Source: Paludisphaera mucosa (GTDB lineage Bacteria; Planctomycetota; Planctomycetia; Isosphaerales; Isosphaeraceae). From it: a stretch of 64,000 bases of DNA. The notes beneath the pieces were generated by a model, which saw nothing but the letters and a program-made list of their open reading frames with translations, did no database searches and had not been told where the DNA came from. Below, in pieces: positions 1 through 64,000 of this stretch. Within the stretch, counting starts at the first letter, position 1. Every line of letters starts with the position of its first letter. The DNA lies in NCBI RefSeq assembly GCF_029589435.1, contig NZ_JARRAG010000002.1, forward strand, positions 3,844,001 to 3,908,000. The letters run 5' to 3'. A program made the position numbers and the translations under genes.

Positions 1-1814
1 GGCCGATGGTCCAGGGCGTCTGCCGCCGGTTCCTCCGGGACCCGAACGACGTGGACGACGCCTTCCAGGCCGTCTTCCTGGTCCTCGCCCGCAAGGCGGG
101 GAACCTGCGACGAAAGGACCTGGTCGCGAACTGGCTCTACGGCGTCGCCTGCCGCGTGGCGGTCCGCTCCCGCGTCATGGCGGCGCGGCGGATCCAGGAA
201 GCGACGAACGAAGACGGCGGTCGGCTCGAAGTCGACTCGCGACGGCCGGCGGGCTGCCATCCCGCCGACGCACTCGCCCGCGACGAGGAGCGGATGAGGC
301 TGCACGAGGAGGTGGAGCGGCTGCCGGGTCGCTACCGCGCCCCGGTGGTCGCCTGCTACCTCGAGGGCCGGACGCACGAGGAGGCCGCGGCGCTGCTGGG
401 CTGCCCCGTCGGGACGGTCAAGGGTCGGCTCGCCCGCGCCCGCGACCTGCTCCGCAAGCGGCTCGAACGTCGCGGGGTCGCGGCGCCGGCCGCCGCGCTG
501 GCGACGGCCCTGGCTTCGTCCGACCTCCGCGCCGCCGTGCCCGCCCCGCTCGCCTCGGAAACGGTCCGCCACGCCGTCGCGCTGGCCGCCTCTCCCGCCG
601 CCTGGATGACCACCACGGCGATCTCGTCCTCGGTCCGTTCCCTCACCGAAGGAGCCATCCAGGCCATGTTTTATTCCCAGCTCAAGACGCTCGCGATCCC
701 GGGCACGATCGTCGCCGCGGGCCTTCTCGCCGCCGGCGCGAGCCTCGCCGCCTATCCGCACGACGCGCCCAAAGCGGACGAGGGTCCGACGGCCATGCTG
801 GCGGCCCAGGAGGAATCGAAGCCTTCCCCCGCGGCGGAATCACCCAAGTCCCGCAGTCCCCAGGAGACCGTCGCCCTGCTCCAGGAGGTCTTGAGCAAAT
901 ACCAGAAATCCCTGGAACGCGCCGAGGCGGAAGCGGGCGAGGTCGAAGAGGAGGCCGCGAAGGAGAAGGCCGCCGAGCGACACAAGGGTCGCGCGGGGGA
1001 CATGTTGAAGGAGCTGCGCGAGCAGATCGGCGACGACGACGCCTCAGGCGGCTTGCTCGTCACGTTCGCCGACTTTCTTGAGAAGGCCGAGAAGCGGGAC
1101 GCCCCACGTGCCGGCGCCGAGGCGGCCGCTGAAGCGGCTCAACCGACCGAGACCGAGGAGCCGGCGTCCGAGTCGGCCCCGAAGCCCCAGGCCGAGCTGA
1201 AGAAGCCGTCGAGCCCCGAGGGTGGCGAGCAAGCCCCGCAAGCCGCCGGGATGGCGGCGGGCGGGTTCGGCGGCGAGGGGGGCGGCGGCTTTTCCGGACC
1301 GACGCCCGAGCAAACCCGCCAGCAGATCGCCTGGCTCGCGGCCGCGATCTCCAAGGTCGACGACAACCCGACCAGCGTGGCGGCCAACGAGGCGCTAGCC
1401 GCGCCCTTCACCCTGCGTTCGGGCGAGAAATCCACGCTCGGCGAACTGCTCAGCCAGATCCGCGGCTCCCTGACGACGTCCGACGGCAAGAAGCTCCCGG
1501 TGTACGTCGACCCCGTCGGAATCCAGGACGCCGGCGCGACGCTCGACTCGCCCGTCTCGATCGACCTGGAGGACGTCCCGCTGAAGCTCTCGCTTCGATT
1601 GATGCTCAAACAGCTTGGCCTGGCCTACTGCGTCCGCGACGGCGTGCTGATCATCAGCTCCCTCGAAGGCATCCAGCAGGAATTGCTGGAAGCCCAGAGA
1701 GAGATGATGGGCCTGCACCCCGACAAGGCCATCATGGGAGCCGGCGGGGGCGGCGGGATGGGCGGCATGGGCCAGGGGTTCGGCGGCGGGGCCGGCGGAT
1801 CCGGCATGATGTGA
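1..1814 (+). CDS. ECF-type RNA polymerase sigma factor with membrane anchor and STN-like C-terminal domain (5' truncated by window edge)
   Basis: The reading frame is open to the window edge. The first ATG (base 6) sits inside sigma region 2 (the sequence runs straight into [13 protein letters not shown]), so the true start lies outside. Region 2 is followed by a clear region 4 with an HTH ([22 protein letters not shown]). A hydrophobic segment follows at about residues 226-250 (counted from base 6), then an acidic Glu/Ala/Lys coiled-coil-like stretch around 285-330. A domain at about 465-555 has the alternating pattern of secretin/TonB short N-terminal (STN-like) modules ([18 protein letters not shown], then [14 protein letters not shown]). 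The tail is Gly/Met-rich. Sigma factors with C-terminal membrane extensions are known in planctomycetes. The inference is a membrane-tethered sigma factor whose outer domain senses or self-regulates. The STN assignment is by pattern only. Confidence 0.85.
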
Positions 1815-1854
1815 GGGGGAGCCGGATCACGGCCCGGACGCCGCGATTCCCGGC

Positions 1855-2517
1855 TCACGCGACGGCGGCTTTCCGATCCCGGAAGTCGCCGTCGCGGCGG
1901 GCGGAAGCGTCGCGATGGTGGGCTTTCTGGACCCGGATCGCCTGGTGGACGTCACGCAGCGCCAGCTTCGCGGGCTTGTACTTGGGATCGAGCTCGAGCG
2001 CGGCTTCGAAACAGCCGGCGGCCTCGTCGAGTCGATCCTGGGCCCGGAGGACCAGGCCCAGGTTCAGGAAAGCCTCGTCGCGACAGCCGTACTCGCAGAG
2101 GGTCGCGGTGCGGTGGGCGGCCTCGGCTTCCTTGAGACGTCCGGACTGCGCGAGGATCCCGCCGAGGAAGATATGGGCGCCGGCCTCTTCGGGCGCAGCG
2201 TTGATCGCGCGGCGATACCAGGCGGCCGCCACCGAAAGGTTGCCCCGAGCCCGATGGAGGTGGCCCATCTCGGCCAGGGTGACCCAGAGCTTCCCGGGGG
2301 GGCAGAGCGAAGTCGCGCGGCGGATCGCCTCGTCGGCCTCGTCGTAACGGGCCAGGTCGACGAGCGCCGAGCCCAGGATCTTCCAGGCCGGGCCGCATTC
2401 GGGGTGCCGGTCGACCAGCTCCCGCCCCCGAGCGACGGCCAGGGCCGGCAGGTCGGCCCGGTGCGCGGCGCGGAGGCGGTTCCAGCGGGACTGAATCCAT
2501 GTCATCGTCTGCATCAC
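1855..2517 (-). CDS. tetratricopeptide repeat protein
   Basis: This 220-residue protein is built largely from TPR helical pairs, at about residues 43-76, 77-110, 111-143 and 148-181. The repeats show the usual small/large pattern, for example GPAWKILGSALVDLARYDEA and a final unit ending ALELDPKYKPAKLAL. No signal peptide or membrane segment is visible, so a cytoplasmic scaffold role is likely. The C-terminus is basic and low in complexity. The start could be either of two nearby ATGs (residues 1 and 5). It lies about 130 bp downstream of rpiA on the same strand and converges with the sigma factor at 1-1814. No specific partner can be named. Confidence 0.8.
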   Translation of the reverse strand: MMQTMTWIQSRWNRLRAAHRADLPALAVARGRELVDRHPECGPAWKILGSALVDLARYDEADEAIRRATSLCPPGKLWVTLAEMGHLHRARGNLSVAAAWYRRAINAAPEEAGAHIFLGGILAQSGRLKEAEAAHRTATLCEYGCRDEAFLNLGLVLRAQDRLDEAAGCFEAALELDPKYKPAKLALRDVHQAIRVQKAHHRDASARRDGDFRDRKAAVA

Positions 2518-2649
2518 GAATCGCTCCTGGTATGGGGCCCGCTCGACGCGACCGGCGCGCGTCCTGTACCAGGCACGATCAACGTGCGTCGCCCCGAGAT
2601 TTCAGGAATCCGGGATTCCTCGCCGGAGCCGCGGCCCGTGGGCGGGACG

Positions 2650-3366
2650 TCAGGTGCAGCCCGTCCATCGCCGGGCCTGGGTGACGATCTGCTCCGCGCC
2701 GTCGGGGCGGCCGACGACCAGGACGTCGCAGAGGCCGAGGAACAGGCCGGTCTCGAAGACGCCGACGACCGACTTGAGGCCGGCCTCAAGGGTGTCGGGG
2801 TCGGCGAGGGGCGAGAACCCGCAGTCGATGATGAGGTTGCCGCCGTCGGTCACGAAGGGCGCCCCGTCGGGGCCGCGCCGCAGCGAGGTCCGGGCGCCGA
2901 GGGTCCTGAGCCGCTGCTCGATATGGCGGTAGCCCAGGCGGCTGACCTCGACCGGCACGGGGGAGTCGATGCCGAGGCGGGGGACGACCTTCTCGGGCGA
3001 GACGATCGTGACCCGCCGGCTGGCGACGCAGGCGACGAGCTTCTCGCGCAGCAAGGCCCCGCCCCGGCCCTTGATCATCCGATACTCGGGGTCGACCTCG
3101 TCGGCCCCGTCGATGTTGAGGTCGACCGCGGGCACGTCGTCGACGTCGCGCAGGGGAATGTTCAGCTCGCGGGCCAGCTCGGCCGTCGAGACGCTGGTGG
3201 GCACCCCGACGAACTCCAGGCCTTCCTCGGCGACGCGCTCGCCCAGGCGTTTGACCAGCAGCCCGGCCGTCGAGCCCGAACCCAGGCCGACGATCATCCC
3301 CGACTGCACCAGTTCCGCCGCGCTCCGCGCGGCGTGAGCCTTCGCGAGGTCCGCTTCGAATGCCAC
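2650..3366 (-). CDS. rpiA: ribose-5-phosphate isomerase A
   Basis: Predicted to interconvert ribose 5-phosphate and ribulose 5-phosphate in the non-oxidative pentose-phosphate pathway, in the cytoplasm. The 238-residue length is normal for RpiA. Family motifs are present in order: GLGSGSTA near the N-terminus (phosphate-binding loop), NIDGADEVD (catalytic Asp region), KGRGGALLREKLVA (catalytic Glu/Lys region) and DGGNLIIDCGF near the C-terminus. The ATG at 3366 fits the family N-terminus well. The window also encodes zwf and opcA, so three steps or factors of the pentose-phosphate route are present but not clustered. Confidence 0.96.
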   Translation of the reverse strand: MAFEADLAKAHAARSAAELVQSGMIVGLGSGSTAGLLVKRLGERVAEEGLEFVGVPTSVSTAELARELNIPLRDVDDVPAVDLNIDGADEVDPEYRMIKGRGGALLREKLVACVASRRVTIVSPEKVVPRLGIDSPVPVEVSRLGYRHIEQRLRTLGARTSLRRGPDGAPFVTDGGNLIIDCGFSPLADPDTLEAGLKSVVGVFETGLFLGLCDVLVVGRPDGAEQIVTQARRWTGCT

Positions 3367-3538
3367 GACCGTTCGCCTTCAAGGGAGGGACAGCCTCGGC
3401 CGGTCGCCGCCGGCCGAGTTCGACGCGACCCGGATGGGGCGCGTCGACGTTCCAGGTGCTCGTTCGCCACCGCCACGCCGATCGAGCCATTAGAACGACT
3501 TCTCTCGGCCTTGGCCAGTCGCCTGGATCCCAGCGACC

Positions 3539-4594
3539 TCAATCGGGCGCGCCCGGGAGGAACGGGAACGGCGGCGCGGGTTGGAATTCCGCCGAGGCGT
3601 CGCCGGCGTAGCTCCGGCCTCCGGTCAGCGTCAGCTTCTTCACCGGGGCGCCCGGCTCGAAGTCCATCTTCGCCAGGGGCGTCCAGAAGACCGTGGGGCT
3701 CGTCGCCGAGTCGAAATAGAGGACCCGGTCCTTGAGGTCGTAGGCCGTCCGCCAGACCGTGCCGGAGATGTTCGGCTGGCCGGGCGTCGTCACGCCCAGC
3801 GGCACCGAGGCGTTGCGGATCACGCCGAACAGCGAGGCGAGGGCCCGATGCGCGTCGGAGGTCGGGGGGATCGTGTGGATGTAGTACGAGGCCCGCGCGA
3901 AGCGATCGGCGGCCCGGCTCGTCCCCGGGAGCATGGCCGTCCCGCCGATCTCCTGCCAGTAGGCGTTGAGGGCGAGCTGCTGGTCGTAGGTCGGCGAATT
4001 GGTCATCACCTGGAATTCCCGGCCGTGGTGGATCACCAGCTTGCCCTTCACGTACTCGAAGATCGCCGAGTCGCCCGTGGGGTCGGCGATCGCCAGGTGC
4101 CCCTGCGCCGGCTGTTTGTTGGGCAGGATCGGGGCGATGATGGTGAAGGGCTCGGCGCGAAGGGCCTCGACCGCCTCGGCGACGGTGGCGAAATTGTCCA
4201 GCACGTACTGGGTCCAGGCGGAGATCGAGATCGTCGGCCGGTTCCCGAAGGCCTTGCCGTAGTCGGATTCGACGAGATAGAGCGTGTTGGCGACGAGGCC
4301 CTTCTCGTTCATGCCGTCGACCGAGGCGATCTCGTAGAACGAGCAGACGACGCTGCCGTACTTGCTGGTCCAGGCGAGCGAGTGCGGCCCGGCCGTCCCG
4401 TTGCGCCGCATGCCCCGGGGGAGGCAATAGAGGTTGGTCCCGGGATCCTCCGACCAGTCCATCGAGCGGGCGACGAGGACGCGGTCGTCCGGCCCCAGGT
4501 ACACGCAGCGTGTGCAGGCCTCCGAGGTCCGCAGGCCGAACGAGCCGCAGGCGAGGCCTGCGACCACCATCCCGACGAGGCGTTTCGCGTTCAT
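3539..4594 (-). CDS. secreted choloylglycine-hydrolase / penicillin V acylase family protein (linear amide C-N hydrolase)
   Basis: An N-terminal nucleophile hydrolase that should cleave linear amide bonds. The start is placed at the ATG at 4594, because this gives a clean signal peptide (KRLVGMVVAGLACGSFG) ending just before the nucleophile Cys27 in SEACTRC. The extra 19 residues of the longer frame look like non-coding translation. Relative to Cys27, Arg43 and Asp46 (ARSMDW) lie at the +16 and +19 spacing of the Cys/Arg/Asp set in bile salt hydrolases and penicillin V acylases. A TNSPTYDQQL segment matches the family's conserved Asn region. The protein is 351 residues. The natural substrate is unknown; N-acyl-amino acids, acyl-homoserine lactones or penicillins are possible. 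A candidate promoter lies just upstream (4651-4679). Confidence 0.88.
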   Translation of the reverse strand: MNAKRLVGMVVAGLACGSFGLRTSEACTRCVYLGPDDRVLVARSMDWSEDPGTNLYCLPRGMRRNGTAGPHSLAWTSKYGSVVCSFYEIASVDGMNEKGLVANTLYLVESDYGKAFGNRPTISISAWTQYVLDNFATVAEAVEALRAEPFTIIAPILPNKQPAQGHLAIADPTGDSAIFEYVKGKLVIHHGREFQVMTNSPTYDQQLALNAYWQEIGGTAMLPGTSRAADRFARASYYIHTIPPTSDAHRALASLFGVIRNASVPLGVTTPGQPNISGTVWRTAYDLKDRVLYFDSATSPTVFWTPLAKMDFEPGAPVKKLTLTGGRSYAGDASAEFQPAPPFPFLPGAPD

Positions 4595-4650
4595 GAACCC
4601 TGGTCTCCAGGCGAGGTCGAACGGGCGATCGCCGTCGATCGCCCGAGACA

Positions 4651-4679
4651 AGTCTAGGAGACGCGGCCCGCCGCGAGAA
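4651..4679 (-). promoter_or_regulatory. candidate promoter of the Ntn acylase gene
   Basis: On the minus strand TTCTCG (4679-4674) is followed after 17 bp by TAGACT (4656-4651), which would start transcription about 50 nt before the ATG at 4594. The -10 fits the TA(C/G)nnT form of other promoters here. The -35 is poor. Confidence 0.35.
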
Positions 4680-4706
4680 CGGGGGAGCGGGCGGGCGGTC
4701 GATCGC

Positions 4707-5333
4707 TCACTTCCGGGCGGCGTTGAAGCTGCTGATGAGGTTGGCGTAGCTCGGCAGATGCTTGGCGAACAGGGCGCCGAGGCCTTCCATGTCGTTCCGC
4801 CAGTCGCGGTGCAGCTCGCAGGCGACGGCGAACCAGGTCATGAGCTGGGCCCCGGCGGCCTGCATCCGCGCCCAGGAGGCGTCGCGGGTGGTCTGGTTGA
4901 AGGTCCCCGAGGCGTCGGCGACGACGAAGACCTCGAACCCCGCCTCGATCGCCGAGAGGGCCACGAAGGCCACGCACACCTCGGTCACGACCCCGGCGAT
5001 GATGAGCTGCTTCTTGCCCGTCGCCCGGATCGCCTTGACGAAGTCCTCGTTGTCCCAGGCGTTGATCTGGCCCGGCCGTGCCACGTACGGGGCCTCGGGG
5101 AACAGCTCCTTGATCTCGGGCATGAGCGGCCCGTTGGGCCCGGCTTCGAAGCTGGTGGTCAGGATCGTCGGCAGGTTGAAGTACTTCGCCGAGTTCGCCA
5201 GCGCCAGCACCATGTTCTTGAAGTCGTCCGGCGAGAAATCGCGGACGAGGTTGCAGAGGCCGGTCTGGTGGTCGACCAGCAGGACGGCGGCGTCGTCCCT
5301 GTCGAGTCGGCGGTACTTGTAGGGCGTGCTCAT
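4707..5333 (-). CDS. isochorismatase-family cysteine hydrolase, YcaC-like
   Basis: A 208-residue alpha/beta hydrolase of the isochorismatase superfamily. The catalytic Asp21 lies in LLVDHQTG and the nucleophilic Cys120 in VVTEVC, followed by AFVALSAIEAGF as in YcaC-type enzymes. Long stretches such as YFNLPTILTTSFEAGPNGPL and MTWFAVACELHRDWRND closely match the YcaC family as remembered. Members of this subfamily are cytoplasmic oligomers with poorly defined substrates. The gene is 110 bp upstream of the acylase on the same strand but with its own start context. No regulation is evident. Confidence 0.9.
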   Translation of the reverse strand: MSTPYKYRRLDRDDAAVLLVDHQTGLCNLVRDFSPDDFKNMVLALANSAKYFNLPTILTTSFEAGPNGPLMPEIKELFPEAPYVARPGQINAWDNEDFVKAIRATGKKQLIIAGVVTEVCVAFVALSAIEAGFEVFVVADASGTFNQTTRDASWARMQAAGAQLMTWFAVACELHRDWRNDMEGLGALFAKHLPSYANLISSFNAARK

Positions 5334-5459
5334 GGCGATTCCTCTTCAAGCGGTTCACGGCCTCGGGGCCGGCGGAAACGACCGACGGGACGACCGGCAC
5401 GAGGGGGTGCGGGCCGTCCCGTCACGGCGGAGCGAGTCGGGCGACTCGCATCGATCTCG

Positions 5460-7868
5460 TCACTTCATTTCAACAAAGACGCGCTCGATCTTGCCACCGA
5501 ACTTGAAAGGGGCCCGGTCGAAGTACTCGACGGAGACGGGCGAGCCGAGGTCGACGCCCACGTCGAACGTCTCGCTCGCGGTGAACGCCCCCGGGACGGT
5601 GCGCTTGACGGTCGTCCTTGCGACTTCCGCGCCGTCCACGCTCAGAACCACGTCGTCCGGGGTGCCCGGCCTGGGGATCGTCTCGGCGACTTCGATGCGG
5701 TGCTTGCCGGCGGCGATCTTCCCTTCCGACCTGGCGACGGTCCGCTCGATGATCAGCATGTTGTACTCGAAGACGAGTCGCCCGGCGTCCATGTAGACGG
5801 ACAGGCCGCCGCTCGCGCCGCCCATGGCGTAGAGGACGCCCGACGCGTCCGGGCCGACCTCGACGTCGATGGCCACGTGGTTGCTCCGCTTACCGAGGCC
5901 GGGGGCCGTGAATTCCGGCATCCGGGTCGTCTCGGCGTCGAACCGCCACGACCGGTACGGGCTCCGGAGGACGTCTTCGGGGTGGAACCGGGTCCAGAGG
6001 CCGCCGCCGATGGGGAACGCCCGGTTCGCCTTCGCCTCGGCCAGGAAGAGTTCCTTCATCTTCGCCAGTCGCTCGGGCTCCTTCGCGGCGAGGTCCTCGG
6101 CCTGCGAGAAATCCTTCGAAAGGTCGTACAGCTGCCACGGATCCTGGTTCGCGTCCCAGGTCTTCAGCTTGGGAGAGGATCCGGCGGTGTCCCAGGGGAC
6201 GAGGGGGCCGAACGTGCCGGCGAACCAGCCGTCGTGGTAGACCCCGCGGCTGCCGTTGTTCTCGAAATACTGCGTGAGCTTGCGGCCCGGGGCCTTCGCA
6301 TCGGCGAAGCTGTAGGCCATGCTCACCCCGTCGATCGGGTCCTGCTTCGCCCCATTCACCTCGGCGGGCGGCTTGACGCCGATCAGCTCGTAGAGCGTCG
6401 GCGCGACGTCGTTGACGTGGTGGAACTGCGGCCGAGGCGCGGGGTCGGGCTTGATCCCCTTCGGCCACGAGACGACCAGCGGGTTGCGCGTGCCCCCGAA
6501 GTGCGCGGCGACCAGCTTGGTCGACCGGAACGGCGCGCCGCCGGCCCAGGCCCAGCCGGCGTGGTACATGTTGTCCATCTTCGGCCCGCCCAGGGCCGCG
6601 AGCCCGCCCAGCCCCTGCATCGCGGCGAGTTGCTGCTCGATCGTGTTGGGGACGTTGTTCTGGGCCAGCAGCTCGCTGATGCTGCCCTTCTGGCCCTCGG
6701 CGCTGGAGCCGTTGTCGCCCCAGATGTAGAGGATGATCGTGTTGTCCCGGAGCCCGAGCGCCTCCAGGCCGTCGACCAGCCTGCCGACCTGGGCGTCGGT
6801 GTGCTCGACGAAGCCGGCGAACACCTCCATGAGCCGGCGCTGGAATCCGCGTTCCGACTCGGGGATGCCGGCCCACGAGGCCATCGAGGCGTCGCGGGGC
6901 GTCAGCTTCGCGTCTCTGGGGACCCAGCCGAGTTCCTGCTGCCGCCGGAAGACGCGTTCGCGGTACGCGTCCCAGCCGTCGTCGAACTTGCCTTTGTACT
7001 TGTCGGCCCAGGCCGGGAAGATGTGGTGCGGGCCGTGGACGGCCCCCGGCGCCCAGTACATCAGGAACGGCTTGTCGGGGGTGAACGCCTGGTGTTTCTT
7101 GAGCCATCCCAGGCCCTTGTCGACCATGTCCTCGGTCAGGTGGTAGGTCCCGCCGTGGGGCGGCTCGATCGCTTGCAGATTCTCGTAGAGCCGGGGCTCC
7201 CACTGCGAGGTCTCGCCCGCGAGGAAGCCGTAGAAGTAATCGAAGCCGTGGCCGGTGGGCCAGCGGTCGAACGGCCCCATCGCCGTCGTCTGGTCGGTCG
7301 GGGTGTTGTGCCACTTGCCGAAGGCGGACGACTTGTAGCCGTAGTGGCGGAGGACCTCGGGCAGGGTGGCGGCCGACCTGAGGATGACGCCGGTGTAGCC
7401 GTCGAAGTCCGTCGCCCGCTCGGCGATCGTCCCGTTGCCGACCCGATGGTGGTTGCGACCCGTCAGCAGCGCGGCGCGGGTCGGCGAGCAGATGGACGTG
7501 GTGTGGAACGCGTTGTAGCAGACGCCCGACTCGCGCAGGCGGGTGAGCGTGGGCGTATGGACCTCGCCCCCGAACGTGTCGGGGACGCCGAAACCCACGT
7601 CGTCGATCAGCACGATCAGCACGTTGGGCGCGTCGGGCCTCAGCCGTCGCGGCTCCTGACGCCACGTCATGCGAGATTCCTGGATCGTGGGCCCGATCAC
7701 GCTGGCCGTGGGGGTCGGCGGGAAGGGCAAGACGGACCCGTCGGACGCCGCCGGGGATGCCGGCGCATCCTGAGCGCGGGCGTCCGCCGGTCGAACTGTC
7801 ACAGCCAGGCAGCCGATCAGGCCGCCGGCGAGGATCGCCGCGAGGGGAGAGGGAGATCGGGCGCGCAC
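5460..7868 (-). CDS. secreted arylsulfatase (type I, formylglycine-dependent)
   Basis: Predicted to hydrolyse sulfate esters, probably of algal-type polysaccharides or small aryl sulfates, outside the cytoplasm. The frame runs upstream to 8669, but those residues overlap the divergent sigma gene and look non-coding. The GTG at 7868 has an AGAGG ribosome site about 8 nt upstream and begins a signal peptide (SPSPLAAILAGGLIGCLAV). The 802-residue product shows the sulfatase N-terminal metal site NVLIVLIDDVGFG, and the maturation motif CSPTR at Cys127-Arg131 followed by AALLTGR, where Cys is converted to formylglycine by a separate enzyme. GFDYFYGFLAG and YIWGDNGSSAEG are further family blocks. 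The C-terminal ~150 residues look like a beta-rich domain. It is divergent from the ECF/membrane-protein pair, so co-regulation is possible. Confidence 0.93.
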   Translation of the reverse strand: MRARSPSPLAAILAGGLIGCLAVTVRPADARAQDAPASPAASDGSVLPFPPTPTASVIGPTIQESRMTWRQEPRRLRPDAPNVLIVLIDDVGFGVPDTFGGEVHTPTLTRLRESGVCYNAFHTTSICSPTRAALLTGRNHHRVGNGTIAERATDFDGYTGVILRSAATLPEVLRHYGYKSSAFGKWHNTPTDQTTAMGPFDRWPTGHGFDYFYGFLAGETSQWEPRLYENLQAIEPPHGGTYHLTEDMVDKGLGWLKKHQAFTPDKPFLMYWAPGAVHGPHHIFPAWADKYKGKFDDGWDAYRERVFRRQQELGWVPRDAKLTPRDASMASWAGIPESERGFQRRLMEVFAGFVEHTDAQVGRLVDGLEALGLRDNTIILYIWGDNGSSAEGQKGSISELLAQNNVPNTIEQQLAAMQGLGGLAALGGPKMDNMYHAGWAWAGGAPFRSTKLVAAHFGGTRNPLVVSWPKGIKPDPAPRPQFHHVNDVAPTLYELIGVKPPAEVNGAKQDPIDGVSMAYSFADAKAPGRKLTQYFENNGSRGVYHDGWFAGTFGPLVPWDTAGSSPKLKTWDANQDPWQLYDLSKDFSQAEDLAAKEPERLAKMKELFLAEAKANRAFPIGGGLWTRFHPEDVLRSPYRSWRFDAETTRMPEFTAPGLGKRSNHVAIDVEVGPDASGVLYAMGGASGGLSVYMDAGRLVFEYNMLIIERTVARSEGKIAAGKHRIEVAETIPRPGTPDDVVLSVDGAEVARTTVKRTVPGAFTASETFDVGVDLGSPVSVEYFDRAPFKFGGKIERVFVEMK

Positions 7869-7898
7869 GTCGTGCCTCTGGAGAGATGAAGGGACGTC

Positions 7899-7946
7899 GG
7901 GACATCGCCGTCCCGAGGGCTTGAAGTGAAGAGGCTCCGGAGCCTC
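7899..7946. promoter_or_regulatory. inverted repeats between sulfatase and ECF sigma gene
   Basis: The divergent intergenic region holds CGGGAC-6-GTCCCG (7899-7914) and a perfect 16-bp palindrome GAGGCTCCGGAGCCTC (7931-7946), 63 bp before the sulfatase GTG. It may be an operator or a transcript hairpin. Neither is followed by a T-run. Confidence 0.35.
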
Positions 7947-8123
7947 CTCGGCAAGCTTGGTCGATCGCGACGGCGATGTCAATCGGCCCGCAGACTGGGA
8001 CGTGAGGCGCTCCGGATACGCCCCGTCGAAACGTCGCATTTCGGATGCGTCCCGTGACGAAGGGACCACCGCGAGCGAATCACCGAGCATGTGGACCCGG
8101 TGGTCGAGATGGGGCGAGTCGCG

Positions 8124-8699
8124 ATGTCGAGTCGAAATGCACCACGCCAGCCGGAGGAACCCGCCGCCTTGGGCCCGCCCCGGTCCGACCACGAGCGGTT
8201 CGTCGCCCTCCTGGAATGCCACCGAGGAGCCCTGCTCAAGGTCTGCTGGGCGTACGGCCGCACCCCGCACGATCGCGACGACTTGCTGCAGGAGATCGTC
8301 GTTCAGCTCTGGGACTCGTTCGGCCGGTACGACCCCGACCGCAGGTTCTCGACCTGGATGTATCGCGTGGCGTTGAACGTGGCGATCGACTTCGGACGCA
8401 GGCGGCGGAGGTGGGGGAGGGAAGCCGCAAGTCTCGACGAGGATGAGACGAAGGCCCCCTCGACGACCCGGGACGACGACCTGAAGCGGCAACGGTCGCG
8501 CGAGCTGCGCGAACTCCTGGAACGACAGCCCGGCGCGGACCGGGCCATCTTGCTGCTCTACCTGGAAGGCCATTCGTATCGCGAGATCGGCGACGTCCTC
8601 GGCATCAGCGAGTCGAACGTCGGTACGCGATTGAACCGTCTCAAGAACGCGCTTCGGCGATCCGTGCAAGGACCGCCCGGGGAAGGAGGAGCCTCGTGA
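8124..8699 (+). CDS. ECF-family RNA polymerase sigma factor
   Basis: A standard two-domain ECF sigma factor of about 191 residues from the chosen ATG at 8124; an in-frame ATG at 8091 would add 11 residues. Region 2 is DLLQEIVVQLWDSFGRYDPD then RFSTWMYRVALNVAIDF. Region 4 is RAILLLYLEGHSYREIGDVL then GISESNVGTRLNRLKNALRR, a clear HTH. The stop codon overlaps the start of the next gene (TGATG), so the two are translationally coupled. It is divergent from the sulfatase, making that gene a plausible target. No anti-sigma factor of the zinc type is adjacent. Confidence 0.92.
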   Translation: MSSRNAPRQPEEPAALGPPRSDHERFVALLECHRGALLKVCWAYGRTPHDRDDLLQEIVVQLWDSFGRYDPDRRFSTWMYRVALNVAIDFGRRRRRWGREAASLDEDETKAPSTTRDDDLKRQRSRELRELLERQPGADRAILLLYLEGHSYREIGDVLGISESNVGTRLNRLKNALRRSVQGPPGEGGAS

Positions 8700-9400
8700 T
8701 GGAACTCGAAGAACTCCAGCAGGAATGGCGGCGGCTCGATCAGAAGCTCGATCGATCGCTGTCTCTCCAGACCGAACTCGTGCGCCAGGTCGTGATGCCG
8801 CCCGCCCGTCGCCGCGTCCGTCGGCTGGCGGTCTGGCCTGCGATCGACGTCGCCTTCTGCGTGTTCGGGCTGATCCTCGTCGGGACGTTCGTGAGCGGGC
8901 ACGGGAGCGAGTGGCGACTGCTGGCCCCGGCCATCGCCGTCATGATCGGCTTCATCGCGCTCCTGGCGAGCAGCATCCGTCAACTCGCGGCCGTGGGTCG
9001 GATCGAATGGAGCGGGCCGGTCGCCGAGATCCAGGCCGCGCTCGAACGGCTCCGGGTCGCGAAGATCCGGCAGTTCAAGTGGGTCATGCTCCACTCGCCG
9101 CTCCTGGGGTTCTGCGGCTTCCTCGTGGGGGCGCACTGGCTGTTCGACTGGTTGACCGAGGGCCGCGTCGACGTCCTGGCCCGGCTCGACGCCCGGTGGG
9201 TCGCGGCCAATTACGCCTTCGGCGTGCTGTTCGCGCTCGCGGGTCGCCACGTCGCGCGATGGCTCGCAGCTCGATGGGCCGGGCGTCCCTGGTGGCGAGC
9301 GACGCTCGACGGCGTCTCCGGCGAGAGCCTACGGGCGGCGGCCCGGGACGTCGACCACTGGGCGAGCTTGCAGGATGATCCATCGAGGCCTGGCGGCTGA
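8699..9400 (+). CDS. four-helix membrane protein coupled to ECF sigma factor, possible anti-sigma factor
   Basis: Not recognised as a named family. An N-terminal charged amphipathic helix (MELEELQQEWRRLDQKL) of about 35 residues precedes four hydrophobic segments at about residues 45-68, 72-95, 128-150 and 165-190; the tail is soluble. The ATG at 8699 overlaps the sigma stop by one base, and a GTG directly before it (8696) is also possible. GGAAGGAGG lies just upstream as ribosome site. Coupled translation with the sigma gene and the cytoplasmic N-terminal helix suggest an anti-sigma or sigma-sequestering role. The HxxxCxxC zinc motif of classical anti-sigma factors is absent. Function is inferred only from context. 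Confidence 0.75.
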   Translation: MELEELQQEWRRLDQKLDRSLSLQTELVRQVVMPPARRRVRRLAVWPAIDVAFCVFGLILVGTFVSGHGSEWRLLAPAIAVMIGFIALLASSIRQLAAVGRIEWSGPVAEIQAALERLRVAKIRQFKWVMLHSPLLGFCGFLVGAHWLFDWLTEGRVDVLARLDARWVAANYAFGVLFALAGRHVARWLAARWAGRPWWRATLDGVSGESLRAAARDVDHWASLQDDPSRPGG

Positions 9401-9536
9401 CGGCATGGACTGTGTCGGAGATCCAACTCGGCGCTATAGCTTTCTCGGGTCAGAGGACGCAGGCTCACGCGGCTCCCACGGATTCGGACTCAGGGGTCGG
9501 CTCCAGTCAGCCGTAACTCTCTCCTCCCAAAAGAGA

Positions 9537-9566
9537 AAGCCCTTCGGCGTCCACGCCGAAGGGCTT
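9537..9566 (-). terminator. rho-independent terminator after tRNA-Pro
   Basis: A perfect 13-bp stem (AAGCCCTTCGGCG / CGCCGAAGGGCTT) with the 4-nt loop TCCA lies 14 bp past the tRNA 3' end. Read on the minus strand it is followed by a T-rich run (TTCTCTTTT). This is a textbook intrinsic terminator. Confidence 0.85.
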
Positions 9567-9580
9567 GTGTTTGTGAAAAG

Positions 9581-9654
9581 TCGGGGCGACGGGATTCGAA
9601 CCCATGACCTCCTGCTCCCAAGGCAGGCGCGCTACCAGGCTGCGCTACGCCCCG
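9581..9654 (-). tRNA. tRNA-Pro (anticodon UGG)
   Basis: This 74-nt cloverleaf on the minus strand begins CGGGGCG, pairing with CGCCCCG, and has discriminator A. The D arm is GCGCAGCCTGGTAGCGC. The anticodon stem-loop is CCTGC-CTTGGGA-GCAGG, giving anticodon TGG. The T arm contains GGTTCGAATCC. CCA is not encoded. It has its own promoter upstream and its own terminator downstream. Confidence 0.95.
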
Positions 9655-9672
9655 CGTTTCGAGACATCAGGC

Positions 9673-9701
9673 ATCGTAAGCGGAGGCGCGGCGGCGGTCA
9701 A
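9673..9701 (-). promoter_or_regulatory. promoter of tRNA-Pro
   Basis: TTGACC (9701-9696), 17-bp spacer, TACGAT (9678-9673), ending 18 nt before the tRNA 5' end. The position and both boxes are as expected for a housekeeping sigma promoter. Confidence 0.75.
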
Positions 9702-9742
9702 GCGAAGGCTGGACCGCCGCGGGACCCGTGGGAGGCGACGCC

Positions 9743-10546
9743 TCAACCGAAGCTCGGGGCGAGAGATGCGTGGGAGACGGCGGTCGTCACGTCCGCCGCC
9801 GCGGCGGCGGATTCGGCGACGGACAGGGGCCACCGCAGTCGGGCCTCGGCGTCCGGACGAGGCGTCCAGTCGAGCCGACCGCGATGTTCGGAAACCACTC
9901 GTGCGAGCAGGGGGAGCGACAGCGACTGCGTGGTCGAGGCCAGGGCCGCGTGTGGCGAGGTGGGTCCGGGGGGCGACGCGTCGAGCGGGGCCGCCGCGAA
10001 CTCCCTCCACTCCACCTCAAAATGGCGGGCGGTGGTCCACCAGGACAGGACCGCGCCGCCGCCCGGAGACAGCCGCGAGGCGCGCCAGGCGATGAAGCCG
10101 TCGAGGGCCGAGGAGAGCCGCATCGCGTCGAACTCGCCCGTCGATTCGCCGGCGGGCGGCTCGATCGTGAGCGTGAGGCCCTGACGCTGGAAGGCCGCGA
10201 CCCAGCTTCGCGCGCGCTCGTCGACGATCGCCCGGAAAGGCTGCCGCACGAAGGTCAGCGACATCGAGCGGTAGATCGACTGGATGAGGTCGAACAGGCG
10301 CTCGACCTCGGTGTAGGTCCGATTGAGTTCGTCCCAACGTTCGGGCAGCGGCCCGGTGGCGGCCCGTTTCGTCAGATAGAAGCTCATCTTCATGCTGTTG
10401 AGCAAGTTCCGGCAGCGATGGTTGAATCCGCTGAGCGCCTGCCGGAGGGGTTCGAGCTGGCCGTCGTCGATGAACCGGAGCAAAGAGCCACTCAAACCGT
10501 CGTCCGCCGATCCGTCATGCGGGTGTTGCGACATCGAGTTTTGCAC
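9743..10546 (-). CDS. degenerate histidine-kinase-like protein
   Basis: A 267-residue soluble protein. An N-terminal helical region contains a His-bearing segment, FNHRCRNLLNSMKMSFYL, that resembles a DHp dimerisation helix. Later segments recall the HATPase fold: DAMRLSSALDGFIAWRASRL sits where the N-box would be but has no NxxxNA Asn. SLPLLARVVSEHRGRLDW resembles the helix with the H-G-G motif that follows the G2 box. No G1 DxGxG box is visible, so ATP binding is doubtful. It may be a phosphotransfer or scaffold protein derived from a kinase. No receiver gene is adjacent. An inverted repeat lies 15 bp upstream of its ATG. Confidence 0.65.
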   Translation of the reverse strand: MQNSMSQHPHDGSADDGLSGSLLRFIDDGQLEPLRQALSGFNHRCRNLLNSMKMSFYLTKRAATGPLPERWDELNRTYTEVERLFDLIQSIYRSMSLTFVRQPFRAIVDERARSWVAAFQRQGLTLTIEPPAGESTGEFDAMRLSSALDGFIAWRASRLSPGGGAVLSWWTTARHFEVEWREFAAAPLDASPPGPTSPHAALASTTQSLSLPLLARVVSEHRGRLDWTPRPDAEARLRWPLSVAESAAAAADVTTAVSHASLAPSFG

Positions 10547-10868
10547 CTGGGTCTTCGTTTGCCGTCCGTCGAACTAGGCAGGACGGACGGCCTATGATGG
10601 CAGCATCGGGGACGAACCCGCAAGGGATTCCCGTCCGTTATCGAAAGCCGCGCGACTGTATCAGGATGGTGCTCCTCCTGGGCAAATCATGCGCCGAAAA
10701 CCTTGAGAGGTCCCCCTGTCGTACAGTGGGCGGTTTTATCGAGATGCGCGAAGGGGCGCGGGCCGCCGAAACGGACCGCGCCCCCTGTCGGGCGGATACC
10801 CGCGTTCTCGATTCCTTCATGAGGGTCCGAAATGGGAAGCGACGCCCTCACAGTCGGCTTGCACGCCC
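10547..10868. other. intergenic region between kinase-like gene and parB, with two hairpins
   Basis: There is no convincing gene in these 322 bp; a 60-codon minus frame has no ribosome site or family features. The region holds an inverted repeat GCCGTCCGTC/GACGGACGGC (10561-10591, 11-nt loop) just upstream of the kinase-like ATG. A 9-bp hairpin GGGGCGCGG/CCGCGCCCC (10753-10784) lies about 85 bp past parB; it lacks a T-run, so it is only a possible terminator. Confidence 0.5.
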
Positions 10869-11750
10869 TCAGGCGCCCCGGATCAGGGCGCAGACGCGGT
10901 CGAACTCCTCCTGGCTGTTGAAGTCGATGATGACCTGCCCCTTCTCGGCGGTCCGCGAGCGGATCAGGACGGCGGTGCCGAACCGCTGGTGGAGCTGCTG
11001 TTCCAGCTCCACGATGTGGGGGGCCTTCACCAGCACATGCGCCGCGTCCTTGCGGAGGCGGGGCTTCGCCGGAGTCGGGACGCCGGTGGCGACGAGGGCC
11101 TCGGTCTGGCGGACCGAGAGCCGCTCGGCGATCACCCGGCGGAGTGCGACGACCTGGCTGTCGGCGTCGGGGAGGCCCAGCAGCGCCCGGGCGTGGCCCT
11201 GGGTGACGGCGTTGTCGCGGACGGCGTCGAGGACTTCCTGGGGGAGGTCCAGCAGCCGGATCAGGTTGGAGACGGTCGAGCGGTCGAGCCCCAGCCGGCC
11301 GGCGAGTTCTTCCTGCGTGCCCCCGTAGCGCGAGAGGTATTCGCGGAAGGCGGTCGCCTTGTCGACGGCGTTGAGGTCCTCGCGCTGGAGGTTCTCGACC
11401 ATGGCCAGCTCGAAGACCCGCTGGTCGTCCAGGTCCATCACCCGCGCGGGGATGTCGTGGAGTTGGGCCTCGATGCTCGCCCGCAGCCGGCGCTCGCCGG
11501 CGATGAGCTGGTAGCGGTCGCCGACGGCGCGCACCAGGATCGGCTGGAGGATCCCGTGCTGGCGGATCGAGTCGGCGAGCGTCGCCAGCTCGGCCGGCGC
11601 GAAGTGGCGGCGGGGCTGATAGGGGTTGGGGTCGACCTGGTCCACGGCGACGTGGAGCAGCTCGGATTCCTCCAGCGACCCGGGCTCGAATCCCCCCTCT
11701 TCGCGTCCCAAGAGAGCCTCGAGCCCACGTCCCAGGCGTCGTTTATTCAC
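10869..11750 (-). CDS. parB: chromosome partitioning protein ParB
   Basis: A centromere-binding CTPase clamp that loads at parS and works with ParA in chromosome segregation. The GTG at 11750 is chosen: it gives the canonical N-terminus MNKRRLGRGLEALLG and overlaps the parA stop by 8 bp (GTGAATAA). The longer ATG start would add MSWRSST with a larger overlap. The N-terminal CTP-binding region has PNPYQPRRHF, LIAGERRLRA and ENLQRED. The HTH is EELAGRLGLDRSTVSNLIRL, and QGHARALLGL follows. The C-terminal dimerisation domain is complete. It is translationally coupled to parA. Confidence 0.95.
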   Translation of the reverse strand: MNKRRLGRGLEALLGREEGGFEPGSLEESELLHVAVDQVDPNPYQPRRHFAPAELATLADSIRQHGILQPILVRAVGDRYQLIAGERRLRASIEAQLHDIPARVMDLDDQRVFELAMVENLQREDLNAVDKATAFREYLSRYGGTQEELAGRLGLDRSTVSNLIRLLDLPQEVLDAVRDNAVTQGHARALLGLPDADSQVVALRRVIAERLSVRQTEALVATGVPTPAKPRLRKDAAHVLVKAPHIVELEQQLHQRFGTAVLIRSRTAEKGQVIIDFNSQEEFDRVCALIRGA

Positions 11751-12489
11751 GGTCGATGACCTCCATGACAAGTTCCGTGTAGGCTCTGGCGCCCCGGGCC
11801 CTCGGCGCGTAGTCGAGGACGCTCCGTCCGTGGCTGGGCGCCTCGCTGATGTGCACGTCGCGCGGGATCAATGAATCGAAGACCGTCTCGTCGAAGTACT
11901 GGCGGACCTCGTTGACCACCTCGTTCGCCAGGTCGAGCGCCGGGTCGTACATGGTCAGCACGATCCCGCCGATCTCCAGGCGGTGGTTGTCCTTGGCCTT
12001 GGTCTGACGGGCCAGCTCGATGATCTGCGAGAGCCCTTCCATCGCGAAGTATTCGCACTGGATCGGGATGTAGATCTCGGCAGACGCTCCCAGCGAGGCC
12101 CGCGTCAACTGCCCGAGCGACGGCGGGCAGTCGATCAGGACGTAAGTGTACCGGCTCAACTCCCCGTTCAACTGCTGGCGGAGCGTCGACGCCCGCTGTC
12201 GGTTGGAGGCCGAGAGCGCGTCGGCGTCGGCGAGGCTCTGCGAGCCCGGCAGCACGAACAGGTTCGCCTGCGACGTCTCGACGACCGACTCGGCCAGCGG
12301 CTTGCCCGCCAGCAGCGGATGCCGCTGCGCCGGCTCGACCCCGAGCCCGCTGGTCGCGTTGCACTGGGGGTCGACGTCGATCACGAGGGCCGTCCGCCCC
12401 GACTTCGCCAGCCCGGCGGCGATGTTGATCGCGGTCGTCGTCTTCCCCACGCCCCCCTTTTGATTGGCCACGCTGATGATCTTGGCCAT
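11743..12489 (-). CDS. parA: chromosome partitioning ATPase ParA (Soj family)
   Basis: A 248-residue P-loop ATPase that binds DNA non-specifically when ATP-bound and moves ParB-parS complexes. The deviant Walker A KGGVGKTT lies at residues 11-18. The Walker A' region is VIDVDPQCNATSGLG, and Walker B is YVLIDCPPSLGQLT. SEAPSHGRSVLDYAP is the family C-terminal signature. A good ribosome site (GGGGAGGA) precedes the ATG at 12489. The pair is often near the replication origin in bacteria, but no dnaA, gidA/gidB or rpmH is in this window to support that here. Confidence 0.95.
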   Translation of the reverse strand: MAKIISVANQKGGVGKTTTAINIAAGLAKSGRTALVIDVDPQCNATSGLGVEPAQRHPLLAGKPLAESVVETSQANLFVLPGSQSLADADALSASNRQRASTLRQQLNGELSRYTYVLIDCPPSLGQLTRASLGASAEIYIPIQCEYFAMEGLSQIIELARQTKAKDNHRLEIGGIVLTMYDPALDLANEVVNEVRQYFDETVFDSLIPRDVHISEAPSHGRSVLDYAPRARGARAYTELVMEVIDRE

Positions 12490-12698
12490 CGAAATCGCAT
12501 CCTCCCCGGAAGCCTTCGGCGTTCCTCCTTTGCGGATTCATCGGCTGATGCGGGCGGAAACTCGACCCGTCTCGGCGGGCCGGAGGTCTTCCCATGGACG
12601 GCATGGAAGCGGGGCAAGCGAGGCAAGATCGACCGGCGGGCCGATCCGCAAAGTCCGTGCAGACCCCGGCATGCGACCAGCTTGCCAGACCGGCCGCG

Positions 12699-14060
12699 TC
12701 AGCGGCCGTGCATCAACCGCGCGGCGTCGGCTTCGAGCCGGTCACTGTAGACGACGGGGTAATGCGATTCGGACCCGGGCGCCTTCAGCTCGTCGGGGAG
12801 GGCCGCGAGCTGGGCCTGGCATCGGGCGCGGATCTCGGCGATCGACGGCGGCCGGCCGACGAGGCACCCGGCCCGGAGGACGGGCGTCAGGAGCGGCTCG
12901 AGGCCGTCGGGCGCAGGCTCGTCGGCCCGTGCGACCAGATCGCCGGCGAAAATCCCCGAAGGGTCGCGGCGGCGGTAGACCTGCTTCGCCATCGGGTACG
13001 TCTTCTTGCCGGGGGCGAGCTTGACCCGTCCCGCGCCCTCCATCTCGACGAGCTTGTAGACCATGGAGATCGCCGGGGCGTCGCGCGAGGTGACCAGCTC
13101 CGTGCCGATCCCGTAGCCGTCGATCGGCGCGGCCGAGGCGGCCAGTTCCTCCAGGGCGTTCTCATCGAGGTCCCCCGAGGCCACGATCTTGACGTCCGCC
13201 CTGCCCTGCTCGTCGAGGATCGCGCGGGCCTTTGGCGCGAGGTCGGCGAGGTCGCCGCTGTCGATGCGGACGGCCGATCCCGGCGGGGCGTTCGCCGCGG
13301 CCTTGCGAACGCCTTCGAGCGTGTCGTACGTGTCGACGAGGAGCGTCGTCGAGGTGGGGAAGACGCGGGCGTAGGCCTCGAACGCCTCGGCCTCGGTCGC
13401 GAACGACTGGACCCAGGAATGGGCCATCGTGCCGACGCAGGGGATCCCCAGCCGCCGCGCGGCCTCGACGTGGCTGGTGGCGTCGAAGCCCGCCAGGTAC
13501 GCCGCTCGCGCCGCCAGCAGGCCGGCCTGGGGCCCGTGGGCGCGGCGGGCGCCGAACTCGAACAGCGACTTGCCCCGCGCCGCGATCACCATCCGGGCGG
13601 CCTTCGACGCCACGAGCGTGGGATAGCCGAGCGACGCCAGCAGGAACGTCTCGACCCACTGCGCCTGCGGCAGCGGCGCGGTCACCCGTACGAGGGTCTC
13701 GCCCGGGAATACGACGGTCCCCTCCGGGATCGCGAAGACGTCGCCTTCGAAGCGCAGTCGGCGCAGGGTTTCGAAGAACGTCGCGGGAAGGCCCTTGAAC
13801 GCCGGCCAGCGTCGCAGCGCCTCGACTTGCTCGTTCGAGAAGGCCAGCCGCGACAAATCGCCGATCGCCTGTTCGAGCCCGGCGAAGACCAGGAACGACC
13901 GGTTCGGCGGCAGGCGTCGGACGAAGATCTCGAAGGTCGCCGATTTCCCGCCCATCCCCTCGGCGAGGTACCCGGCGAGCATCGTCAGCTCGTACAGGTC
14001 GGTGACCGGTCCCAGGGCCTCGGGATCGGGCCAGAGCGAGACGAACGGCTCGGGCGTCAT
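12699..14060 (-). CDS. pncB: nicotinate phosphoribosyltransferase
   Basis: Converts nicotinate and PRPP to nicotinate mononucleotide in NAD salvage. The ATG at 14060 gives a 453-residue protein beginning near the conserved TDLYELTMLAGYL. Other family blocks include FEIFVRRLPPNRSFLVFAGL, FEFGARRAHGPQAG, GTMAHSWVQSF (with the regulatory/phosphorylated His) and VRIDSGDLADLAPKAR. GDLDENALEELAA and GYGIGTELVTS form the C-terminal part of the barrel. Its start codon overlaps the stop of the upstream GT39-like gene (ATGA), so the two are coupled, an unusual pairing with no obvious metabolic link. Confidence 0.95.
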   Translation of the reverse strand: MTPEPFVSLWPDPEALGPVTDLYELTMLAGYLAEGMGGKSATFEIFVRRLPPNRSFLVFAGLEQAIGDLSRLAFSNEQVEALRRWPAFKGLPATFFETLRRLRFEGDVFAIPEGTVVFPGETLVRVTAPLPQAQWVETFLLASLGYPTLVASKAARMVIAARGKSLFEFGARRAHGPQAGLLAARAAYLAGFDATSHVEAARRLGIPCVGTMAHSWVQSFATEAEAFEAYARVFPTSTTLLVDTYDTLEGVRKAAANAPPGSAVRIDSGDLADLAPKARAILDEQGRADVKIVASGDLDENALEELAASAAPIDGYGIGTELVTSRDAPAISMVYKLVEMEGAGRVKLAPGKKTYPMAKQVYRRRDPSGIFAGDLVARADEPAPDGLEPLLTPVLRAGCLVGRPPSIAEIRARCQAQLAALPDELKAPGSESHYPVVYSDRLEADAARLMHGR

Positions 14061-15736
14061 CGGGGATCTCCGGTGCCTCGGGGGACCATCAACCATAGGG
14101 GGGCGTCGGCTTCCTCGGGCCGGGCCCCGGCCGTCGCGCCGGGGTCGACGTCGAGACGAGTCGGCAGGTTCAGCCAGGTGGGAAAGGTGGCCCGCGTCTC
14201 CCAGCGCTCCTGCAATCGGGCGACGTCGCCGGACTGGCGAAGCTGAGCGAGATCCACAAGAACCCACGAACCGTCGTCGTTCTTCAAGAGGCCCTCCAGA
14301 TCGCCCTCGACCCGGACCCCACCCCCGCCCCGCGCATAATAGAAGGTGAACGGCGGCCGGACCAGCGCCCGAAGCCCCGTCTTGCCCTCGGGAAGACTCT
14401 TCAAGAGCCGGGCCGTCGCCAGCCGCAGCGAGTCGCTGGGGGCGAGGATCCCCGGGCTCGCCTCCGCCCCGATGGGTACGCTCGAAGCGATCAGCGATTG
14501 CGACAGGGCCGCCCCACAGCAAGCGACGGCCAGCGGGACGCGGTTCCATCGCAGCTCGGTCATGGCACTCATCCCCGGTTCGATCAGGCTGGCGAGGAGC
14601 CCCGCGGTCGCGACCCAGCCGAGCGCCTGGATCGGCAGCCAGAGCCGCGCGTAGGGATGATAGAACGGCGTCAGGATCGAGAGCCCGACCCAGGCGACGC
14701 CCAGCAGCCGGAGCCCCGGCGACGCCCCATTCCCGAGGAAGACCAGCCGGGCGAGTCCGACCCACCACAAGACCGTGGGAGCCGCGACGGCCGCCGCGGC
14801 GAGCGAGGCGATCCCAAGCCACGCCCGCCGCGAGGTCCGGACCCGACCCCGGACCAGCGCCACGCCGGCGACGGTCAGGATGCAAGCAGCGAGGTTCCAC
14901 GCGAAACCTCCCGATAAGATGCTCATCTGTTCGAGCTGGTGCGCCCAGTGCGGGAGCCACGACCCGACCGAGCCGACGTAGCCGCGATGATGCGCCATCA
15001 GCGCGGCGTACCCTCCGTGCGACTCGACGAACGCGAACCAGGGGGCGTAAGCCAAAGCCGCCACGACCGCCGCCAGCGATCCCCAGCCCCAGACACGCCG
15101 CTGATATGACGCCGTTCGTCGCGAGGAGTCGAGTGCCGTGATCGTCGCGGCGGTGATCATCACGGCGACCCCCAGCGTCCAGCCGCTGTACTTGACGAGC
15201 TGCGCGACCCCGGTCGCCGCGCCGAGGAGGATCGAGGTGACCGCGCCGGGGCGTTCCAGGAACCGCTGACCCAGGACGAGCCCGACCAGCCAGCAGAGGA
15301 CGAACGTCGCGTCGGTGAGCGCCATCCGCGAGAAGGCGACGTGGAAACCCGAGGCCGCGACGAGCGCCGCGACCGTCGCGCCGGCGCCGGGCCCGAACGT
15401 GCGCCGGGCGAGCCAGGCCGCGGCCGGGATCGCCAGCGTGCCGGTCGCCACCGAGACCAGGATCGCCGCGACGTCGCTCGGCCCGAGGATCGTGTAGGCC
15501 AGGCCGACGAGCAGCGGGAATCCGGCCGGGGCGTAGGGGACCACCAGCGGGTCGATCCCGCCCGGCCCGAGCGGCCAGAGCCCGGCGATCGCATAGATCC
15601 CTTCATCGAAATGGACGAGCCCCAGCCGGCCCAGGCCCCAGGCCCGCACGCCCAGCCCGAAGGCCGTCATGGCGGCCACGAAGGCCCACTCGCGGCGATT
15701 CGTCAGGGTTCCCGGCGTCGGCTCGGCTGGCTTCAT
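14057..15736 (-). CDS. GT39/ArnT-like dolichyl- or polyprenyl-phosphate sugar transferase, integral membrane
   Basis: A 559-residue protein with about 11-12 hydrophobic segments. The first periplasmic loop contains HFDEGIYAIAG, the acidic DE pair typical of the GT-C mannosyltransferase fold (GT39/ArnT/PMT family). SRMALTDATFVLCWLVGLVL resembles the family's second conserved loop. The C-terminal ~130 residues are soluble. It should transfer a sugar from a polyprenyl-phosphate donor to lipid, glycan or protein on the outer face of the membrane; the acceptor is unknown. A TAGAAT box lies only about 9 nt upstream of the ATG, so the transcript may be nearly leaderless. The stop overlaps the pncB start. 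Confidence 0.85.
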   Translation of the reverse strand: MKPAEPTPGTLTNRREWAFVAAMTAFGLGVRAWGLGRLGLVHFDEGIYAIAGLWPLGPGGIDPLVVPYAPAGFPLLVGLAYTILGPSDVAAILVSVATGTLAIPAAAWLARRTFGPGAGATVAALVAASGFHVAFSRMALTDATFVLCWLVGLVLGQRFLERPGAVTSILLGAATGVAQLVKYSGWTLGVAVMITAATITALDSSRRTASYQRRVWGWGSLAAVVAALAYAPWFAFVESHGGYAALMAHHRGYVGSVGSWLPHWAHQLEQMSILSGGFAWNLAACILTVAGVALVRGRVRTSRRAWLGIASLAAAAVAAPTVLWWVGLARLVFLGNGASPGLRLLGVAWVGLSILTPFYHPYARLWLPIQALGWVATAGLLASLIEPGMSAMTELRWNRVPLAVACCGAALSQSLIASSVPIGAEASPGILAPSDSLRLATARLLKSLPEGKTGLRALVRPPFTFYYARGGGGVRVEGDLEGLLKNDDGSWVLVDLAQLRQSGDVARLQERWETRATFPTWLNLPTRLDVDPGATAGARPEEADAPLWLMVPRGTGDPR

Positions 15737-15806
15737 GGGGGACGATTCTATCGCGACGCGGCCCGCCCCCGCACGCGGTCGCCGCGAAATCCCCTCCCCT
15801 GCAGGC

Positions 15807-16361
15807 TCAGACGCCGGCCGGCCGACGCCGCGCGGCCAGGGCCCCGACGGCCAGCCCGCCGAGTCCCAGGAGGACCAGGCCGGCCGGCTCGGGCACAGCG
15901 ACGAACTCGCTCAACTGGCCGCGGATTTCGCCGTCGGGGAAGTTGGGCGTGTGCAGGTTGACGTACGTTTCGCCGGCCTGGATGGCGACGAGGGCGTCGG
16001 CGAAGGACGCCGGCCCGCCGGGGGCCGCGATGAAGTCGGCCGCCGTCAGGAGCCCGACGAGGGCGCCGTCGGTCCCGGTCCCCGGCGGGATGACGAAGGG
16101 CAGGATGACCGGCCCGGTGGTCCCGGCCGAACCGAAATGGATGTGGGCCGCGGCCAGGTCGCCCGAGAGGCCGCCGAACGAGATCACGTAGGCCAGTTCC
16201 CCGGACGCCGACTCGTAGGTCAGGGCGGCGAAGCCGACGGCCGGCGAGGCGTTCGGCGGGACCTGCTGGTCGCCGGTCAGGGTCGCCGTGACGATGAAAT
16301 CGGCGCGGGCGGCCGAAGAGACGAGCAGCAGGGCCAGGAGAGGGGCGAGTGCGGGCTTCAT
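15807..16361 (-). CDS. CHRD-domain exported protein with PEP-CTERM sorting signal
   Basis: The start at the ATG at 16361 gives a signal peptide (KPALAPLLALLLVSSAARA) and an AAGGA ribosome site. Residues about 20-150 form a CHRD domain: TATLTGDQQVPPNASPAVGF begins it, then AAAHIHFGSAGTTGPVI, and it ends with TYVNLHTPNFPDGEIRGQL. The last 25 residues are VPEPAGLVLLGLGGLAVGAL then a basic tail, a PEP-CTERM sorting signal for exosortase-type processing linked to exopolysaccharide. The product is 184 residues. No exosortase gene lies in the window. The molecular function of CHRD domains is not established. Confidence 0.92.
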   Translation of the reverse strand: MKPALAPLLALLLVSSAARADFIVTATLTGDQQVPPNASPAVGFAALTYESASGELAYVISFGGLSGDLAAAHIHFGSAGTTGPVILPFVIPPGTGTDGALVGLLTAADFIAAPGGPASFADALVAIQAGETYVNLHTPNFPDGEIRGQLSEFVAVPEPAGLVLLGLGGLAVGALAARRRPAGV

Positions 16362-16391
16362 GGTGCCGTTCCTTCGTACGTATGATCTGGA

Positions 16392-16419
16392 TTCGTACAT
16401 CTTGGATCACGTTCGACAA
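16392..16419 (-). promoter_or_regulatory. candidate promoter of the CHRD gene
   Basis: On the minus strand TTGTCG (16419-16414) is followed after 16 bp by TACGAA (16397-16392), about 30 nt before the ATG. Two TTCGTAC direct repeats overlap the region. The match is moderate. Confidence 0.4.
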
Positions 16420-16639
16420 TCTAACCGCGCGAGACCGGCTCGCCTAGCCCCTTAACTGCGCAGGCCGGCGGTCCGGAGACAATTTTCCTCCCGCGACGCC
16501 GGATGTTCCGGGGACGGGCGCGGTCGGCCGCGTCGCGTCGTAGTAGAATGAATAAGGGTTGGGGACGGTCCCGGTCGGGCCTCGCCCCTGACACCGCGAA
16601 GGATGACGAGCCGGCGATTCGAGCCTGGAGGCGGCGACC

Positions 16640-17818
16640 ATGTCCGAGGCCATTTCCGACGCATTCCTGGAAGGTCAGGGGATCCCCGTCCCGCTGGCGC
16701 AGATCGACGCCTCGCTGGAGAAGCTCTGGGGACCGGCGGCCGAACGCGTGGGCGGGCCCGAGCTGGAGAACCCCACCGTGACGCGGGTCGTGCTGGCGAA
16801 CCTCGTCGTCGAGCGGCTGACGCCCGACGCAGGGGCGCTGCGGCCGGTGGTGGAGACGGTCGTGGGCCAATTCCCCTGCCGCGCGATCGTGATCCGACTG
16901 TCCGAAGAGCCCGGCCGCAAGGTCTCGGCCGAGGTCTCCGCCGTCTGCACCCTGCCCGAGCCCGGCTCGCCCCAGGTCTGCTCCGAGCGGATCGTCCTGA
17001 AGGCCGGCCGCGACGCGCTCGACCTGCTCCCCGGCGCGATCCGGCCCCTGCTGGAGGCCGAGCTGCCGATGGTCCTCTGGTGGACGACCGACCCGACCGA
17101 GCACGAGGAACTCTTCCGCGACCTCGCCGACGAGAGCAGCCGGATCATGCTCGACCTGCCCGACCCCGGCGCGTCGGCCGCGGCGCTCCGGCTCGGCCTC
17201 GATCCGGACCTTGGCTCGTGCAGCCGCGACGCCGTCTGGTACGGCCTCATCCACTGGCGCGAGCTGGTCGCGCAGCTCTTCGACTGCCCGATCCACCGCC
17301 AGTCCCTGGGCCGCATCGACGCCGTCCGGATCGACGCCCTCTCCTCGGACCCGTCCACGCCCCCCCGGCTGGCCCTGTGGCTCGCGGCCTGGCTCGCCGC
17401 CCAACTCGGCTGGACTCCCGAGGGGACGCCCGAGGTGGCGCCCGACGGCGACGGCTCGACGTTCCGAGCGACCTTCAATGCGCCCGCGGGGCCCCTCTTC
17501 CTGGAAGTGCACACCGGGCCGCTGACCGCCGACCTGACCCCGACCCCGCGTCTTCTGGGCGTCGCCCTCTCCGCACGGGGAGAGAGCGGCCCGGAGTCCT
17601 TCCGGCTGGAACGGACCTCCCCCGGGTCGCCGGACGTCCGGATCCACGTCGACGCCCCGGGCTATTGCCGGATCCCCAACATCGTCCACGCCGACGCCCT
17701 CGACCCGGCGCACCGGGTCGCCGCGGCCCTCGAACTCTCGCGGTTCGACCCGCCGTTCGAGAAGGCGACGCCGTTCCTGCTCTGGCTGCTGGAGCACGCC
17801 GAGGCCGCCGCCCGCTGA
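16640..17818 (+). CDS. opcA: glucose-6-phosphate dehydrogenase assembly protein OpcA
   Basis: OpcA binds and activates glucose-6-phosphate dehydrogenase, best known from cyanobacteria and actinobacteria. The 392-residue product has the family blocks NPTVTRVVLANLVV near the N-terminus, PCRAIVIRL, the region ending RPLLEAELPMVLWWTTDP, and SSRIMLDLPDPG followed by a Trp/His-rich region (LIHWRELVAQLFD). The C-terminal half contains WLAAWLAAQLGW and the GYCRIPNIV segment. The expected partner gene zwf is about 26 kb away at 43643-45199, whereas elsewhere the two are often neighbours. A TAGAAT box at 16544-16549 could be its -10. The STAS gene follows 40 bp downstream on the same strand. Confidence 0.92.
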   Translation: MSEAISDAFLEGQGIPVPLAQIDASLEKLWGPAAERVGGPELENPTVTRVVLANLVVERLTPDAGALRPVVETVVGQFPCRAIVIRLSEEPGRKVSAEVSAVCTLPEPGSPQVCSERIVLKAGRDALDLLPGAIRPLLEAELPMVLWWTTDPTEHEELFRDLADESSRIMLDLPDPGASAAALRLGLDPDLGSCSRDAVWYGLIHWRELVAQLFDCPIHRQSLGRIDAVRIDALSSDPSTPPRLALWLAAWLAAQLGWTPEGTPEVAPDGDGSTFRATFNAPAGPLFLEVHTGPLTADLTPTPRLLGVALSARGESGPESFRLERTSPGSPDVRIHVDAPGYCRIPNIVHADALDPAHRVAAALELSRFDPPFEKATPFLLWLLEHAEAAAR

Positions 17819-17858
17819 CCTCTCGATCCCCTTCCACCCGGACCCGAGGACCGTCCCG

Positions 17859-18257
17859 ATGCCCCCGAGCCCCCCGGAATTCGAGCTTCTCAGCCTCAAC
17901 ATGGTCGGCGACGTCGCCGTCGCCCAGGTGACGACCCACGAGCTGAGGTTCCCGAACCAGGCCCAGGCGCTCTCGTACGAGCTGGGCCTGGTCGTCGGCC
18001 AGGATTGGGCGGCGAAGACGCTGATCGACCTGAGCCGGGTGCAGTACGTCGGCAGCACGACCTACGCCGTGCTGGTGGGGACGGTCAAGCGGGCGGCCGA
18101 GATGGGGCACCTCGTGAAGCTCTGCGGCCTCGCCGGAGAGGTGCGGGTCGGGGCCGACATCATCGGCCTCGACCGCATCGCCGAGATCTACGAGACCGAG
18201 GCCGAGGCCCTCGCCGCCTTCGCCGCGCCGCCGACCGGGCCGGCGTTCGCCTCCTGA
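17859..18257 (+). CDS. STAS-domain protein (anti-sigma factor antagonist type)
   Basis: A single-domain 132-residue STAS protein. Predicted beta strands and helix follow the SpoIIAA pattern, with the segment LIDLSRVQYVGSTTYAVLVG carrying the loop Ser/Thr that is phosphorylated in antagonists, then HLVKLCGLAGEVR. Such proteins bind anti-sigma kinases or act in stressosome-like modules. No RsbW-type kinase is adjacent, so the partner is unknown. It follows opcA by 40 bp and may share its transcript, and it converges with fabD. Confidence 0.85.
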   Translation: MPPSPPEFELLSLNMVGDVAVAQVTTHELRFPNQAQALSYELGLVVGQDWAAKTLIDLSRVQYVGSTTYAVLVGTVKRAAEMGHLVKLCGLAGEVRVGADIIGLDRIAEIYETEAEALAAFAAPPTGPAFAS

Positions 18258-18270
18258 CCCGACGCCGGCC

Positions 18271-19182
18271 TCAGCGCGCCGCGACGCTCGTGCAGGGCGT
18301 CTTGCGGTCGATCCGCTTCAGCAGGCCCGTGAGCACCCGGCCGGGGCCGATCTCGTAAAACGTATCGAACCCGTCGGCGATCATCCGCCGCATCGATTCG
18401 TCCCAGCGCACGCCTTGCAGCACCTGGGTGACGAGGATCGAGCGGATCGCCTCCGGGTCGTCGTGGGGCGAGGCGTCGACGTTGGAGTAGACGGGGATCC
18501 GCGGGGCCCGGACGTCGACGCGGGCCAGGACCTCGGCGAGCTGCTCGTCGGCCGGCCTCATCAGGGGGGTGTGGAAGGCTCCCGCGACCGCCAGGCGGAC
18601 GACCTTCATCGCCCCCAGCTCCTGCGCGATCGGCTCGACGTGCTCCAGGGCCGCGGCGTCGCCGGAGACGACGATGTTGCCGGGGCCAAGCATGTTGGCC
18701 TTCCAGAGTCGGCCGTACGGCTCGACCTTGGCGCACAGCTCGTCGACCTTGTCCTCGTCGAGCCCCAGCACGCTGACCATGCCGCTGGGAGAGGCGGTCG
18801 ACGCCGCCTGCATCGCCTGGCCGCGACGGCGGACGACCTCCAGGCCGGCCTCGAAATCGAGTGCGCCGGCGAACGTCAGGGCGGTGTACTCGCCCAGGCT
18901 CAAGCCGGCCGCGCCCTGGCAGGCCGCGACGGCCTCGGGGTTGGTCGCCTTGAGGCTCTCAAGCGCGGCGAGGCTGGCGACGAAGATGGCCGGCTGGCTG
19001 ACGTCCGTCGCCTCGAGGGCCTCGGCCGGTCCCTCCAGACAGAGCTTGCGGAGGTCGATGCCGAGCACGGCCTCGGCGCGGTCGAACAGGGCCCGGACGG
19101 CCGGCAGTTCCTGCTCCAGCTCGCGGCACATGCCGACGGCCTGGGCTCCCTGGCCGGGGAAGAGGAAGGCGATCTTGGACAT
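18271..19182 (-). CDS. fabD: malonyl-CoA:ACP transacylase
   Basis: Transfers malonyl from CoA to acyl carrier protein, supplying fatty-acid chain elongation. The 303-residue length is normal. The N-terminus AFLFPGQGAQAVGMC is the family signature. The nucleophile Ser95 is in GLSLGEY. The active-site His lies in VAGAFHTPLM. VYSNVDASPHDDPEAIR and WDESMRRMIADGFDTFYEIG complete the pattern. It follows plsX by 15 bp on the same strand, the common plsX-fabD operon order; fabG, acpP and fabF are not in the window. Confidence 0.96.
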   Translation of the reverse strand: MSKIAFLFPGQGAQAVGMCRELEQELPAVRALFDRAEAVLGIDLRKLCLEGPAEALEATDVSQPAIFVASLAALESLKATNPEAVAACQGAAGLSLGEYTALTFAGALDFEAGLEVVRRRGQAMQAASTASPSGMVSVLGLDEDKVDELCAKVEPYGRLWKANMLGPGNIVVSGDAAALEHVEPIAQELGAMKVVRLAVAGAFHTPLMRPADEQLAEVLARVDVRAPRIPVYSNVDASPHDDPEAIRSILVTQVLQGVRWDESMRRMIADGFDTFYEIGPGRVLTGLLKRIDRKTPCTSVAAR

Positions 19183-19197
19183 GGGGGTTCCTCGCGA

Positions 19198-20247
19198 TCA
19201 GCTCTTGGGCGCGTCGACGGCGTCGTCGAGGGTGGCCCCGAGCTGCTCGACGATCTTGGCGTTGATCCGGTCCGCGGCCATCAGGTTGGCGACCCGCAGG
19301 GCGTTCTTGATCGCCCGCGACTTGGACGAGCCGTGGCAGATGATGCAGGCCCCGCGGATGCCCAGCAAGGGGGCGCCGCCGAACTCCTCGTACTCGAACC
19401 GCCGCTTCAGGTTCATGAGGCTGCCGGCGATCTTCTGGCCGACCTCGACGGGGAACTCGGGCAGGAGCCGGGCCAGCTCCTCGCGGAGGGTCGCGAACAG
19501 GAAGTCGACGGCCCCCTCCCCCGCCTTCAGCAGGACGTTGCCCACGAAGCCGTCGCAGATGACCACGCGGACGTGGCCCTCGTAGATGTCGCGGCCCTCG
19601 ACGTTGCCGACGAACCGCGAGGCCCAGGGGCTCTCCTCGAACAGCTTCCGGGTGCCGCGGGTGAGGTCGTTCCCCTTCTCCTCCTCCGAGCCGACGTTGA
19701 GGATGCCGATGCGGGGCGCGGTGACGCCCAGGATCTCCTCGGCGTAGATCGAGCCCATCAGGCCGTACTGATAGAGGTCTTCGGGCTTGGGGGCCATGTT
19801 GGCGCCGACGTCGATGATGACGATCGGCCCCTGGTGCGACGGGAAGATCGCCGCGATGCCGGGGCGGCGGACGCCGGGGAGGAACATCTTGGCGTGGGCC
19901 CCGGCGAAGAGCGCCGAGGCCACCATCGCGCCGGTGTTGCCGGCCGAGACGATGGCCTGCACCTCGCCGGCGGCCATCATCGCCCAGCTCCTGGAGATCG
20001 AGTTGTCGCGCTTCTTGCGGAGGGCCTCGACGGGCTTCTCGTCCATCCCGATCGCCTCGGCGGCGTGGACGATCGGCAGCCGGTCGCGCGGCGCCTGGGG
20101 CGCCTTCTCCAGCTCGGCCTCGATCCGCTCGCGGTCGCCGACCAGGACCGTGATCAGGTCCTCGCGATCCAGGACCGCCTCCACCGCGCCCGCGACGATC
20201 GGTCCGGGGGCGAAGTCGCCTCCCATCGCGTCCAGGGCTATGCGCAT
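19198..20247 (-). CDS. plsX: phosphate acyltransferase PlsX
   Basis: Makes acyl-phosphate from acyl-ACP for the PlsY route of phospholipid synthesis. The ATG at 20247 gives the canonical N-terminus MRIALDAMGGDFAPGPIVAGA and a 349-residue protein; the longer frame to 20421 adds an atypical Arg-rich extension. Family blocks include KRDNSISRSWAMMAAGEVQA, SAGNTGAMVASALF, DVGANMAPKPEDLYQYGLMG and GNVEGRDIYEGHVRVVICDG. It lies directly upstream of fabD. A strong candidate promoter lies 236 bp upstream, leaving a long leader. The usual upstream neighbour rpmF (L32) was looked for in that leader and not found. Confidence 0.96.
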   Translation of the reverse strand: MRIALDAMGGDFAPGPIVAGAVEAVLDREDLITVLVGDRERIEAELEKAPQAPRDRLPIVHAAEAIGMDEKPVEALRKKRDNSISRSWAMMAAGEVQAIVSAGNTGAMVASALFAGAHAKMFLPGVRRPGIAAIFPSHQGPIVIIDVGANMAPKPEDLYQYGLMGSIYAEEILGVTAPRIGILNVGSEEEKGNDLTRGTRKLFEESPWASRFVGNVEGRDIYEGHVRVVICDGFVGNVLLKAGEGAVDFLFATLREELARLLPEFPVEVGQKIAGSLMNLKRRFEYEEFGGAPLLGIRGACIICHGSSKSRAIKNALRVANLMAADRINAKIVEQLGATLDDAVDAPKS

Positions 20248-20387
20248 CGTCGATCTCCCGGTGTTCCCAGCCTCTTGAACCGCCTCGTCGCCTCGGCCGC
20301 GTTCCGCACCGTCGTCCCGGGCCGGCCGTCGGCCGCCGAAACGACGACGGGATGCGGGACGGGGAGCTTCGCCCAGTCCGCATCCCG

Positions 20388-20416
20388 AAAAAACGACCCG
20401 AGGGTTCCGGCCCACC
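20388..20416 (-). promoter_or_regulatory. possible attenuator or terminator in the plsX leader
   Basis: On the minus strand a GC-rich segment with inverted repeats (GGCCC/GGGCC, then ACCC-TC-GGGT) is followed by CGTTTTTT (T-run at 20393-20388). It lies between the candidate promoter and plsX. The stem is short, so this is tentative. Confidence 0.3.
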
Positions 20417-20482
20417 CGCACCGGGCCCGAGGCCCGGCGGCGAACGTCGGATTCATCAGCGTTCGCGAATCAAATCGGTCCC

Positions 20483-20511
20483 ATCCTAGAGGGCCGTACG
20501 GTGGCTGTCAA
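20483..20511 (-). promoter_or_regulatory. promoter of plsX-fabD
   Basis: TTGACA (20511-20506), 17-bp spacer, TAGGAT (20488-20483), beginning 7 bp after the M16 peptidase stop. Expected start near 20476 gives a leader of about 229 nt before plsX. Confidence 0.7.
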
Positions 20512-20517
20512 GCGGCC

Positions 20518-23214
20518 TCAGCGTCGCCGCGCGGCGACCTTCCGCGGCGACTTCGCCACCGGGCCGAGTTCCACGCGAAACAACCCGTCGGGGCGGAGCC
20601 GACGGCGGGCGGCGTCGCGGACCCGATCGGGGGTGACGGCGGCGATCCGCGTCGGCCAGTTCCGGGGCTCGTCGAGCGGCAGGCCCAGGCGTTCGAGGTC
20701 GACCAGCCGCTCGGCGCGCTGCTCGACCGTCTGCAGCTCGAACAGCGAGGCCCCGGCCAGGTAGCGCTGGACCCGGTCGACCTCGTCGTCGGAGAATCGC
20801 CCGTCGTGCATGGCCCGGATCTGCTCGGCGACGGCGGCGACCACGCGGTCGGCCTCCTCGGGCATGGTGCCGGCGTAGATCCGGAAGAGGCCGGGCAGCA
20901 CGTCGGCCGAGTCGGTCGCGCCGCCGCCGATGCTGTACACCAGCCCCATCTCGTCGCGGACGATCCGCCCCAGGCGGTCCGAGAAGCCGGGGCCGGTCCC
21001 CAGGATGTGGTCCAAAATCAGGAGCGCGTCGAAGTCGGGGTCGTGGCGGGCGATGCCGCGATGGCCCAGGACGATGTGCACCTGCTCGCCCGGGCAGTCG
21101 ATCCGCCGCGCCCGGGGACGGCCGACCTCGGGGAGCTGCGGCCACGGCGGGGGCGTCGCCCCATTCGACTTCCAGTCGCCGAGGTGGGCCTCGACCAGCC
21201 GCTTGAGGCGCGCCGGATCGAACTCGCCGACCACGACGAGGAAGGCGTTCTCGGGGGCGAAGTGGCGGTGGTGGTGGGCGACGACGTCGTCGCGAGTCAG
21301 CCGGCGGAGGTCGCGGACGCCCCCGCGGTAGTCGCGGCCCAGCGGGTGGTCGCCGTAGACGAGCCGTCGAAATTCCTGCTCGGCGCGGAAGGCGGGGTCT
21401 TCCCGGTCGGCCTTCAGGTCGGCGACGAGCCGCTGCTTGGTCCATTCCAGGGCGTCGGGCGGGAAGGCCGGGCGGCGGGCGACGTCGGCCAGGATCTCCA
21501 GGCCCAGGGCCAGGTCCTCCGACCGCGTCCGCAGGGCGCTCCAGGCGGAGCTGAGTTCGAGCGAGCCGCCCACGTCCTCGATGGCCGCCGCGACGTCCTG
21601 CGCCGAGCGGCTGGCGCTCCCCTCTTCGAGCATCCGACTCGTCAGCGCCGCCGCGCCGGGGGCCGCCTCGCGGACCCACCCGCCCTCGACGTAGAAGTCG
21701 ACCGCGGCCACGCCGACGCCCGGCCGACGTTCGTGGATCACCCGCAGGCCGTTGTCCAGCACGAACCGCCGGGGCCGATAGTCGATCAGGCGCGGCCGCG
21801 AGGGGAGGCTCGCGGCGGGCAGGTCGGCCGCGACGAACGGCTCGCCGGTGGCCGGGTAGCTGGGCTGCCGGCCCGCCGAGACCCGCCGGTTCGAGGCGGC
21901 CGCGTGCGACGAGGGGGCCGGGGCGTCGTCGGAGCGGAGCAGCCAGCCCGAGGTCAGGTTGGCCTCGACGAGGTACTTCGCGGCCACCTGGCGGACGGCC
22001 GCGGCGTCGACCGCCAGGGCGGCGGCGTGGTCGGCCTGCCAGTCCCGCCAGTCGCCCCACAGGGCGGCCTCGCCGACGCCGCAGGCCAGCGCCAGCAGGT
22101 CTTCCTGGTCCCATCGCCAGCCGGCCTCGAAGCGGTTGCGGACCCGCCGCATCTCCTCGTCGGTCGGCCCCTTGCGGATCAGGTCGCCGACGATGTCGAA
22201 GATGGCGGCCTCGACCTCGGTGCGGTCGATCCGCTCCTCGGCGGCCTCGAGCTGCACGAGGAACTGCCCCCCCTGCCTCCCGGGCGCGTGCAGCGCCTCG
22301 ACCCAGCCGGCGAGGCGGTCGTCCTCGACGAGCGCCCGCCAGAGCCGCGAGCGGCGGCCGGCCGAGAGGACGTCGGCCAGGACGTCGATCGCGGGGGCGT
22401 CGGGGTGCTGCGACGGCACGGTGTGCCAGCCCAGGATCGCCCGCGGCATGGCGTCGGGCTCGACCAGGACGAAATCGCGGCGACCCGACTGGGTCCCCTC
22501 GTCGCCGTCCAGCCGGTGCGGGCGGACCTTGCCGGACGGGACCGCCCCCAGGCGGCCCTCGACGCGCTCCATGACCCGCTCCGGGTCGAGGTCGCCCGCG
22601 AAGACCAGGACGGCGCCGTCGGGCCGGTAGTGGCTGCGGTAGAAGGCTTCCAGGTCGTCGACGGTGATCGAGGCCAGGTCCTGGGGCCAGCCCAGCACCG
22701 GGTTCCGATACGGGTGGCGAAGGTAGGACAGGGCCTGGTGGGTCTGGTCGAGCCGGGCCAGGGCCGACTCGACGTCCCGCGCCCGCTCCTCGCCCACGAC
22801 CTGGCGCTCGGCCTCGACCTCGCGGCGGTCGAAGCGGGCGCACGTCATGCGGTCGGCCTCGATCTCCAGGGCCAGCTCCCAGCGATCGGCGGGGAGCGAG
22901 AACCAGTAGTGGGTGCGGTCTTCCCCGGTGTCGGCGTTGGCCTGACCGCCTGCGACGAACGCGAGCTGGTCGATGCTCCCCTTCGGGAAACGCTCGGTCC
23001 CCTTGAAGAGCATGTGCTCCAGGAAGTGGGCGATCCCGGTCTTCCCCGGGGGCTCGTCGAAGGAACCGACCGGGTAGAACAGGTCGCAGACCACGATCCG
23101 GACCCCCTTGCGGGGGAGGACCAGGACCTTCAGGCCGTTGCCCAGGACCCGTTCGAAAACCGGCTGGGAGCCCACCCTGGCGACGGTGGAATGCGACTTG
23201 AGCCGTCGAGCCAT
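20518..23214 (-). CDS. fused-domain M16 (insulinase/pitrilysin) zinc metallopeptidase
   Basis: An 898-residue protein made of two M16 units in tandem. The start at the ATG at 23214 begins just before the first domain; the longer frame adds 26 atypical residues. The inverted zinc motif HFLEH is at residues 63-67 in TGIAHFLEHMLFKGTERFPK, with the distal Glu region AERQVVGEE downstream. The second unit starts near residue 430 (VLDNGLRVIHERRPGVGVAA) and lacks HxxEH (LTSRMLEEGSASRSA instead), as in the inactive half of pitrilysin-type enzymes. No signal peptide is evident, suggesting a cytoplasmic peptidase or one exported by an unseen route. It may degrade small peptides or targeting peptides; the substrate is unknown. 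Confidence 0.92.
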   Translation of the reverse strand: MARRLKSHSTVARVGSQPVFERVLGNGLKVLVLPRKGVRIVVCDLFYPVGSFDEPPGKTGIAHFLEHMLFKGTERFPKGSIDQLAFVAGGQANADTGEDRTHYWFSLPADRWELALEIEADRMTCARFDRREVEAERQVVGEERARDVESALARLDQTHQALSYLRHPYRNPVLGWPQDLASITVDDLEAFYRSHYRPDGAVLVFAGDLDPERVMERVEGRLGAVPSGKVRPHRLDGDEGTQSGRRDFVLVEPDAMPRAILGWHTVPSQHPDAPAIDVLADVLSAGRRSRLWRALVEDDRLAGWVEALHAPGRQGGQFLVQLEAAEERIDRTEVEAAIFDIVGDLIRKGPTDEEMRRVRNRFEAGWRWDQEDLLALACGVGEAALWGDWRDWQADHAAALAVDAAAVRQVAAKYLVEANLTSGWLLRSDDAPAPSSHAAASNRRVSAGRQPSYPATGEPFVAADLPAASLPSRPRLIDYRPRRFVLDNGLRVIHERRPGVGVAAVDFYVEGGWVREAAPGAAALTSRMLEEGSASRSAQDVAAAIEDVGGSLELSSAWSALRTRSEDLALGLEILADVARRPAFPPDALEWTKQRLVADLKADREDPAFRAEQEFRRLVYGDHPLGRDYRGGVRDLRRLTRDDVVAHHHRHFAPENAFLVVVGEFDPARLKRLVEAHLGDWKSNGATPPPWPQLPEVGRPRARRIDCPGEQVHIVLGHRGIARHDPDFDALLILDHILGTGPGFSDRLGRIVRDEMGLVYSIGGGATDSADVLPGLFRIYAGTMPEEADRVVAAVAEQIRAMHDGRFSDDEVDRVQRYLAGASLFELQTVEQRAERLVDLERLGLPLDEPRNWPTRIAAVTPDRVRDAARRRLRPDGLFRVELGPVAKSPRKVAARRR

Positions 23215-23659
23215 TTCGGTGCGACCCTTTCCATCCTTCGATCGGAGGATTGATCGGCCGACGGCGAGGAGCCCGGGCTCCGACGGCGTCAACCGGAAGG
23301 GGCGGCCCCGCGACGGGGCCTTCGCCCCCGCCCCGGCCCGCGGACGCAGTTCATTCTACCATCTCGAAGCGAGCAACGCGCCCCCGGCCCGCCCGGCGAC
23401 CTTGAGGCGTCGCCCGGAAGCCGGTCCCCGTCCGTCGCGGCACGGGGATTGCACAAACTCCCCGGGCGGCGACCGATCGCGCCGTCGCTCCGGGGGAAGC
23501 TCCGTCTTGACGATGGACGGCGTGGCGCGATTCGTGAATAATTCGTAGGACCTGGCGGTCTGGCGGGCGTCGAGCACCCGCGCCGGCGGCGAGGTCGTCG
23601 TCGGCGAAGTCTCCGGAACGATGACGTTTCGGAGAGGCGCCGGGCCGGAGCCCATCCCC
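23215..23659. other. intergenic region between divergent M16 and DUF1559 genes
   Basis: No gene is supported in these 445 bp. The region has a TAGAAT box on the minus strand (23358-23353) that could serve the peptidase, a GGCCCCG-CGA-CGGGGCC hairpin (23304-23320), and one short AT-rich patch (GTGAATAATTCGTAG around 23534-23548). An in-frame ATG at 23621 could extend the DUF1559 protein, but it does not match the pilin-like N-terminus. Confidence 0.5.
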
Positions 23660-24565
23660 ATGATTTCCGCCCCACGCCGCGGCTTCACGCTCATCGAGTG
23701 CCTGGTGACCGTCGTCGTCCTCGGCGTGCTCGCGGGCCTCATGCTCGCGGTCGTGATGCGGGCCCGCGAGGCGGCGCGGCGGACGCAGTGCGCCTCGCAC
23801 CTGCATAACGTGGGCCTCGCCCTCCATCAGCATCAGGAGGCCCGGGGCACCTTCCCCTCGGGCGCAGGGTCGGCCTCGTTCCTCTGGAAGATCCTCCCGT
23901 TCCTGGAGCAGGAGCCCCTGCACAAGACGTTGATCGACGACCGGACGGCGGCGATCCCGCTGCCGGGCCTCTACCTCTGCCCTTCCGACTCCGCCCGCAC
24001 CGCGCCGATGTCGCGGTTCGCCACCAACTACGCGGGGAACGCCGGCGTGTTCGGTCGCGAGCCCGTCGCCGCCTGGGACGGCGTCTTCTCGAATGAGGAG
24101 CTGACCCCCCGCGACGTCGGCGACGGCTTGAGCCACACCGCGGCGGTCGTCGAGTGGATCGTCGGCGGCGGCGACGTCTCGCGGGCCACCCGGCTCGGCT
24201 CGATCTACATCGTCGATGACGCCTTCCCCGACTCGGCGGCCGGGCTCGACGACTTCGCGAAGGCCTGCGACGCGTCCGGTCCGGGCGGGCCCTGGCCGGC
24301 GGCGGTGCCGTTCAAGGGCTCGTACTGGTTCCGGGGCCGGCTCGGGCATTCCCTCTACACCCACGCCCTGCCGCCCGATCATCCGTCCTGCCGCGCGGCG
24401 CCGGACCTGAACGCCATCACCGCCGGCAGCCTCCACGGCGACGGCTGCAACGTCCTGCTCCTGGACGGCGCGGTGCGGTTCGTGCGCGATACCGTCAATC
24501 CGTCGGTCTGGCGCGGCCTCGGCACCCGCGGCGGCGGGGAGGCGATCCCCGGGACGGCGTACTGA
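23660..24565 (+). CDS. DUF1559 (SBP_bac_10-like) pilin-type protein
   Basis: One of a paralogous family that is strongly amplified in planctomycetes. The ATG at 23660 puts the type IV prepilin motif RRGFTLIECLVTVVVLGVLA at the N-terminus: a Gly-Phe cleavage site, Glu five residues into the mature protein, and one hydrophobic helix. The DUF1559 body follows with AREAARRTQCASHLHNVGLA and HQHQEARGTFPSG. The C-terminus has the H-x-DG signature in SLHGDGCNVLLLDGAVRFV. The product is 301 residues, exported and anchored by its N-terminal helix. No pilus assembly genes are nearby. The cellular role of the family is not settled. Confidence 0.93.
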   Translation: MISAPRRGFTLIECLVTVVVLGVLAGLMLAVVMRAREAARRTQCASHLHNVGLALHQHQEARGTFPSGAGSASFLWKILPFLEQEPLHKTLIDDRTAAIPLPGLYLCPSDSARTAPMSRFATNYAGNAGVFGREPVAAWDGVFSNEELTPRDVGDGLSHTAAVVEWIVGGGDVSRATRLGSIYIVDDAFPDSAAGLDDFAKACDASGPGGPWPAAVPFKGSYWFRGRLGHSLYTHALPPDHPSCRAAPDLNAITAGSLHGDGCNVLLLDGAVRFVRDTVNPSVWRGLGTRGGGEAIPGTAY

Positions 24566-24588
24566 ACGCCGGAAGGCGGCCCGGCCTT

Positions 24589-24604
24589 CGTTTCACGGGA
24601 AACG
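24589..24604. repeat. short inverted repeat between convergent genes
   Basis: CGTTTC-ACGG-GAAACG is a perfect 6-bp stem at the 3' end of the minus-strand gene, between two converging genes. It may be a bidirectional terminator. It resembles parS but has CACGGG instead of the CACGTG core. Confidence 0.35.
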
Positions 24605-27226
24605 CAGGATGCGGGTGCCCCCCCGCTTCATGAGCAGGCTCGGCGTCCGTCCCTGGCCAACCGCCTCGCCCGTCAGGGCGTCGACGAGTCCCTCCCGATC
24701 CGTCGGCAGGCGGAGCCGAACCTCGCCGTCCTGGCTGGCGTGGAGGACGAGGAACGGCCCGCCGGCGTAGACGTTGCAGTCGACCTCCGTGTAGAGGTGG
24801 ACGCCGGCGTTCCGGGCAGCCAGCCGCACCAGCTCCGAGGTCAGCCCCGGGGCGCCGACGAACAGCGAGAACGCCGGCCCCGTCGTCCCCGGCCGCAGCG
24901 CGACGGCCGTCGAGCCGTCCGGGTAGCGGGCCAGGATCTCGGTCGAACGGGCGTCGGCCGCCGCGAAGGTCGGGACGACCTGCCGGTCGACGCCGAAGGC
25001 CTTCGAGAGCCCGATCGCCCGGCCGGCCTCGGTCGGCTCGGCCCAGGCCTTCGCGGCCAGGCTGGGCCTCAGGTCGAAGCCGGTCAGCTCGCGCATCGCC
25101 TCGGTCGAGGGGACGTCGCCGTCGAACCAGCCGGGGGCGTAGCACCAGACGACCCCCTTGCCCCGCGTCGCCCATCGCAGCCCGGCGCGTTGCTCGGCGG
25201 TCAGGCTCCAGGCGTCGAGGATCACGTAGAGCCGGGCGTCGACCTTGCCCGCGATCACGTCGTCGAGCAGATACTGGCCGTATGGCGCGCCGGCCCTCCC
25301 CAGCGCGCCGCGGGCCTCGTAGACGGCGGGACGGCTGACGACCTGGCCGCCGGCCGCGACCCGCGTGAGGCTCGCCTCGTCGAGCACGGCGGCGATCTCG
25401 AGGCGGTAGGCGACGGGGTCTTCGAGCAGCGGGCGGTCGATGGCTTCCAGCCGCCGCATCTCGTCCCACAGCCGGCGGTCGTTGAACCAGCCGGTCGCGC
25501 CGAGGTCCATCCACCAGGTCGCGAAGTTCCGCACGGCCTCCTGGCCGACGTTGCGGAGGAGCATCGAGTTGGTGTCCTCGAGCGAGTCGGCCCCCGCCTC
25601 GGCCCCCGGGAACGTGCTGGTGGGGGCGAGATAGGTCCGGGTGTCGTCCTCGTTGAGCCACATCTTGCCCGCGAGCGCGACGCTCTCTGCGGCGGTCATC
25701 GCGGGCGCGCCCTGACCCAGGCCGCGGTCGAAGTACGAGATCGGCGAGCAGAGGACGTCGACGTCCGGCGAATCGAGGACCCGTCGCAAAGCGTAGTGGC
25801 CCGAGATCGCCGGGCCGTTGACGATGGCCCCGAACTCGAAGACGTAGCCGTAGAAGAAGACCACGAGCTTCCGCCCGCCCGAGGCCTCGCGCACCGCCTT
25901 GGCGAGGGTCAGGACGCAGTCGGCCATGGCCTCCTGCTGGAACGTCGACCAGTCGAGGATCGGCTTCTCCGTGACGGGGTCGCGGAAGATCCCCCGGGGC
26001 GCGGCGTGCCGCTCCTGCGGCGAGGGGACGGCGGCCGCGTCGAGGCGGACAGCGGGGTCGCTCCAGGCCTTCCGCAGGGCGTCGTCCGTCTGGTACCGCG
26101 ATCGAAGCCAGCCGCGCCAGGCGACCAGGTCGGCCGGCGCGTAGCCGCTGAGGGGCTGGCTCCAGGTCTCCTGATAGAACCACTCGCCGGTATTCTGGCC
26201 GGTCGGGTGGTAGCCGGCGACGTGGTCGCCGAACTTCTCCTCGACGTGCTCCACCAGCGCCCGCAATCGGGCGGCGGCGTCCTCGCGGAACTGAGGCGAG
26301 GCGGGCACGGCGTCCTTCCGCGCGCCGTCCTCCCACTTCATGACGGCGTCGGGATGCTTCACGGTCCACCAGCTCGGCGGGTACAGGCCGACCCGAGGGA
26401 GCAGCAACGCCCGGGGATTGACGCGGAGGACCTGCTCGCAGGCCGAGTCGCAGGCCGACCAGTCGGCGGGCTTGCCGGGTTCGGGCCAGGGGAGGTCGAG
26501 CGGGAAGCTGACGAAGTCGACGCCGGCGTCGGCCGCGAGCTTGATCTCGTCCTCATACGGCCCCGGGGGCCCGCCGAGGTAGACGAAGCTCGAGCCGGGG
26601 CGGTAGAACCCCAGCGTCAGCTCGCGCGGGACGCTCGACCGGACCCAGAACGTCACCTCGTAACGATGGCCCTTCTCGAGCTTGAGCCGCGTCTGGTGGA
26701 AGACGTGGAAGTCGGGCCACTCGCCCCCCTTCGCCGGCGGCCGGAGGGCGATCCGGAGCCCCGCCGAGCCCCCCTTCCCCACGCCCGGCTGGACGCCCGC
26801 CGCGCCGACGGTGTTCTGCTCGCCGGTCGGCCAGAAGGTCCAGTCCTTCGCGAACCCGTCGGGCCCTTGCTCGAAATCGCGGAGCGGGATGACCGCGCGG
26901 CCTTCGCCCAGGTCCACGACGCGAAGGTCGTCGACGTCGACCTCGCCGGGCTTCGCGCCGCAGCGGAAATGCAGCGTCCCGTTCTCGGCCGACTCGGCGG
27001 CGACGAACTCGAAGCGGATCGCCTTCGCCTCGGGCCCGATCGGGATCGGCGCCGAGCCCGGGATCCCGAAGAACATCCGCGCCCGCACCGGCCGGCCGTC
27101 GACGACGAGCCGAGGCGCGCCGTTGCGGACCTCCACGCGGACGGTCAGGGCCACCGCCGAGGAGGCGGTCAGGAAGGCCGCGGCGAGCGCGGCGAGCGAC
27201 GCAGTAGGGCCGAGAGTTCGCCGCAT
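24593..27226 (-). CDS. large secreted protein, probable clan GH-A glycoside hydrolase with N-terminal binding domain
   Basis: 877 residues with a signal peptide (TASLAALAAAFLTASSAVA). Residues about 30-230 look like a carbohydrate-binding jelly-roll (FHVFHQTRLKLEKGHRYEVT, then FWVRSSVPRELTLGFYRPGS). The middle, about 235-560, reads as a TIM barrel, with DAGVDFVSFPLDLPWPEPG, PRVGLYPPSWWTVKHPDAVM and GYHPTGQNTGEWFYQETWSQ, where the NTGEW Glu is at the place of a GH42/GH35 acid-base. SYFDRGLGQGAP and KMWLNEDDTRT are likely active-site loops. The C-terminal part (about 640-870) resembles the trimerisation and beta domains of GH42. The substrate is unknown and the family assignment is by fold pattern only. 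Confidence 0.7.
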   Translation of the reverse strand: MRRTLGPTASLAALAAAFLTASSAVALTVRVEVRNGAPRLVVDGRPVRARMFFGIPGSAPIPIGPEAKAIRFEFVAAESAENGTLHFRCGAKPGEVDVDDLRVVDLGEGRAVIPLRDFEQGPDGFAKDWTFWPTGEQNTVGAAGVQPGVGKGGSAGLRIALRPPAKGGEWPDFHVFHQTRLKLEKGHRYEVTFWVRSSVPRELTLGFYRPGSSFVYLGGPPGPYEDEIKLAADAGVDFVSFPLDLPWPEPGKPADWSACDSACEQVLRVNPRALLLPRVGLYPPSWWTVKHPDAVMKWEDGARKDAVPASPQFREDAAARLRALVEHVEEKFGDHVAGYHPTGQNTGEWFYQETWSQPLSGYAPADLVAWRGWLRSRYQTDDALRKAWSDPAVRLDAAAVPSPQERHAAPRGIFRDPVTEKPILDWSTFQQEAMADCVLTLAKAVREASGGRKLVVFFYGYVFEFGAIVNGPAISGHYALRRVLDSPDVDVLCSPISYFDRGLGQGAPAMTAAESVALAGKMWLNEDDTRTYLAPTSTFPGAEAGADSLEDTNSMLLRNVGQEAVRNFATWWMDLGATGWFNDRRLWDEMRRLEAIDRPLLEDPVAYRLEIAAVLDEASLTRVAAGGQVVSRPAVYEARGALGRAGAPYGQYLLDDVIAGKVDARLYVILDAWSLTAEQRAGLRWATRGKGVVWCYAPGWFDGDVPSTEAMRELTGFDLRPSLAAKAWAEPTEAGRAIGLSKAFGVDRQVVPTFAAADARSTEILARYPDGSTAVALRPGTTGPAFSLFVGAPGLTSELVRLAARNAGVHLYTEVDCNVYAGGPFLVLHASQDGEVRLRLPTDREGLVDALTGEAVGQGRTPSLLMKRGGTRILRFP

Positions 27227-27288
27227 GGAGAGGCCTCCAGAGTGCCGGGCCGCCGGAGGCGGACGAGCACGAGGCCCGACGGGATTCT

Positions 27289-27330
27289 CTTCTCCCCCCG
27301 GGAGAAGGTGGCCGCAGGCCGGATGAGGGT
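27289..27330 (-). repeat. REP-like repeat, copy A
   Basis: Read on the minus strand: CCCTCATCCGGCCTGCGGCC then ACCTTCTCCC and a stem-loop CTTCTCCC/GGGAGAAG. It matches copies at 27389-27433 and 62510-62556. It lies in the 284-bp gap between the GH-like gene and fusA. Confidence 0.7.
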
Positions 27331-27388
27331 CGTCTGAGTTCGGGGGCAGTATGGCGTGGGGTGAGGACGGCCTTCGCGAAGCGCCGCG

Positions 27389-27433
27389 CCCTCATCCGGC
27401 CCTGGCGGGCCGCCTTCTCCCGGCGGGAGAAGG
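27389..27433 (+). repeat. REP-like repeat, copy B
   Basis: CCCTCATCCGGCCCTGGCGG, then GCCGCCTTCTCCC and GGCGGGAGAAGG. It is in opposite orientation to copy A, about 60 bp apart, so the pair forms a large inverted repeat downstream of fusA. Confidence 0.7.
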
Positions 27434-27510
27434 CGAGTGCCGGCCGGACTCGGAGGGGGTCGAGGCCCATCCTACTCCCGTCCACCGCGCGTCCCAAGGG
27501 GGGACCGTCC

Positions 27511-29634
27511 TCAGCCGGTGAGGGCTTCGAGCATGCTCTCGGGGGCGGCGGCGTATTCGAGGGGCTCCATGGTGTAGCTGGCCCGGCCCTGGGAGAGGCT
27601 GCGGACGGCCGTCGAGTAGCCGAACATCTCCTTCAGCGGCGCGCGGGCGTCGATGACCATAAGCTTGCCGCGCGAGGACGTGCGCTCGATCAGCGCGCGA
27701 CGGCTGGCGAGGTCGGCGGTGATGTTGCCCAGGTAGTCCTCGGGGGTGACGACCTCCAGGCGCATGATCGGTTCCAGGAGGACGGGCCCGGCTTCCTCGA
27801 TCGCCTTGCGGAGGGCGTCGGACGCGGCGAACCGGAAGGCCATGTCGTTCGAGTCGACGTCGTGGTAGTCGCCGTCGACGAGCGTGATTTTGAGGTCGAC
27901 GAGCGGATAGCCCGTCTTGCCGCCAGATTTGGCCTCCTCGCGCAGGCCCGACTCGATGGCCGGAACGTACTCGCCGGGGATCACGCCCCCCTTCATCTTG
28001 TTGGCGAAGTGGACGACCGGGGCCCCCTTGGGCTGGACCTCGGGCTCGACGTCGATCTTGACCCGGGCGTACATCCCCGTGCCGCCGGTCTGGCGGATGC
28101 AGGTCCCCTCGATCCGCTTGACGGCCTTCTTGACCGTCTCGCGATAGCTCACGCGGGGCCGGCCGACGTGGACCTTCAGCTTGAAGTCGCGCGTCATCCG
28201 GTTCTTGAGGATCTCCAGGTGCAGCTCGCCCATGCCCGAGATCAGGGTCTGGCCGGTCTCCTCGTTGACCTTGAAGGTGAACGTCGGGTCCTCGCGGGCC
28301 AGGGCGTTGAGCGTGTCGGAGAGCTTCCCCTTGTCGGCCGAGCTGACGGGCTCGATCGACATGCTGATGACCGTCTCGGGGAACTCGATCCGCTCCAGCA
28401 GGATCGGATGCGTGGCGTCGCACAGGGTGTCGCCGGTGACGGCCTTCTTGAGGCCCACGACACCGACGATGTCGCCGGCGATCGCCTCGTTGATCTGCTC
28501 GCGGTCGTCGGCCCGGATGTGGTAGAGCCGCGAACAGTTCTCCTTCTCCTCGCGGCCCGGGTTGTAGGCGCGGCTGCCGGCCTTGAGGATCCCCGAGTAC
28601 ACCCGCACGAACGACAGGTCGCCGTGGGCGTCGTTGGTGATCTTGAACACCAGCCCGGAGAAGGGCTCGTCGGGGCTGGGCCGCCGCGACAGTTCGTTCC
28701 CCTTCTTGGGGTGGATGCCGACGATCGGCGGCTTGTCGAGCGGGCTCGGCAGGTAGTACGAGACCGCGTCCAATAGCTGCTGCACGCCGACGTACTTGAA
28801 GCTCGACCCGCAGAGCACCGGCTGCGCGCCGCCGGTCAGGGTGGCGCGGCGGAGCGCCTGGTGGATCATGTCGGTCGTCAGCTCGGCCCCGTCGAGGTGG
28901 CCCATGTACTGCTCGGCGAAGGTCTCGTCGTACTCGGAGAGCGAGTTCAGCATCGTCTCGCGCCAGGCGTCGGCTTCGAGCCGGAGGTCGTCGGGGATCT
29001 CCTGGACCGTGAAGGTGGAGCCCAGGTCCTCGGTCTTGAAGAAGAGGGCCTTCATGCCGATCAGGTCGATGAGGCCCTGGAAGGCCCCCATCGAGCCTTC
29101 GGGCCCGGCCCCGATCGGGATCTGGAGCGGGATCGGGTGGCTGTCGAGGCGATCGGACACCTCCTGGAAGACCCGGTCGAACTCGGCGCCGATCCGGTCC
29201 ATCTTGTTGATGAAGCAGATCCGCGGGACGTGGTACTTGCTCGCCTGCCGCCAGACGGTCTCGCTCTGGGCCTCGACGCCCTCGACGCCCGAGAAGATCA
29301 CGACCGCGCCGTCGAGCACCCGCAGCGAGCGCTCGACCTCGGCGGTGAAGTCGACGTGGCCGGGTGTGTCGATGATGTTGATCGTGGTTGGGAGACCGTC
29401 GGCGTCCTTCCAGTGGCAGGTGATCGCGGCGGCGACGATGGTGATCCCGCGCTCGCGTTCCTCTTCCAGGTAGTCGGTGACGGTGTTCCCCTTGTCGACG
29501 TCGCCCATCCGGTGGATCTCGCCGGTGTAGTAGAGGATCCGCTCGGTGGTCGTCGTCTTGCCGGCGTCGATGTGGGCGATGATCCCGATGTTGCGAATCC
29601 GGCGTAAATTCGTCGTGACGTCGTCGCTGGCCAT
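27511..29634 (-). CDS. fusA: translation elongation factor G
   Basis: A GTPase that drives translocation on the ribosome. The ATG at 29634 gives 707 residues and the canonical start; the open frame continues upstream to 31665 only because it overlaps the next gene's antisense. G1 is AHIDAGKTTTTERILYYTG, switch II is DTPGHVDFTAEVERSLRVLD, and NKMD is in CFINKMDRIGAEFDRV. Domain IV begins at RPRVSYRETV with the GGTGMYARVKIDVEP block, and PIMRLEVVTPEDYLG leads to the end. It stands about 25 kb away from rpsL-rpsG (54.6 kb) instead of following rpsG as in many bacteria. No tuf gene is adjacent. Confidence 0.96.
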   Translation of the reverse strand: MASDDVTTNLRRIRNIGIIAHIDAGKTTTTERILYYTGEIHRMGDVDKGNTVTDYLEEERERGITIVAAAITCHWKDADGLPTTINIIDTPGHVDFTAEVERSLRVLDGAVVIFSGVEGVEAQSETVWRQASKYHVPRICFINKMDRIGAEFDRVFQEVSDRLDSHPIPLQIPIGAGPEGSMGAFQGLIDLIGMKALFFKTEDLGSTFTVQEIPDDLRLEADAWRETMLNSLSEYDETFAEQYMGHLDGAELTTDMIHQALRRATLTGGAQPVLCGSSFKYVGVQQLLDAVSYYLPSPLDKPPIVGIHPKKGNELSRRPSPDEPFSGLVFKITNDAHGDLSFVRVYSGILKAGSRAYNPGREEKENCSRLYHIRADDREQINEAIAGDIVGVVGLKKAVTGDTLCDATHPILLERIEFPETVISMSIEPVSSADKGKLSDTLNALAREDPTFTFKVNEETGQTLISGMGELHLEILKNRMTRDFKLKVHVGRPRVSYRETVKKAVKRIEGTCIRQTGGTGMYARVKIDVEPEVQPKGAPVVHFANKMKGGVIPGEYVPAIESGLREEAKSGGKTGYPLVDLKITLVDGDYHDVDSNDMAFRFAASDALRKAIEEAGPVLLEPIMRLEVVTPEDYLGNITADLASRRALIERTSSRGKLMVIDARAPLKEMFGYSTAVRSLSQGRASYTMEPLEYAAAPESMLEALTG

Positions 29635-29720
29635 GATCGTCTCGTTCCGCGCACGGGGTGTGGACGCGGTCCGAGCGACCGCGGCGTGGGCTTCCAGCTT
29701 ACCGGCTCCCGCCGCGGGAA

Positions 29721-32700
29721 TCAGCGCGAATGGCCGTCGGGGCCCCCCGCCGGGCGGGTCTGGAAGGCGCGGAGATAGGCCGCGTAGGCGTCGTCGAGCG
29801 GCCGGGAGGCCGCCGGGTCGGCGAACGGGTAGTCGGGCATCGCGCGCCAGGGGAGCGGCCCGACGGCGTCGCTGCCGGCCGTGAACGGGTCGGCGTCCTT
29901 GCAATAGCCGACCGACCGCAGCACGAAGCTCCGCCGCCAGCCCTGGGGCAGCGGGGGCAGGGAATCGGCCGCGAACTCGACGCGCGCCTCGTCGCCGGGG
30001 CCGACCACGCACAGCCGATCGTCGTCGGCCCGCAGCAGCGACGCGACGTCGCCGAACCGCGTGAGCTTGCCCGCCATCCGGGCCAGCGGGGCCGGGTCGA
30101 TGTAGTCGTAGTCGTAGACCAGGGGCAGGCGGCCGTCGGGCGAGACCTCGCGGGTGTAGCCGCGGGCGCCCAGCGAGGCGCGGGCGACTTCCAGGCGGGT
30201 CGTCCGCAGCGACCTCTCGGCGTCGGCGTCGCGGACGGCGACGAACGCCTGGTCGTAGTAGCACTCCATGTTCGTCCGGATCCGGAGCACGCAGCGCCGG
30301 CCGGCGAGCTTGCCCGTCAGGTCGAGAGTCGTCATCCGGGGCAGGCCCGCCGGGTAGCCGGCGTGGGGCTCGATCACCCGCCACGAGCCGTCGTCGCCGA
30401 GCCGCTCGATCGTCGGCGTCGCGAGCGCGACCCCGGCCGTCGCGGCGGCGTAGTTCGTCTGCGAGTACGGGTACTCGACCCAGCCGGCCAGGGCCAGGAT
30501 CAGGCGATCGTCCGGGCCGTAGCCCGCCAGGCGGTCGCCGAAGTCCAGGACGATCCCGTGCTCCTCGGCGTACCCCACCCAGCCGGCGAGACGTGCGAGG
30601 CCGTCGACCGTGTTCCGATCCCAATACTTCAGGGACTCGGTCGCGTCGCGGCCCTTGAGGTCGGTCGCGCGGACGGGCTCGACGGCCGTCCGCCAGGCCC
30701 GCAGCTCGCCCGTCGGACGGGGCCCGGCGGGGGCGAAACGCTCGTCGAGCGCGACGGAGACGCCGGGCGGACGGTCGACGACGTCGAGCGTCAGGTGGTC
30801 GAGGTACGCGACCTCGTCCATGGGCTCGGTGATCGCGATCCGGTAGACGCCCTGCTCCGGCTTCAGTTGATCCTCGGCGATGGCCACCGACTCGTCGCGG
30901 TCGGGCTGACCGTAGACGCCGGGGGCGACGAGGTAACCCAGGCCGCCGCCGCCGAGGAAGTCGCCGAGGCAGACGAACCGCTCGCCGTTCCACGTGAAAA
31001 GCACCGGGCAGCTCCCGGTCTTGCGGTTCCGCTCGGCCAGCTCCAGGCGCTGATCGCCGGCCACGTTCAGCTCGGCCTGCATCACGCCGTCGGGCCAGAG
31101 GACGTGGACCACGTCGGCCGCCGGCCGGTCCTTCAGGCCGATCACGACCGGGCCTGGCGCCGACCCCAGCCCGGCGACGGGCGTGGTGTGGTCGTACGAT
31201 GCGTCGATCCCCCGCGCCTGGACGCTCACCTTCGCGCCGATGGCGTGGGGGTTCGTGCGCATCAGCTCGGGCTGGACCCGCCAGCGGCCTCCCAGGTCGA
31301 GGGCCAGCCAACGATTGCCGTTGCCCAGGTTCGTCGCTAGCGCCGGCGGGCCGCCGGCGGGGACGATGAGCAGGTCGGGCAGCGGATCTCCCGCCAGGTC
31401 GACGATCGCGAGACCCTCGGCCGACTCGGCGAGGACGGGCGCTTGCTGGGCCCCCAAGCGCGTCCCCTCGTTCCGCAGCCAGACGACGGGCGGCTCCGTC
31501 TTCCCAGTGTTCAGCGATCGGGGACGGAGGCCGACGAGGTCGAACCGGCCGTCGAGATCGAGGTCGGCGGCGGCGGCCGAACGCCACCAGTGGCCCGGGT
31601 TGGGGAACGTCTCGAACGTCGGTGCGAGGTCGGCGGCCGGCGACCGCTTCGTCACGTTCCGCCACGCGTTCAGGTGATGGCCGGCCGGCGCGACGAGGTC
31701 GGGTAAGCCGTCGTTGTCGAGGTCCACCGACAGCAGGGACGAAGTACGCGGGGGGCTGGACGGCGAGTCGGGGGCGCTCAAGCCCTGCACCGGGACGGAG
31801 CGGAAACGCCCGAGTCGCTCGTTGAGGACGGCTATCGGCGCCGCGTCGTCGGCCGCGAGGATCAGGTCCAGGTCGCGGTCGCCGTCGAAGTCGGCGAGGG
31901 CGAGGCCCGTGTGCCGCCGGGCCTCGCCCGTCAGAGCCTCCTCGCCGGTCCAGGGGACGAGGGAGATCGAGAGGCCGGCCGTCGTCGACACGTTGTCGGC
32001 GGTCGCCAGAGGCGTCCAGGCCGGCTGGGGCTTGCCGGGGAGGGCCGGGGGCCGGCCGTCGTTTCGGTAGGCCGCGTTCGCCACGCCGGGCGGCGGTTCG
32101 ACTTGGTCACGTGGGGCGCCTTCGACGCTGAGGACGCCACCGGTGCTGAAGGCGTCGCCGGCTCGATCGGCGGTCGTGTAGTTGACGACGTAGAGGTCCA
32201 GGTCCCCGTCCTGGTCGAGGTCGAGCCAGCGTGCGGTCAACGAGAGCGCGGGCGGGCCTTCGGGCTTGAGGCTCGCGGTCAGGTCCTCGAAGCTCGCGCC
32301 GTCCCTGTTGCGGAAGAGCCTGTCGCCCAGCCCCGTCAGGTACAGGTCGATGCGGCGGTCGGCGTCGAAGTCGGCCGCGGCCACGCCGGCGCTCGCGCGG
32401 TCGTCGGGGAGGCCGAACGCCGCGGTGGCGTCCTCGAAGCCGACCTCGCCCTTGTTCACCAACAGGGCGTCGCGCGGGCCCTTGGGGCCGACGACGGCGG
32501 CGGTCAGGTAGAGGTCGAGGCGACCGTCGCCGTCGGCGTCGAACGGAGCGACGGCGGCCCCGAACCGATCGCGGATCCGGCCGATCGGGGCCTTGTCGCC
32601 GGTGAAGTCGGCGGGGGTCGCCCAGCGGTCGCCGTCGGCGAGGTTCACCTTCAGCGGAACGACAGCATCGAACCGGGGGGCCGGCGCGGGGGCGGGGCCG

Positions 32701-33551
32701 TCCGGCTTCGGGCTCGGGAACGGCGAGGCGATCGCGCCATAGCGGCCCATCTCGCCGTAGGCGGTCTCGACGACGTCGCCGGGGCCGGGGACGGCTCCCG
32801 GGCGGTCGGGGTCGAGCAGTTGCCAGCGCTTGAGGACTTCTCGCTGCTTGTCGGGCTGGCCGTTCATCCGGTAGGCGAAGGCGAGCGGGTAGAGCGCGGA
32901 GGCGAGGTAGGGGTCGACCGCCAGGGCCCTGTTGAGGAGTTCGACCTTGCGCGGGGCCTCGGCCGGGCCGACGGGCAGGTTGGGGTCCTCGACGTTGGTG
33001 ACGGTGTTCGCGGCCCAGAGCCACGAGGCGGCGTCGAGCGGGTCGATCTCGGCGACCTTCAGGAAGAGGGGATGCGCATCGGCGGCCCGCCCTTGCTGGG
33101 CCAGGACCACCCCCTTGCAGAACAGGGCGCGAGGGTCTTCGGGCTTGCGGTCGAGCACGCCCTGGAGCAGCCCGAGAGCCTCGTCGAAGTTCGACGGCGG
33201 CTGTTCGCCGCCGGCCTTCTTGGCCTCCGCCGCCTGGACGCCGCTGTCGTTCAGCAGGGCGATCGCCAGGTTGACGGCCCCGGCCGACCAGTCGGGAGCC
33301 AGCCGGTGGATCTCGCGGAACGCCTCGGCGGCCTTGCGGTACTCGTACTGCTCCATGAGGCCCAGGCCCCGGAACTGCGCGGCCATCACGGCGTCGAGCT
33401 TGTCCGCCGGGATCTCGTCCGCCTTCCGGGTTTCAGCCTCGGCCTCCGCCTTCGACGGCGGGACGGCCGAAGGCTCGGGAGTCCGACCGCAGCCGGCGAG
33501 CAGTCCGAGCAGGGGCAAAAAGGGCCGGAACCGGCGTGATGCGAAACCCAT
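29721..33551 (-). CDS. giant lipoprotein with TPR repeats, FG-GAP/VCBS-like repeats and an ASPIC/UnbV-like domain
   Basis: 1276 residues. The signal sequence ends in the lipobox LLGLLAGC, so it should be lipid-anchored outside the inner membrane. Residues about 45-245 carry TPR-like units (AAEAFREIHRLAPDWSAGAV and KVAEIDPLDAASWLWAAN). From about 310 to 720 there are several calcium-binding-style FG-GAP repeats, such as AVAPFDADGDGRLDLYLTA, AAADFDADRRIDLYLTGLGD and LDLDQDGDLDLYVVNY. The segment NRWLALDLGGRW then NPHAIGAKVSVQARG matches the ASPIC/UnbV domain that follows FG-GAP propellers. The C-terminal ~400 residues are unassigned. It is likely a surface protein for binding or adhesion. It lies downstream of a small lipoprotein, an amidase and a TPR protein on the same strand. 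Confidence 0.8.
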   Translation of the reverse strand: MGFASRRFRPFLPLLGLLAGCGRTPEPSAVPPSKAEAEAETRKADEIPADKLDAVMAAQFRGLGLMEQYEYRKAAEAFREIHRLAPDWSAGAVNLAIALLNDSGVQAAEAKKAGGEQPPSNFDEALGLLQGVLDRKPEDPRALFCKGVVLAQQGRAADAHPLFLKVAEIDPLDAASWLWAANTVTNVEDPNLPVGPAEAPRKVELLNRALAVDPYLASALYPLAFAYRMNGQPDKQREVLKRWQLLDPDRPGAVPGPGDVVETAYGEMGRYGAIASPFPSPKPDGPAPAPAPRFDAVVPLKVNLADGDRWATPADFTGDKAPIGRIRDRFGAAVAPFDADGDGRLDLYLTAAVVGPKGPRDALLVNKGEVGFEDATAAFGLPDDRASAGVAAADFDADRRIDLYLTGLGDRLFRNRDGASFEDLTASLKPEGPPALSLTARWLDLDQDGDLDLYVVNYTTADRAGDAFSTGGVLSVEGAPRDQVEPPPGVANAAYRNDGRPPALPGKPQPAWTPLATADNVSTTAGLSISLVPWTGEEALTGEARRHTGLALADFDGDRDLDLILAADDAAPIAVLNERLGRFRSVPVQGLSAPDSPSSPPRTSSLLSVDLDNDGLPDLVAPAGHHLNAWRNVTKRSPAADLAPTFETFPNPGHWWRSAAAADLDLDGRFDLVGLRPRSLNTGKTEPPVVWLRNEGTRLGAQQAPVLAESAEGLAIVDLAGDPLPDLLIVPAGGPPALATNLGNGNRWLALDLGGRWRVQPELMRTNPHAIGAKVSVQARGIDASYDHTTPVAGLGSAPGPVVIGLKDRPAADVVHVLWPDGVMQAELNVAGDQRLELAERNRKTGSCPVLFTWNGERFVCLGDFLGGGGLGYLVAPGVYGQPDRDESVAIAEDQLKPEQGVYRIAITEPMDEVAYLDHLTLDVVDRPPGVSVALDERFAPAGPRPTGELRAWRTAVEPVRATDLKGRDATESLKYWDRNTVDGLARLAGWVGYAEEHGIVLDFGDRLAGYGPDDRLILALAGWVEYPYSQTNYAAATAGVALATPTIERLGDDGSWRVIEPHAGYPAGLPRMTTLDLTGKLAGRRCVLRIRTNMECYYDQAFVAVRDADAERSLRTTRLEVARASLGARGYTREVSPDGRLPLVYDYDYIDPAPLARMAGKLTRFGDVASLLRADDDRLCVVGPGDEARVEFAADSLPPLPQGWRRSFVLRSVGYCKDADPFTAGSDAVGPLPWRAMPDYPFADPAASRPLDDAYAAYLRAFQTRPAGGPDGHSR

Positions 33552-33647
33552 GAGAAGCGACCTCGGGAGAGAGAGCCGGCTTGCCTGGAGAGGAGGATGC
33601 GGCGACCGAAGGGTGGAGGGACGGCGCCGAAGTCCCGAGGCCGTCCC

Positions 33648-33809
33648 TCAGTCCTGAGGATGCGACGGGACGGGTTCGAGGCGGGCCAGCTTCGGCAGCC
33701 CCTGGCCTCGGGGCGGCGCTTTGGGGACCTCCGTCGGTTCCTCCTCGCCGCCGCAGCCGGCCAGGGCGAGCGAGAGGATCCCGGGCGCGAACAGGAACCA
33801 ACGGCGCAT
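33648..33809 (-). CDS. small lipoprotein, unknown function
   Basis: A 53-residue protein starting at the ATG at 33809. It has a basic N-terminus, a hydrophobic core and a lipobox (SLALAGC), followed by an acidic and Pro-rich tail (GGEEEPTEVPKAPP). A longer start at 33833 would overlap the amidase stop. It sits 20 bp after the amidase and about 95 bp before the giant lipoprotein. No homologue is recognised; it could be a small partner or spacer lipoprotein of the cluster. Confidence 0.65.
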   Translation of the reverse strand: MRRWFLFAPGILSLALAGCGGEEEPTEVPKAPPRGQGLPKLARLEPVPSHPQD

Positions 33810-33829
33810 GGGCGGAGTCCTCGCGAGTC

Positions 33830-34762
33830 TCAAGCTCGTCCCGGCGGCCGATGGATGGGCCGCGCGTAGAGGTCAGTATAGGCCTCGGTCCGGAGGTGCG
33901 AAAGCATGTGATGACCCCGGCGACGGCCCCGCTCGGCGCGAAGCGCGGCCAGGTCGATCGGCCCGACGACGATCTTCTCGCCGGGGCCCGGGTCGGCCTG
34001 GGACAGGATCCGGCCGTCGAAGTCGACGACCATGCTCCCGCCCGGCCACGAGAACGGCGGGTAGTTCGCCGCGCTCGCCCCCTGGTTGGCCGCCACGACG
34101 AACGCCATGTTCTCGACGGCCCGCGCCCGGTTGAACAGGGTCCACCAGTCCATCGGCGGCGTCGCGCCCCAGGGATCCATGTACGCGGAGACGCGGATCA
34201 ACACCTCGGCCCCGGCCAGCGCCAGCGCCCGGATCGCCTCGGGGAAGAGCCAGTCGTAGCAGATCGCCGCGCCCAGGCGGCCGATCTCGGTCTCGACGAC
34301 CGGGAACATCGGCTCGTCGTAGCCCGGCAGGTCGTGGGGGCTGGCGTGGACCTCCCACGGCAGCCAGGGGTTCACCTTGCGGTAGCGGCTCAAAAGCCCG
34401 TCGGGGCCGATGAGGCAGGTCGTGTTGAAGACGGCCCCGGGCCAGCGCGCGTCGACTTCCAGGAACGTCCCCGTCTGGATATAGACGTTCCGCTCGCGGG
34501 CCTTGGCGACGTAGCGGTCGGTGTGCTCGTTGGGGATCGGCACGGCGAGCTTGTCGCGCAGCTCCTCGACCGTCTCGTACATCGGCGCGGCGTGGGCGAA
34601 CTCGGGGAAGACCACGAGCCGGACGTCGAAGATGGGGGCGTAGCCCACGACCGCGTGGTCGATCATCCCCAGCAGGTGGTCGACCCGGCCGGCGATCTCT
34701 TCGCGCGAGCGGGGACGGGGCAGGTCGGTCTGGCAGGCGGCGGCGTAGTAGCGAGGCGTCAC
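33830..34762 (-). CDS. carbon-nitrogen hydrolase (nitrilase superfamily amidase)
   Basis: Catalytic triad of the nitrilase fold, counted from the chosen GTG: Glu54 (VVFPEFAH), Lys129 (RYRKVNPW) and Cys168 (AAICYDWLFPE). The 310-residue size suits an amidase or carbamoylase. The GTG at 34762 begins TPRYYAAACQTD, where family members normally start; the open frame runs further only across the neighbouring gene. The start lies 18 bp past the stop of the TPR gene, with no strong ribosome site, so coupled translation is likely. GASAANYPPFSWPGGSMVVD is the family's late block. The substrate is unknown; the link to the surrounding lipoproteins and TPR protein is by position. Confidence 0.9.
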   Translation of the reverse strand: MTPRYYAAACQTDLPRPRSREEIAGRVDHLLGMIDHAVVGYAPIFDVRLVVFPEFAHAAPMYETVEELRDKLAVPIPNEHTDRYVAKARERNVYIQTGTFLEVDARWPGAVFNTTCLIGPDGLLSRYRKVNPWLPWEVHASPHDLPGYDEPMFPVVETEIGRLGAAICYDWLFPEAIRALALAGAEVLIRVSAYMDPWGATPPMDWWTLFNRARAVENMAFVVAANQGASAANYPPFSWPGGSMVVDFDGRILSQADPGPGEKIVVGPIDLAALRAERGRRRGHHMLSHLRTEAYTDLYARPIHRPPGRA

Positions 34763-34779
34763 GTCGATGGCGTCCGGGC

Positions 34780-35688
34780 TCAGGGCGAAAGGGGCTGGGA
34801 CGAGTCCTTGCCGGGATCCGGCGCGGGCGGCTCGGTCTTGCGGAGGCGCGCGGCGTCGAGGAAGGCGGCGAGGGCGACGTCGGGCTTGCGCCGGGGCTCG
34901 TCGAGGCGGAGGAACACGTCGGCCGCCTTCGCCTCCCGGCGCGAGAGGAACCACTGGGCACCGAGGACCAGCCAGGCGTCGCGATCCTCGGGCTTGCGGT
35001 GCAGGTGCGCCTCCAGCTTGGCGACGTGCCGGGCGAAGTCGGCCGGCTCGGCGTAGAGCGACTGGACGTCCCTGGCGGTCACGATCCAGCCCGGCTGGGC
35101 GGTCTCGGCCTCGCGGAGCAGGTCGGCCGCCAGCGGATACTGCTCGCGGACGAGGGCGACCTGGGCCAGCCGCAATCGCGGGGCGGCCGAATACGGGTTC
35201 GCGTGGATCGCCTGCTGGTAGCGTTCCTCGGCCCGCTTGTAGTTGCCGATGCGGAACATGCGGTCGCCGAACGTCGTGAGTTGCTCGGCGCGTTCCCGGT
35301 CGGCCTTCTTGACCCGGATCGTCGCCCGGTCGAGCTTCACCGGGCGGATCAGGCCGGGAGGCGGGGCCGGGGCCGCCGGCCCCATCGAGGGCTGCGGAAC
35401 GTACACGGGGACTCCCGCGGGAATCGCGCCGAAGGGGACGTGGACCGTGGAGTAGACCCCCATGGGCGTCGCCTGGACGATCACGTAGGGCCGGTACCAG
35501 TTCCACCCCGACGAGACGGCGGCCGGGATCTGCGTGGGGTCGCCCTGCGAGCGGTGGCCCGAAGCGGCCGTCCCCGACGAGGACGCGCCGCCCGAAGACG
35601 ATGCGGACTGGCCGTGGGCGTCCGGGTTCCAGCCCGCGGCGATGATGGCTGCGGTGATCAACGCGCCGAGCCGATCGAGCCTCACCAT
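34780..35688 (-). CDS. exported TPR-repeat protein
   Basis: The 302-residue product from the ATG at 35688 has a hydrophobic N-terminus (VRLDRLGALITAAIIAAGW) consistent with export. A Ser/Gly-rich linker follows, then a Pro-rich region with short Tyr/Val motifs (YVIVQATPMGVYSTVHVPFG). TPR units occupy about residues 130-200 (ERAEQLTTFGDRMFRIGNYK, then AEERYQQAIHANPYSAAPRL), and another pair lies near 215-275. It leads the minus-strand run amidase - small lipoprotein - giant lipoprotein. A candidate promoter is at 35743-35771. It is probably a periplasmic or surface scaffold. Confidence 0.75.
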   Translation of the reverse strand: MVRLDRLGALITAAIIAAGWNPDAHGQSASSSGGASSSGTAASGHRSQGDPTQIPAAVSSGWNWYRPYVIVQATPMGVYSTVHVPFGAIPAGVPVYVPQPSMGPAAPAPPPGLIRPVKLDRATIRVKKADRERAEQLTTFGDRMFRIGNYKRAEERYQQAIHANPYSAAPRLRLAQVALVREQYPLAADLLREAETAQPGWIVTARDVQSLYAEPADFARHVAKLEAHLHRKPEDRDAWLVLGAQWFLSRREAKAADVFLRLDEPRRKPDVALAAFLDAARLRKTEPPAPDPGKDSSQPLSP

Positions 35689-35742
35689 GGCGTCGGGTCC
35701 TCCCTGTCGTCTGCTCACGTCTCGGAGATGGGCGGTCTCTGT

Positions 35743-35771
35743 ATTATCGCCGGGGCAGGCCGTCGAGGGAA
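35743..35771 (-). promoter_or_regulatory. candidate promoter of the TPR/amidase/lipoprotein run
   Basis: TTCCCT (35771-35766), 17-bp spacer, GATAAT (35748-35743), about 55 nt before the ATG at 35688. The -10 is good and the -35 weak. Confidence 0.4.
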
Positions 35772-35804
35772 CAGCGATCCTGCGCGAAGGCCGTCAACCT
35801 GACC

Positions 35805-38800
35805 TCAGTGGAGGCGTGCGGCCACGGGGCGTCGGCCCAGGTCGAAGACGCTCGGGTCGGCCCCGACGCTCAGCCGCGGCCGGCCGACGTGGTGATTGGG
35901 GTCGAGGAGGAGGTCCACCGCCTCGATCCTGCCGGGGCGGGGCCGGCCGATCAGGCGGACGCTCGGGGAAGTCGCCCCGGGGCGCGGGCCGGTGACGTCC
36001 ACGACGTGGTCGCGGCCCCAAAGATCGACCCACTGGGCGAAGACGTCGCGGGTCCGGTTCGGGAGCGGCGCTTCGCCCGCCGCGGCGAAACCGAAGACCT
36101 CGATGGCGTCGTTGTTCTGCCGCCAGAACGCCTGTCCCTGCGCGAAGCACTCGGGGTCGGCCCGGAAGAGGACGCTCTCGCGGGGCGTGCGGTCGGACAG
36201 GTCGACAAAGGCCGTGTTCTTGCTTGAGATGACCCACGGCCGGTCGGGGCCCGGCGACTCGCCCGGCCAGGCCGACATCCGGACGGCCGCGCGGGCCGTC
36301 GCGACGGTGCAGCGGTCCGTCGTCAGGTCGGCCGCGAAACGCGAGCGGGCCACCCGGGCCGGGATCAGCGTGAAGGCGTCCCCGCGCGCGGCGACGACAC
36401 ACTGGGAGAGGGCGACCCGGCCCAGGCCGATCTCGATGCGCAGGGCGTCGCCCGAGGTGGCCAGGACGCACTCGGTCAGCAGGCAGACCGGCCGATCCGC
36501 GACCCCCACGATCGGCGGGTCGGGCGGCGGCGAAGGTCGGGGCCGGGTCGTCGCCGCGCGGAACGAGATCAGGGTCGGCGGGGGCTGGTCGAGCGTCCGG
36601 GGCGCGATCAGCTCGCACCGGTGCATCGCCAGCGAGCCGTCGTCGACGCGGATCAGGGCGGGCGCTCGCGAAGGATCCTCCACGCGGAATCGCAGGCCCG
36701 CGAGCGACAGGCATCCCCCCTCCAGCGCGAGCAGGGCGTCGCCCTGAGCCGTGGCGACGGGCGTGAAGATCAAGGGGGCCTTCTCCGAGCCGGCGGGCCG
36801 GTCGTCCGACGTGTCGACGCGGTTCTCGACGCGTGGCCCGGCCTTCGCGGGGACGGCCTTCTCCACGACGATCTCGACCGTCGCCCCGGCGGGGAACCGG
36901 ACCGGCGTGAAGGGCCGGGAGCCCGACCCGGAGACCCGGACCCGCAGACGGCCGCCGGGCTCGCCGCCGTGATCCCGCAGGAACGCGCCGAGGTCGCCGT
37001 TCCAGGTCGAGGCCGCGTCGGCGTCGAACGTCAACTCGACGGCGCCCGCCGGGATCGGCCCGCCGGGGGGGGCGACCGTCGGTTCAAGGAGGGGGCGAAA
37101 GTCGAGCAGCGTCCGGGCCATCAGGAACGGCCGGGGCTGGGCGACGTGCGCGATCAGCTCTTCCCAGCCGGGGAGGAACGGCTTGAGGCCGGACGCCGTC
37201 ACGTCGGCGATCGCGGAGATCTCGGGCCATTCCAGGGGCTGTTCCCGCGAGGCCCCCAGGTCGCTGCTCCACGTGGAACAAAACGCGGCGAGGCTCCGCG
37301 ATCGGATCGTGTGCTCGGGCCCGCTGGAGAAATAGCCGTCCCAGCCGGCGAACAGGTTGTTCGCCCCCAGCCAGTCGAGCTGCTGGTCCAGGACCGCCTC
37401 GGCGACGTCGCTGGACGTCAGGCTGGAGATCCCCGGGCCGGCGAATCGGCCGAAGACGCAGTCGAAGGCGCGGATGCGGAGCCGTCGCGTCGCCGCGTCG
37501 GACTTCGGGCCGCCGTTCAGGTCGACGAGCGGGCCGCGGCAGCCCATCGCCGAGCCGAGGGCGAAGAATCGGTGCTCGGACTGCCGCTTCGCGTCGGGGG
37601 TCCGCACGATCGGCCCCTCGGCCGCCAGGATCGATCGCAAGGCGACCACCTCGACCGGCCCCCGATTCAGCTCGAACAGCGACGCGACGTCGCCGCGGAT
37701 CAGGCTGTCCTCGATCCGGATCCGCGACGGCCGCCCGGCGGCGTCGTCGGACCTCGCGAAGACGAAGGGCGAGCTCAGGGGGTTGACGATCGTGACCGTG
37801 CAGTTCCGCAGGGTCAACTGGAAGCCCGAGCCGTGGAAGAGGGCGCGCTGATTCATGCCCAACTCGCGGACGTTGACGACCAGGTCCAGCGAGTCGAGGA
37901 TCAGGCTGCGGCCGTCGAGCGTGAAGACGCCGGGCAGCGCCCGCACGGCGTCGATCCCCGGCGCCTCGATCCGCACGACGGCCCGGTATCCCGGCTGCGC
38001 GCGGATCAGCCGCGACTCGCCGGGGACGCGCAGGTCGTCGATCGGAAAGGGCCCCACGTCGGCCAGCTCGACCACCCCGCGCGGCACGTCGAGGCCCAGG
38101 CGGAGCGAGGCGACGGCCCCGGGCTCGCGACCGTCGGACGCCCGCCGGACGACCGTCTTCGGGCCGTCGACCGTCTGCGGGATCGGCTCCCGGGCCCAGG
38201 CCGGGAGGTACGCCGCGAGCACGCCCGAGGGATAGGCCTTCATCGGCCGCACCGGCTCGGAGGCGTCGACGGGCTCGGTCCAGGCCGGGGGCGAGCCCTC
38301 CTCGCGCCTCGGCGCCGGGGGCGGCGCGGGCTTCCGGGCGTGGCCCACATCCGGGGCGCCCCCGGCGGCGAATGGGACGGTCGTGGCTTGCTCCCCGCCC
38401 CTGATCTTCACGACGGCCGACGACGAGGGCTCGGGGAATCGCTCCGACGGATTGTTGTTGGGGAAGGGCCGGAGGATCAGGTCCATGCCGATGACTAGCA
38501 CGATGACGAGCCCGCCGATCAGGCAGCAGCGGACGATCCAGGCGTGCTCCGACACCGGCGCGGACCGCGGCCCCAGCGAGGCCGACTGCGGCAGCGCGGC
38601 CGGCGTGGGGGGGATCGCGACCAGGTTCGGGAGCGCCGACGGGCCGAAGCCGGGCGCACGCGCGCCGGCCGGGGCCGTCCCCACGATCTCGGGGGCGAGG
38701 GCGGCGAGGGAGATCTCCGGCAGCGACGAGTTGGGACGCAGCTCGGGGAGGTCGCGAACCGGGAAGGCGCCGCGATCCCGCGCGGGGCGGACGGCCGTCG

Positions 38801-39689
38801 TCTCCTCGTCGATCGGCACCAGGGCCACGCTCGACTCGTCGCCGTCGATCGCGCGCAGGGATCGGAGCAGCTCCGCGTAGCTGGGGAAGCGGTCCTCGGG
38901 CTTCTTGGCCAGCATCCGCAGGACGGCCGCCGCGAGGGCCGGGGGCAGGTCGGGCCGCAGCTCGCGGACGTCCGGCGGGGGCGTCCGCGCGTGCCTCGTC
39001 AGCTTCTCGGTGATGTCGCCGCCCGGGAACGGCGGCAGACCCGTCAGCAGGTAGTGGAAGGTGCAGCCCAGCGAGTAGATGTCGCTCTGGAAGCTCGTCG
39101 CGCGGCTGTCGCGGGCCTGTTCGGGGGCCATGTAGTCGACCGTGCCGACCGTCGTCCCCTCGCGCGTCACGCGCTCGTCCTCGGACTCGGGGCGGAGGGC
39201 CAGGCCCAGGTCGGTGATCTTGACCTCTCCCAGCGGCGTCCGCAGCAGGTTCGACGGCTTGACGTCGCGATGGATCACGCCCCGGGACGCGGCGTATTCC
39301 AGGCCCCGCACCACCTGCTCGACGAGGCCGACCGCCTCGGCGGCCGGCAGCGGCCCCTGATGCTGGACGTACTCGTGGAGGTCGCCCCCGTTGATGTATT
39401 CGAGCACCAGGTAATAACGGCCGTCGTCGCTCCCGCGGTCGTAGATCTGGACGATGTTGGGATGCTGGAGCGACTCGGCGCTGCGGGCCTCGGCGACGAA
39501 CCGCTTGAGGACCGTCGAGTTCCGCGCCATGGCGGTCGGCAAGACCTTGAGCGCGACCTCGTGGCCGGTCTCCAGGTGGACCGCGCGATAGACCGAGCTC
39601 ATCCCCCCCGTCCCCAGGGGGTGCAGGATCCCGTAGCTCCCGATCCGGAACCGGTAGGGATCGCCGTTGGTCGATTCGCTCTCGGCCAT
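35805..39689 (-). CDS. giant receptor-type serine/threonine protein kinase with beta-helix-like extracytoplasmic region
   Basis: About 1294 residues from the ATG at 39689; an adjacent ATG at 39692 is equally possible. The kinase domain (about 18-285) has GTGGMSSVY, Lys48 in VALKVL, HRDVKPSN, DLG in place of DFG, and APEQ. A disordered Pro/Ala linker precedes one membrane helix at about 386-408 (CLIGGLVIVLVIGMDLILRP). The outer ~850 residues contain many short strand-turn repeats with ladders such as IRIEDSLIRGD, LTLRNCTVTIVN, MHRCELIA and LTECVLATSGDALRIEIG, typical of a right-handed parallel beta-helix that might bind polysaccharide. It would sense extracellular glycan or surface signals and phosphorylate cytoplasmic targets. 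It is divergent from two tRNA-Arg genes and an ECF sigma gene. Confidence 0.85.
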   Translation of the reverse strand: MAESESTNGDPYRFRIGSYGILHPLGTGGMSSVYRAVHLETGHEVALKVLPTAMARNSTVLKRFVAEARSAESLQHPNIVQIYDRGSDDGRYYLVLEYINGGDLHEYVQHQGPLPAAEAVGLVEQVVRGLEYAASRGVIHRDVKPSNLLRTPLGEVKITDLGLALRPESEDERVTREGTTVGTVDYMAPEQARDSRATSFQSDIYSLGCTFHYLLTGLPPFPGGDITEKLTRHARTPPPDVRELRPDLPPALAAAVLRMLAKKPEDRFPSYAELLRSLRAIDGDESSVALVPIDEETTAVRPARDRGAFPVRDLPELRPNSSLPEISLAALAPEIVGTAPAGARAPGFGPSALPNLVAIPPTPAALPQSASLGPRSAPVSEHAWIVRCCLIGGLVIVLVIGMDLILRPFPNNNPSERFPEPSSSAVVKIRGGEQATTVPFAAGGAPDVGHARKPAPPPAPRREEGSPPAWTEPVDASEPVRPMKAYPSGVLAAYLPAWAREPIPQTVDGPKTVVRRASDGREPGAVASLRLGLDVPRGVVELADVGPFPIDDLRVPGESRLIRAQPGYRAVVRIEAPGIDAVRALPGVFTLDGRSLILDSLDLVVNVRELGMNQRALFHGSGFQLTLRNCTVTIVNPLSSPFVFARSDDAAGRPSRIRIEDSLIRGDVASLFELNRGPVEVVALRSILAAEGPIVRTPDAKRQSEHRFFALGSAMGCRGPLVDLNGGPKSDAATRRLRIRAFDCVFGRFAGPGISSLTSSDVAEAVLDQQLDWLGANNLFAGWDGYFSSGPEHTIRSRSLAAFCSTWSSDLGASREQPLEWPEISAIADVTASGLKPFLPGWEELIAHVAQPRPFLMARTLLDFRPLLEPTVAPPGGPIPAGAVELTFDADAASTWNGDLGAFLRDHGGEPGGRLRVRVSGSGSRPFTPVRFPAGATVEIVVEKAVPAKAGPRVENRVDTSDDRPAGSEKAPLIFTPVATAQGDALLALEGGCLSLAGLRFRVEDPSRAPALIRVDDGSLAMHRCELIAPRTLDQPPPTLISFRAATTRPRPSPPPDPPIVGVADRPVCLLTECVLATSGDALRIEIGLGRVALSQCVVAARGDAFTLIPARVARSRFAADLTTDRCTVATARAAVRMSAWPGESPGPDRPWVISSKNTAFVDLSDRTPRESVLFRADPECFAQGQAFWRQNNDAIEVFGFAAAGEAPLPNRTRDVFAQWVDLWGRDHVVDVTGPRPGATSPSVRLIGRPRPGRIEAVDLLLDPNHHVGRPRLSVGADPSVFDLGRRPVAARLH
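37265..37280. promoter_or_regulatory. parS-like palindrome inside the kinase gene
   Basis: The minus strand reads TGTTCCACGTGGAGCA, matching 14 of 16 positions of the Bacillus-type parS TGTTCCACGTGAAACA. It may be a ParB site or a chance product of Cys-Ser-Thr-Trp codons. See findings. Confidence 0.35.
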
Positions 39690-40014
39690 CATCCCTCTCG
39701 ACGTCCTCCGATCCAACCCGCATCGCGACGCCGGAACTGTCCACCCAGAGAATACGCATCAGCACCGCGTTCCAGCTCAACGCCGCGCGCCGATTCAGGG
39801 CGCGTGAATGCTTGGCGGAATCGGCGGATGGGGCGCGAGGTCGGGACGGCGGAGTCCTTTCCGAAGGGACTGCAAGGTCGGCGTCCGCTTTCGAAAAGGC
39901 GTTCTCCCCGCTTCATGATACGCCGACGTCGAGATTTCGGGACAGCGTCGGCTTCGCCGCGAGGGCCGATTGACAGGGGAGGGGATGGAGACGAGAATCA
40001 GACCGGAGCATCGA
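39690..40014. other. intergenic region upstream of kinase and tRNA-Arg
   Basis: No gene is supported in these 325 bp. It contains the tRNA-Arg promoter at its right end. A 75-codon minus frame overlaps the kinase start and has no ribosome site, so it was not annotated. Confidence 0.5.
39970..39998 (+). promoter_or_regulatory. promoter of tRNA-Arg(CCU)
   Basis: TTGACA (39970-39975), 17-bp spacer, GAGAAT (39993-39998), ending 16 nt before the tRNA 5' end. Confidence 0.65.
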
Positions 40015-40088
40015 GCGCTCGTAGCTCAGGTGGATAGAGCGGCGGTTTCCTAAACCGCAGGCCGCAGGTTCGAATCCTGCCGGGCGCA
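40015..40088 (+). tRNA. tRNA-Arg (anticodon CCU)
   Basis: 74 nt with acceptor GCGCTCG/CGGGCGC and discriminator A. The anticodon arm is GCGGT-TTCCTAA-ACCGC with anticodon CCT, reading AGG. The T arm has GGTTCGAATCC. CCA is not encoded. Confidence 0.95.
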
Positions 40089-40099
40089 TCCCTTCGCGG

Positions 40100-40140
40100 G
40101 ACGGGAGGAGCGTCGGCGCGAGGCCGATCCGCCTCCCGTC
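40100..40140 (+). repeat. inverted repeat between the two tRNA-Arg genes
   Basis: GACGGGAGG (40100-40108) pairs with CCTCCCGTC (40132-40140), a 9-bp stem with a 23-nt loop. It lacks a T-run, so it may be a processing hairpin between co-transcribed tRNAs rather than a terminator. Confidence 0.4.
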
Positions 40141-40163
40141 GTCGCGACTCGGCCTCCACCCAC

Positions 40164-40237
40164 GCGCCCGTAGCTCAGGCGGATAGAGCAACGGTTTTCT
40201 AAACCGTCGGTCGCAGGTTCGAGTCCTGCCGGGCGTG
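40164..40237 (+). tRNA. tRNA-Arg (anticodon UCU)
   Basis: 74 nt with acceptor GCGCCCG/CGGGCGT and discriminator G. The anticodon arm is ACGGT-TTTCTAA-ACCGT with anticodon TCT, reading AGA and AGG. The body closely resembles the neighbouring tRNA-Arg(CCU), suggesting a local duplication. Confidence 0.94.
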
Positions 40238-40342
40238 CTGACCTCGCCCCCCCTCCGCGAGGCGAGGCGACGCGACACCGACCGCGCGAGGCGGCCCCGG
40301 GGCGGGGACCCCGCCCGTTTTTCGGAACCCGGCCGCGTCCGC

Positions 40343-40371
40343 TTCGACCGGCGGCGCGGATAACGTACAAT
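40343..40371 (+). promoter_or_regulatory. promoter of the ECF sigma gene at 40487
   Basis: TTCGAC (40343-40348), 17-bp spacer, TACAAT (40366-40371). The start site would be near 40378, giving a leader of about 109 nt that contains the parS-like palindrome at 40410-40425. Confidence 0.6.
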
Positions 40372-40409
40372 GAGGGCTGGAGCGGGCCCGGGTCGCGGCC
40401 GGCGCGTCG

Positions 40410-40425
40410 GTTTCCACGTGGAACC
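40410..40425. promoter_or_regulatory. parS-like / palindromic element in ECF leader
   Basis: GTTTCCACGTGGAACC has a perfect 12-bp palindromic core TTCCACGTGGAA. It lies in non-coding leader DNA, so codon usage cannot explain it. It may be a ParB site or an operator. Confidence 0.4.
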
Positions 40426-40486
40426 CGCGGCCCGACGCGCGCCCGCCCCGGCAGCGACGGCCGCCCGGCCCCATGGGATGCTATCG

Positions 40487-41203
40487 ATGTCTACGCCAGA
40501 AGAACGGCTGACCGAGATCCAGACCAACTGGACGACCATCAGCAGCGCCCACGGGCCGGGCCCCAAGAGCCAGCAGGCGATGGGCGAGCTGGTCGGCCGC
40601 TACCACGACGCCCTGACGCGCTACATCCACCTGAAGGTCCGCGACCGCCACCTCGCGGACGAGGTGCTGCAGGAGTTCTGGACCAAGCTCCTGACCGGCA
40701 AGCTCGCCGGGGCCGACCGCACCAAGGGGCGGTTCCGCGACTACCTGCGGACCGTGCTGCATCGGCTCATCATCGACCATTTCCGGGTCCGCAAGCTCCA
40801 GCCCCTCCCGCCGGGCGACCTGCTCGACGCGTCGCTCCCCGACGAGGACTTCGACCGGGTCTGGCGCGAGGCCGTCCTCAACCGCGTCTGGTCGCGGCTG
40901 GAGACCTATCAGGCCACCACCTCCAAGAACCGCTACGCGACCGTCCTGCAGCTCCGCCGCGACAACCCCAAGGCGTCGATCGACGAGATCGCCGAGCGGC
41001 TCGCCGCGATCGTGGGCGCCCCGGTCACCCCCGAGGCCTTCCGCAAGAACCTCCAAAGGGCCCGGGCCAAATTCATCGAGCTGCTCGTGGTGGAGCTGAA
41101 AGAGACCATCCACCCCACCGACAACGCCGACGTCGAGGCCGAGATCAACGACCTCGGACTGGGCCGGCTCTACCGCCGCTACACCAGCACCGGCGAGGCC
41201 TGA
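40487..41203 (+). CDS. ECF-type RNA polymerase sigma factor
   Basis: The 238-residue product is read from the ATG at 40487; another ATG (40478) and a longer open frame exist. Region 2 is clear: GRYHDALTRYIHLKVRDRHL, ADEVLQEFWTKLLTGKL and FRDYLRTVLHRLIIDHFRVR. The region-4 part (SIDEIAERLAAIVGAPVTPE, AFRKNLQRARAKFIELLVVE) is recognisable but divergent, with a longer spacer than usual. No membrane segment follows, so unlike the other two fusion sigmas here it is soluble. It stands 0.8 kb from the divergent receptor kinase, and in planctomycetes such sigma factors are often paired with kinases, so functional pairing is plausible but unproven. Confidence 0.85.
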   Translation: MSTPEERLTEIQTNWTTISSAHGPGPKSQQAMGELVGRYHDALTRYIHLKVRDRHLADEVLQEFWTKLLTGKLAGADRTKGRFRDYLRTVLHRLIIDHFRVRKLQPLPPGDLLDASLPDEDFDRVWREAVLNRVWSRLETYQATTSKNRYATVLQLRRDNPKASIDEIAERLAAIVGAPVTPEAFRKNLQRARAKFIELLVVELKETIHPTDNADVEAEINDLGLGRLYRRYTSTGEA

Positions 41204-41305
41204 AACCCAGCTTCGTCAAGGGTTTGCAAGGACGAACGCGTTAAGGGATCGGTTTTCCCGGGTTTGCACGGATTTTCCTTTCAAGGGGAAAATTCCCGCG
41301 TCCCC

Positions 41306-41333
41306 TTGACCGCCCATCTTCCGCATGTACAGT
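41306..41333 (+). promoter_or_regulatory. promoter of csrA
   Basis: TTGACC (41306-41311), 16-bp spacer, TACAGT (41328-41333) in a locally AT-richer stretch. It gives a leader of about 109 nt. Confidence 0.65.
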
Positions 41334-41448
41334 TGTTATAAGGAAGGATCATGCTTGGGCTTACCACGCGGTCGTCCTTCTCATGGCGTTCTGGTCCTGA
41401 CATCGGATGGTTCGCGCTCCGCGCGATGGGCACCAGAGAGGAGCGGCG

Positions 41449-41652
41449 ATGCTGGTTCTCTCCCGCAAGAAGAACGAAACGATCATCATCAACGACAGCA
41501 TCACGGTGACGGTGATCGAGATCCGCGGCGACAAGGTGAGATTGGGGATCGACGCTCCCAAGGACATCACCGTCCACCGCCGCGAGGTCTACGAGGCGAT
41601 CCAGAATCAGGCCCGGTCGGAAGACCCGGGCACCCGGACGATCAACCCCTGA
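41449..41652 (+). CDS. csrA: carbon storage regulator CsrA
   Basis: A small dimeric RNA-binding protein that represses or stabilises mRNAs by binding GGA motifs in leaders. The ATG at 41449 follows AGGAGCGGCG and begins [20 protein letters not shown], the strongly conserved start. [11 protein letters not shown], then the basic [10 protein letters not shown], carries the RNA-binding Arg. The protein is 67 residues; a 9-residue polar tail ([10 protein letters not shown] region) follows the core. A clear promoter lies 115 bp upstream. The partner FliW and flagellar genes are not in the window. Confidence 0.96.
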
Positions 41653-41702
41653 CCTGATCCGACCGACGCGAAGACCGCACCAGGAATCCTCCTGCTCGAC
41701 GA

Positions 41703-42266
41703 TCAGGCCGGCTCGACCCGAGATCGCAACAGCTTCACGAATTCGCGCATCCAGGGCGCATTGTCGTTCCACGCGCGAGACGTCACGAGGTTGTCGCTGA
41801 CGACCACCTCCCGGTCCACGAACTCGCCCTGCGCCGCCCGGACGTCCGGGGCGCATTGGGGATAGCAGGTCAAGACGCGTCCCTTGAGCAGTCCGGCCGC
41901 GGCCAGGATCAGGGGCCCGTGGCAGGTGACCGCGAGCGGCTTGCCGCTCTCCAGGAAATGACGGGCGATCTCCAGGACCTTGGGGATGTTCCGGAGATAC
42001 TCCGGTGCGCGTCCTCCGGGGATCACCAGGGCGTCGTAGCGTTCCGCGGCGACGTCGGCGATCGCCAGGTCGGCGTCGAGTCGATAGCCGGCCTTCTCGG
42101 TGTACGTGTCGAACCCGGGCTCGAAGTCGTGGACCACGGTCTGGATCTGCCGCTTCTCGGGAGCGGCCAGGTCGACGGTCCACCCTTCCTCTTCCAGGCG
42201 ATACTTGGGGTAGAGGATCTCGAGGGCTTCGCCCGCGTCCCCGGCGATCATCAGGATCCTAGGCAT
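41703..42266 (-). CDS. DJ-1/PfpI family protein
   Basis: A 187-residue class-I glutamine-amidotransferase-like fold. The nucleophile Cys115 with His116 is in LAVTCHGPLI, the elbow typical of PfpI-type proteins. LVIPGGRAPEYLR is the conserved loop with the PGG motif, and SRAWNDNAPWMREF is a late family block. Members act as deglycases, peptidases or stress-response chaperones; which applies here cannot be told. It faces csrA tail to tail, and its promoter (42311-42339) lies directly upstream. Confidence 0.9.
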   Translation of the reverse strand: MPRILMIAGDAGEALEILYPKYRLEEEGWTVDLAAPEKRQIQTVVHDFEPGFDTYTEKAGYRLDADLAIADVAAERYDALVIPGGRAPEYLRNIPKVLEIARHFLESGKPLAVTCHGPLILAAAGLLKGRVLTCYPQCAPDVRAAQGEFVDREVVVSDNLVTSRAWNDNAPWMREFVKLLRSRVEPA

Positions 42267-42310
42267 CGCAATCCGCTCCGGGTCCTCCCGCGTCCGCGGG
42301 CTTTCGTGCC

Positions 42311-42339
42311 AACCTACAGGGCGGGGGCCCGCGATTCAA
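42311..42339 (-). promoter_or_regulatory. promoter of the DJ-1/PfpI gene
   Basis: TTGAAT (42339-42334), 17-bp spacer, TAGGTT (42316-42311), about 45 nt before the ATG at 42266. Confidence 0.6.
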
Positions 42340-42433
42340 TCCCGTCGCGACCGATCGGAAATCCGCAGCAAACGTCGTACCCGCGGATGCGGCTCGGGCC
42401 TGGGTGAAAGTCGGCGGGCGTGGGCTCTTCGAC

Positions 42434-42463
42434 TTGACCTTCGCGCGCGCCGGTCGCTACATT
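42434..42463 (+). promoter_or_regulatory. promoter of tRNA-Glu
   Basis: TTGACC (42434-42439), 18-bp spacer, TACATT (42458-42463), ending 19 nt before the tRNA. Confidence 0.7.
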
Positions 42464-42482
42464 AGTCCCTGTCCGGTACGAC

Positions 42483-42554
42483 GGCCCCGTCGTCTAGTGG
42501 TTAGGACACATGCCTTTCACGCATGCAGCACGGGTTCGAGTCCCGTCGGGGTCA
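42483..42554 (+). tRNA. tRNA-Glu (anticodon UUC)
   Basis: 72 nt with acceptor GGCCCCG/CGGGGTC and discriminator A. The anticodon arm CATGC-CTTTCAC-GCATG gives anticodon TTC. The T arm is GGGTTCGAGTCCC. CCA is not encoded. It ends 22 bp before the 3' end of the convergent deacetylase gene. Confidence 0.95.
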
Positions 42555-42576
42555 CTCCTTCCTCTCCCCCCTTTAT

Positions 42577-43530
42577 TCAAGACGCGACGGCCGGGCCCGA
42601 TCCCAGGGCCATCAAGTGCGTCGCGACGCAGCCGGCCAGGAGCGAGGGGTTGTAGCCGCCTTCGAGCACGCTGACGACCCGCCCCTGGGCGTGGGTCTCG
42701 GCGACGTCCACGACGTCCCGCGTCAGCGCGTCGAAATCCTCGAAGTCGAGCCCCAGCCCGCCGACGGGATCCTCGGCCATCGCGTCGAACCCGGCGCTCA
42801 CGATGACCAGCTCCGGCCGGTGCTTGTCGGCCAGCTTGTGCAGCCCCGCGCGAAACGCCGCGCGGAACTCGCCGGGCGGCGTCCCGAAGGGGAGGGGGAT
42901 GTTCTTGGTCAGCCCGAGCCCCGGGCCCTCGCCGGTCTCGCGCTCCAGGCCGGTGCCGGGATAGAAGGGGTGGCGATGGATCGACAGGAAGGCGACCTCG
43001 GCCGACTCGTAGAAGGCCTCCTGCGTGCCGTTGCCGTGATGGACGTCGAAATCGACGATCAGGATGCGATTCGCCGCGTGACGTGCGACCGCCTCGCGGG
43101 CGGCGACGGCGACGTTCGAGAAGAGGCAGAATCCCATCGCACCGCCCGGCAAGGCGTGATGCCCCGGCGGCCGGACCAGGCCCATCGCGCGGCGATGCTT
43201 GCCCCCCATGACGTCGGCGACCGCCTCGATGGCCGCGCCGGCCGCCAGCCGGGCCGCCGTGAGCGATCCGGGCGACATCCAGGTGTCGGCGTCCAGCGGC
43301 CCGCCGCCGCGTCGGTCGGCGGCTTCGAGCGAGGCAAGGTAGGCCGCCGAATGGACCCGGCGCAGCTCGTCGTCGGTCGCCTCGCGGACGACCCCCGCGG
43401 GGCAGGCGTCGAGCAGGCCCGTGCGTTTGAGGTGGCGGAGGATCGCCTCCAGCCGCTCGGGCTTCTCGGGGTGCTTATCCGGGGGCCGATGCTCGATCAT
43501 GCGGCGATCGACGTACAGGGCGACCGACAT
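42577..43530 (-). CDS. histone deacetylase-like amidohydrolase (arginase/deacetylase superfamily)
   Basis: A zinc hydrolase that probably removes acetyl groups from polyamines, acetoin-related compounds or proteins. The ATG at 43530 gives a 317-residue protein. Family blocks: KHPEKPERLEAILRHL near the N-terminus, RPPGHHA (tandem active-site His), VDFDVHHGNGTQEAFY (zinc-binding Asp/His), and AGFDAMAEDPVGGLGL (second zinc Asp). LEGGYN provides the conserved Gly-Gly-Tyr. Bacterial members include acetylpolyamine aminohydrolases and AcuC; the substrate here is unresolved. A TAGGAT box lies 44-49 bp upstream. It is followed (3' side) by the convergent tRNA-Glu. Confidence 0.92.
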   Translation of the reverse strand: MSVALYVDRRMIEHRPPDKHPEKPERLEAILRHLKRTGLLDACPAGVVREATDDELRRVHSAAYLASLEAADRRGGGPLDADTWMSPGSLTAARLAAGAAIEAVADVMGGKHRRAMGLVRPPGHHALPGGAMGFCLFSNVAVAAREAVARHAANRILIVDFDVHHGNGTQEAFYESAEVAFLSIHRHPFYPGTGLERETGEGPGLGLTKNIPLPFGTPPGEFRAAFRAGLHKLADKHRPELVIVSAGFDAMAEDPVGGLGLDFEDFDALTRDVVDVAETHAQGRVVSVLEGGYNPSLLAGCVATHLMALGSGPAVAS

Positions 43531-43642
43531 GCCGACCTCCCGGGTGCTCTCGCGGAACTTCTGAGACGGCCCGATCCTAACCCGGGCGCCGGCCGAATGC
43601 GAGACGCCGCACGGTTTCCCGTGGAACAGGGCGGGCGGAGGC

Positions 43643-45199
43643 TCAGAGCCGACGCCAGCGGGCGCCGTCGCGACCCACGAGCGCGTCGGCGTCGGCGGGG
43701 CCCCAGGTGCCGGCGGGATACTCGACGGGCGGCGGCGCGTCCGGCTTGTCCCAGGCATCGAGGATCGAGGTGATGAACCGCCAGGCGTTCTCGACCTCGT
43801 CGGTGCGCGTGAAGAGCGTCGGGTCGCCGAGCATGACGTCGAGCAGCAGCCGCTCGTAGGCCTCGGGCGGCGGGGCGGCGAAGGCGGTGCCGTAGCGGAA
43901 GTCCATCCGGACCTCCTGGAGCCGCCGTCGCGAGCCCGGGATCTTGGCCTCGAAGGTCAGGCTCGCGCCCTCGTTGGGCTGGATGCGGAGCACGAGCTGG
44001 TTGCCGACCGACTGGCCATCGTGCTCGACGTCGAAGAGCCGGGTCGGCGGCCGGTGGAACTGGATGGCGATCTCGGTGGCGCGCTTGGGCAGCCGCTTGC
44101 CGGTCCGGAGGAAGAAGGGCACGCCGGCCCAGCGCCAGGTGTTCAGGGTCAGCCGGATGGCCACGTACGGCGCGGTCGTCGAATCGGGGGCGACCCCCTT
44201 CTCCTGGAGGTAGCCGGGGACGTCCTCGCCCTCGATCGAGCCTGCGGCGTAGCGGGCGCGGACGACGTTCTCGTAGACGTCGGCGGGATTCCAGCGGGGG
44301 AGGGCCTGGAGGACCTTGACCTTCTCGTTGCGGACGGCGTCGGCCGAGAGGTCGACGGGGGGCTCCATCGCCACCAGGCAGAGGAGCTGGAGCATGTGGT
44401 TCTGGACCATGTCGCGGATCGCGCCGGCGGAGTCGTAGTACGACCCCCGATTGCCGGGCATGCCCACTTCCTCGGCGACGGTGATCTGCACCGAGGCGAC
44501 GTGGCGGCGGTCCCAGATCGGCTCGAAGATGCTGTTGCCGAACCGGAACGCCAGGATGTTCTGGACCGTCTCCTTGCCCAGGTAGTGGTCGATCCGGTAG
44601 ATCTGGCTCTCGTCGAGGACCCGCGAGGCGTCGCGGCTGAGCGCCCGGGCGCTCTCCAGGTCGTGGCCGAACGGCTTCTCGATGACGACCCGGCTCCAGG
44701 GCTCGTCCTGCTGCCAGGGGTAGACCAGCCCCGCCTTGCCGAGCTGGTCGACGATCGGCCGGAAGAACTCCGGCGCCACGGCCAGGTAGAAGACGCGGTT
44801 GCCGCGGGTGCCGTGGGTGCGGTCCAGCTCGTCGAGCTTGGCCTTGAGGTTCTGGAAGGCCTCGGGCTCGTCGAACGTCCCCGGCGCGAAGATCAGGCGG
44901 GAGGCGAACTGGGGCCAGACCTGCTTGAAGTCGCCGCCCTTCTCCTCCTCGGTCACCGACTTCTCGTATTCGCGCCTGAGGTCCTCGTCGGTCCAGTCCC
45001 GCCGGCCGAAGCAGACCACCGCGCACTCGGTGGGGAGGTTCCCCCGGTGGTAGAGGTGGTACAGCGCGGGGACCAGCTTGCGGTGCGCGAGGTCGCCCGT
45101 CGCGCCGAAGAGCACGATCGCGCAGGGCTGCGGCGCCTGGGCGCGGGGGAGGGCCTGGCGGAGCGGGTTGGAATCGGCTTCGAGGGGAGGCTCGGCCAT
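43643..45199 (-). CDS. zwf: glucose-6-phosphate dehydrogenase
   Basis: Oxidises glucose 6-phosphate to 6-phosphogluconolactone with NADP, the entry to the oxidative pentose-phosphate pathway. The ATG at 45199 gives 518 residues. NADP-binding GATGDLAHRK is near the N-terminus, VIEKPFGHDLESARALSRD is the coenzyme/substrate region, and the active-site block is RIDHYLGKETVQNI. VPFFLRTGKRLPKRATEI and DEVENAWRFITSILDAW lie further on. The open frame continues to 47179 only as the antisense of downstream plus-strand genes. It has a good promoter 68-96 bp upstream. Its assembly factor opcA is about 26 kb away in the window. Confidence 0.96.
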   Translation of the reverse strand: MAEPPLEADSNPLRQALPRAQAPQPCAIVLFGATGDLAHRKLVPALYHLYHRGNLPTECAVVCFGRRDWTDEDLRREYEKSVTEEEKGGDFKQVWPQFASRLIFAPGTFDEPEAFQNLKAKLDELDRTHGTRGNRVFYLAVAPEFFRPIVDQLGKAGLVYPWQQDEPWSRVVIEKPFGHDLESARALSRDASRVLDESQIYRIDHYLGKETVQNILAFRFGNSIFEPIWDRRHVASVQITVAEEVGMPGNRGSYYDSAGAIRDMVQNHMLQLLCLVAMEPPVDLSADAVRNEKVKVLQALPRWNPADVYENVVRARYAAGSIEGEDVPGYLQEKGVAPDSTTAPYVAIRLTLNTWRWAGVPFFLRTGKRLPKRATEIAIQFHRPPTRLFDVEHDGQSVGNQLVLRIQPNEGASLTFEAKIPGSRRRLQEVRMDFRYGTAFAAPPPEAYERLLLDVMLGDPTLFTRTDEVENAWRFITSILDAWDKPDAPPPVEYPAGTWGPADADALVGRDGARWRRL

Positions 45200-45266
45200 C
45201 GTTGAAATTCTCGCGAGGCTGAGGGGCGGCCGAGGGGCGCGTCGCCGAGACGGCTCGGGCCGTCCG

Positions 45267-45295
45267 ATTCTAGGTGCCCGCCGGGGCGCCATCAA
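45267..45295 (-). promoter_or_regulatory. promoter of zwf
   Basis: TTGATG (45295-45290), 17-bp spacer, TAGAAT (45272-45267), about 68 nt before the ATG at 45199. Confidence 0.65.
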
Positions 45296-45406
45296 GGGCC
45301 GCGTCGCCCCGCGGCCTCCCGCCGTTGCGGGGGGCGGCGGCGTCTGGCAAGATGGGGACGCCCAACGACGGGCCCGCCTTCCACCCTCCACAGAAGTGAA
45401 ACATCG

Positions 45407-45901
45407 ATGTCGCTGCTTCGCACGGGGTCGCATCGTACGGTCCCCTTCCTGATGCTCCTGGTCGGCCTCGCCCTGATCGGGTCGCAGGCATACCAGGCGG
45501 CCGGCCCGGACGCGGCGCAGTTCGCCGTGAAGGGGTCGCTGCAAAAGCTGCTGCTCCAGATCCCCGCGGGGATCGTCGCAGTAATCGTCGCGTCGCGGCT
45601 GATCGACTGCGACTTCGGGCCGATCACCGTCGTCGCCCTGAAGCTCGCCGGGATCATGGTGCTGGCCGAGGGGGTCGGCTGCTGGGTCCCCTTCCCGTTC
45701 TTCAGCGCCATGGCCGAGCTGGCCGTGATGGTGGTCGGCTTTTTCTGGCTGTTCGAGCTGGGCAAATGGGAGACGTATCTCGTCGTCCTCCTGAACCTGG
45801 CGGCGATCTTCGGGGCGCGCTACCTCGTCGACCAGTACATGAGCCCGTCCCACCCCTACTGGATCACGAACGAGCGGCCCCGACAGGGGCGACGACGCTG
45901 A
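45407..45901 (+). CDS. small integral membrane protein, unknown function
   Basis: A 164-residue protein with four clear hydrophobic helices: TVPFLMLLVGLALIGSQA, then around 50-63 (LLLQIPAGIVAVIV), 75-92 (ITVVALKLAGIMVLAEGVG) and 98-140 in two segments (AELAVMVVGFFWLFELG and YLVVLLNLAAIFGARYLV). No domain is recognised. It starts the plus-strand run of glycosyltransferase, dipeptidase and voltage-sensor-like protein. A weak TTGCGG ... CAAGAT pair lies about 55-80 bp upstream. Confidence 0.75.
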   Translation: MSLLRTGSHRTVPFLMLLVGLALIGSQAYQAAGPDAAQFAVKGSLQKLLLQIPAGIVAVIVASRLIDCDFGPITVVALKLAGIMVLAEGVGCWVPFPFFSAMAELAVMVVGFFWLFELGKWETYLVVLLNLAAIFGARYLVDQYMSPSHPYWITNERPRQGRRR

Positions 45902-45964
45902 ACCGGCCCCGGCCCCGCGAGACGTCCCACCCGGGCCTTCGAACGAAACCCCAGGAGCGCTTCG

Positions 45965-47587
45965 ATGACGGAGACGGCGGCGACGGGAACGGGGACCGGC
46001 CCACGATGGGGGATCTTCGCCCTCGGGGTGCTGTGCGCGGCGGCGGGCGTGGCCGGCTCGGCCCTCTTCCTGCCGCGTCAGAGCCTCTGGAACGACGAGG
46101 CGACCCAGATGTCGGGGTTGACCCTCGACCCGATCGCGCTGGTCCGCTGGCTGGCGAACCTGGACGAGCACGAATTCGGCGTGGCCGAGGATCGCATGCC
46201 CCCCCTGAGCTACTGGGTCGGCTGGGCCTGGTCGCGGGTCTTCGGCCTGACCGAGACGTCGATGCGGATCATGGGGGTCACGCTCAAGGCGCTGGCGACG
46301 CTCCTGGTCTTCGCGGCCGGACGCCGGACGTGGGGGACGGCGTCGGGGGCGGCCGCGGCGCTCCTGTTCGGGCTCGCGCCCAACGTCGTGGTGGCGTCGG
46401 TCGAGATCCGCGCCTATCCGCTCTTCATGCTGACCTCGGCCGGCCTGTTCTACTGCACGACGCGGCTGCTGGACGAGCCGGCGGAGCGTCAGCCGCGGTG
46501 GCTCGCGGGCATGACGGCCTGCGCGATCGCCGGGATCTTCACCCATTTCTTCGGGCTGGTGGCGGCGGGCGGGGCGTTCCTGGCCGCGCTCGTGATCGCG
46601 CCGAGGCGGGGGGGGCGGCTGGCCCCGATCCTGGCGGCGTGCGCGGTCGTGGCCCTGGCCACCGGGGGGGTCGCGCCGTTCGTCATGGCGTCGGTGAACA
46701 TGACCGACAGCAAGCCCGAGTTCGGCACCCTCCGCAACGTCGCCCGGTTCATCTACCGTCTGGTCTTCCACGCGTCGATGCGGCCGAGCCTGGCGGCGAC
46801 GCTGGCGGCGGCGGCCGGATTCGCGCTGGCGGGCCTCGCCTGCCTCGCCCCCGCGGGCCGCGGCCGCGACGCGCGGAACGGGCTGCTGATCGCCGGGGTC
46901 TCGGGGATCCTCGTCGTCGTGGCGGCGTCTCGATACGCCTCGTTCAACACCCTGGCGACGCATTACAGCTCCTGGATCCAACCCGTGCTGGCCCTTCTGC
47001 TCGGCTCCGGGCTGGCCGCCGCGCGGCCCTGGGCCCGGCGGGCGAGCCTGGTCGGCGTCGCCGCGATGCTCGGGGCCGTCCTGTACGGCGATTACACGCT
47101 GGCGACCCGCGGCGACGCCTTCGCGCACACCGGGTTCGCCCTGGTCGACGGCGCGGTCCGCCGCTTCGGCCCGGAGCACACGGTCGTCGTCTATGACGAG
47201 GTGGGCAACCCCTGGGACGTCTACGCGCCGCTGCGAGCCCGATACGGCGGCCGGCCGCCCCAGTTCGTCCTGACGGGGGAGGAGGGCGGGCGCATCCGCC
47301 TCGTCGACTATCCCAAAAAGCTCATGGAGACCGACCTGGCGTCGATCCCCGGCGAATACCTGATCGTCGTCCGCTGGCTCAATCGCAGCTCGGACGAGGT
47401 CGTCGAGCAGCTCAACGGCGGCTACCGCGAGATCGGCGACGGCGCGGCGTCGCGCTTCCTGAAGAGTTCGCCGGACTGGACCCTCGTCGAGGAGGGCGTC
47501 GCGCTGGCCTACGTCGCCGAGGAGATCGACGTCTTCCGCCGCAAGTCGACCGCGCCGGCCCCGGCGGCGAGCGGAGCCGATCGATGA
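45965..47587 (+). CDS. GT39-like membrane glycosyltransferase
   Basis: A 540-residue protein with about 10-11 membrane helices. The first outer loop has SLWNDEATQMSGLTLDP, the acidic NDE motif typical of GT-C/GT39 transferases. RMPPLSYWVGWAWSRVFGLT and SVEIRAYPLFMLTSAGLFY resemble later family loops. The C-terminal ~110 residues are soluble. The acceptor is unknown. It is one of two GT39-like proteins in the window (the other at 14057-15736). The stop overlaps the start of the dipeptidase gene by 4 bp (ATGA), so they are coupled. Confidence 0.82.
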   Translation: MTETAATGTGTGPRWGIFALGVLCAAAGVAGSALFLPRQSLWNDEATQMSGLTLDPIALVRWLANLDEHEFGVAEDRMPPLSYWVGWAWSRVFGLTETSMRIMGVTLKALATLLVFAAGRRTWGTASGAAAALLFGLAPNVVVASVEIRAYPLFMLTSAGLFYCTTRLLDEPAERQPRWLAGMTACAIAGIFTHFFGLVAAGGAFLAALVIAPRRGGRLAPILAACAVVALATGGVAPFVMASVNMTDSKPEFGTLRNVARFIYRLVFHASMRPSLAATLAAAAGFALAGLACLAPAGRGRDARNGLLIAGVSGILVVVAASRYASFNTLATHYSSWIQPVLALLLGSGLAAARPWARRASLVGVAAMLGAVLYGDYTLATRGDAFAHTGFALVDGAVRRFGPEHTVVVYDEVGNPWDVYAPLRARYGGRPPQFVLTGEEGGRIRLVDYPKKLMETDLASIPGEYLIVVRWLNRSSDEVVEQLNGGYREIGDGAASRFLKSSPDWTLVEEGVALAYVAEEIDVFRRKSTAPAPAASGADR

Positions 47588-48678
47588 GGACCCTGATCGA
47601 CGGCCACCTCGACCTGGCCTGGAACGCCCTGGGATGGGACCGGGACGTCACGCTCGACCTCGACGCCCTCAACGGCCGCGAGGCGAAGCTCACGGACCAT
47701 CCCGCCCGGGGCCGGGCGACGACCACCCTGCCCGAGATGCGCCGGGGGGGAGTCGCCGTCTGCCAGGCGACCGTGCTCTGCCGCGCCAAGGCCGTCAGCC
47801 GCTGGGACGAGTTCGCCCAGGGGCCGCCCCGGGCGAACCTCGATTGGTGCAACCAGGATATCGCCTCGGCCGCGGCCCGGGGCCAGCTCGCCTACTACGA
47901 GCGGCTGGAGCGCCGGGGGCTCTTGCGGCCGATCCGCACCCGATCCGAGCTGGACGACCACTGGTCGCGATGGGATGCGGACCCGGCGACGACCCCGATC
48001 GGCTTCATCCTGGCGATGGAGGGGTGCGACCCGATCGTCGAGCCCGACCGCGCGGACGAATGGTGGGACCTCGGCCTCCGCTCGGCGAACCTCGCGCACT
48101 ACGGGGCGAGCCGATACGCCGTGGGCACCGGCGGGGAGGGCCCGCTGACGCCCGCCGGCCGGGAGCTCCTCCGCGAGTTCGAGCGGCTGGGGATGATCCT
48201 CGACGTCACCCACCTCTCCGACGAGGGCTTCTTCCAGGCGCTCGACGCCTTCTCGGGCCCGGTCCTGGCCAGCCACAACAACTGCCGGGCCCTGGTGCCC
48301 GCCCAGCGGCAGTTCTCCGACGAGCAGCTCAAGCTGCTGATCGCCCGCGACGCGGTCGTCGGCGTGGCGCTCGACGCCTGGATGCTCCATCCCGGCTGGG
48401 TCCGGCATGAAACCTCTCGGTCGGTCGTCGGGCTCGAGGCGCTGGTCGACCATATCGACCACGTCTGCCAGCTCGCCGGCGACGACCGGCACGTCGCGAT
48501 CGGCAGCGACCTCGACGGCGGCTTCGGCACCGAGCAGACCCCGACCGGCCTCGATCGGATCTCCGACCTCCAGAAGCTCGACGCCCTGCTCGCCGCCCGG
48601 GGCTACGCCGACGCCGCGATCGACGCGGTCTTCCACGGCAACTGGCTCCGTTTCTTCCGCGAGCATCTGCCCGCCTGA
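47584..48678 (+). CDS. M19-family (renal-dipeptidase-like) membrane dipeptidase
   Basis: A dinuclear zinc metallopeptidase of 364 residues. The metal ligands are visible: His8 and Asp10 in DGHLDLAWN, bridging Glu in LAMEGCDP, His in DVTHLSD, His in LASHNNCRAL, and Asp in GSDLDGGFG. RSANLAHYGASRYAVGTGGEGPLTPAG is the family's central region. Cytoplasmic or anchored location cannot be told; no signal peptide is seen. Start overlaps the upstream GT39-like gene. The next gene starts 38 bp downstream. Confidence 0.92.
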   Translation: MRTLIDGHLDLAWNALGWDRDVTLDLDALNGREAKLTDHPARGRATTTLPEMRRGGVAVCQATVLCRAKAVSRWDEFAQGPPRANLDWCNQDIASAAARGQLAYYERLERRGLLRPIRTRSELDDHWSRWDADPATTPIGFILAMEGCDPIVEPDRADEWWDLGLRSANLAHYGASRYAVGTGGEGPLTPAGRELLREFERLGMILDVTHLSDEGFFQALDAFSGPVLASHNNCRALVPAQRQFSDEQLKLLIARDAVVGVALDAWMLHPGWVRHETSRSVVGLEALVDHIDHVCQLAGDDRHVAIGSDLDGGFGTEQTPTGLDRISDLQKLDALLAARGYADAAIDAVFHGNWLRFFREHLPA

Positions 48679-48716
48679 ACGCCGCGAACCGTCCTCGTCG
48701 ATCGCGACGTCTTGGT

Positions 48717-51700
48717 ATGATGGATCGTGCGGAGCGATCCCGGATGGCGGCGGAGCGACCAGCGGTGGCCGAGGTCACGTGGAACGAGCGCGCGTGGTGC
48801 GAGCAGGCTCGCGCCCTGGCCCGGAAGGGCGACGACGGGGCGGGGGAGCCCGTGCGCGCCGCGCGGCTGGGTCGGATGCTGGCCCACGTCGAGGCCGGCT
48901 GGCGGATCCGCGGGACGTTCGACGGCCATTCGGGCGATCCCGGCGGCGACCGGATCCGCCGCTCGGTGGTCCGCGGCCTGGCCGACCTCCGCCGCGCCGT
49001 CGACGACCTGCTCGCGAAGGTCGAGCCCGACGGCGAGGCCGAGCGGCTGGCCGCGGCCAAGCTCCGCGAGTGGATCGCCCGCGAGCGGTCGACGCTCCAG
49101 GCCGTGCTGACGAACCCGCAGGTCGACCCGTTCCGCCGCCTCCTCAGCCTGGACGCGATTCGGGGCGACCTCGAATGGTTCGGCCTGCTGCTCGACCGCC
49201 TGGAGGGCGATCCGGGGCCCGGACCCGCGGCCTGGCTCGAGGTCGAGCTGGCCAAGGTCCGCCGCCTGCTGGAAGACGAGCCCCGCCGCCCCAAGGCGCG
49301 CGCCCGCCGCGCGGCGCTGCGGGCGCGCTGCGAGCGGATGCGCGGAATCCTGCTGGAGCGTCGCGTCCGCAAGGAACTCGACGCCGCACTGGAGGAGGCC
49401 GCGCCCGAGCGGCTGGCCGCGGTCCGCAACAAGCTGTCGAGGCTCCAGGCCCGCGTCGGGGCCCTGGAGCCGGTCGCCGACGCGGCGGACGACTCGGCGT
49501 CCGACTCCGGCTCCCACCCGACCATCGACCCCGACGTCGAGCGGCCCGGCGACGACCCCGTCGCCTGGACGAAGGCCCTCGCGGCCCGGCGCGCGGAGGT
49601 CGCCGAGCGGATCGACGAGAGCCTGCTCGCCATGCCCCCCGCGCAGGCCTCGGCCGCCTGCGCGCGGATCGTCCAGGGCGCGCGCGACGAGCTGGCCGAG
49701 ATGATCGCCTTCCTCCAGGACGCCCCGATGCGGCGGGCGGTCCTCCGCCTGGAGACGGCCGAGGAGGACATGGATCGGCTGACGGCGACGATGCAGACCC
49801 TCCGCCGCGCCGGCCGCCGCGCCCCGGAGGAGAGGCGGCCCACCTCCGAGGACTGCCGACGCCTGGACGACGCCCTCGGCGACGTCCGCCGGCTCCACGG
49901 CACGATCCGCGGCGAGTGGCAGGAGAAGCTGCTCACGTTCCGGCTCCAGAACCTGCTGGGCCGCCGCGGCGCGACGCTGCTGGACAACGTCGTCCTCGCC
50001 CTGATCATCGCCCTGTCCCTGCTGATCGTGGGCGAGACGCTCCTCGACCGCTCGGGCGGCCTGTCGCATTCACGACTCGCCCTCTTCGCCTGGCTCGACC
50101 TGGCCGTCTGCTCGGGCCTGATGGCCGAGTTCCTGCTGAAGTGGACCCTCGCGCCGGCGCGCGGGGTCTACTTCGTGCAGCACTTCGTGATCGACTTCCT
50201 GGCGTCGCTGCCGTTCGGCTTCCTCGCCTTCGTGATGGACGAGCAGCTCTCGCCGGGCGGCGAGCAGACGCTCTGGCTCCTGCGCTACCTGCGGTTCGCC
50301 CGGATCCTGGAGATCCTCTTCTTCCTCCGCCTGGCGATGCCCGTCGTCAGGCTGGCGAGGCTGGCGCTCTTCGCGCTGAGGCTGAGCGACCGCCTGGTGC
50401 GGCGGAACGCCGGGCTCCTGAACCGCAACGTGATCCTGTTCGAGCCGAATCAGACGAACCGCGCCGAGTCGAGCGACCGCCACCGCCTGGCGTTGCTCCG
50501 CGGCGAGGTCCAGGCCGCCGAATCGAACCTCGGCCGCCGGCTCCATCGCGAGCAGCAGGACGCCCTGGCGGCGCGGCGGCTCTCCGACCTGGCCGTCCGC
50601 CTCGGTTTCCTCCCCGACCGCCAGATCGAGCCCCTGAGCGAGCATCGCGACGGCCGCGAGATCCCCGTCGAGGCGCTCGTCGAGCGGCTGATCCAGCTCA
50701 CGCCCGAGACCCTGGTCGACCGCATGGGCCAGACTTTCGTCGCCTCGGTCGACGGCTACCTCCGGGTGCTCGACGCCCCGATCGTGCGTCGGCTGCCGCT
50801 GATCCGCAGCCTGGTCGCCCACCGCGAGAAGTCGCCGGCCGAGGCCGTGGCGCTGGCGGCGAACTACGTCGGCTACGCCGTCCAGCGCGGGCTGGACCTG
50901 ATCTACTTCCTGGCCGACCTTCAGGCGACGCTCTCGCCGGCCATCTTCCTCGACCGCCTGGGGCTGACGCTGGTCAACGCGACCCGCACGCCGGCCAAGC
51001 GGCTGCTCTGGCTGGGGACGCTCTTCCTCGTCCTCTTCGTGACGGTCAACGTCGTCGGCTTCCTGAGCGCCTTCCGGCCGTTCGTCGACGGCGTACAGCA
51101 GAAGCTGGGCTGGCCGGTGATCGTCCTCGGCTGCGTCTGCCTGGGCTTCTGGTCGCTGGGATCCTGGCTGCGGCGGATCGCCAACCAGTCGGCCGACTTC
51201 TGCGAGCGGCTCGTCGAGGCCCAGTTCGCCGCCCAGACGAAGACGTTCAAGGCCCGCCGCAGCGAGCAAGACGCCCGGTTCCTCGCCGAGCGGGTCGTCG
51301 ACCCCGAGATCGCCCTGCGGTCGTCCGACGACCACGTCCCCGGGCTCTACCGCGACGTCCCCACCGCCGCCGCCGACGTCGAGGCGATCTTCGTCAGCCC
51401 CCAGACCCGGTTCGCCAACCGCGAGCTGTCGTTCCTGCGGAACATCCGCCTCCTCTACCAGGACTACCTCGACGGCTCGCCGTTCCATCGCAGCGACGTC
51501 AAGACGTCGGTCCAGCTCCTGGGCAACCTCGCCCTGACGAACCTGCGGCGGAGCCGGATCGAGTCCCTCCTCGGCGAGAACCGGGCGCTGGGGCGGCTCG
51601 ACATGAGCCGGGCGGGGGGGCTGCTGGGCGGGCCCTACCTCTGGTTCAACTACATCACGCGGATCATCGTCCAGGAGACGGCCGTCTTGCTCCTGGACTA

Positions 51701-53219
51701 CAACACCCACGCCGTCCCGCTCGACCGCCTGGCGTGCTCGTCGCCGGGGGCCCGGCGGGCCTTCCAGGAGTGGCTGGGCAAGCGGCTGCGGATCGCCCCC
51801 GACGAGGTCCGCCTGCCCGCGCCCAACGTCGCCGAGTCGTCGCCGGCTCCCGAGCCGCCGCAGGCCCCCCGCGCCGCGCGGCGGTTCGAGGCCTCCGCGT
51901 TCCTGGAGACGGTCGAGTTCACCGCGATCGACTTCCTGGCCGAGGACGCCGGCCGCGACGCCGAGATCCTCGAACGGTTCGGCCCCCAGGTCGCGCAGCT
52001 CGTCCGCCGCGACCGCCAGCAGAACGTCCGCCGGGCCTTCTGGAGCTTCCCGCTCCAGGAGCTGCCGCTCGCCCAGCGCACGATCAACCCCTACGCCTTC
52101 TACGAGAGCCGGCTCTCGGGCGGGCGGATCGCCTTCTTCCCGTTCGTCGTGGCCGCGGCCTTCTTCAAGAGCGTCTGGGTCGCCGTCCGGGGCGTGTACG
52201 ACGGCGTCCACGAGATCCTCAACCCCCAGGTGATCCGCGAGCGCGACGTCCCGGCCGACGCCTACGCCGCCGCGCACCGCAAGATCCACCGGATGCGCAA
52301 GCCGGTGTTCATGGGGTCGCTCTGGCTCCGGGCCCGGCTCGACGTCGAGTACCTGGGCCTGCAGCTGCCGACCGCGCCGGCGGTCCTGGGCTTCGACTCG
52401 ACGATGGAGGCCGACCTCGACTTCATCGGGGCCTCGCGCAAGGACCGGATCGTCGCCGAGCGGATCCGCCGCGACCACCAGCGCCGGCTGGCCTGGACGG
52501 CCCGCTGGCTGGCGCGGTTCGGCTGGACGTTCGACGAGCTGCCGGCGTTCCTCTCGCGCGAGGTCCCCTTCCTGGCGAACCGGGCGAGCGAGGCCCTGCG
52601 GGCGCTCGTCTCGGCCTGCGTCCTCGACCACGACGACCTCGCCACCCTCGGCCAGTCGATCGAGGCGATCACCGCCCTCGCGGCCTACGCGGCCGATCCC
52701 GCCTCGGACCTGAGGCGGCTGCCGCCCGGCCTGCCCGACCCGGTGGTCAACCCGCGTCGCCTCTGGCGGCCCGTCCCGCGCCAGGGGCCGGCCTTCCGGC
52801 GGCTGTTCGACCTGCCGGCCTTCGCCGCCTACGACCCGGCCGCCCGCAAGCGGATCGTCGCCTTCCTCCGCCGCCACCGCCGCGTGACCCGGGGATGGTA
52901 CCGCGTCGTCATGGGCCAGGGGGGGGCCGACCCCTGGGCCGAGGTCCGCGCGCGGCTCCACGAGGTCCTGCTCAAGACCGACCTCTGGAGCGACCAGATC
53001 CTGATCCTCCGCTCGGTGCAGACTCTGACCATGCTCGACGTCCACCACAACTGCGAGCTGGTCTGGTCCCTCGGCGGCTACGAGGATCCCGAGCCCGACG
53101 AGCCCCCCTCGGCACCCCGGTCGGGCCCCGCCGCCACCGCCGCTGGCCCCGGCTCGGCCCCCGACTGGTGGTCCGACCGCCCCGACGCCGAACGCGAGCG
53201 CGTCGCCTCCGACGCCTGA
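48717..53219 (+). CDS. giant multidomain membrane protein with voltage-sensor-like S1-S4 module and no visible pore
   Basis: 1500 residues. The N-terminal ~415 are helical and highly charged (coiled-coil-like). Residues about 420-557 form four helices in voltage-sensor order: S1 (LDNVVLALIIALSLLIVGET), S2 (AWLDLAVCSGLMAEFLLKW, with the family's acidic E-F-L-L-K), S3 (FVQHFVIDFLASLPFGFLA, matching the IDLLAxLPF pattern of Kv-type channels), and S4 (LRYLRFARILEILFFLRLAM), where Arg recurs every third residue. No TVGYG or other selectivity filter follows; instead a ~200-residue soluble stretch leads to two more helices (about 761-783 and 799-820), then a 680-residue cytoplasmic-looking part. It lies 38 bp after the dipeptidase. 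Function unknown; possible voltage-dependent regulator or enzyme. Confidence 0.75.
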   Translation: MMDRAERSRMAAERPAVAEVTWNERAWCEQARALARKGDDGAGEPVRAARLGRMLAHVEAGWRIRGTFDGHSGDPGGDRIRRSVVRGLADLRRAVDDLLAKVEPDGEAERLAAAKLREWIARERSTLQAVLTNPQVDPFRRLLSLDAIRGDLEWFGLLLDRLEGDPGPGPAAWLEVELAKVRRLLEDEPRRPKARARRAALRARCERMRGILLERRVRKELDAALEEAAPERLAAVRNKLSRLQARVGALEPVADAADDSASDSGSHPTIDPDVERPGDDPVAWTKALAARRAEVAERIDESLLAMPPAQASAACARIVQGARDELAEMIAFLQDAPMRRAVLRLETAEEDMDRLTATMQTLRRAGRRAPEERRPTSEDCRRLDDALGDVRRLHGTIRGEWQEKLLTFRLQNLLGRRGATLLDNVVLALIIALSLLIVGETLLDRSGGLSHSRLALFAWLDLAVCSGLMAEFLLKWTLAPARGVYFVQHFVIDFLASLPFGFLAFVMDEQLSPGGEQTLWLLRYLRFARILEILFFLRLAMPVVRLARLALFALRLSDRLVRRNAGLLNRNVILFEPNQTNRAESSDRHRLALLRGEVQAAESNLGRRLHREQQDALAARRLSDLAVRLGFLPDRQIEPLSEHRDGREIPVEALVERLIQLTPETLVDRMGQTFVASVDGYLRVLDAPIVRRLPLIRSLVAHREKSPAEAVALAANYVGYAVQRGLDLIYFLADLQATLSPAIFLDRLGLTLVNATRTPAKRLLWLGTLFLVLFVTVNVVGFLSAFRPFVDGVQQKLGWPVIVLGCVCLGFWSLGSWLRRIANQSADFCERLVEAQFAAQTKTFKARRSEQDARFLAERVVDPEIALRSSDDHVPGLYRDVPTAAADVEAIFVSPQTRFANRELSFLRNIRLLYQDYLDGSPFHRSDVKTSVQLLGNLALTNLRRSRIESLLGENRALGRLDMSRAGGLLGGPYLWFNYITRIIVQETAVLLLDYNTHAVPLDRLACSSPGARRAFQEWLGKRLRIAPDEVRLPAPNVAESSPAPEPPQAPRAARRFEASAFLETVEFTAIDFLAEDAGRDAEILERFGPQVAQLVRRDRQQNVRRAFWSFPLQELPLAQRTINPYAFYESRLSGGRIAFFPFVVAAAFFKSVWVAVRGVYDGVHEILNPQVIRERDVPADAYAAAHRKIHRMRKPVFMGSLWLRARLDVEYLGLQLPTAPAVLGFDSTMEADLDFIGASRKDRIVAERIRRDHQRRLAWTARWLARFGWTFDELPAFLSREVPFLANRASEALRALVSACVLDHDDLATLGQSIEAITALAAYAADPASDLRRLPPGLPDPVVNPRRLWRPVPRQGPAFRRLFDLPAFAAYDPAARKRIVAFLRRHRRVTRGWYRVVMGQGGADPWAEVRARLHEVLLKTDLWSDQILILRSVQTLTMLDVHHNCELVWSLGGYEDPEPDEPPSAPRSGPAATAAGPGSAPDWWSDRPDAERERVASDA

Positions 53220-53227
53220 ACCGGCCG

Positions 53228-54364
53228 TCAGCCCTGCGCCGTCATCGCCGCGACGAGGCGGTCGTTGGCGGCGTCCCAGCGGTAGCCGGCGGCGATCGAG
53301 CGGCCGGCCTCGACGCGACGGGCCCGCTCGTCGGCCCGGTCGAGCAGGTCGCGGATCGCGCCGGCGATCGCCGTCTCGTCCTCCGGGTCGAAGTACCAGC
53401 CGGCCTCGCCGCCGATCTCGGGGAGCGCGGTCGAGTCGGCCAGGGCGACGGGCGTCCCCTGGGCCATGGCCTCGACGGCCGGGATGCCGAAGCTCTCGCA
53501 GAGCGACGGGAAGACCAGGGCCGCCGCCTCGGCGTACGCGGCGCGGAGGGTCTCGCCCTGGCGGTAGCCGGGGAGCCGGACCGCGGCCTTCGGGCCCAGG
53601 CCGGCGATCGCCTCGCGGAGCGTCCGCTCCTCGTCCGGGATCCCGGAGCCCAGCAGCACCAGCGCCAGCTCGCCGGCTGCTACTTCTTTTAAATGAGCCG
53701 CGGCGCGGATCAGCCGGATCAGGTTCTTGCGGGGCTGGAAGTTGGCGACCGACAACAGATAGGGAAGCCCAGCCGGCAGCCCGAGGTCCTCGCGGATCCG
53801 CTCGCGATCGGCCGCGGGGCAGGGCTCGAAGAAGAGGTCGTCGGCCGCGTTGGGGACGTAGGCCACCTTCCCCGTGCAATCCGGGACGGCCTCCAGCAGC
53901 CGGGCGGTGTTGAACTCCGAGACCGACAGCACCAGGTCGGCCTTTTTGAAAGCCGTCGTCGTGTTCTTGCGGAGCCGCTCCGAGCCGAACTGAAAGCCCT
54001 GCAGGACGTCGTGGCTGGTCACGGCGACGCGGGCCTTGAGGGTCCGGACGCGGAACTCGGCCGGGCAGTAGACCCAGTCGGTCGGCCCGGAAAGCCATTC
54101 CATGGGGGGCAGGGGGGCGACGCGCCACCAGCGCAGGAGGTCGCGGGTGCGGACCGGCAGCTCGCGGCGGGGGGTCGTCCCCAGGCCCTGCCAGTAGGCG
54201 CGGCCTTCCGGCGCGGCGATCTTGCCGGAGACGACCTTCAGGGCGACGTCGGGCCGCGCGGCGAGGCGCTCGAGCTGGGCCAGGGCGTGCCGGGTGACGC
54301 CGGTCGGGGCGTAGCACGCGTTCATGTCGTAGAGCCAGGCGACCCGGATCAAGCGACGCTCCAT
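53228..54364 (-). CDS. group 1 glycosyltransferase (GT4-like)
   Basis: A 378-residue GT-B transferase starting at the ATG at 54364. The N-terminal Rossmann domain has [15 protein letters not shown]; the C-terminal donor-binding domain has [32 protein letters not shown], then [20 protein letters not shown], and the E-x7-E motif region [20 protein letters not shown]. It transfers a nucleotide-activated sugar, probably for exopolysaccharide or lipid glycan. A short patch of A/T-ending codons, including TTA, occurs at 53678-53698. Its promoter is back to back with that of rpsL. It converges with the voltage-sensor-like gene, 8 bp apart. Confidence 0.92.
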
Positions 54365-54399
54365 CGTGTCTTGGGAGGGGGGGCGTTCCTGCCGCGGCG

Positions 54400-54429
54400 A
54401 TGGTACGGGCGGAGGAAACATCGTGTCAA
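54400..54429 (-). promoter_or_regulatory. promoter of the glycosyltransferase gene
   Basis: TTGACA (54429-54424), 18-bp spacer, TACCAT (54405-54400), about 36 nt before the ATG at 54364. Its -35 is 5 bp from the -35 of the rpsL promoter. Confidence 0.7.
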
Positions 54430-54434
54430 TCGCC

Positions 54435-54462
54435 TTGACACCACCCTCACGACCGGTACACT
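54435..54462 (+). promoter_or_regulatory. promoter of rpsL-rpsG
   Basis: TTGACA (54435-54440), 16-bp spacer, TACACT (54457-54462). The start near 54469 leaves a 180-nt leader, which contains a GGCCGTC/GACGGCC inverted repeat that could be a regulatory hairpin. Confidence 0.75.
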
Positions 54463-54649
54463 AAATGCTTTGGCTCGGGATAGACCGCCTCAATCCGGCC
54501 GGGGAGCGTCGTCCGAAAGTTCGTTTCGGGCCGACACGTCGCGGGTTCCGAGGATCCGCCCGCCTCGCGGCGATTCGGTCGCACCTGGCCGTCGCGGCCG
54601 ACGGCCGCCACCAGGACCAAGACAGGGACGACAGGGAAACGACGAAGAC

Positions 54650-55057
<408 letters not shown>

Positions 55058-55156
55058 GTCGAACCCCTCGCCCCGGAACGCTCTGAGCCACCGCTCGCGC
55101 CGGGTCGACGGAACCGTTCCCGAACCTCGTGCCCTTTTCCCGCAGGATCGACATTC

Positions 55157-55630
55157 ATGGCCCGCAAGTTCACGGCGAGCAAGACCCACCTCAGGCCCGA
55201 TCCGCGGTTCGGATCGAAACTGGCCGGCAAGTTCATCAACTGCGTGATGCACAACGGCAAGAAGAGCGTCGCCCAGCGCATCTTCTACGATGCCATCGAG
55301 CTGATCCAGAAGCGTCTGCCCAACGACGAGCCGATCGACGTCTTCACCCGCGCGGTCGAGAACGTCAAGCCGATCATCGAGGTCCGCTCGAAGCGCGTCG
55401 GCGGCGCCACCTACCAGGTCCCGATGCAGGTCAACAAGACCCGTCAGCAGACCCTGGCCATCCGCTGGATCCTCATGGCCGCCCGCGAGAAGAAGGGCCG
55501 CCCGATGGCCGTCAAGCTCGCCGACGAGCTGGTCGCCGCGTTCAACCGCGAGGGCAACGCCGTCACCCGCCGCGAGAACGTCCACCGCATGGCCGAGGCC
55601 AACAAGGCCTTCGCCCACTTCGCCTGGTAA
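55157..55630 (+). CDS. rpsG: 30S ribosomal protein S7
   Basis: 16S rRNA-binding assembly protein, also contacting the E site. 157 residues beginning [20 protein letters not shown]; the family blocks [40 protein letters not shown] and ARWIL-like [14 protein letters not shown], and [15 protein letters not shown] at the end are intact. A strong terminator directly follows, so the operon stops here with no fusA or tuf. Confidence 0.97.
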
Positions 55631-55653
55631 TCCCCCTCGGCGACGAATCAATG

Positions 55654-55694
55654 AAGGCCGCCGACGCGATCCACGTTTCGCGTCGGCGGCCTTT
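55654..55694 (+). terminator. rho-independent terminator of rpsL-rpsG
   Basis: A perfect 15-bp stem (AAGGCCGCCGACGCG / CGCGTCGGCGGCCTT) with a 10-nt loop, followed by a short T-run. It ends 24 bp after the rpsG stop begins and lies just before the convergent sigma gene. Confidence 0.8.
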
Positions 55695-55724
55695 CGCGTT
55701 TCGAACCGCTCCCCGCTGCACCTT

Positions 55725-58574
55725 TCAGTGCCGCAGGGCGACGGGGATTCGAATCTCGCCGAGATCGAGCCGGCCAGCCCCCCAGGGGTGGATCGGGTTG
55801 CATCCCACCCGGAAATCGGGCGGGGCCGATGAGGCGGGCCAAGGCCGGATTTCATAGTCCTCGCCGACGAGAAGCGGCGGCGACGAAAAGCGGCCCGCGT
55901 GGTCGGTGGACGTGAGCCCGCCGACCACCCGATCCAATCGCCCCCAGCGACCGACCTGAGTCCGCCGCAACCAAAGCATTTTCATCGCCGGCCGGGGGTT
56001 GCGCGCTCCATCGACGACGACTCCCACGACCCTCGCCGTGGGGCGGACGACGATCGTAACCTCCGACGTTTCGGGGGCGACGACGATGCTCGTCGCCATC
56101 GAGCCGTCGCGATTCGTGACGTAGAGGGCCTGTTCGAAACGATCGACCTCGACGCAGAACCGTCCGTCGCGGCCGGTTGTCACGAATCGAGTCGGCTCCG
56201 GACCGATCTCGACGACCGCTCCCGCGACCGTTCCGCCCGCCTCATCGGCGACCCGGCCGACGAGGAGCCGTCGCTTGGGGCGGTCGAGGTGATGGTCGCG
56301 AACCTCCTCGGCCTGACCCGAGATCTGCAAGATCTCGCCGGGCGGACGTGAGTCGAAGGTCAGCCGATAGTTTCCTGGGCCGACATTGAGCGCGTACCGT
56401 CCGTCGGCGTCGGTCCTCGCGCCGACGATTGGTGAGCCCGGCCGGATCCGAACTTCGCCGATCCCCACCGGCGGGGGGAGAGAGCCGATGTCCTCGCTGG
56501 CCGAGACGGCCACGCCCGATGCGGGGCCGCGTTCAGGGCCCAACGTCACCCGGCCTCGGATCACCGTACCCCGTGCGAGCTTGAAGTCGATCCCGTTGAC
56601 GAGCGCCCCCGCCTTCAGCTCGACGCCCTCAAGGGAGGGAGCGGCCCACGTCTCGTGCTCGACCCAGATGCAATAGCTCTCGCCCGGCGGGACGTTCATC
56701 GCGTAGACCCCGTCCGCGGCCGTACGAGCCCAGCCCGACCCGTGGTTGTGATCCCACCCCGAACCCACCGCCCGGACCGTGAGCCCGCGCGCGGGGGAGC
56801 CGTCGGGGAGTGCGACGCGGCCCCGGACCGGGACCATGCGGTGCACGAACCGCTCGACCGAGGTTTCTCCTTCGGGGTCGATCTCGATCGATCGCCGGGA
56901 GAGCGAACCATCAGCCGGGTAGAACACTGTCCGCGAGGGCGACGTCGGGAGCCAGTCGAAGACGGCGACGCCGTCCGGCCCCGTGGTCGCCTCCATCAGA
57001 CGGCTTCGGAAGTTGATGAGGGAGCGGCGCGAGTCGCTTCGAAGGCTGGGGACGAACAACGGGACGTCCGCCAGGGGGCCCGCTTCGCCTAAAAGTCGGA
57101 TCTTGACCGTCCAGGGCTCGCGGAGTTCGAGCGTGACGGATTCCTGGAGTTCTGCGGCGGGCACGCCCTGCGGCGTGGCCACGTTGAGGAGGTCGCCGAA
57201 CTCCACGTAATCGAATCCTTCGCCGCCCTTGCGGGCGACGACCCACTGGACGCGGGCATCCGTGGGAAGGAGGAGCCGGGCCCGGCCGGCGGAGTCGGTC
57301 TCGGCGTGGGCGACCACGCAACGATCGGAGACGGCCTCGACCATCGCCCCGCCGACGGGCCCCCCGACCGTCTCCACGCGGACGTCCAGCGTCCCGCCCG
57401 GGCTTACCACGATCCGAGCCGGGTCGACCTGCGGGGCGTGGAGAGGAGAACGCGCGTAGACGTGCTTGCCGACGCGACGGCCGTCCGGGGAGAGGACGAG
57501 GACGCCCAGGCTGTCGACCGGCCGCATCGCGAACGAGCCGTCCGGACCGGTCAGCCCCCGGCGCTCGTCCGAACCGTAGGCGTTGAGCAAGACTTCGGCC
57601 CCCGCCACGGGCCGTCCGGCCTCGTCGACCACGACGCCGCGGACGGTTTCCTCGTCGCTCGCTTCGGGCTTCGACGACTCGGCCAGGAACGAAGCGGGTT
57701 CGTTCGGACGCGCGGCGTGGCCCCAGCCGAGCCCTGAGCCCAGGGCGAGGGCCCCCGCGGCGCATGCGGCCATCGCGAGCCATTTCCATCGGGAGGGGGC
57801 GAGCATGGCGAGGACTCCTTCGGCCAGGGAGGCGACGGCCTCCGAGACCGTCCCGGGGACCGCGCCGTTCCGGGTTGCATTCAAGGCGAGTCGCAGGGCC
57901 GAGTCGGGCAGGGGGGACGCCTTGGAGGGGGAGGCCAGGACCGCGCCGAGCAGGCCGACGGCCAGGCCGCGGCGGGCGAGGCGGTCGCGCAGCAGCGATC
58001 TCCCCCGCGCCAGGCGGCTCGACAGCGTCCCTTCGGCCAGGCCGAGTCGTTCGGCGGCGTCGCGACGCGGCAGGCCGTCCAGCTCGCAGAGGCGGATCGC
58101 CTCGCGGAACCGCGCGGGCAGCCGGTCGAGTTCCTCGTCGAGGATCGACTTCAGCTCGAACAGGTCGGGGTCCGGAGCGTCCGCGGCGCGACCGACGTCG
58201 AGCGCGATCCCCTCGCGGGCCCGGATCCGGGCCGATCGCACGCGGACCTCGCGGCCGGTCCGCACGGCCACGACCCGGAGCCAGCCGCCTATGTCTTCCA
58301 CCCCCCGGATCGCCCCGGCCTTGCGCGCCAGGACGAGGAAGACGGCCTGGAACGCGTCGTCGACGTCGGCCGACGCTCCCAGCATCCGCCGACAGGTGGC
58401 GAGCACCATCGGCCCGTGGCGCTGGACGATCGCCGCGAAGGCGTCTTCGCGATCCACCCCGTCGAGGCTCGCGAACCGCTCCAGGAGCCGGCCGTCGCTC
58501 AACGACCCGACCGAGCCCGTCGCGTACAGGGACCCGATCCGCCGGACCGTGCCGTCCTCCGACGTCCTCTGCAT
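55725..58574 (-). CDS. ECF sigma factor fused to membrane helix and carboxypeptidase-regulatory-like (CarboxypepD_reg) domains
   Basis: 949 residues. The sigma part (about 25-200) has region 2 ([20 protein letters not shown], then WLRVVAVRTGREVRVRSAR) and region 4 (RRDAAERLGLAEGTLSSRLA then RGRSLLRD). A hydrophobic stretch at about 265-285 (WKWLAMAACAAGALALGSGL) would cross the membrane once. The outer ~650 residues hold several beta-sandwich repeats of the CarboxypepD_reg/Ig-like type, each with VxGVVVDEAGRPVAGAEV-like turns: VRGVVVDEAGRPVAGAEVLL, VRGRVALPDGSPARGLTV, LVGRVADEAGGTVAGAVVEI. It is probably a membrane-tethered sigma factor released by a signal; the sensor could bind carbohydrate or protein. 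Release mechanism is inference. It faces the rpsG terminator. Confidence 0.9.
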   Translation of the reverse strand: MQRTSEDGTVRRIGSLYATGSVGSLSDGRLLERFASLDGVDREDAFAAIVQRHGPMVLATCRRMLGASADVDDAFQAVFLVLARKAGAIRGVEDIGGWLRVVAVRTGREVRVRSARIRAREGIALDVGRAADAPDPDLFELKSILDEELDRLPARFREAIRLCELDGLPRRDAAERLGLAEGTLSSRLARGRSLLRDRLARRGLAVGLLGAVLASPSKASPLPDSALRLALNATRNGAVPGTVSEAVASLAEGVLAMLAPSRWKWLAMAACAAGALALGSGLGWGHAARPNEPASFLAESSKPEASDEETVRGVVVDEAGRPVAGAEVLLNAYGSDERRGLTGPDGSFAMRPVDSLGVLVLSPDGRRVGKHVYARSPLHAPQVDPARIVVSPGGTLDVRVETVGGPVGGAMVEAVSDRCVVAHAETDSAGRARLLLPTDARVQWVVARKGGEGFDYVEFGDLLNVATPQGVPAAELQESVTLELREPWTVKIRLLGEAGPLADVPLFVPSLRSDSRRSLINFRSRLMEATTGPDGVAVFDWLPTSPSRTVFYPADGSLSRRSIEIDPEGETSVERFVHRMVPVRGRVALPDGSPARGLTVRAVGSGWDHNHGSGWARTAADGVYAMNVPPGESYCIWVEHETWAAPSLEGVELKAGALVNGIDFKLARGTVIRGRVTLGPERGPASGVAVSASEDIGSLPPPVGIGEVRIRPGSPIVGARTDADGRYALNVGPGNYRLTFDSRPPGEILQISGQAEEVRDHHLDRPKRRLLVGRVADEAGGTVAGAVVEIGPEPTRFVTTGRDGRFCVEVDRFEQALYVTNRDGSMATSIVVAPETSEVTIVVRPTARVVGVVVDGARNPRPAMKMLWLRRTQVGRWGRLDRVVGGLTSTDHAGRFSSPPLLVGEDYEIRPWPASSAPPDFRVGCNPIHPWGAGRLDLGEIRIPVALRH

Positions 58575-58901
58575 CCTGAGCGCCCCCGGGGCCCGTTCGA
58601 CGTCTGCTCTACCTCTTCTAGGGGCGCGAACCGCCCCGCGCGTCCCCCGATGCGGGAAAATTTCGAGAGAGGCCGTCTCGATCTCCCCATTCGGGGCAAG
58701 GTCCCTCTTGGAGGATTACGCCTGCACCGCGGAATTCGCCCCTTCGGCGGCCGGCCGCAAACTCACCGGAGACGAAAAAACCGCACGCGATTTCGAGAGA
58801 CGAGACGATCGAAAAGTCGCAAGTCCAATAAATAAAACATCTTGCGTCTACATTGAATCGGCTTGGTTCGCGCACGAAGCCAATTCGAAGCCGATCCCGC
58901 G
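58575..58901. other. upstream region of the fused sigma gene
   Basis: No gene is supported in these 327 bp. It includes an AT-rich stretch (AATAAATAAAACATCTTGCG around 58827-58846) unlike the surrounding GC-rich DNA, suggesting a regulatory region. A weak stem TTGG..TTCG/CGAACCAA near 58860-58885 could terminate the upstream gene. No promoter with both boxes was found. Confidence 0.45.
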
Positions 58902-61280
58902 TCAGGGGAGTTTCGGCGAAGGCCCGCCGGGCGGTTCGGACCATCTGGGGAGATTTTCCTGGAGCCGCAGGCGGACGGCGGGCGCGAGCTTCTTGTCCGC
59001 GTGGGGGGTAAGGGCGTCGAGCCGGAGGGCTTCGCGGGCCTCCTCGGCGGCGTCGGGGAACATGGAGATCTCGGCGCTCGCCTCGGCGAGCCGGGCGTGG
59101 AGCGAGGCGTTGGTGGGGTAGAGCCGCGAGGCCGTGCGGGTGGCCTCGACGATGCTCGCCTGGAGGGGGATGATCTCGCGGGGCGAGAGCCTCTGGCCCA
59201 GGCGCTTCAGCAGGTCGCGCGTGATCGCCGCCCGCTCGCTGTGCAGGCTCCAGACGTCGGGGCTCCGCGGCGGCGAGGCGGCCTTCAAGAGCAGCGTAGG
59301 GATGGTCTTCCAGCGCAGGTCTTCGGCCTTCGCACCCCGGGCCTCCCATGCGAGCGACTGCAGGTAGGCGTGCCCCAGCCAGGGGCGGACGTTGTAGTGG
59401 TCGAGCGCCTCGGCGATCTGGTAGGCGGCCTCGGCCCGGTCGAAGTCGGGCGGCATCCGCCCCAGCGCCGACTCGGCCCGCGCGACGGCGGCCTCGGACT
59501 TCCAGAAAGGGATCGTCGCCCCCAGGTAGGAGCCCACAAGCGCGGCCCAGGCGATCGCCAGGGCCCCGCCGGGGATCCGGCTCTCGACGACCCGCAGGCG
59601 GCCGCTCGGCCGGCCGTCGATCAAGTTGAGCCCCAGGGCGAGGCTCCCCCAGAGGTTCATCGCGATGGCGGGGTAGGAGATCCCCCCGGCCGCCAGCAGG
59701 TCGATCGTGACCGCCGCCGCCGCCGCCCCCAGGCCGAAGGCCGGGACCGACGCCGACCGCCAGAGCGGCAGCAGGAGCGCCGCGGACAGGACCCAGAAGA
59801 CGACCAGGATCAGCCAGCGGATCAGCAGGTCTTCCATGAACAGGTTCATCTGCCCCAGGATCAGGACCATCGCCAGCCCCAGGCCCGACGCGATCAGCGG
59901 CCACATCGGGCGATCGGCGGGGGCCTGTTCGGTTTCGTCGTCACTCCTGAGCAGGAACCCGAGCCCGGTGCCGACCGCCGCGACGAGCGCGAGGAAGGCC
60001 CAGAAACCGGCCGTGGCCCAGACTTCCAGGAACAGGTTGTGGGGGTCCTGGATCTCCTCGCTGGCCTGGGGGAGCTTGTAGAGGACGTAGTGCGCCCCGA
60101 AGTTCCCCGGGCCGACGCCTCGCCAGAAGTTCGCCGCGCCGAGGGCGCCGCCCGGAGTCGAAGCCCCCTCGCCGATCATCGCCCAGGTCGCCCGCCAGTA
60201 CTCCAGCCTATAACGCATCGACAGGCTCGATTGCGTCAGGACCTGCAGGTCGAGCCGGCCGGTCGCCAGGCCGCCGACGATCAGGGCGGCGACGACCAGC
60301 GCGCCGGCCGCCCCCAGCCCCAGCAGCAACCGCCTGGGCAAGAGTCGCCGCGCGCCCCAAGCGAGGATCGCCGTCGCGACCATCAGGCCCAGCCAGGCGC
60401 TCCGACTCTTGGTCAGCACCAGGCAGACGAGGAGGAGCATCCCCGGGACGGCCGCGGCGAGGACCGCAGGCCAGCGCGAATCCCCGGCGGCGGGCCGGCG
60501 GGCCAGGTTCCGGAGCGTCATGGCCAGGATCAGGACGAGCGGGCCGACGAGCAGCCCGGCGAGCGAGTTCGCCAGGCCGAAGGTCCCGAAGACCTCGTTC
60601 GACTGGAGGACGCGGTTCTCCAGGGCCTGCCGGCGGGGGGCGTCCGCCGGGTCGGGGCTCCCCGGGGCTCCGATCTGGCGTTCGATGGCCGCCGGGTCTC
60701 GGCGGAAGGCGGCCTGGAGCTGGGGGATCTCGACGGCCCCCTGGTAGATCCCGTACCCCGCCACGGCCGCCGCCGTGACGACCATCCCCAGGGCCAGCAC
60801 GCTCGACTCGCCCCGAGTGCGGGGGAGCCAGCGGAGCAGGAGGTAGGCGACCCCCATGGCCGCCCATTCCCACGCCAGGTTGACGCCGATCCGCCAGTCG
60901 ACGGCGCGCCGCGAGCTGAGGGCGGTCAGGAACATGAGGGCGGCGACGGCCGCGTCGGTCCAGGCGAACCGGAAGGCGAACCGGCCGGTCAGGAACGACG
61001 GCGCCAACGCCAGGGCGGCGACGAGGAAGACGGCCAGGTCCCAGCCCAGGCCCGCGGCGGCGCCCTCCTTGGGGGCGGGCTCGCTGGGCCAGTAGGCGCG
61101 GGCGGCGATCAGGGCCGCGAGCAGGCCCAGGGCCAGGCGGCGGAGGCGCTCGGCCCAGAGGGCCGCTTCGGACTCGAAGCCCGCGTGGTCAGGGCCGATC
61201 TGCGGGGTCGTCGACCCCTCCCGGCGATCGCCCCGTCCCTGCAGCGAGGGACCCGGCGGTTTCGAGCCGCGACTGGCCAA
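58902..61280 (-). CDS. O-antigen ligase / Wzy-like polymerase with C-terminal TPR-like helices
   Basis: A membrane protein of about 792 residues with roughly 11-12 helices. The large outer loop contains RGVGPGNFGAHYVLYKLPQA followed by EIQDPHNLFLEVWATAGFWA, the O-antigen-ligase/Wzy_C signature (G-x-G-P, HN-x-x-L-E). The last ~150 residues look like TPR helices (ASLHARLAEASAEISMFPDA). It joins polysaccharide repeat units to a carrier lipid or polymerises them. The start is unsure: the TTG at 61280 is the best in-frame candidate and overlaps the upstream gene by 92 bp; no ATG or GTG lies in the early frame. It is followed by the WecA-like gene upstream in an operon with it. Confidence 0.83.
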   Translation of the reverse strand: MASRGSKPPGPSLQGRGDRREGSTTPQIGPDHAGFESEAALWAERLRRLALGLLAALIAARAYWPSEPAPKEGAAAGLGWDLAVFLVAALALAPSFLTGRFAFRFAWTDAAVAALMFLTALSSRRAVDWRIGVNLAWEWAAMGVAYLLLRWLPRTRGESSVLALGMVVTAAAVAGYGIYQGAVEIPQLQAAFRRDPAAIERQIGAPGSPDPADAPRRQALENRVLQSNEVFGTFGLANSLAGLLVGPLVLILAMTLRNLARRPAAGDSRWPAVLAAAVPGMLLLVCLVLTKSRSAWLGLMVATAILAWGARRLLPRRLLLGLGAAGALVVAALIVGGLATGRLDLQVLTQSSLSMRYRLEYWRATWAMIGEGASTPGGALGAANFWRGVGPGNFGAHYVLYKLPQASEEIQDPHNLFLEVWATAGFWAFLALVAAVGTGLGFLLRSDDETEQAPADRPMWPLIASGLGLAMVLILGQMNLFMEDLLIRWLILVVFWVLSAALLLPLWRSASVPAFGLGAAAAAVTIDLLAAGGISYPAIAMNLWGSLALGLNLIDGRPSGRLRVVESRIPGGALAIAWAALVGSYLGATIPFWKSEAAVARAESALGRMPPDFDRAEAAYQIAEALDHYNVRPWLGHAYLQSLAWEARGAKAEDLRWKTIPTLLLKAASPPRSPDVWSLHSERAAITRDLLKRLGQRLSPREIIPLQASIVEATRTASRLYPTNASLHARLAEASAEISMFPDAAEEAREALRLDALTPHADKKLAPAVRLRLQENLPRWSEPPGGPSPKLP

Positions 61281-62394
61281 GACTCCGCTCCGTTCCTGTT
61301 CCCGATCCCGTCCCCGACAGCTCCAGGATCGCGACGATCCCCAGCAGGCAGCCGGTCTGCGCCAGCACGACGGCCGCGCCCCAGGCGTCGAGCCGGTGGA
61401 GCAGCAGCGCCCCCAGGCCGCACGCCAGGGTGACCAGGTCAATCGTCCAGACCGCCTGCGGCGGCGTCAAGCCGCGGCCGACCAGCCGGTGCGAGAAATG
61501 GCGGCGGTCGGGCTGGAACGGGCTCCGCCCCTCGCTCAGCCGGATCAGGATCACCGACGTCATGTCGTACAGCGGCACCGCCATCACCAATAGCGGCGTC
61601 AGCACCCCGAACGGCGACGCCCGCCCCCCCTGGAAGAAGTTCCCGGCCACGGTCATCGAGCCCAGCAGGAACCCCAGGAAGTTGCTGCCGGCGTCGCCCA
61701 TGTACAGCCGCGCGGGGGCGTGGTTGTGGACCAGGAAGCCGGCCAGCGCGCCGACCAAAATCAGCAGCACCGCGGGCGCGAACAGGCCCCCCACCGCCGC
61801 CTGCGCCGCGCCGAACAGGAAGGCCGCGATCAGGCCCACGCCGGCCGCCAGGCCGTCCATGTTGTCGAGCATGTTGAAGGCGTTGGTCATGGCCACGATC
61901 CAGAGGGTCGTGACCGCGCCGCCGATCAGGGGATGCGTGAACGGCCCGAAGAGCGTCACCCGCACCCCCGCCGCCGCCACGACCGCCGCGCAGGCGACCT
62001 GGATCGCCAGCCGTGGCTTCCAGCTCAGGCTGACGCGGTCGTCGATGAAGCCCACGACCATCATGATCGTCGCCAGGCCCAGGATCAGCGCCAGCTCGCC
62101 GGCCCGCTCCCGCAGGCCGTTGGCGTGGCGCGCCACGCCAACGGGCAGGCTGTCGCCGCTGAGCAGGACGACGGCACCGCACGCGCCCAGGACGAGGACG
62201 ACCGCCAGCCAGATCGCCACGCCCCCGCCCAGGGGCACCGGCGCCGCGTGCCCCTTGTGGCCCCCCGGCCGGTCCAGCAGCCCCCATCGCGGGGCCATCC
62301 GCCGCGCCACCCCGCCGAAGCCCGCGCACAGCACGAACGCCGCCGCGGCCAGGACCGAGCCGAACGTCATCAACAGGCGGAGGTCGTCGGTCAT
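61189..62394 (-). CDS. WecA/MraY-type polyprenyl-phosphate sugar-1-phosphate transferase
   Basis: Transfers a sugar 1-phosphate from UDP-sugar to a polyprenyl phosphate, the first step of cell-surface glycan assembly. The 401-residue product has about 10-11 helices. Catalytic motifs: VGFIDDRVS (DD), TNAFNMLDNMDGLAAGVGL (DNxDG), YMGDAGSNFLGFLLG (GDAGS) and RRHFSHRLVGRGL (the HxH loop), all as in WecA/WbpL/MraY. The C-terminus is a non-conserved tail that overlaps the start of the O-antigen ligase gene. Which sugar is transferred is unknown. It starts the polysaccharide pair. Confidence 0.9.
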   Translation of the reverse strand: MTDDLRLLMTFGSVLAAAAFVLCAGFGGVARRMAPRWGLLDRPGGHKGHAAPVPLGGGVAIWLAVVLVLGACGAVVLLSGDSLPVGVARHANGLRERAGELALILGLATIMMVVGFIDDRVSLSWKPRLAIQVACAAVVAAAGVRVTLFGPFTHPLIGGAVTTLWIVAMTNAFNMLDNMDGLAAGVGLIAAFLFGAAQAAVGGLFAPAVLLILVGALAGFLVHNHAPARLYMGDAGSNFLGFLLGSMTVAGNFFQGGRASPFGVLTPLLVMAVPLYDMTSVILIRLSEGRSPFQPDRRHFSHRLVGRGLTPPQAVWTIDLVTLACGLGALLLHRLDAWGAAVVLAQTGCLLGIVAILELSGTGSGTGTERSLGQSRLETAGSLAAGTGRSPGGVDDPADRP

Positions 62395-62509
62395 GGGGCG
62401 GCACCGTGGAGGCGTCGGGGCGAACGAGGGGGGCCATCAAGGCGGAAGAGGCGTGGAGTGCGGGACGGACGGGACGCTTCGAACTCCGACGGGTCTCGGG
62501 CTCGTCTCC

Positions 62510-62556
62510 CCCTCATCCGGCCCTCCGGGCCACCTTCCCCCGCGAAGGGGGAAGGG
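62510..62556 (+). repeat. REP-like repeat, copy C
   Basis: CCCTCATCCGGCCCTCCGGG, then CCACCTTCCCCCGCGAAGGG and GGAAGGG. It matches the copies at 27289-27330 and 27389-27433 and lies between two minus-strand genes. Confidence 0.65.
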
Positions 62557-62563
62557 CGTCGGT

Positions 62564-62845
62564 TCAGGATTCCGACTTCGGACGATCCTCGTCCCGGGTC
62601 GGCCGGAGGAGCCAGAGGCGGACGGTCAGGCAGGCGACGAGGCAGGCCGAGAACAGGACGAGGAGGACCGCCGCCCCGGCCCACTCGACGGGGCGGTCGG
62701 GCGGCCAGCCCCGGCGCTCGCCGCCGGCGAGCAGCAGGGCCAGGCCGAACGGGCCGGCGAACGACACCAGCGTCATCGCGCCGAGCAGGACGTACGCGGA
62801 CCGCAGCGCCGGGGCCGCGGGCCGGTTCGGGGGCGGCTCGGTCAT
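62564..62845 (-). CDS. small two-helix membrane protein, unknown function
   Basis: A 93-residue protein starting at the ATG at 62845, which overlaps the proS stop (ATGA), so it is translated after proS. Two membrane helices at about 17-42 (AYVLLGAMTLVSFAGPFGLALLLAG) and 55-78 (WAGAAVLLVLFSACLVACLTV) are joined by a short polar loop; a Ser/Glu-rich tail follows. No homologue is recognised. It could be a membrane accessory protein, but the coupling to proS has no obvious explanation. Confidence 0.7.
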   Translation of the reverse strand: MTEPPPNRPAAPALRSAYVLLGAMTLVSFAGPFGLALLLAGGERRGWPPDRPVEWAGAAVLLVLFSACLVACLTVRLWLLRPTRDEDRPKSES

Positions 62846-64000
62846 GACGACTTCGCGGCTTCGCGCTTCGAGCGGTTGACGAGGCACGTGTTGTGGTGCT
62901 TCTCCTCGGCGGCCTTCAGCTCGGCCAGGATCGAGTCGCCGGCGGTCTCCAGGGGGAGGCTCTGGGCCTCGGTCTCGTGCCGCCACTTGATCTCGATCTT
63001 GCCCTCCTTCAGCCCGCGCTCGCCGATGACGACCCGCAGCGGGACGCCGATCAGGTCGACGTCCTTGAACTTGAACCCCGGGCGCTGGTCGCGGTCGTCG
63101 AGGATCACGTCATAGCCGGCGGCGACGAGCTTCTTCTCGATCGACTCGGCCGCGGCCATGACGGCCGCGTCCTTGACCGAGAGCGGCACGACGGCCACCT
63201 GGTACGGGGCCAGGTTCAGCGGCCAGATGATGCCGTTGGCGTCGTGGCCGGCCTCCACGGCCGCCGCGACGATCCGGTTCACGCCGATGCCGTAGCAGCC
63301 CATGATGATCGGGATCTCGACCCCCTTCTCGTCGAGGTACGAGGCCCCCATCGCCTTGGAATACTTCGTCCCCAGCTTGAAGACGTGGCCGATCTCCAGG
63401 CCCGCCTTCACGACCATCGCCGCGCCGCAGCGGGGGCAGGGGTCGCCGTCGTCGGCGTTGCGGAGGTCGGCCAGGCGGTCGAGCTTGAAGTCGCGGCCGG
63501 GGACGACGCCCGTCAGGTGGACGTCGACCTCGTTGCCGCCGACCACGATCGTCTCCATCGCCGCGACCGCCTTGTCGACGATCAGGGGGATTTGGATCGC
63601 GACCGGACCCAGGAACCCGATCGGGGCCCCCGTCGCCTTCTGGATCGAGTCGGCGTCGGCCGGGGCGAGGGTCGTCGCGCCAAAGGCCCGGCGGACCTTG
63701 GCCTCGTTGGCCTCGTGGTCGCCCCGAAGCAGGATCGCGACCGGCTTGCCGTCGGCGAGGTAGACCAGCAGCTTGCCCGAGGTCGGCTCGGCGACCTTGA
63801 GGAAGGCGCAGACGTCGCGGATCGTCTTCCGGCCCGGCGTCCGGACGGCCTCGTAGGCCGGGGCGTCGGCGGCGATCGTCCGGGCGGGGGCGTCGGCGAC
63901 CGCGCCGACCTCGGCCTTCTCCTGGTTGGCCGCGTAGCCGCAGGCGAGGCACTGGATGACCTTGTCCTCGCCGGTGGAGCAGGGGACCATGAACTCGTGC
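62842..64000 (-). CDS. proS: prolyl-tRNA synthetase, C-terminal part (truncated by window edge)
   Basis: Attaches proline to tRNA-Pro. The frame is open to the window edge, so about the last 385 residues are present. CLACGYAANQEKAEV marks the catalytic-core part before the editing insertion; AEPTSGKLLVYLADGKPVAI and then LLRGDHEANEAKVRRAFG is the YbaK-like editing domain that removes mischarged alanine. Class II motif 3 is at GCYGIGVNRIVAAAVE. The C-terminal anticodon-binding domain includes LAPYQVAVVPLSV and KDVDLIGVPLRVVIGERGLK. The first visible ATG (63990) is internal. The stop overlaps the next gene by ATGA. Confidence 0.93.
   Translation of the reverse strand, partial: HEFMVPCSTGEDKVIQCLACGYAANQEKAEVGAVADAPARTIAADAPAYEAVRTPGRKTIRDVCAFLKVAEPTSGKLLVYLADGKPVAILLRGDHEANEAKVRRAFGATTLAPADADSIQKATGAPIGFLGPVAIQIPLIVDKAVAAMETIVVGGNEVDVHLTGVVPGRDFKLDRLADLRNADDGDPCPRCGAAMVVKAGLEIGHVFKLGTKYSKAMGASYLDEKGVEIPIIMGCYGIGVNRIVAAAVEAGHDANGIIWPLNLAPYQVAVVPLSVKDAAVMAAAESIEKKLVAAGYDVILDDRDQRPGFKFKDVDLIGVPLRVVIGERGLKEGKIEIKWRHETEAQSLPLETAGDSILAELKAAEEKHHNTCLVNRSKREAAKSS

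Follow-up and report, generated by a model that had tools for sequence, protein, structure and literature searches.

The window analysed here is a stretch of 64,000 nucleotides from Paludisphaera mucosa. On its forward strand, positions 48717–53219 form an open reading frame of 1,500 codons plus stop, which encodes a protein of 1,500 residues. It is a real gene, with 20 full-length homologues at 36–79% identity, the closest of which are 77–79% identical (L002–L005, L061 and L062, the last from Paludisphaera soli and seemingly identical in sequence to L004). The preliminary description, which had read the product as a giant protein with a voltage-sensor-like S1–S4 module and no ion pore, was confirmed as a whole: the frame encodes a voltage-sensor domain (VSD) protein that lacks a pore. 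The features of the gene, with counts from an alignment of 59 homologues, and its upstream neighbour are as follows.

47584–48678, + strand: neighbouring membrane dipeptidase (Peptidase_M19 by Pfam), ending 38 bases before the giant gene
48717–53219, + strand: whole gene, VSD protein without a pore, 1,500 residues (open reading frame, homologues)
48717–49961, + strand: N-terminal region, residues 1–415, the least conserved part, of no known family (alignment, Pfam, PDB)
49983–50048, + strand: S1, residues ~423–444, acid kept at 423 (57/59) and 440 (57/59)
50079–50150, + strand: S2, residues ~455–478, with D461 (59/59), F/L468 (38/21), E/D471 (59/59) and K/R475 (59/59)
50172–50237, + strand: S3, residues ~486–507, residue 493 being D in 45, E in 8, G in 4 and M in 2 of 59, and P499 present in 59/59
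50274–50396, + strand: S4 and its helical continuation, residues ~520–560, with R523, R526, R529, R538, P542, R545, R548, R555 and D558
50397–50444, + strand: post-S4 segment, residues 561–576 (VRRNAGLLNRNVILFE), highly conserved, a candidate coupling element (conservation profile, alignment)
50445–50996, + strand: residues 577–760, helical in the AlphaFold model, of no known family in profile searches
51003–51068, + strand: hydrophobic helix TM5, residues ~763–784 (family hydropathy)
51105–51167, + strand: hydrophobic helix TM6, residues ~797–817, about a dozen residues past TM5 (family hydropathy)
51279–53096, + strand: all-helical conserved C-terminal module, residues 855–1460, of no known family (model, profile searches), with no fold match of weight
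52125–52196, + strand: hydrophobic helix, residues 1137–1160, perhaps membrane-associated (hydropathy cut-off reached in 33/58)

For the alignment, 72 sequences longer than 950 residues were taken, some of them cut by contig ends; shorter pieces were excluded and 13 near-duplicates removed. The four hydrophobic helices described earlier were found in order at residues ~422–556, and the acids of S2 and S3 were located as described, the first being E471 in AEFLLKW and the second D493 in VIDFLASLPF. Both belong to a charge-transfer site that is well kept in the family, with the S2 acid (E/D471) in 59/59 sequences and the S3 acid (D/E493) in 53/59. The bulky residue three positions before the S2 acid, at 468, is F in 38/59 and L in 21/59, the window protein having L. 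At position 493, G or M takes the place of the acid in 6/59, which counts against a voltage sensor.

For S4, LRYLRFARILEI, an Arg at each third position had been proposed. This is correct for R523, R526 and R529, but the run ends there in the window protein, where E532 and F535 precede R538. Across the 59 homologues the i+3 register spans seven positions, from 523 to 541, of which a median of six carry Arg or Lys (seven in 16 sequences, six in 14, five in 7, four in 12, three in 9 and two in 1); 30/59 thus have six or seven charges, and the window protein has four. With the register moved by one position no Arg or Lys is found in 59/59 sequences, and with it moved by two, none in 57/59. The Arg spacing is therefore conserved as a register, though single Arg positions vary, and since the median pairwise identity of the VSD is just 37%, this register has not been maintained by recent descent alone. 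The ladder is thinned in the 21 Isosphaeraceae-type sequences, assigned via family label or record title, which have three charges in 7 cases, four in 8, five in 2 and six in 4, with the outer Arg 523 and 526 missing from several of them. That 15 of these 21 keep three or four of the seven charges counts against the voltage-sensor reading. The mean loop charges (+3.6 for S2–S3, +3.1 after S4, −0.3 for S1–S2 and −1.3 for S3–S4) would fit an S1–S4 unit with both ends cytoplasmic; the charge after TM6, −0.3, departs from the positive-inside pattern and speaks against the explanation that we favour below.

Profile searches placed the same residues among ion-channel VSDs. With the whole protein, Pfam at E up to 10 gave Ion_trans (PF00520) as the sole match, at E = 6.8e-5 and 22.6 bits, which is under the 25-bit cut-off, over profile positions 4–110 of 241. 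The VSD slice (residues 395–580) reached 1.3e-6 and 28.3 bits against the same cut-off of 25, over positions 4–111 of 241, so the match covers the S1–S4 part only. Ion_trans was also matched by 24/24 homologous VSD slices at E up to 1, and by 20/26 longer slices. Against the PDB, the profile of the VSD slice found Kv2.1 (1.2e-6), HCN3 (7.9e-6), Kv3.1 (8.4e-6) and Kv4.2 (1.3e-5), with a weaker match to a voltage-sensor phosphatase (0.0043). In the alignment with Kv2.1, the D461, F468, E471 and D493 columns are occupied by E, F, E and D of the channel, which also has R or K in five of the six ladder columns from 523 to 538.

Structure prediction agreed with this, in that residues 301–1500 were modelled by AlphaFold (mean pLDDT 75, pTM 0.65) with a VSD fold whose best structural match is the isolated VSD of KvAP (Z 12.2, rmsd 3.6, 131/132 residues aligned). 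Voltage-gated channels fill rows 1–9 of the comparison, some of them aligned at large rmsd; plectin, the first unrelated protein, follows at Z 8.9, the same value as row 9. Structural Z values below about 13 can arise by chance for helical bundles without kinship, and the VSD assignment therefore rests on sequence and fold together. Foldseek alone gave the KvAP VSD at E 9.4 and probability 0.63, a weak match that tells against our favoured explanation. The S3–S4 loop and the start of S4 are of low confidence in the model, as is the beginning of a predicted single helix (528–563) that runs from S4 into the conserved charged segment. Taken together, these results support residues ~422–556 as a predicted VSD of ion-channel type. 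Neither of the two outcomes that the preliminary description had named as refuting it, a predicted fold other than a four-helix VSD and an Arg spacing lost in orthologues, was obtained.

Outside the VSD, conservation is good mostly over residues 401–1215, with dips at 576–650, 876–900 and 1026–1050, and poor over the N-terminal 400 residues; the post-S4 segment stands out with a mean of 2.9 bits at 551–575. The earlier statement that the N- and C-terminal flanks match nothing known held within the Pfam, PDB-profile and fold searches made. The N-terminal profile (A7, an alignment of residues 20–415 with 32% mean column identity) had a best PDB match of 0.12, formin-like, and no recurring Pfam match. 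The middle profile (A6) gave no PDB match up to E 1 and likewise no recurring Pfam match, and the C-terminal profile (A3) reached nothing better in the PDB than a non-significant E of 0.89. Models were made on long pieces, residues 301–1500 and 855–1460 (the latter with pLDDT 78 and pTM 0.72), and in both the regions outside the VSD consist of helix and loop, with no strands listed. For the C-terminal model the best Foldseek value was 0.3 and structural Z was at most 5.5, an absence from this comparison excluding nothing. The hydrophobic helix 1137–1160 may touch the membrane. PADLOC returned nothing, and NCBIfam just two sub-threshold PspB models over residues 211–257. As no catalytic family was matched recurrently in the Pfam, NCBIfam and PDB-profile searches, the suggestion that the protein might be an enzyme is unsupported.

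A selectivity-filter motif had been reported as missing, and TxGYG occurs in 0/59 homologues. Bare GYG or GFG is present in 13/59, mostly at the equivalent of window residue 1454, and the one Nav-like pattern among the 59 (in L006) is positioned before the VSD. Also as described, a charged soluble region follows S4, with two more helices some 200 residues on, found at ~763–784 and 797–817. Between columns 557 and 757, which are separated by 199–215 residues in the 59 homologues, the family mean has no hydrophobic segment, and there is no S5–pore loop–S6 arrangement right after S4. The stretch from 776 to 797 measures 17–27 residues in 54/59 sequences and 32–45 in five (L015, L016, L054, L060 and L072), whose TM5–TM6 linker is longer by 10–23 residues (20–23 in four), so that by length alone a loop has room there. 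We rejected an ordinary voltage-gated channel whose pore has been displaced, on the short linker of the 54 and the lack of TxGYG in all 59. In the whole genome, the giant gene is the only PF00520 match at E up to 0.01.

The C-terminal model called for separate consideration, since VGIC and TRP channels make up 27 of the 50 rows in its structural comparison, with Z of 3.0–4.3, values that, being under 8, may reflect a common arrangement; first place goes to TMC-1 (Z 5.5). Most of the VGIC and TRP rows align at about S5–S6 of the channel chains. In the module, helix 1090–1109 has a strongly polar character, with a median of −0.49 for the best 19-residue hydropathy and 0/58 reaching 1.6, and helix 972–998 is low (median 0.92, 0/59 at 1.6). 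The cut-off of 1.6 is not a strict one: S3 reaches it in 14/59 (median 1.42) and S4 in 19/59 (median 1.43). Because the aligned helices are polar, the S5–S6-like rows were set aside, by judgement and not by proof, and in our judgement the channel-like match probably reflects a common helical arrangement.

The giant gene is patchily distributed. Of 148 relatives searched, 27 matched, and with one (G084) being an ordinary channel, 26 are true relatives; the gene is present in 23/45 Isosphaeraceae-type genomes (family f1, G000–G044). This patchiness within the Planctomycetota (26/148) weighs against the explanation preferred here. A 21-row profile matched 70/392 genomes of the phylum, 12 of them in the VSD part only, with open frames of 265–608 residues. 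Seven short proteins from this search, six of the 12 VSD-only matches and one further short match (G418), served as controls, and 4/7 carry the TxGYG filter (L027, L143, L144 and L145). One 608-residue frame (L141, 2094–3917, + strand), whose N-terminal segment gives a weak match (2.1e-4) to the VSD part of the profile, looks like a TrkH-type K+ transporter. A scan of GTDB species with two exact peptide patterns, and hence of limited reach, gave 25 loci, of which 22 are titled as Planctomycetota or as members of that phylum, two are labelled 'bacterium' and one lies on a 3.6 kb contig that bears the label Nealsonbacteria, perhaps through mis-binning. No relative was found in viral contigs (two exact peptide patterns) or in plasmids, and an origin from a mobile element was set aside on these grounds. 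D461 is present in all 59 sequences, and VSD and module have therefore been inherited together within this set.

Upstream of the giant gene, the window and 9/45 loci (L061–L105, some too short to tell) carry a Peptidase_M19 dipeptidase, directly before the gene in most of these and about 1 kb away in L064. In L071, L074 and L075 the giant gene is preceded by a short conserved ORF, which may be MazG-like, with gaps of 37, 17 and −3 bases. Another arrangement is found in L087 (3742–16263) and L112 (3551–15926), where a secretin, a T2SSE-type ATPase, the VSD gene, a one-TM protein and a GTPase/pentapeptide-type protein follow in this order, the ATPase ending 49 and 27 bases, respectively, before the VSD gene. 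L092 has a secretin, T2SSE (3 bases before) and the VSD gene, and L086 the VSD gene, a one-TM protein and a GTPase; L086, L087 and L092 were annotated by Pfam, and the genes of L112 were named via similarity to L087. Our impression is that the one-TM protein of the L087/L112 cluster has a GspC/PilP-like tail. No universal partner gene was found across the giant-gene loci, the neighbours being lineage-specific; this is a further point against our favoured explanation, and the neighbourhood was discarded as a guide to the function of the giant protein. Elsewhere in the window, 55728–58574 (− strand) is a 949-residue frame in which sigma-70 regions 2 and 4 are joined to carboxypeptidase-regulatory-like repeats and which, by its domains, is a long-tailed sigma factor. 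At 42580–43758 (− strand), between tRNA-Glu and glucose-6-phosphate dehydrogenase, lies the gene of a histone deacetylase-like protein (Hist_deacetyl, 1.6e-90).

A PF00520 survey of 79 relatives revealed a second kind of pore-less VSD protein, with frames of 579–664 residues, in five Isosphaeraceae-type genomes (G014, G019, G020, G031 and G033), none of which is among the 23 genomes that carry the giant gene. The five genes, termed VSD-cyclases here, are:

L107, 2091–4082, + strand: VSD-cyclase (PF00520 and PF00211)
L108, 2177–3913, + strand: VSD-cyclase (PF00520 and PF00211)
L109, 1267–3045, − strand: VSD-cyclase (PF00520 and PF00211)
L110, 2258–4042, + strand: VSD-cyclase (PF00520 and PF00211)
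L111, 2137–3945, + strand: VSD-cyclase (PF00520 and PF00211)

All five pass the cut-offs of both Pfam models, with E values of 1.5e-14 to 1.5e-12 for Ion_trans and of 2.7e-9 to 7.3e-8 for Guanylate_cyc (PF00211), and their Ion_trans matches end at profile position 119–120 (four) or 157 (one). S4 reads RFVRGFRILRILRGLRILRAL or a near form, and two further hydrophobic segments flank a stretch that by eye is roughly 80 residues long, with no TxGYG, GYG or GFG in the five proteins. Judged by the pattern of class III cyclases, the residues for metal binding and catalysis appear to be in place. In 294 genomes, a sample that evidently excluded the five source genomes, the matches listed (E up to 1e-25) contain no further VSD-cyclase and are to the cyclase domain only, the lowest model start among them being 285 of 595. 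The VSD-cyclase is a putative voltage-to-cyclic-nucleotide transducer.

We consider it rather likely that the giant protein is a stand-alone voltage sensor of the inner membrane in which S4 drives a large helical module with a regulatory output. S1–S4 would belong to the voltage-gated-channel superfamily, as a VSD that retains the charge-transfer site (the acids of S2 and S3, the bulky F/L and the Arg ladder of S4), and a change in membrane potential would shift S4. Because S4 continues as one helix into the highly conserved charged segment 548–576, its movement would pull on the helical module, which would be tied back to the membrane by TM5–TM6, and a change in the shape of the module would alter its interaction with a partner or substrate. 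The protein may in this way read membrane voltage and signal to something other than a channel; the voltage response, the coupling via 548–576, the membrane orientation and the regulatory (non-conducting, non-enzymatic) nature of the output are what we infer.

The S1–S4 unit of many TRP-type channels no longer senses voltage, and by the same token S1–S4 of the giant protein could derive from a VSD but have lost voltage sensing and serve as a membrane anchor or in assembly, the function residing in the helical module. The thinned S4 of 15 of the 21 Isosphaeraceae-type sequences (three or four of seven charges) would suit such a loss, as would the E at 532 that the window protein shares with four near relatives. 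We nevertheless find it unlikely, given that 26 of the 35 sequences outside both the Isosphaeraceae-type group and the three f4 sequences retain six or seven charges, that D461, E/D471 and K/R475 are present in 59/59, and that the S4 register is kept at a median VSD pairwise identity of 37%. It is improbable that the giant protein itself conducts ions, be it by an Hv1-like proton or cation path in the VSD or by a pore made from TM5–TM6 or from the C-terminal helices. In the 59 homologues S1 has no acid at 425–439 and has E/D440 in 57; the acid at the outer S1 end would be in keeping with a path through the VSD, and the empty stretch before it would speak the other way, as does residue 528, which is Trp in 0/59 (Trp occurs elsewhere in 523–541 in 15/59). 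For a pore one could cite the longer TM5–TM6 linker in 5/59 and the 27/50 channel rows of the C-terminal model (Z 3.0–4.3). The linker is short in the other 54, however, TxGYG is found in 0/59, the C-terminal helices aligned to S5–S6 are polar (1090–1109) or of low hydropathy (972–998), and Z values below 8 possibly mark a common arrangement.

Very improbable, in our estimate, is a place in a secretion or pilus machine, in which the VSD would inform the ATPase of a type II secretion system or a type IV pilus about the membrane potential. It would account for the secretin and T2SSE ATPase genes beside the VSD gene in L087, L112 and L092, and perhaps for L086 with its one-TM protein and GTPase. 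Such relatives adjoin the gene in just 3/65 loci, though not all loci reach far on both sides. In the Isosphaeraceae-type loci the dipeptidase is found instead, in three other loci the short conserved ORF, and L090, which belongs to the L087 family, is without secretin and T2SSE.

The stand-alone sensor would have a bearing beyond this gene. Whether the Planctomycetota employ channel-less voltage sensors as signalling modules in at least two cases, once as a giant VSD with a helical effector and once as a VSD with a class III nucleotide cyclase, is a proposition that we hold evenly balanced. If true, these would be the first prokaryotic pore-less VSD–effector proteins, transducing membrane potential directly into cell signalling. 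How bacteria might read their own membrane potential other than via channels could be tested directly on the giant VSD family. The preliminary description had called pore-less voltage sensors rare in bacteria. This is supported by a 2023 review, according to which all known prokaryotic VSDs accompany a K, Na or Ca selective pore and Hv1 is given as not found in prokaryotes (PMC10377628). By sequence, the giant VSD family and the VSD-cyclases are exceptions to the pore rule as worded there (PMC10377628). Full-text searches of an open-licence library brought up no paper that describes a bacterial VSD lacking a pore.

Among known systems, the VSDs of KvAP and of Kv/HCN channels (the S1–S4 half of PF00520) are closest in sequence and structure and share the fold and the charge-transfer residues. 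In contrast to these channels, the giant protein has no S5–pore–S6 that we found, and its VSD is preceded by ~415 and followed by ~940 residues that match no family searched. TMEM266 is a voltage-sensor-only protein. Hv1, with the S4 motif RxWRxxR (PMC10377628), is named as the example of a sensor alone (PMC6259924). Like both, the giant protein has a VSD without a pore, but it is 1,500 residues long and lacks the Hv1 Trp at 528 (0/59). The non-channel VSD proteins listed in PMC10651576 are the voltage-sensor phosphatases (VSPs), also covered in PMC13095418, and sNHE. In Ci-VSP, as in the giant protein, a VSD is joined to a non-channel C-terminal part, and a voltage-sensor phosphatase VSD was matched (0.0043); the giant protein is, however, bacterial and without a phosphatase family match, no PTEN-type phosphatase domain being found after its VSD (Pfam at E up to 10, C-terminal PDB profile), and its module is all helical and placed after further membrane helices. 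The sperm Na+/H+ exchanger sNHE (SLC9C) likewise contains a VSD inside a large protein of other function (PMC10651576), whereas the giant protein has no exchanger or cyclic-nucleotide-binding family match (Pfam, E up to 10). A protozoan cyclase combines a VSD with a K+ pore (PMC10651576), in which it differs from the Isosphaeraceae VSD-cyclase. The latter and the giant protein come from the same bacterial family, and in both a pore-less bacterial VSD is followed by a further pair of hydrophobic segments and by a C-terminal part; compared with each other over the VSD only, they differ in that the output of the VSD-cyclase is identifiable as a cyclase (PF00211 in 5/5).
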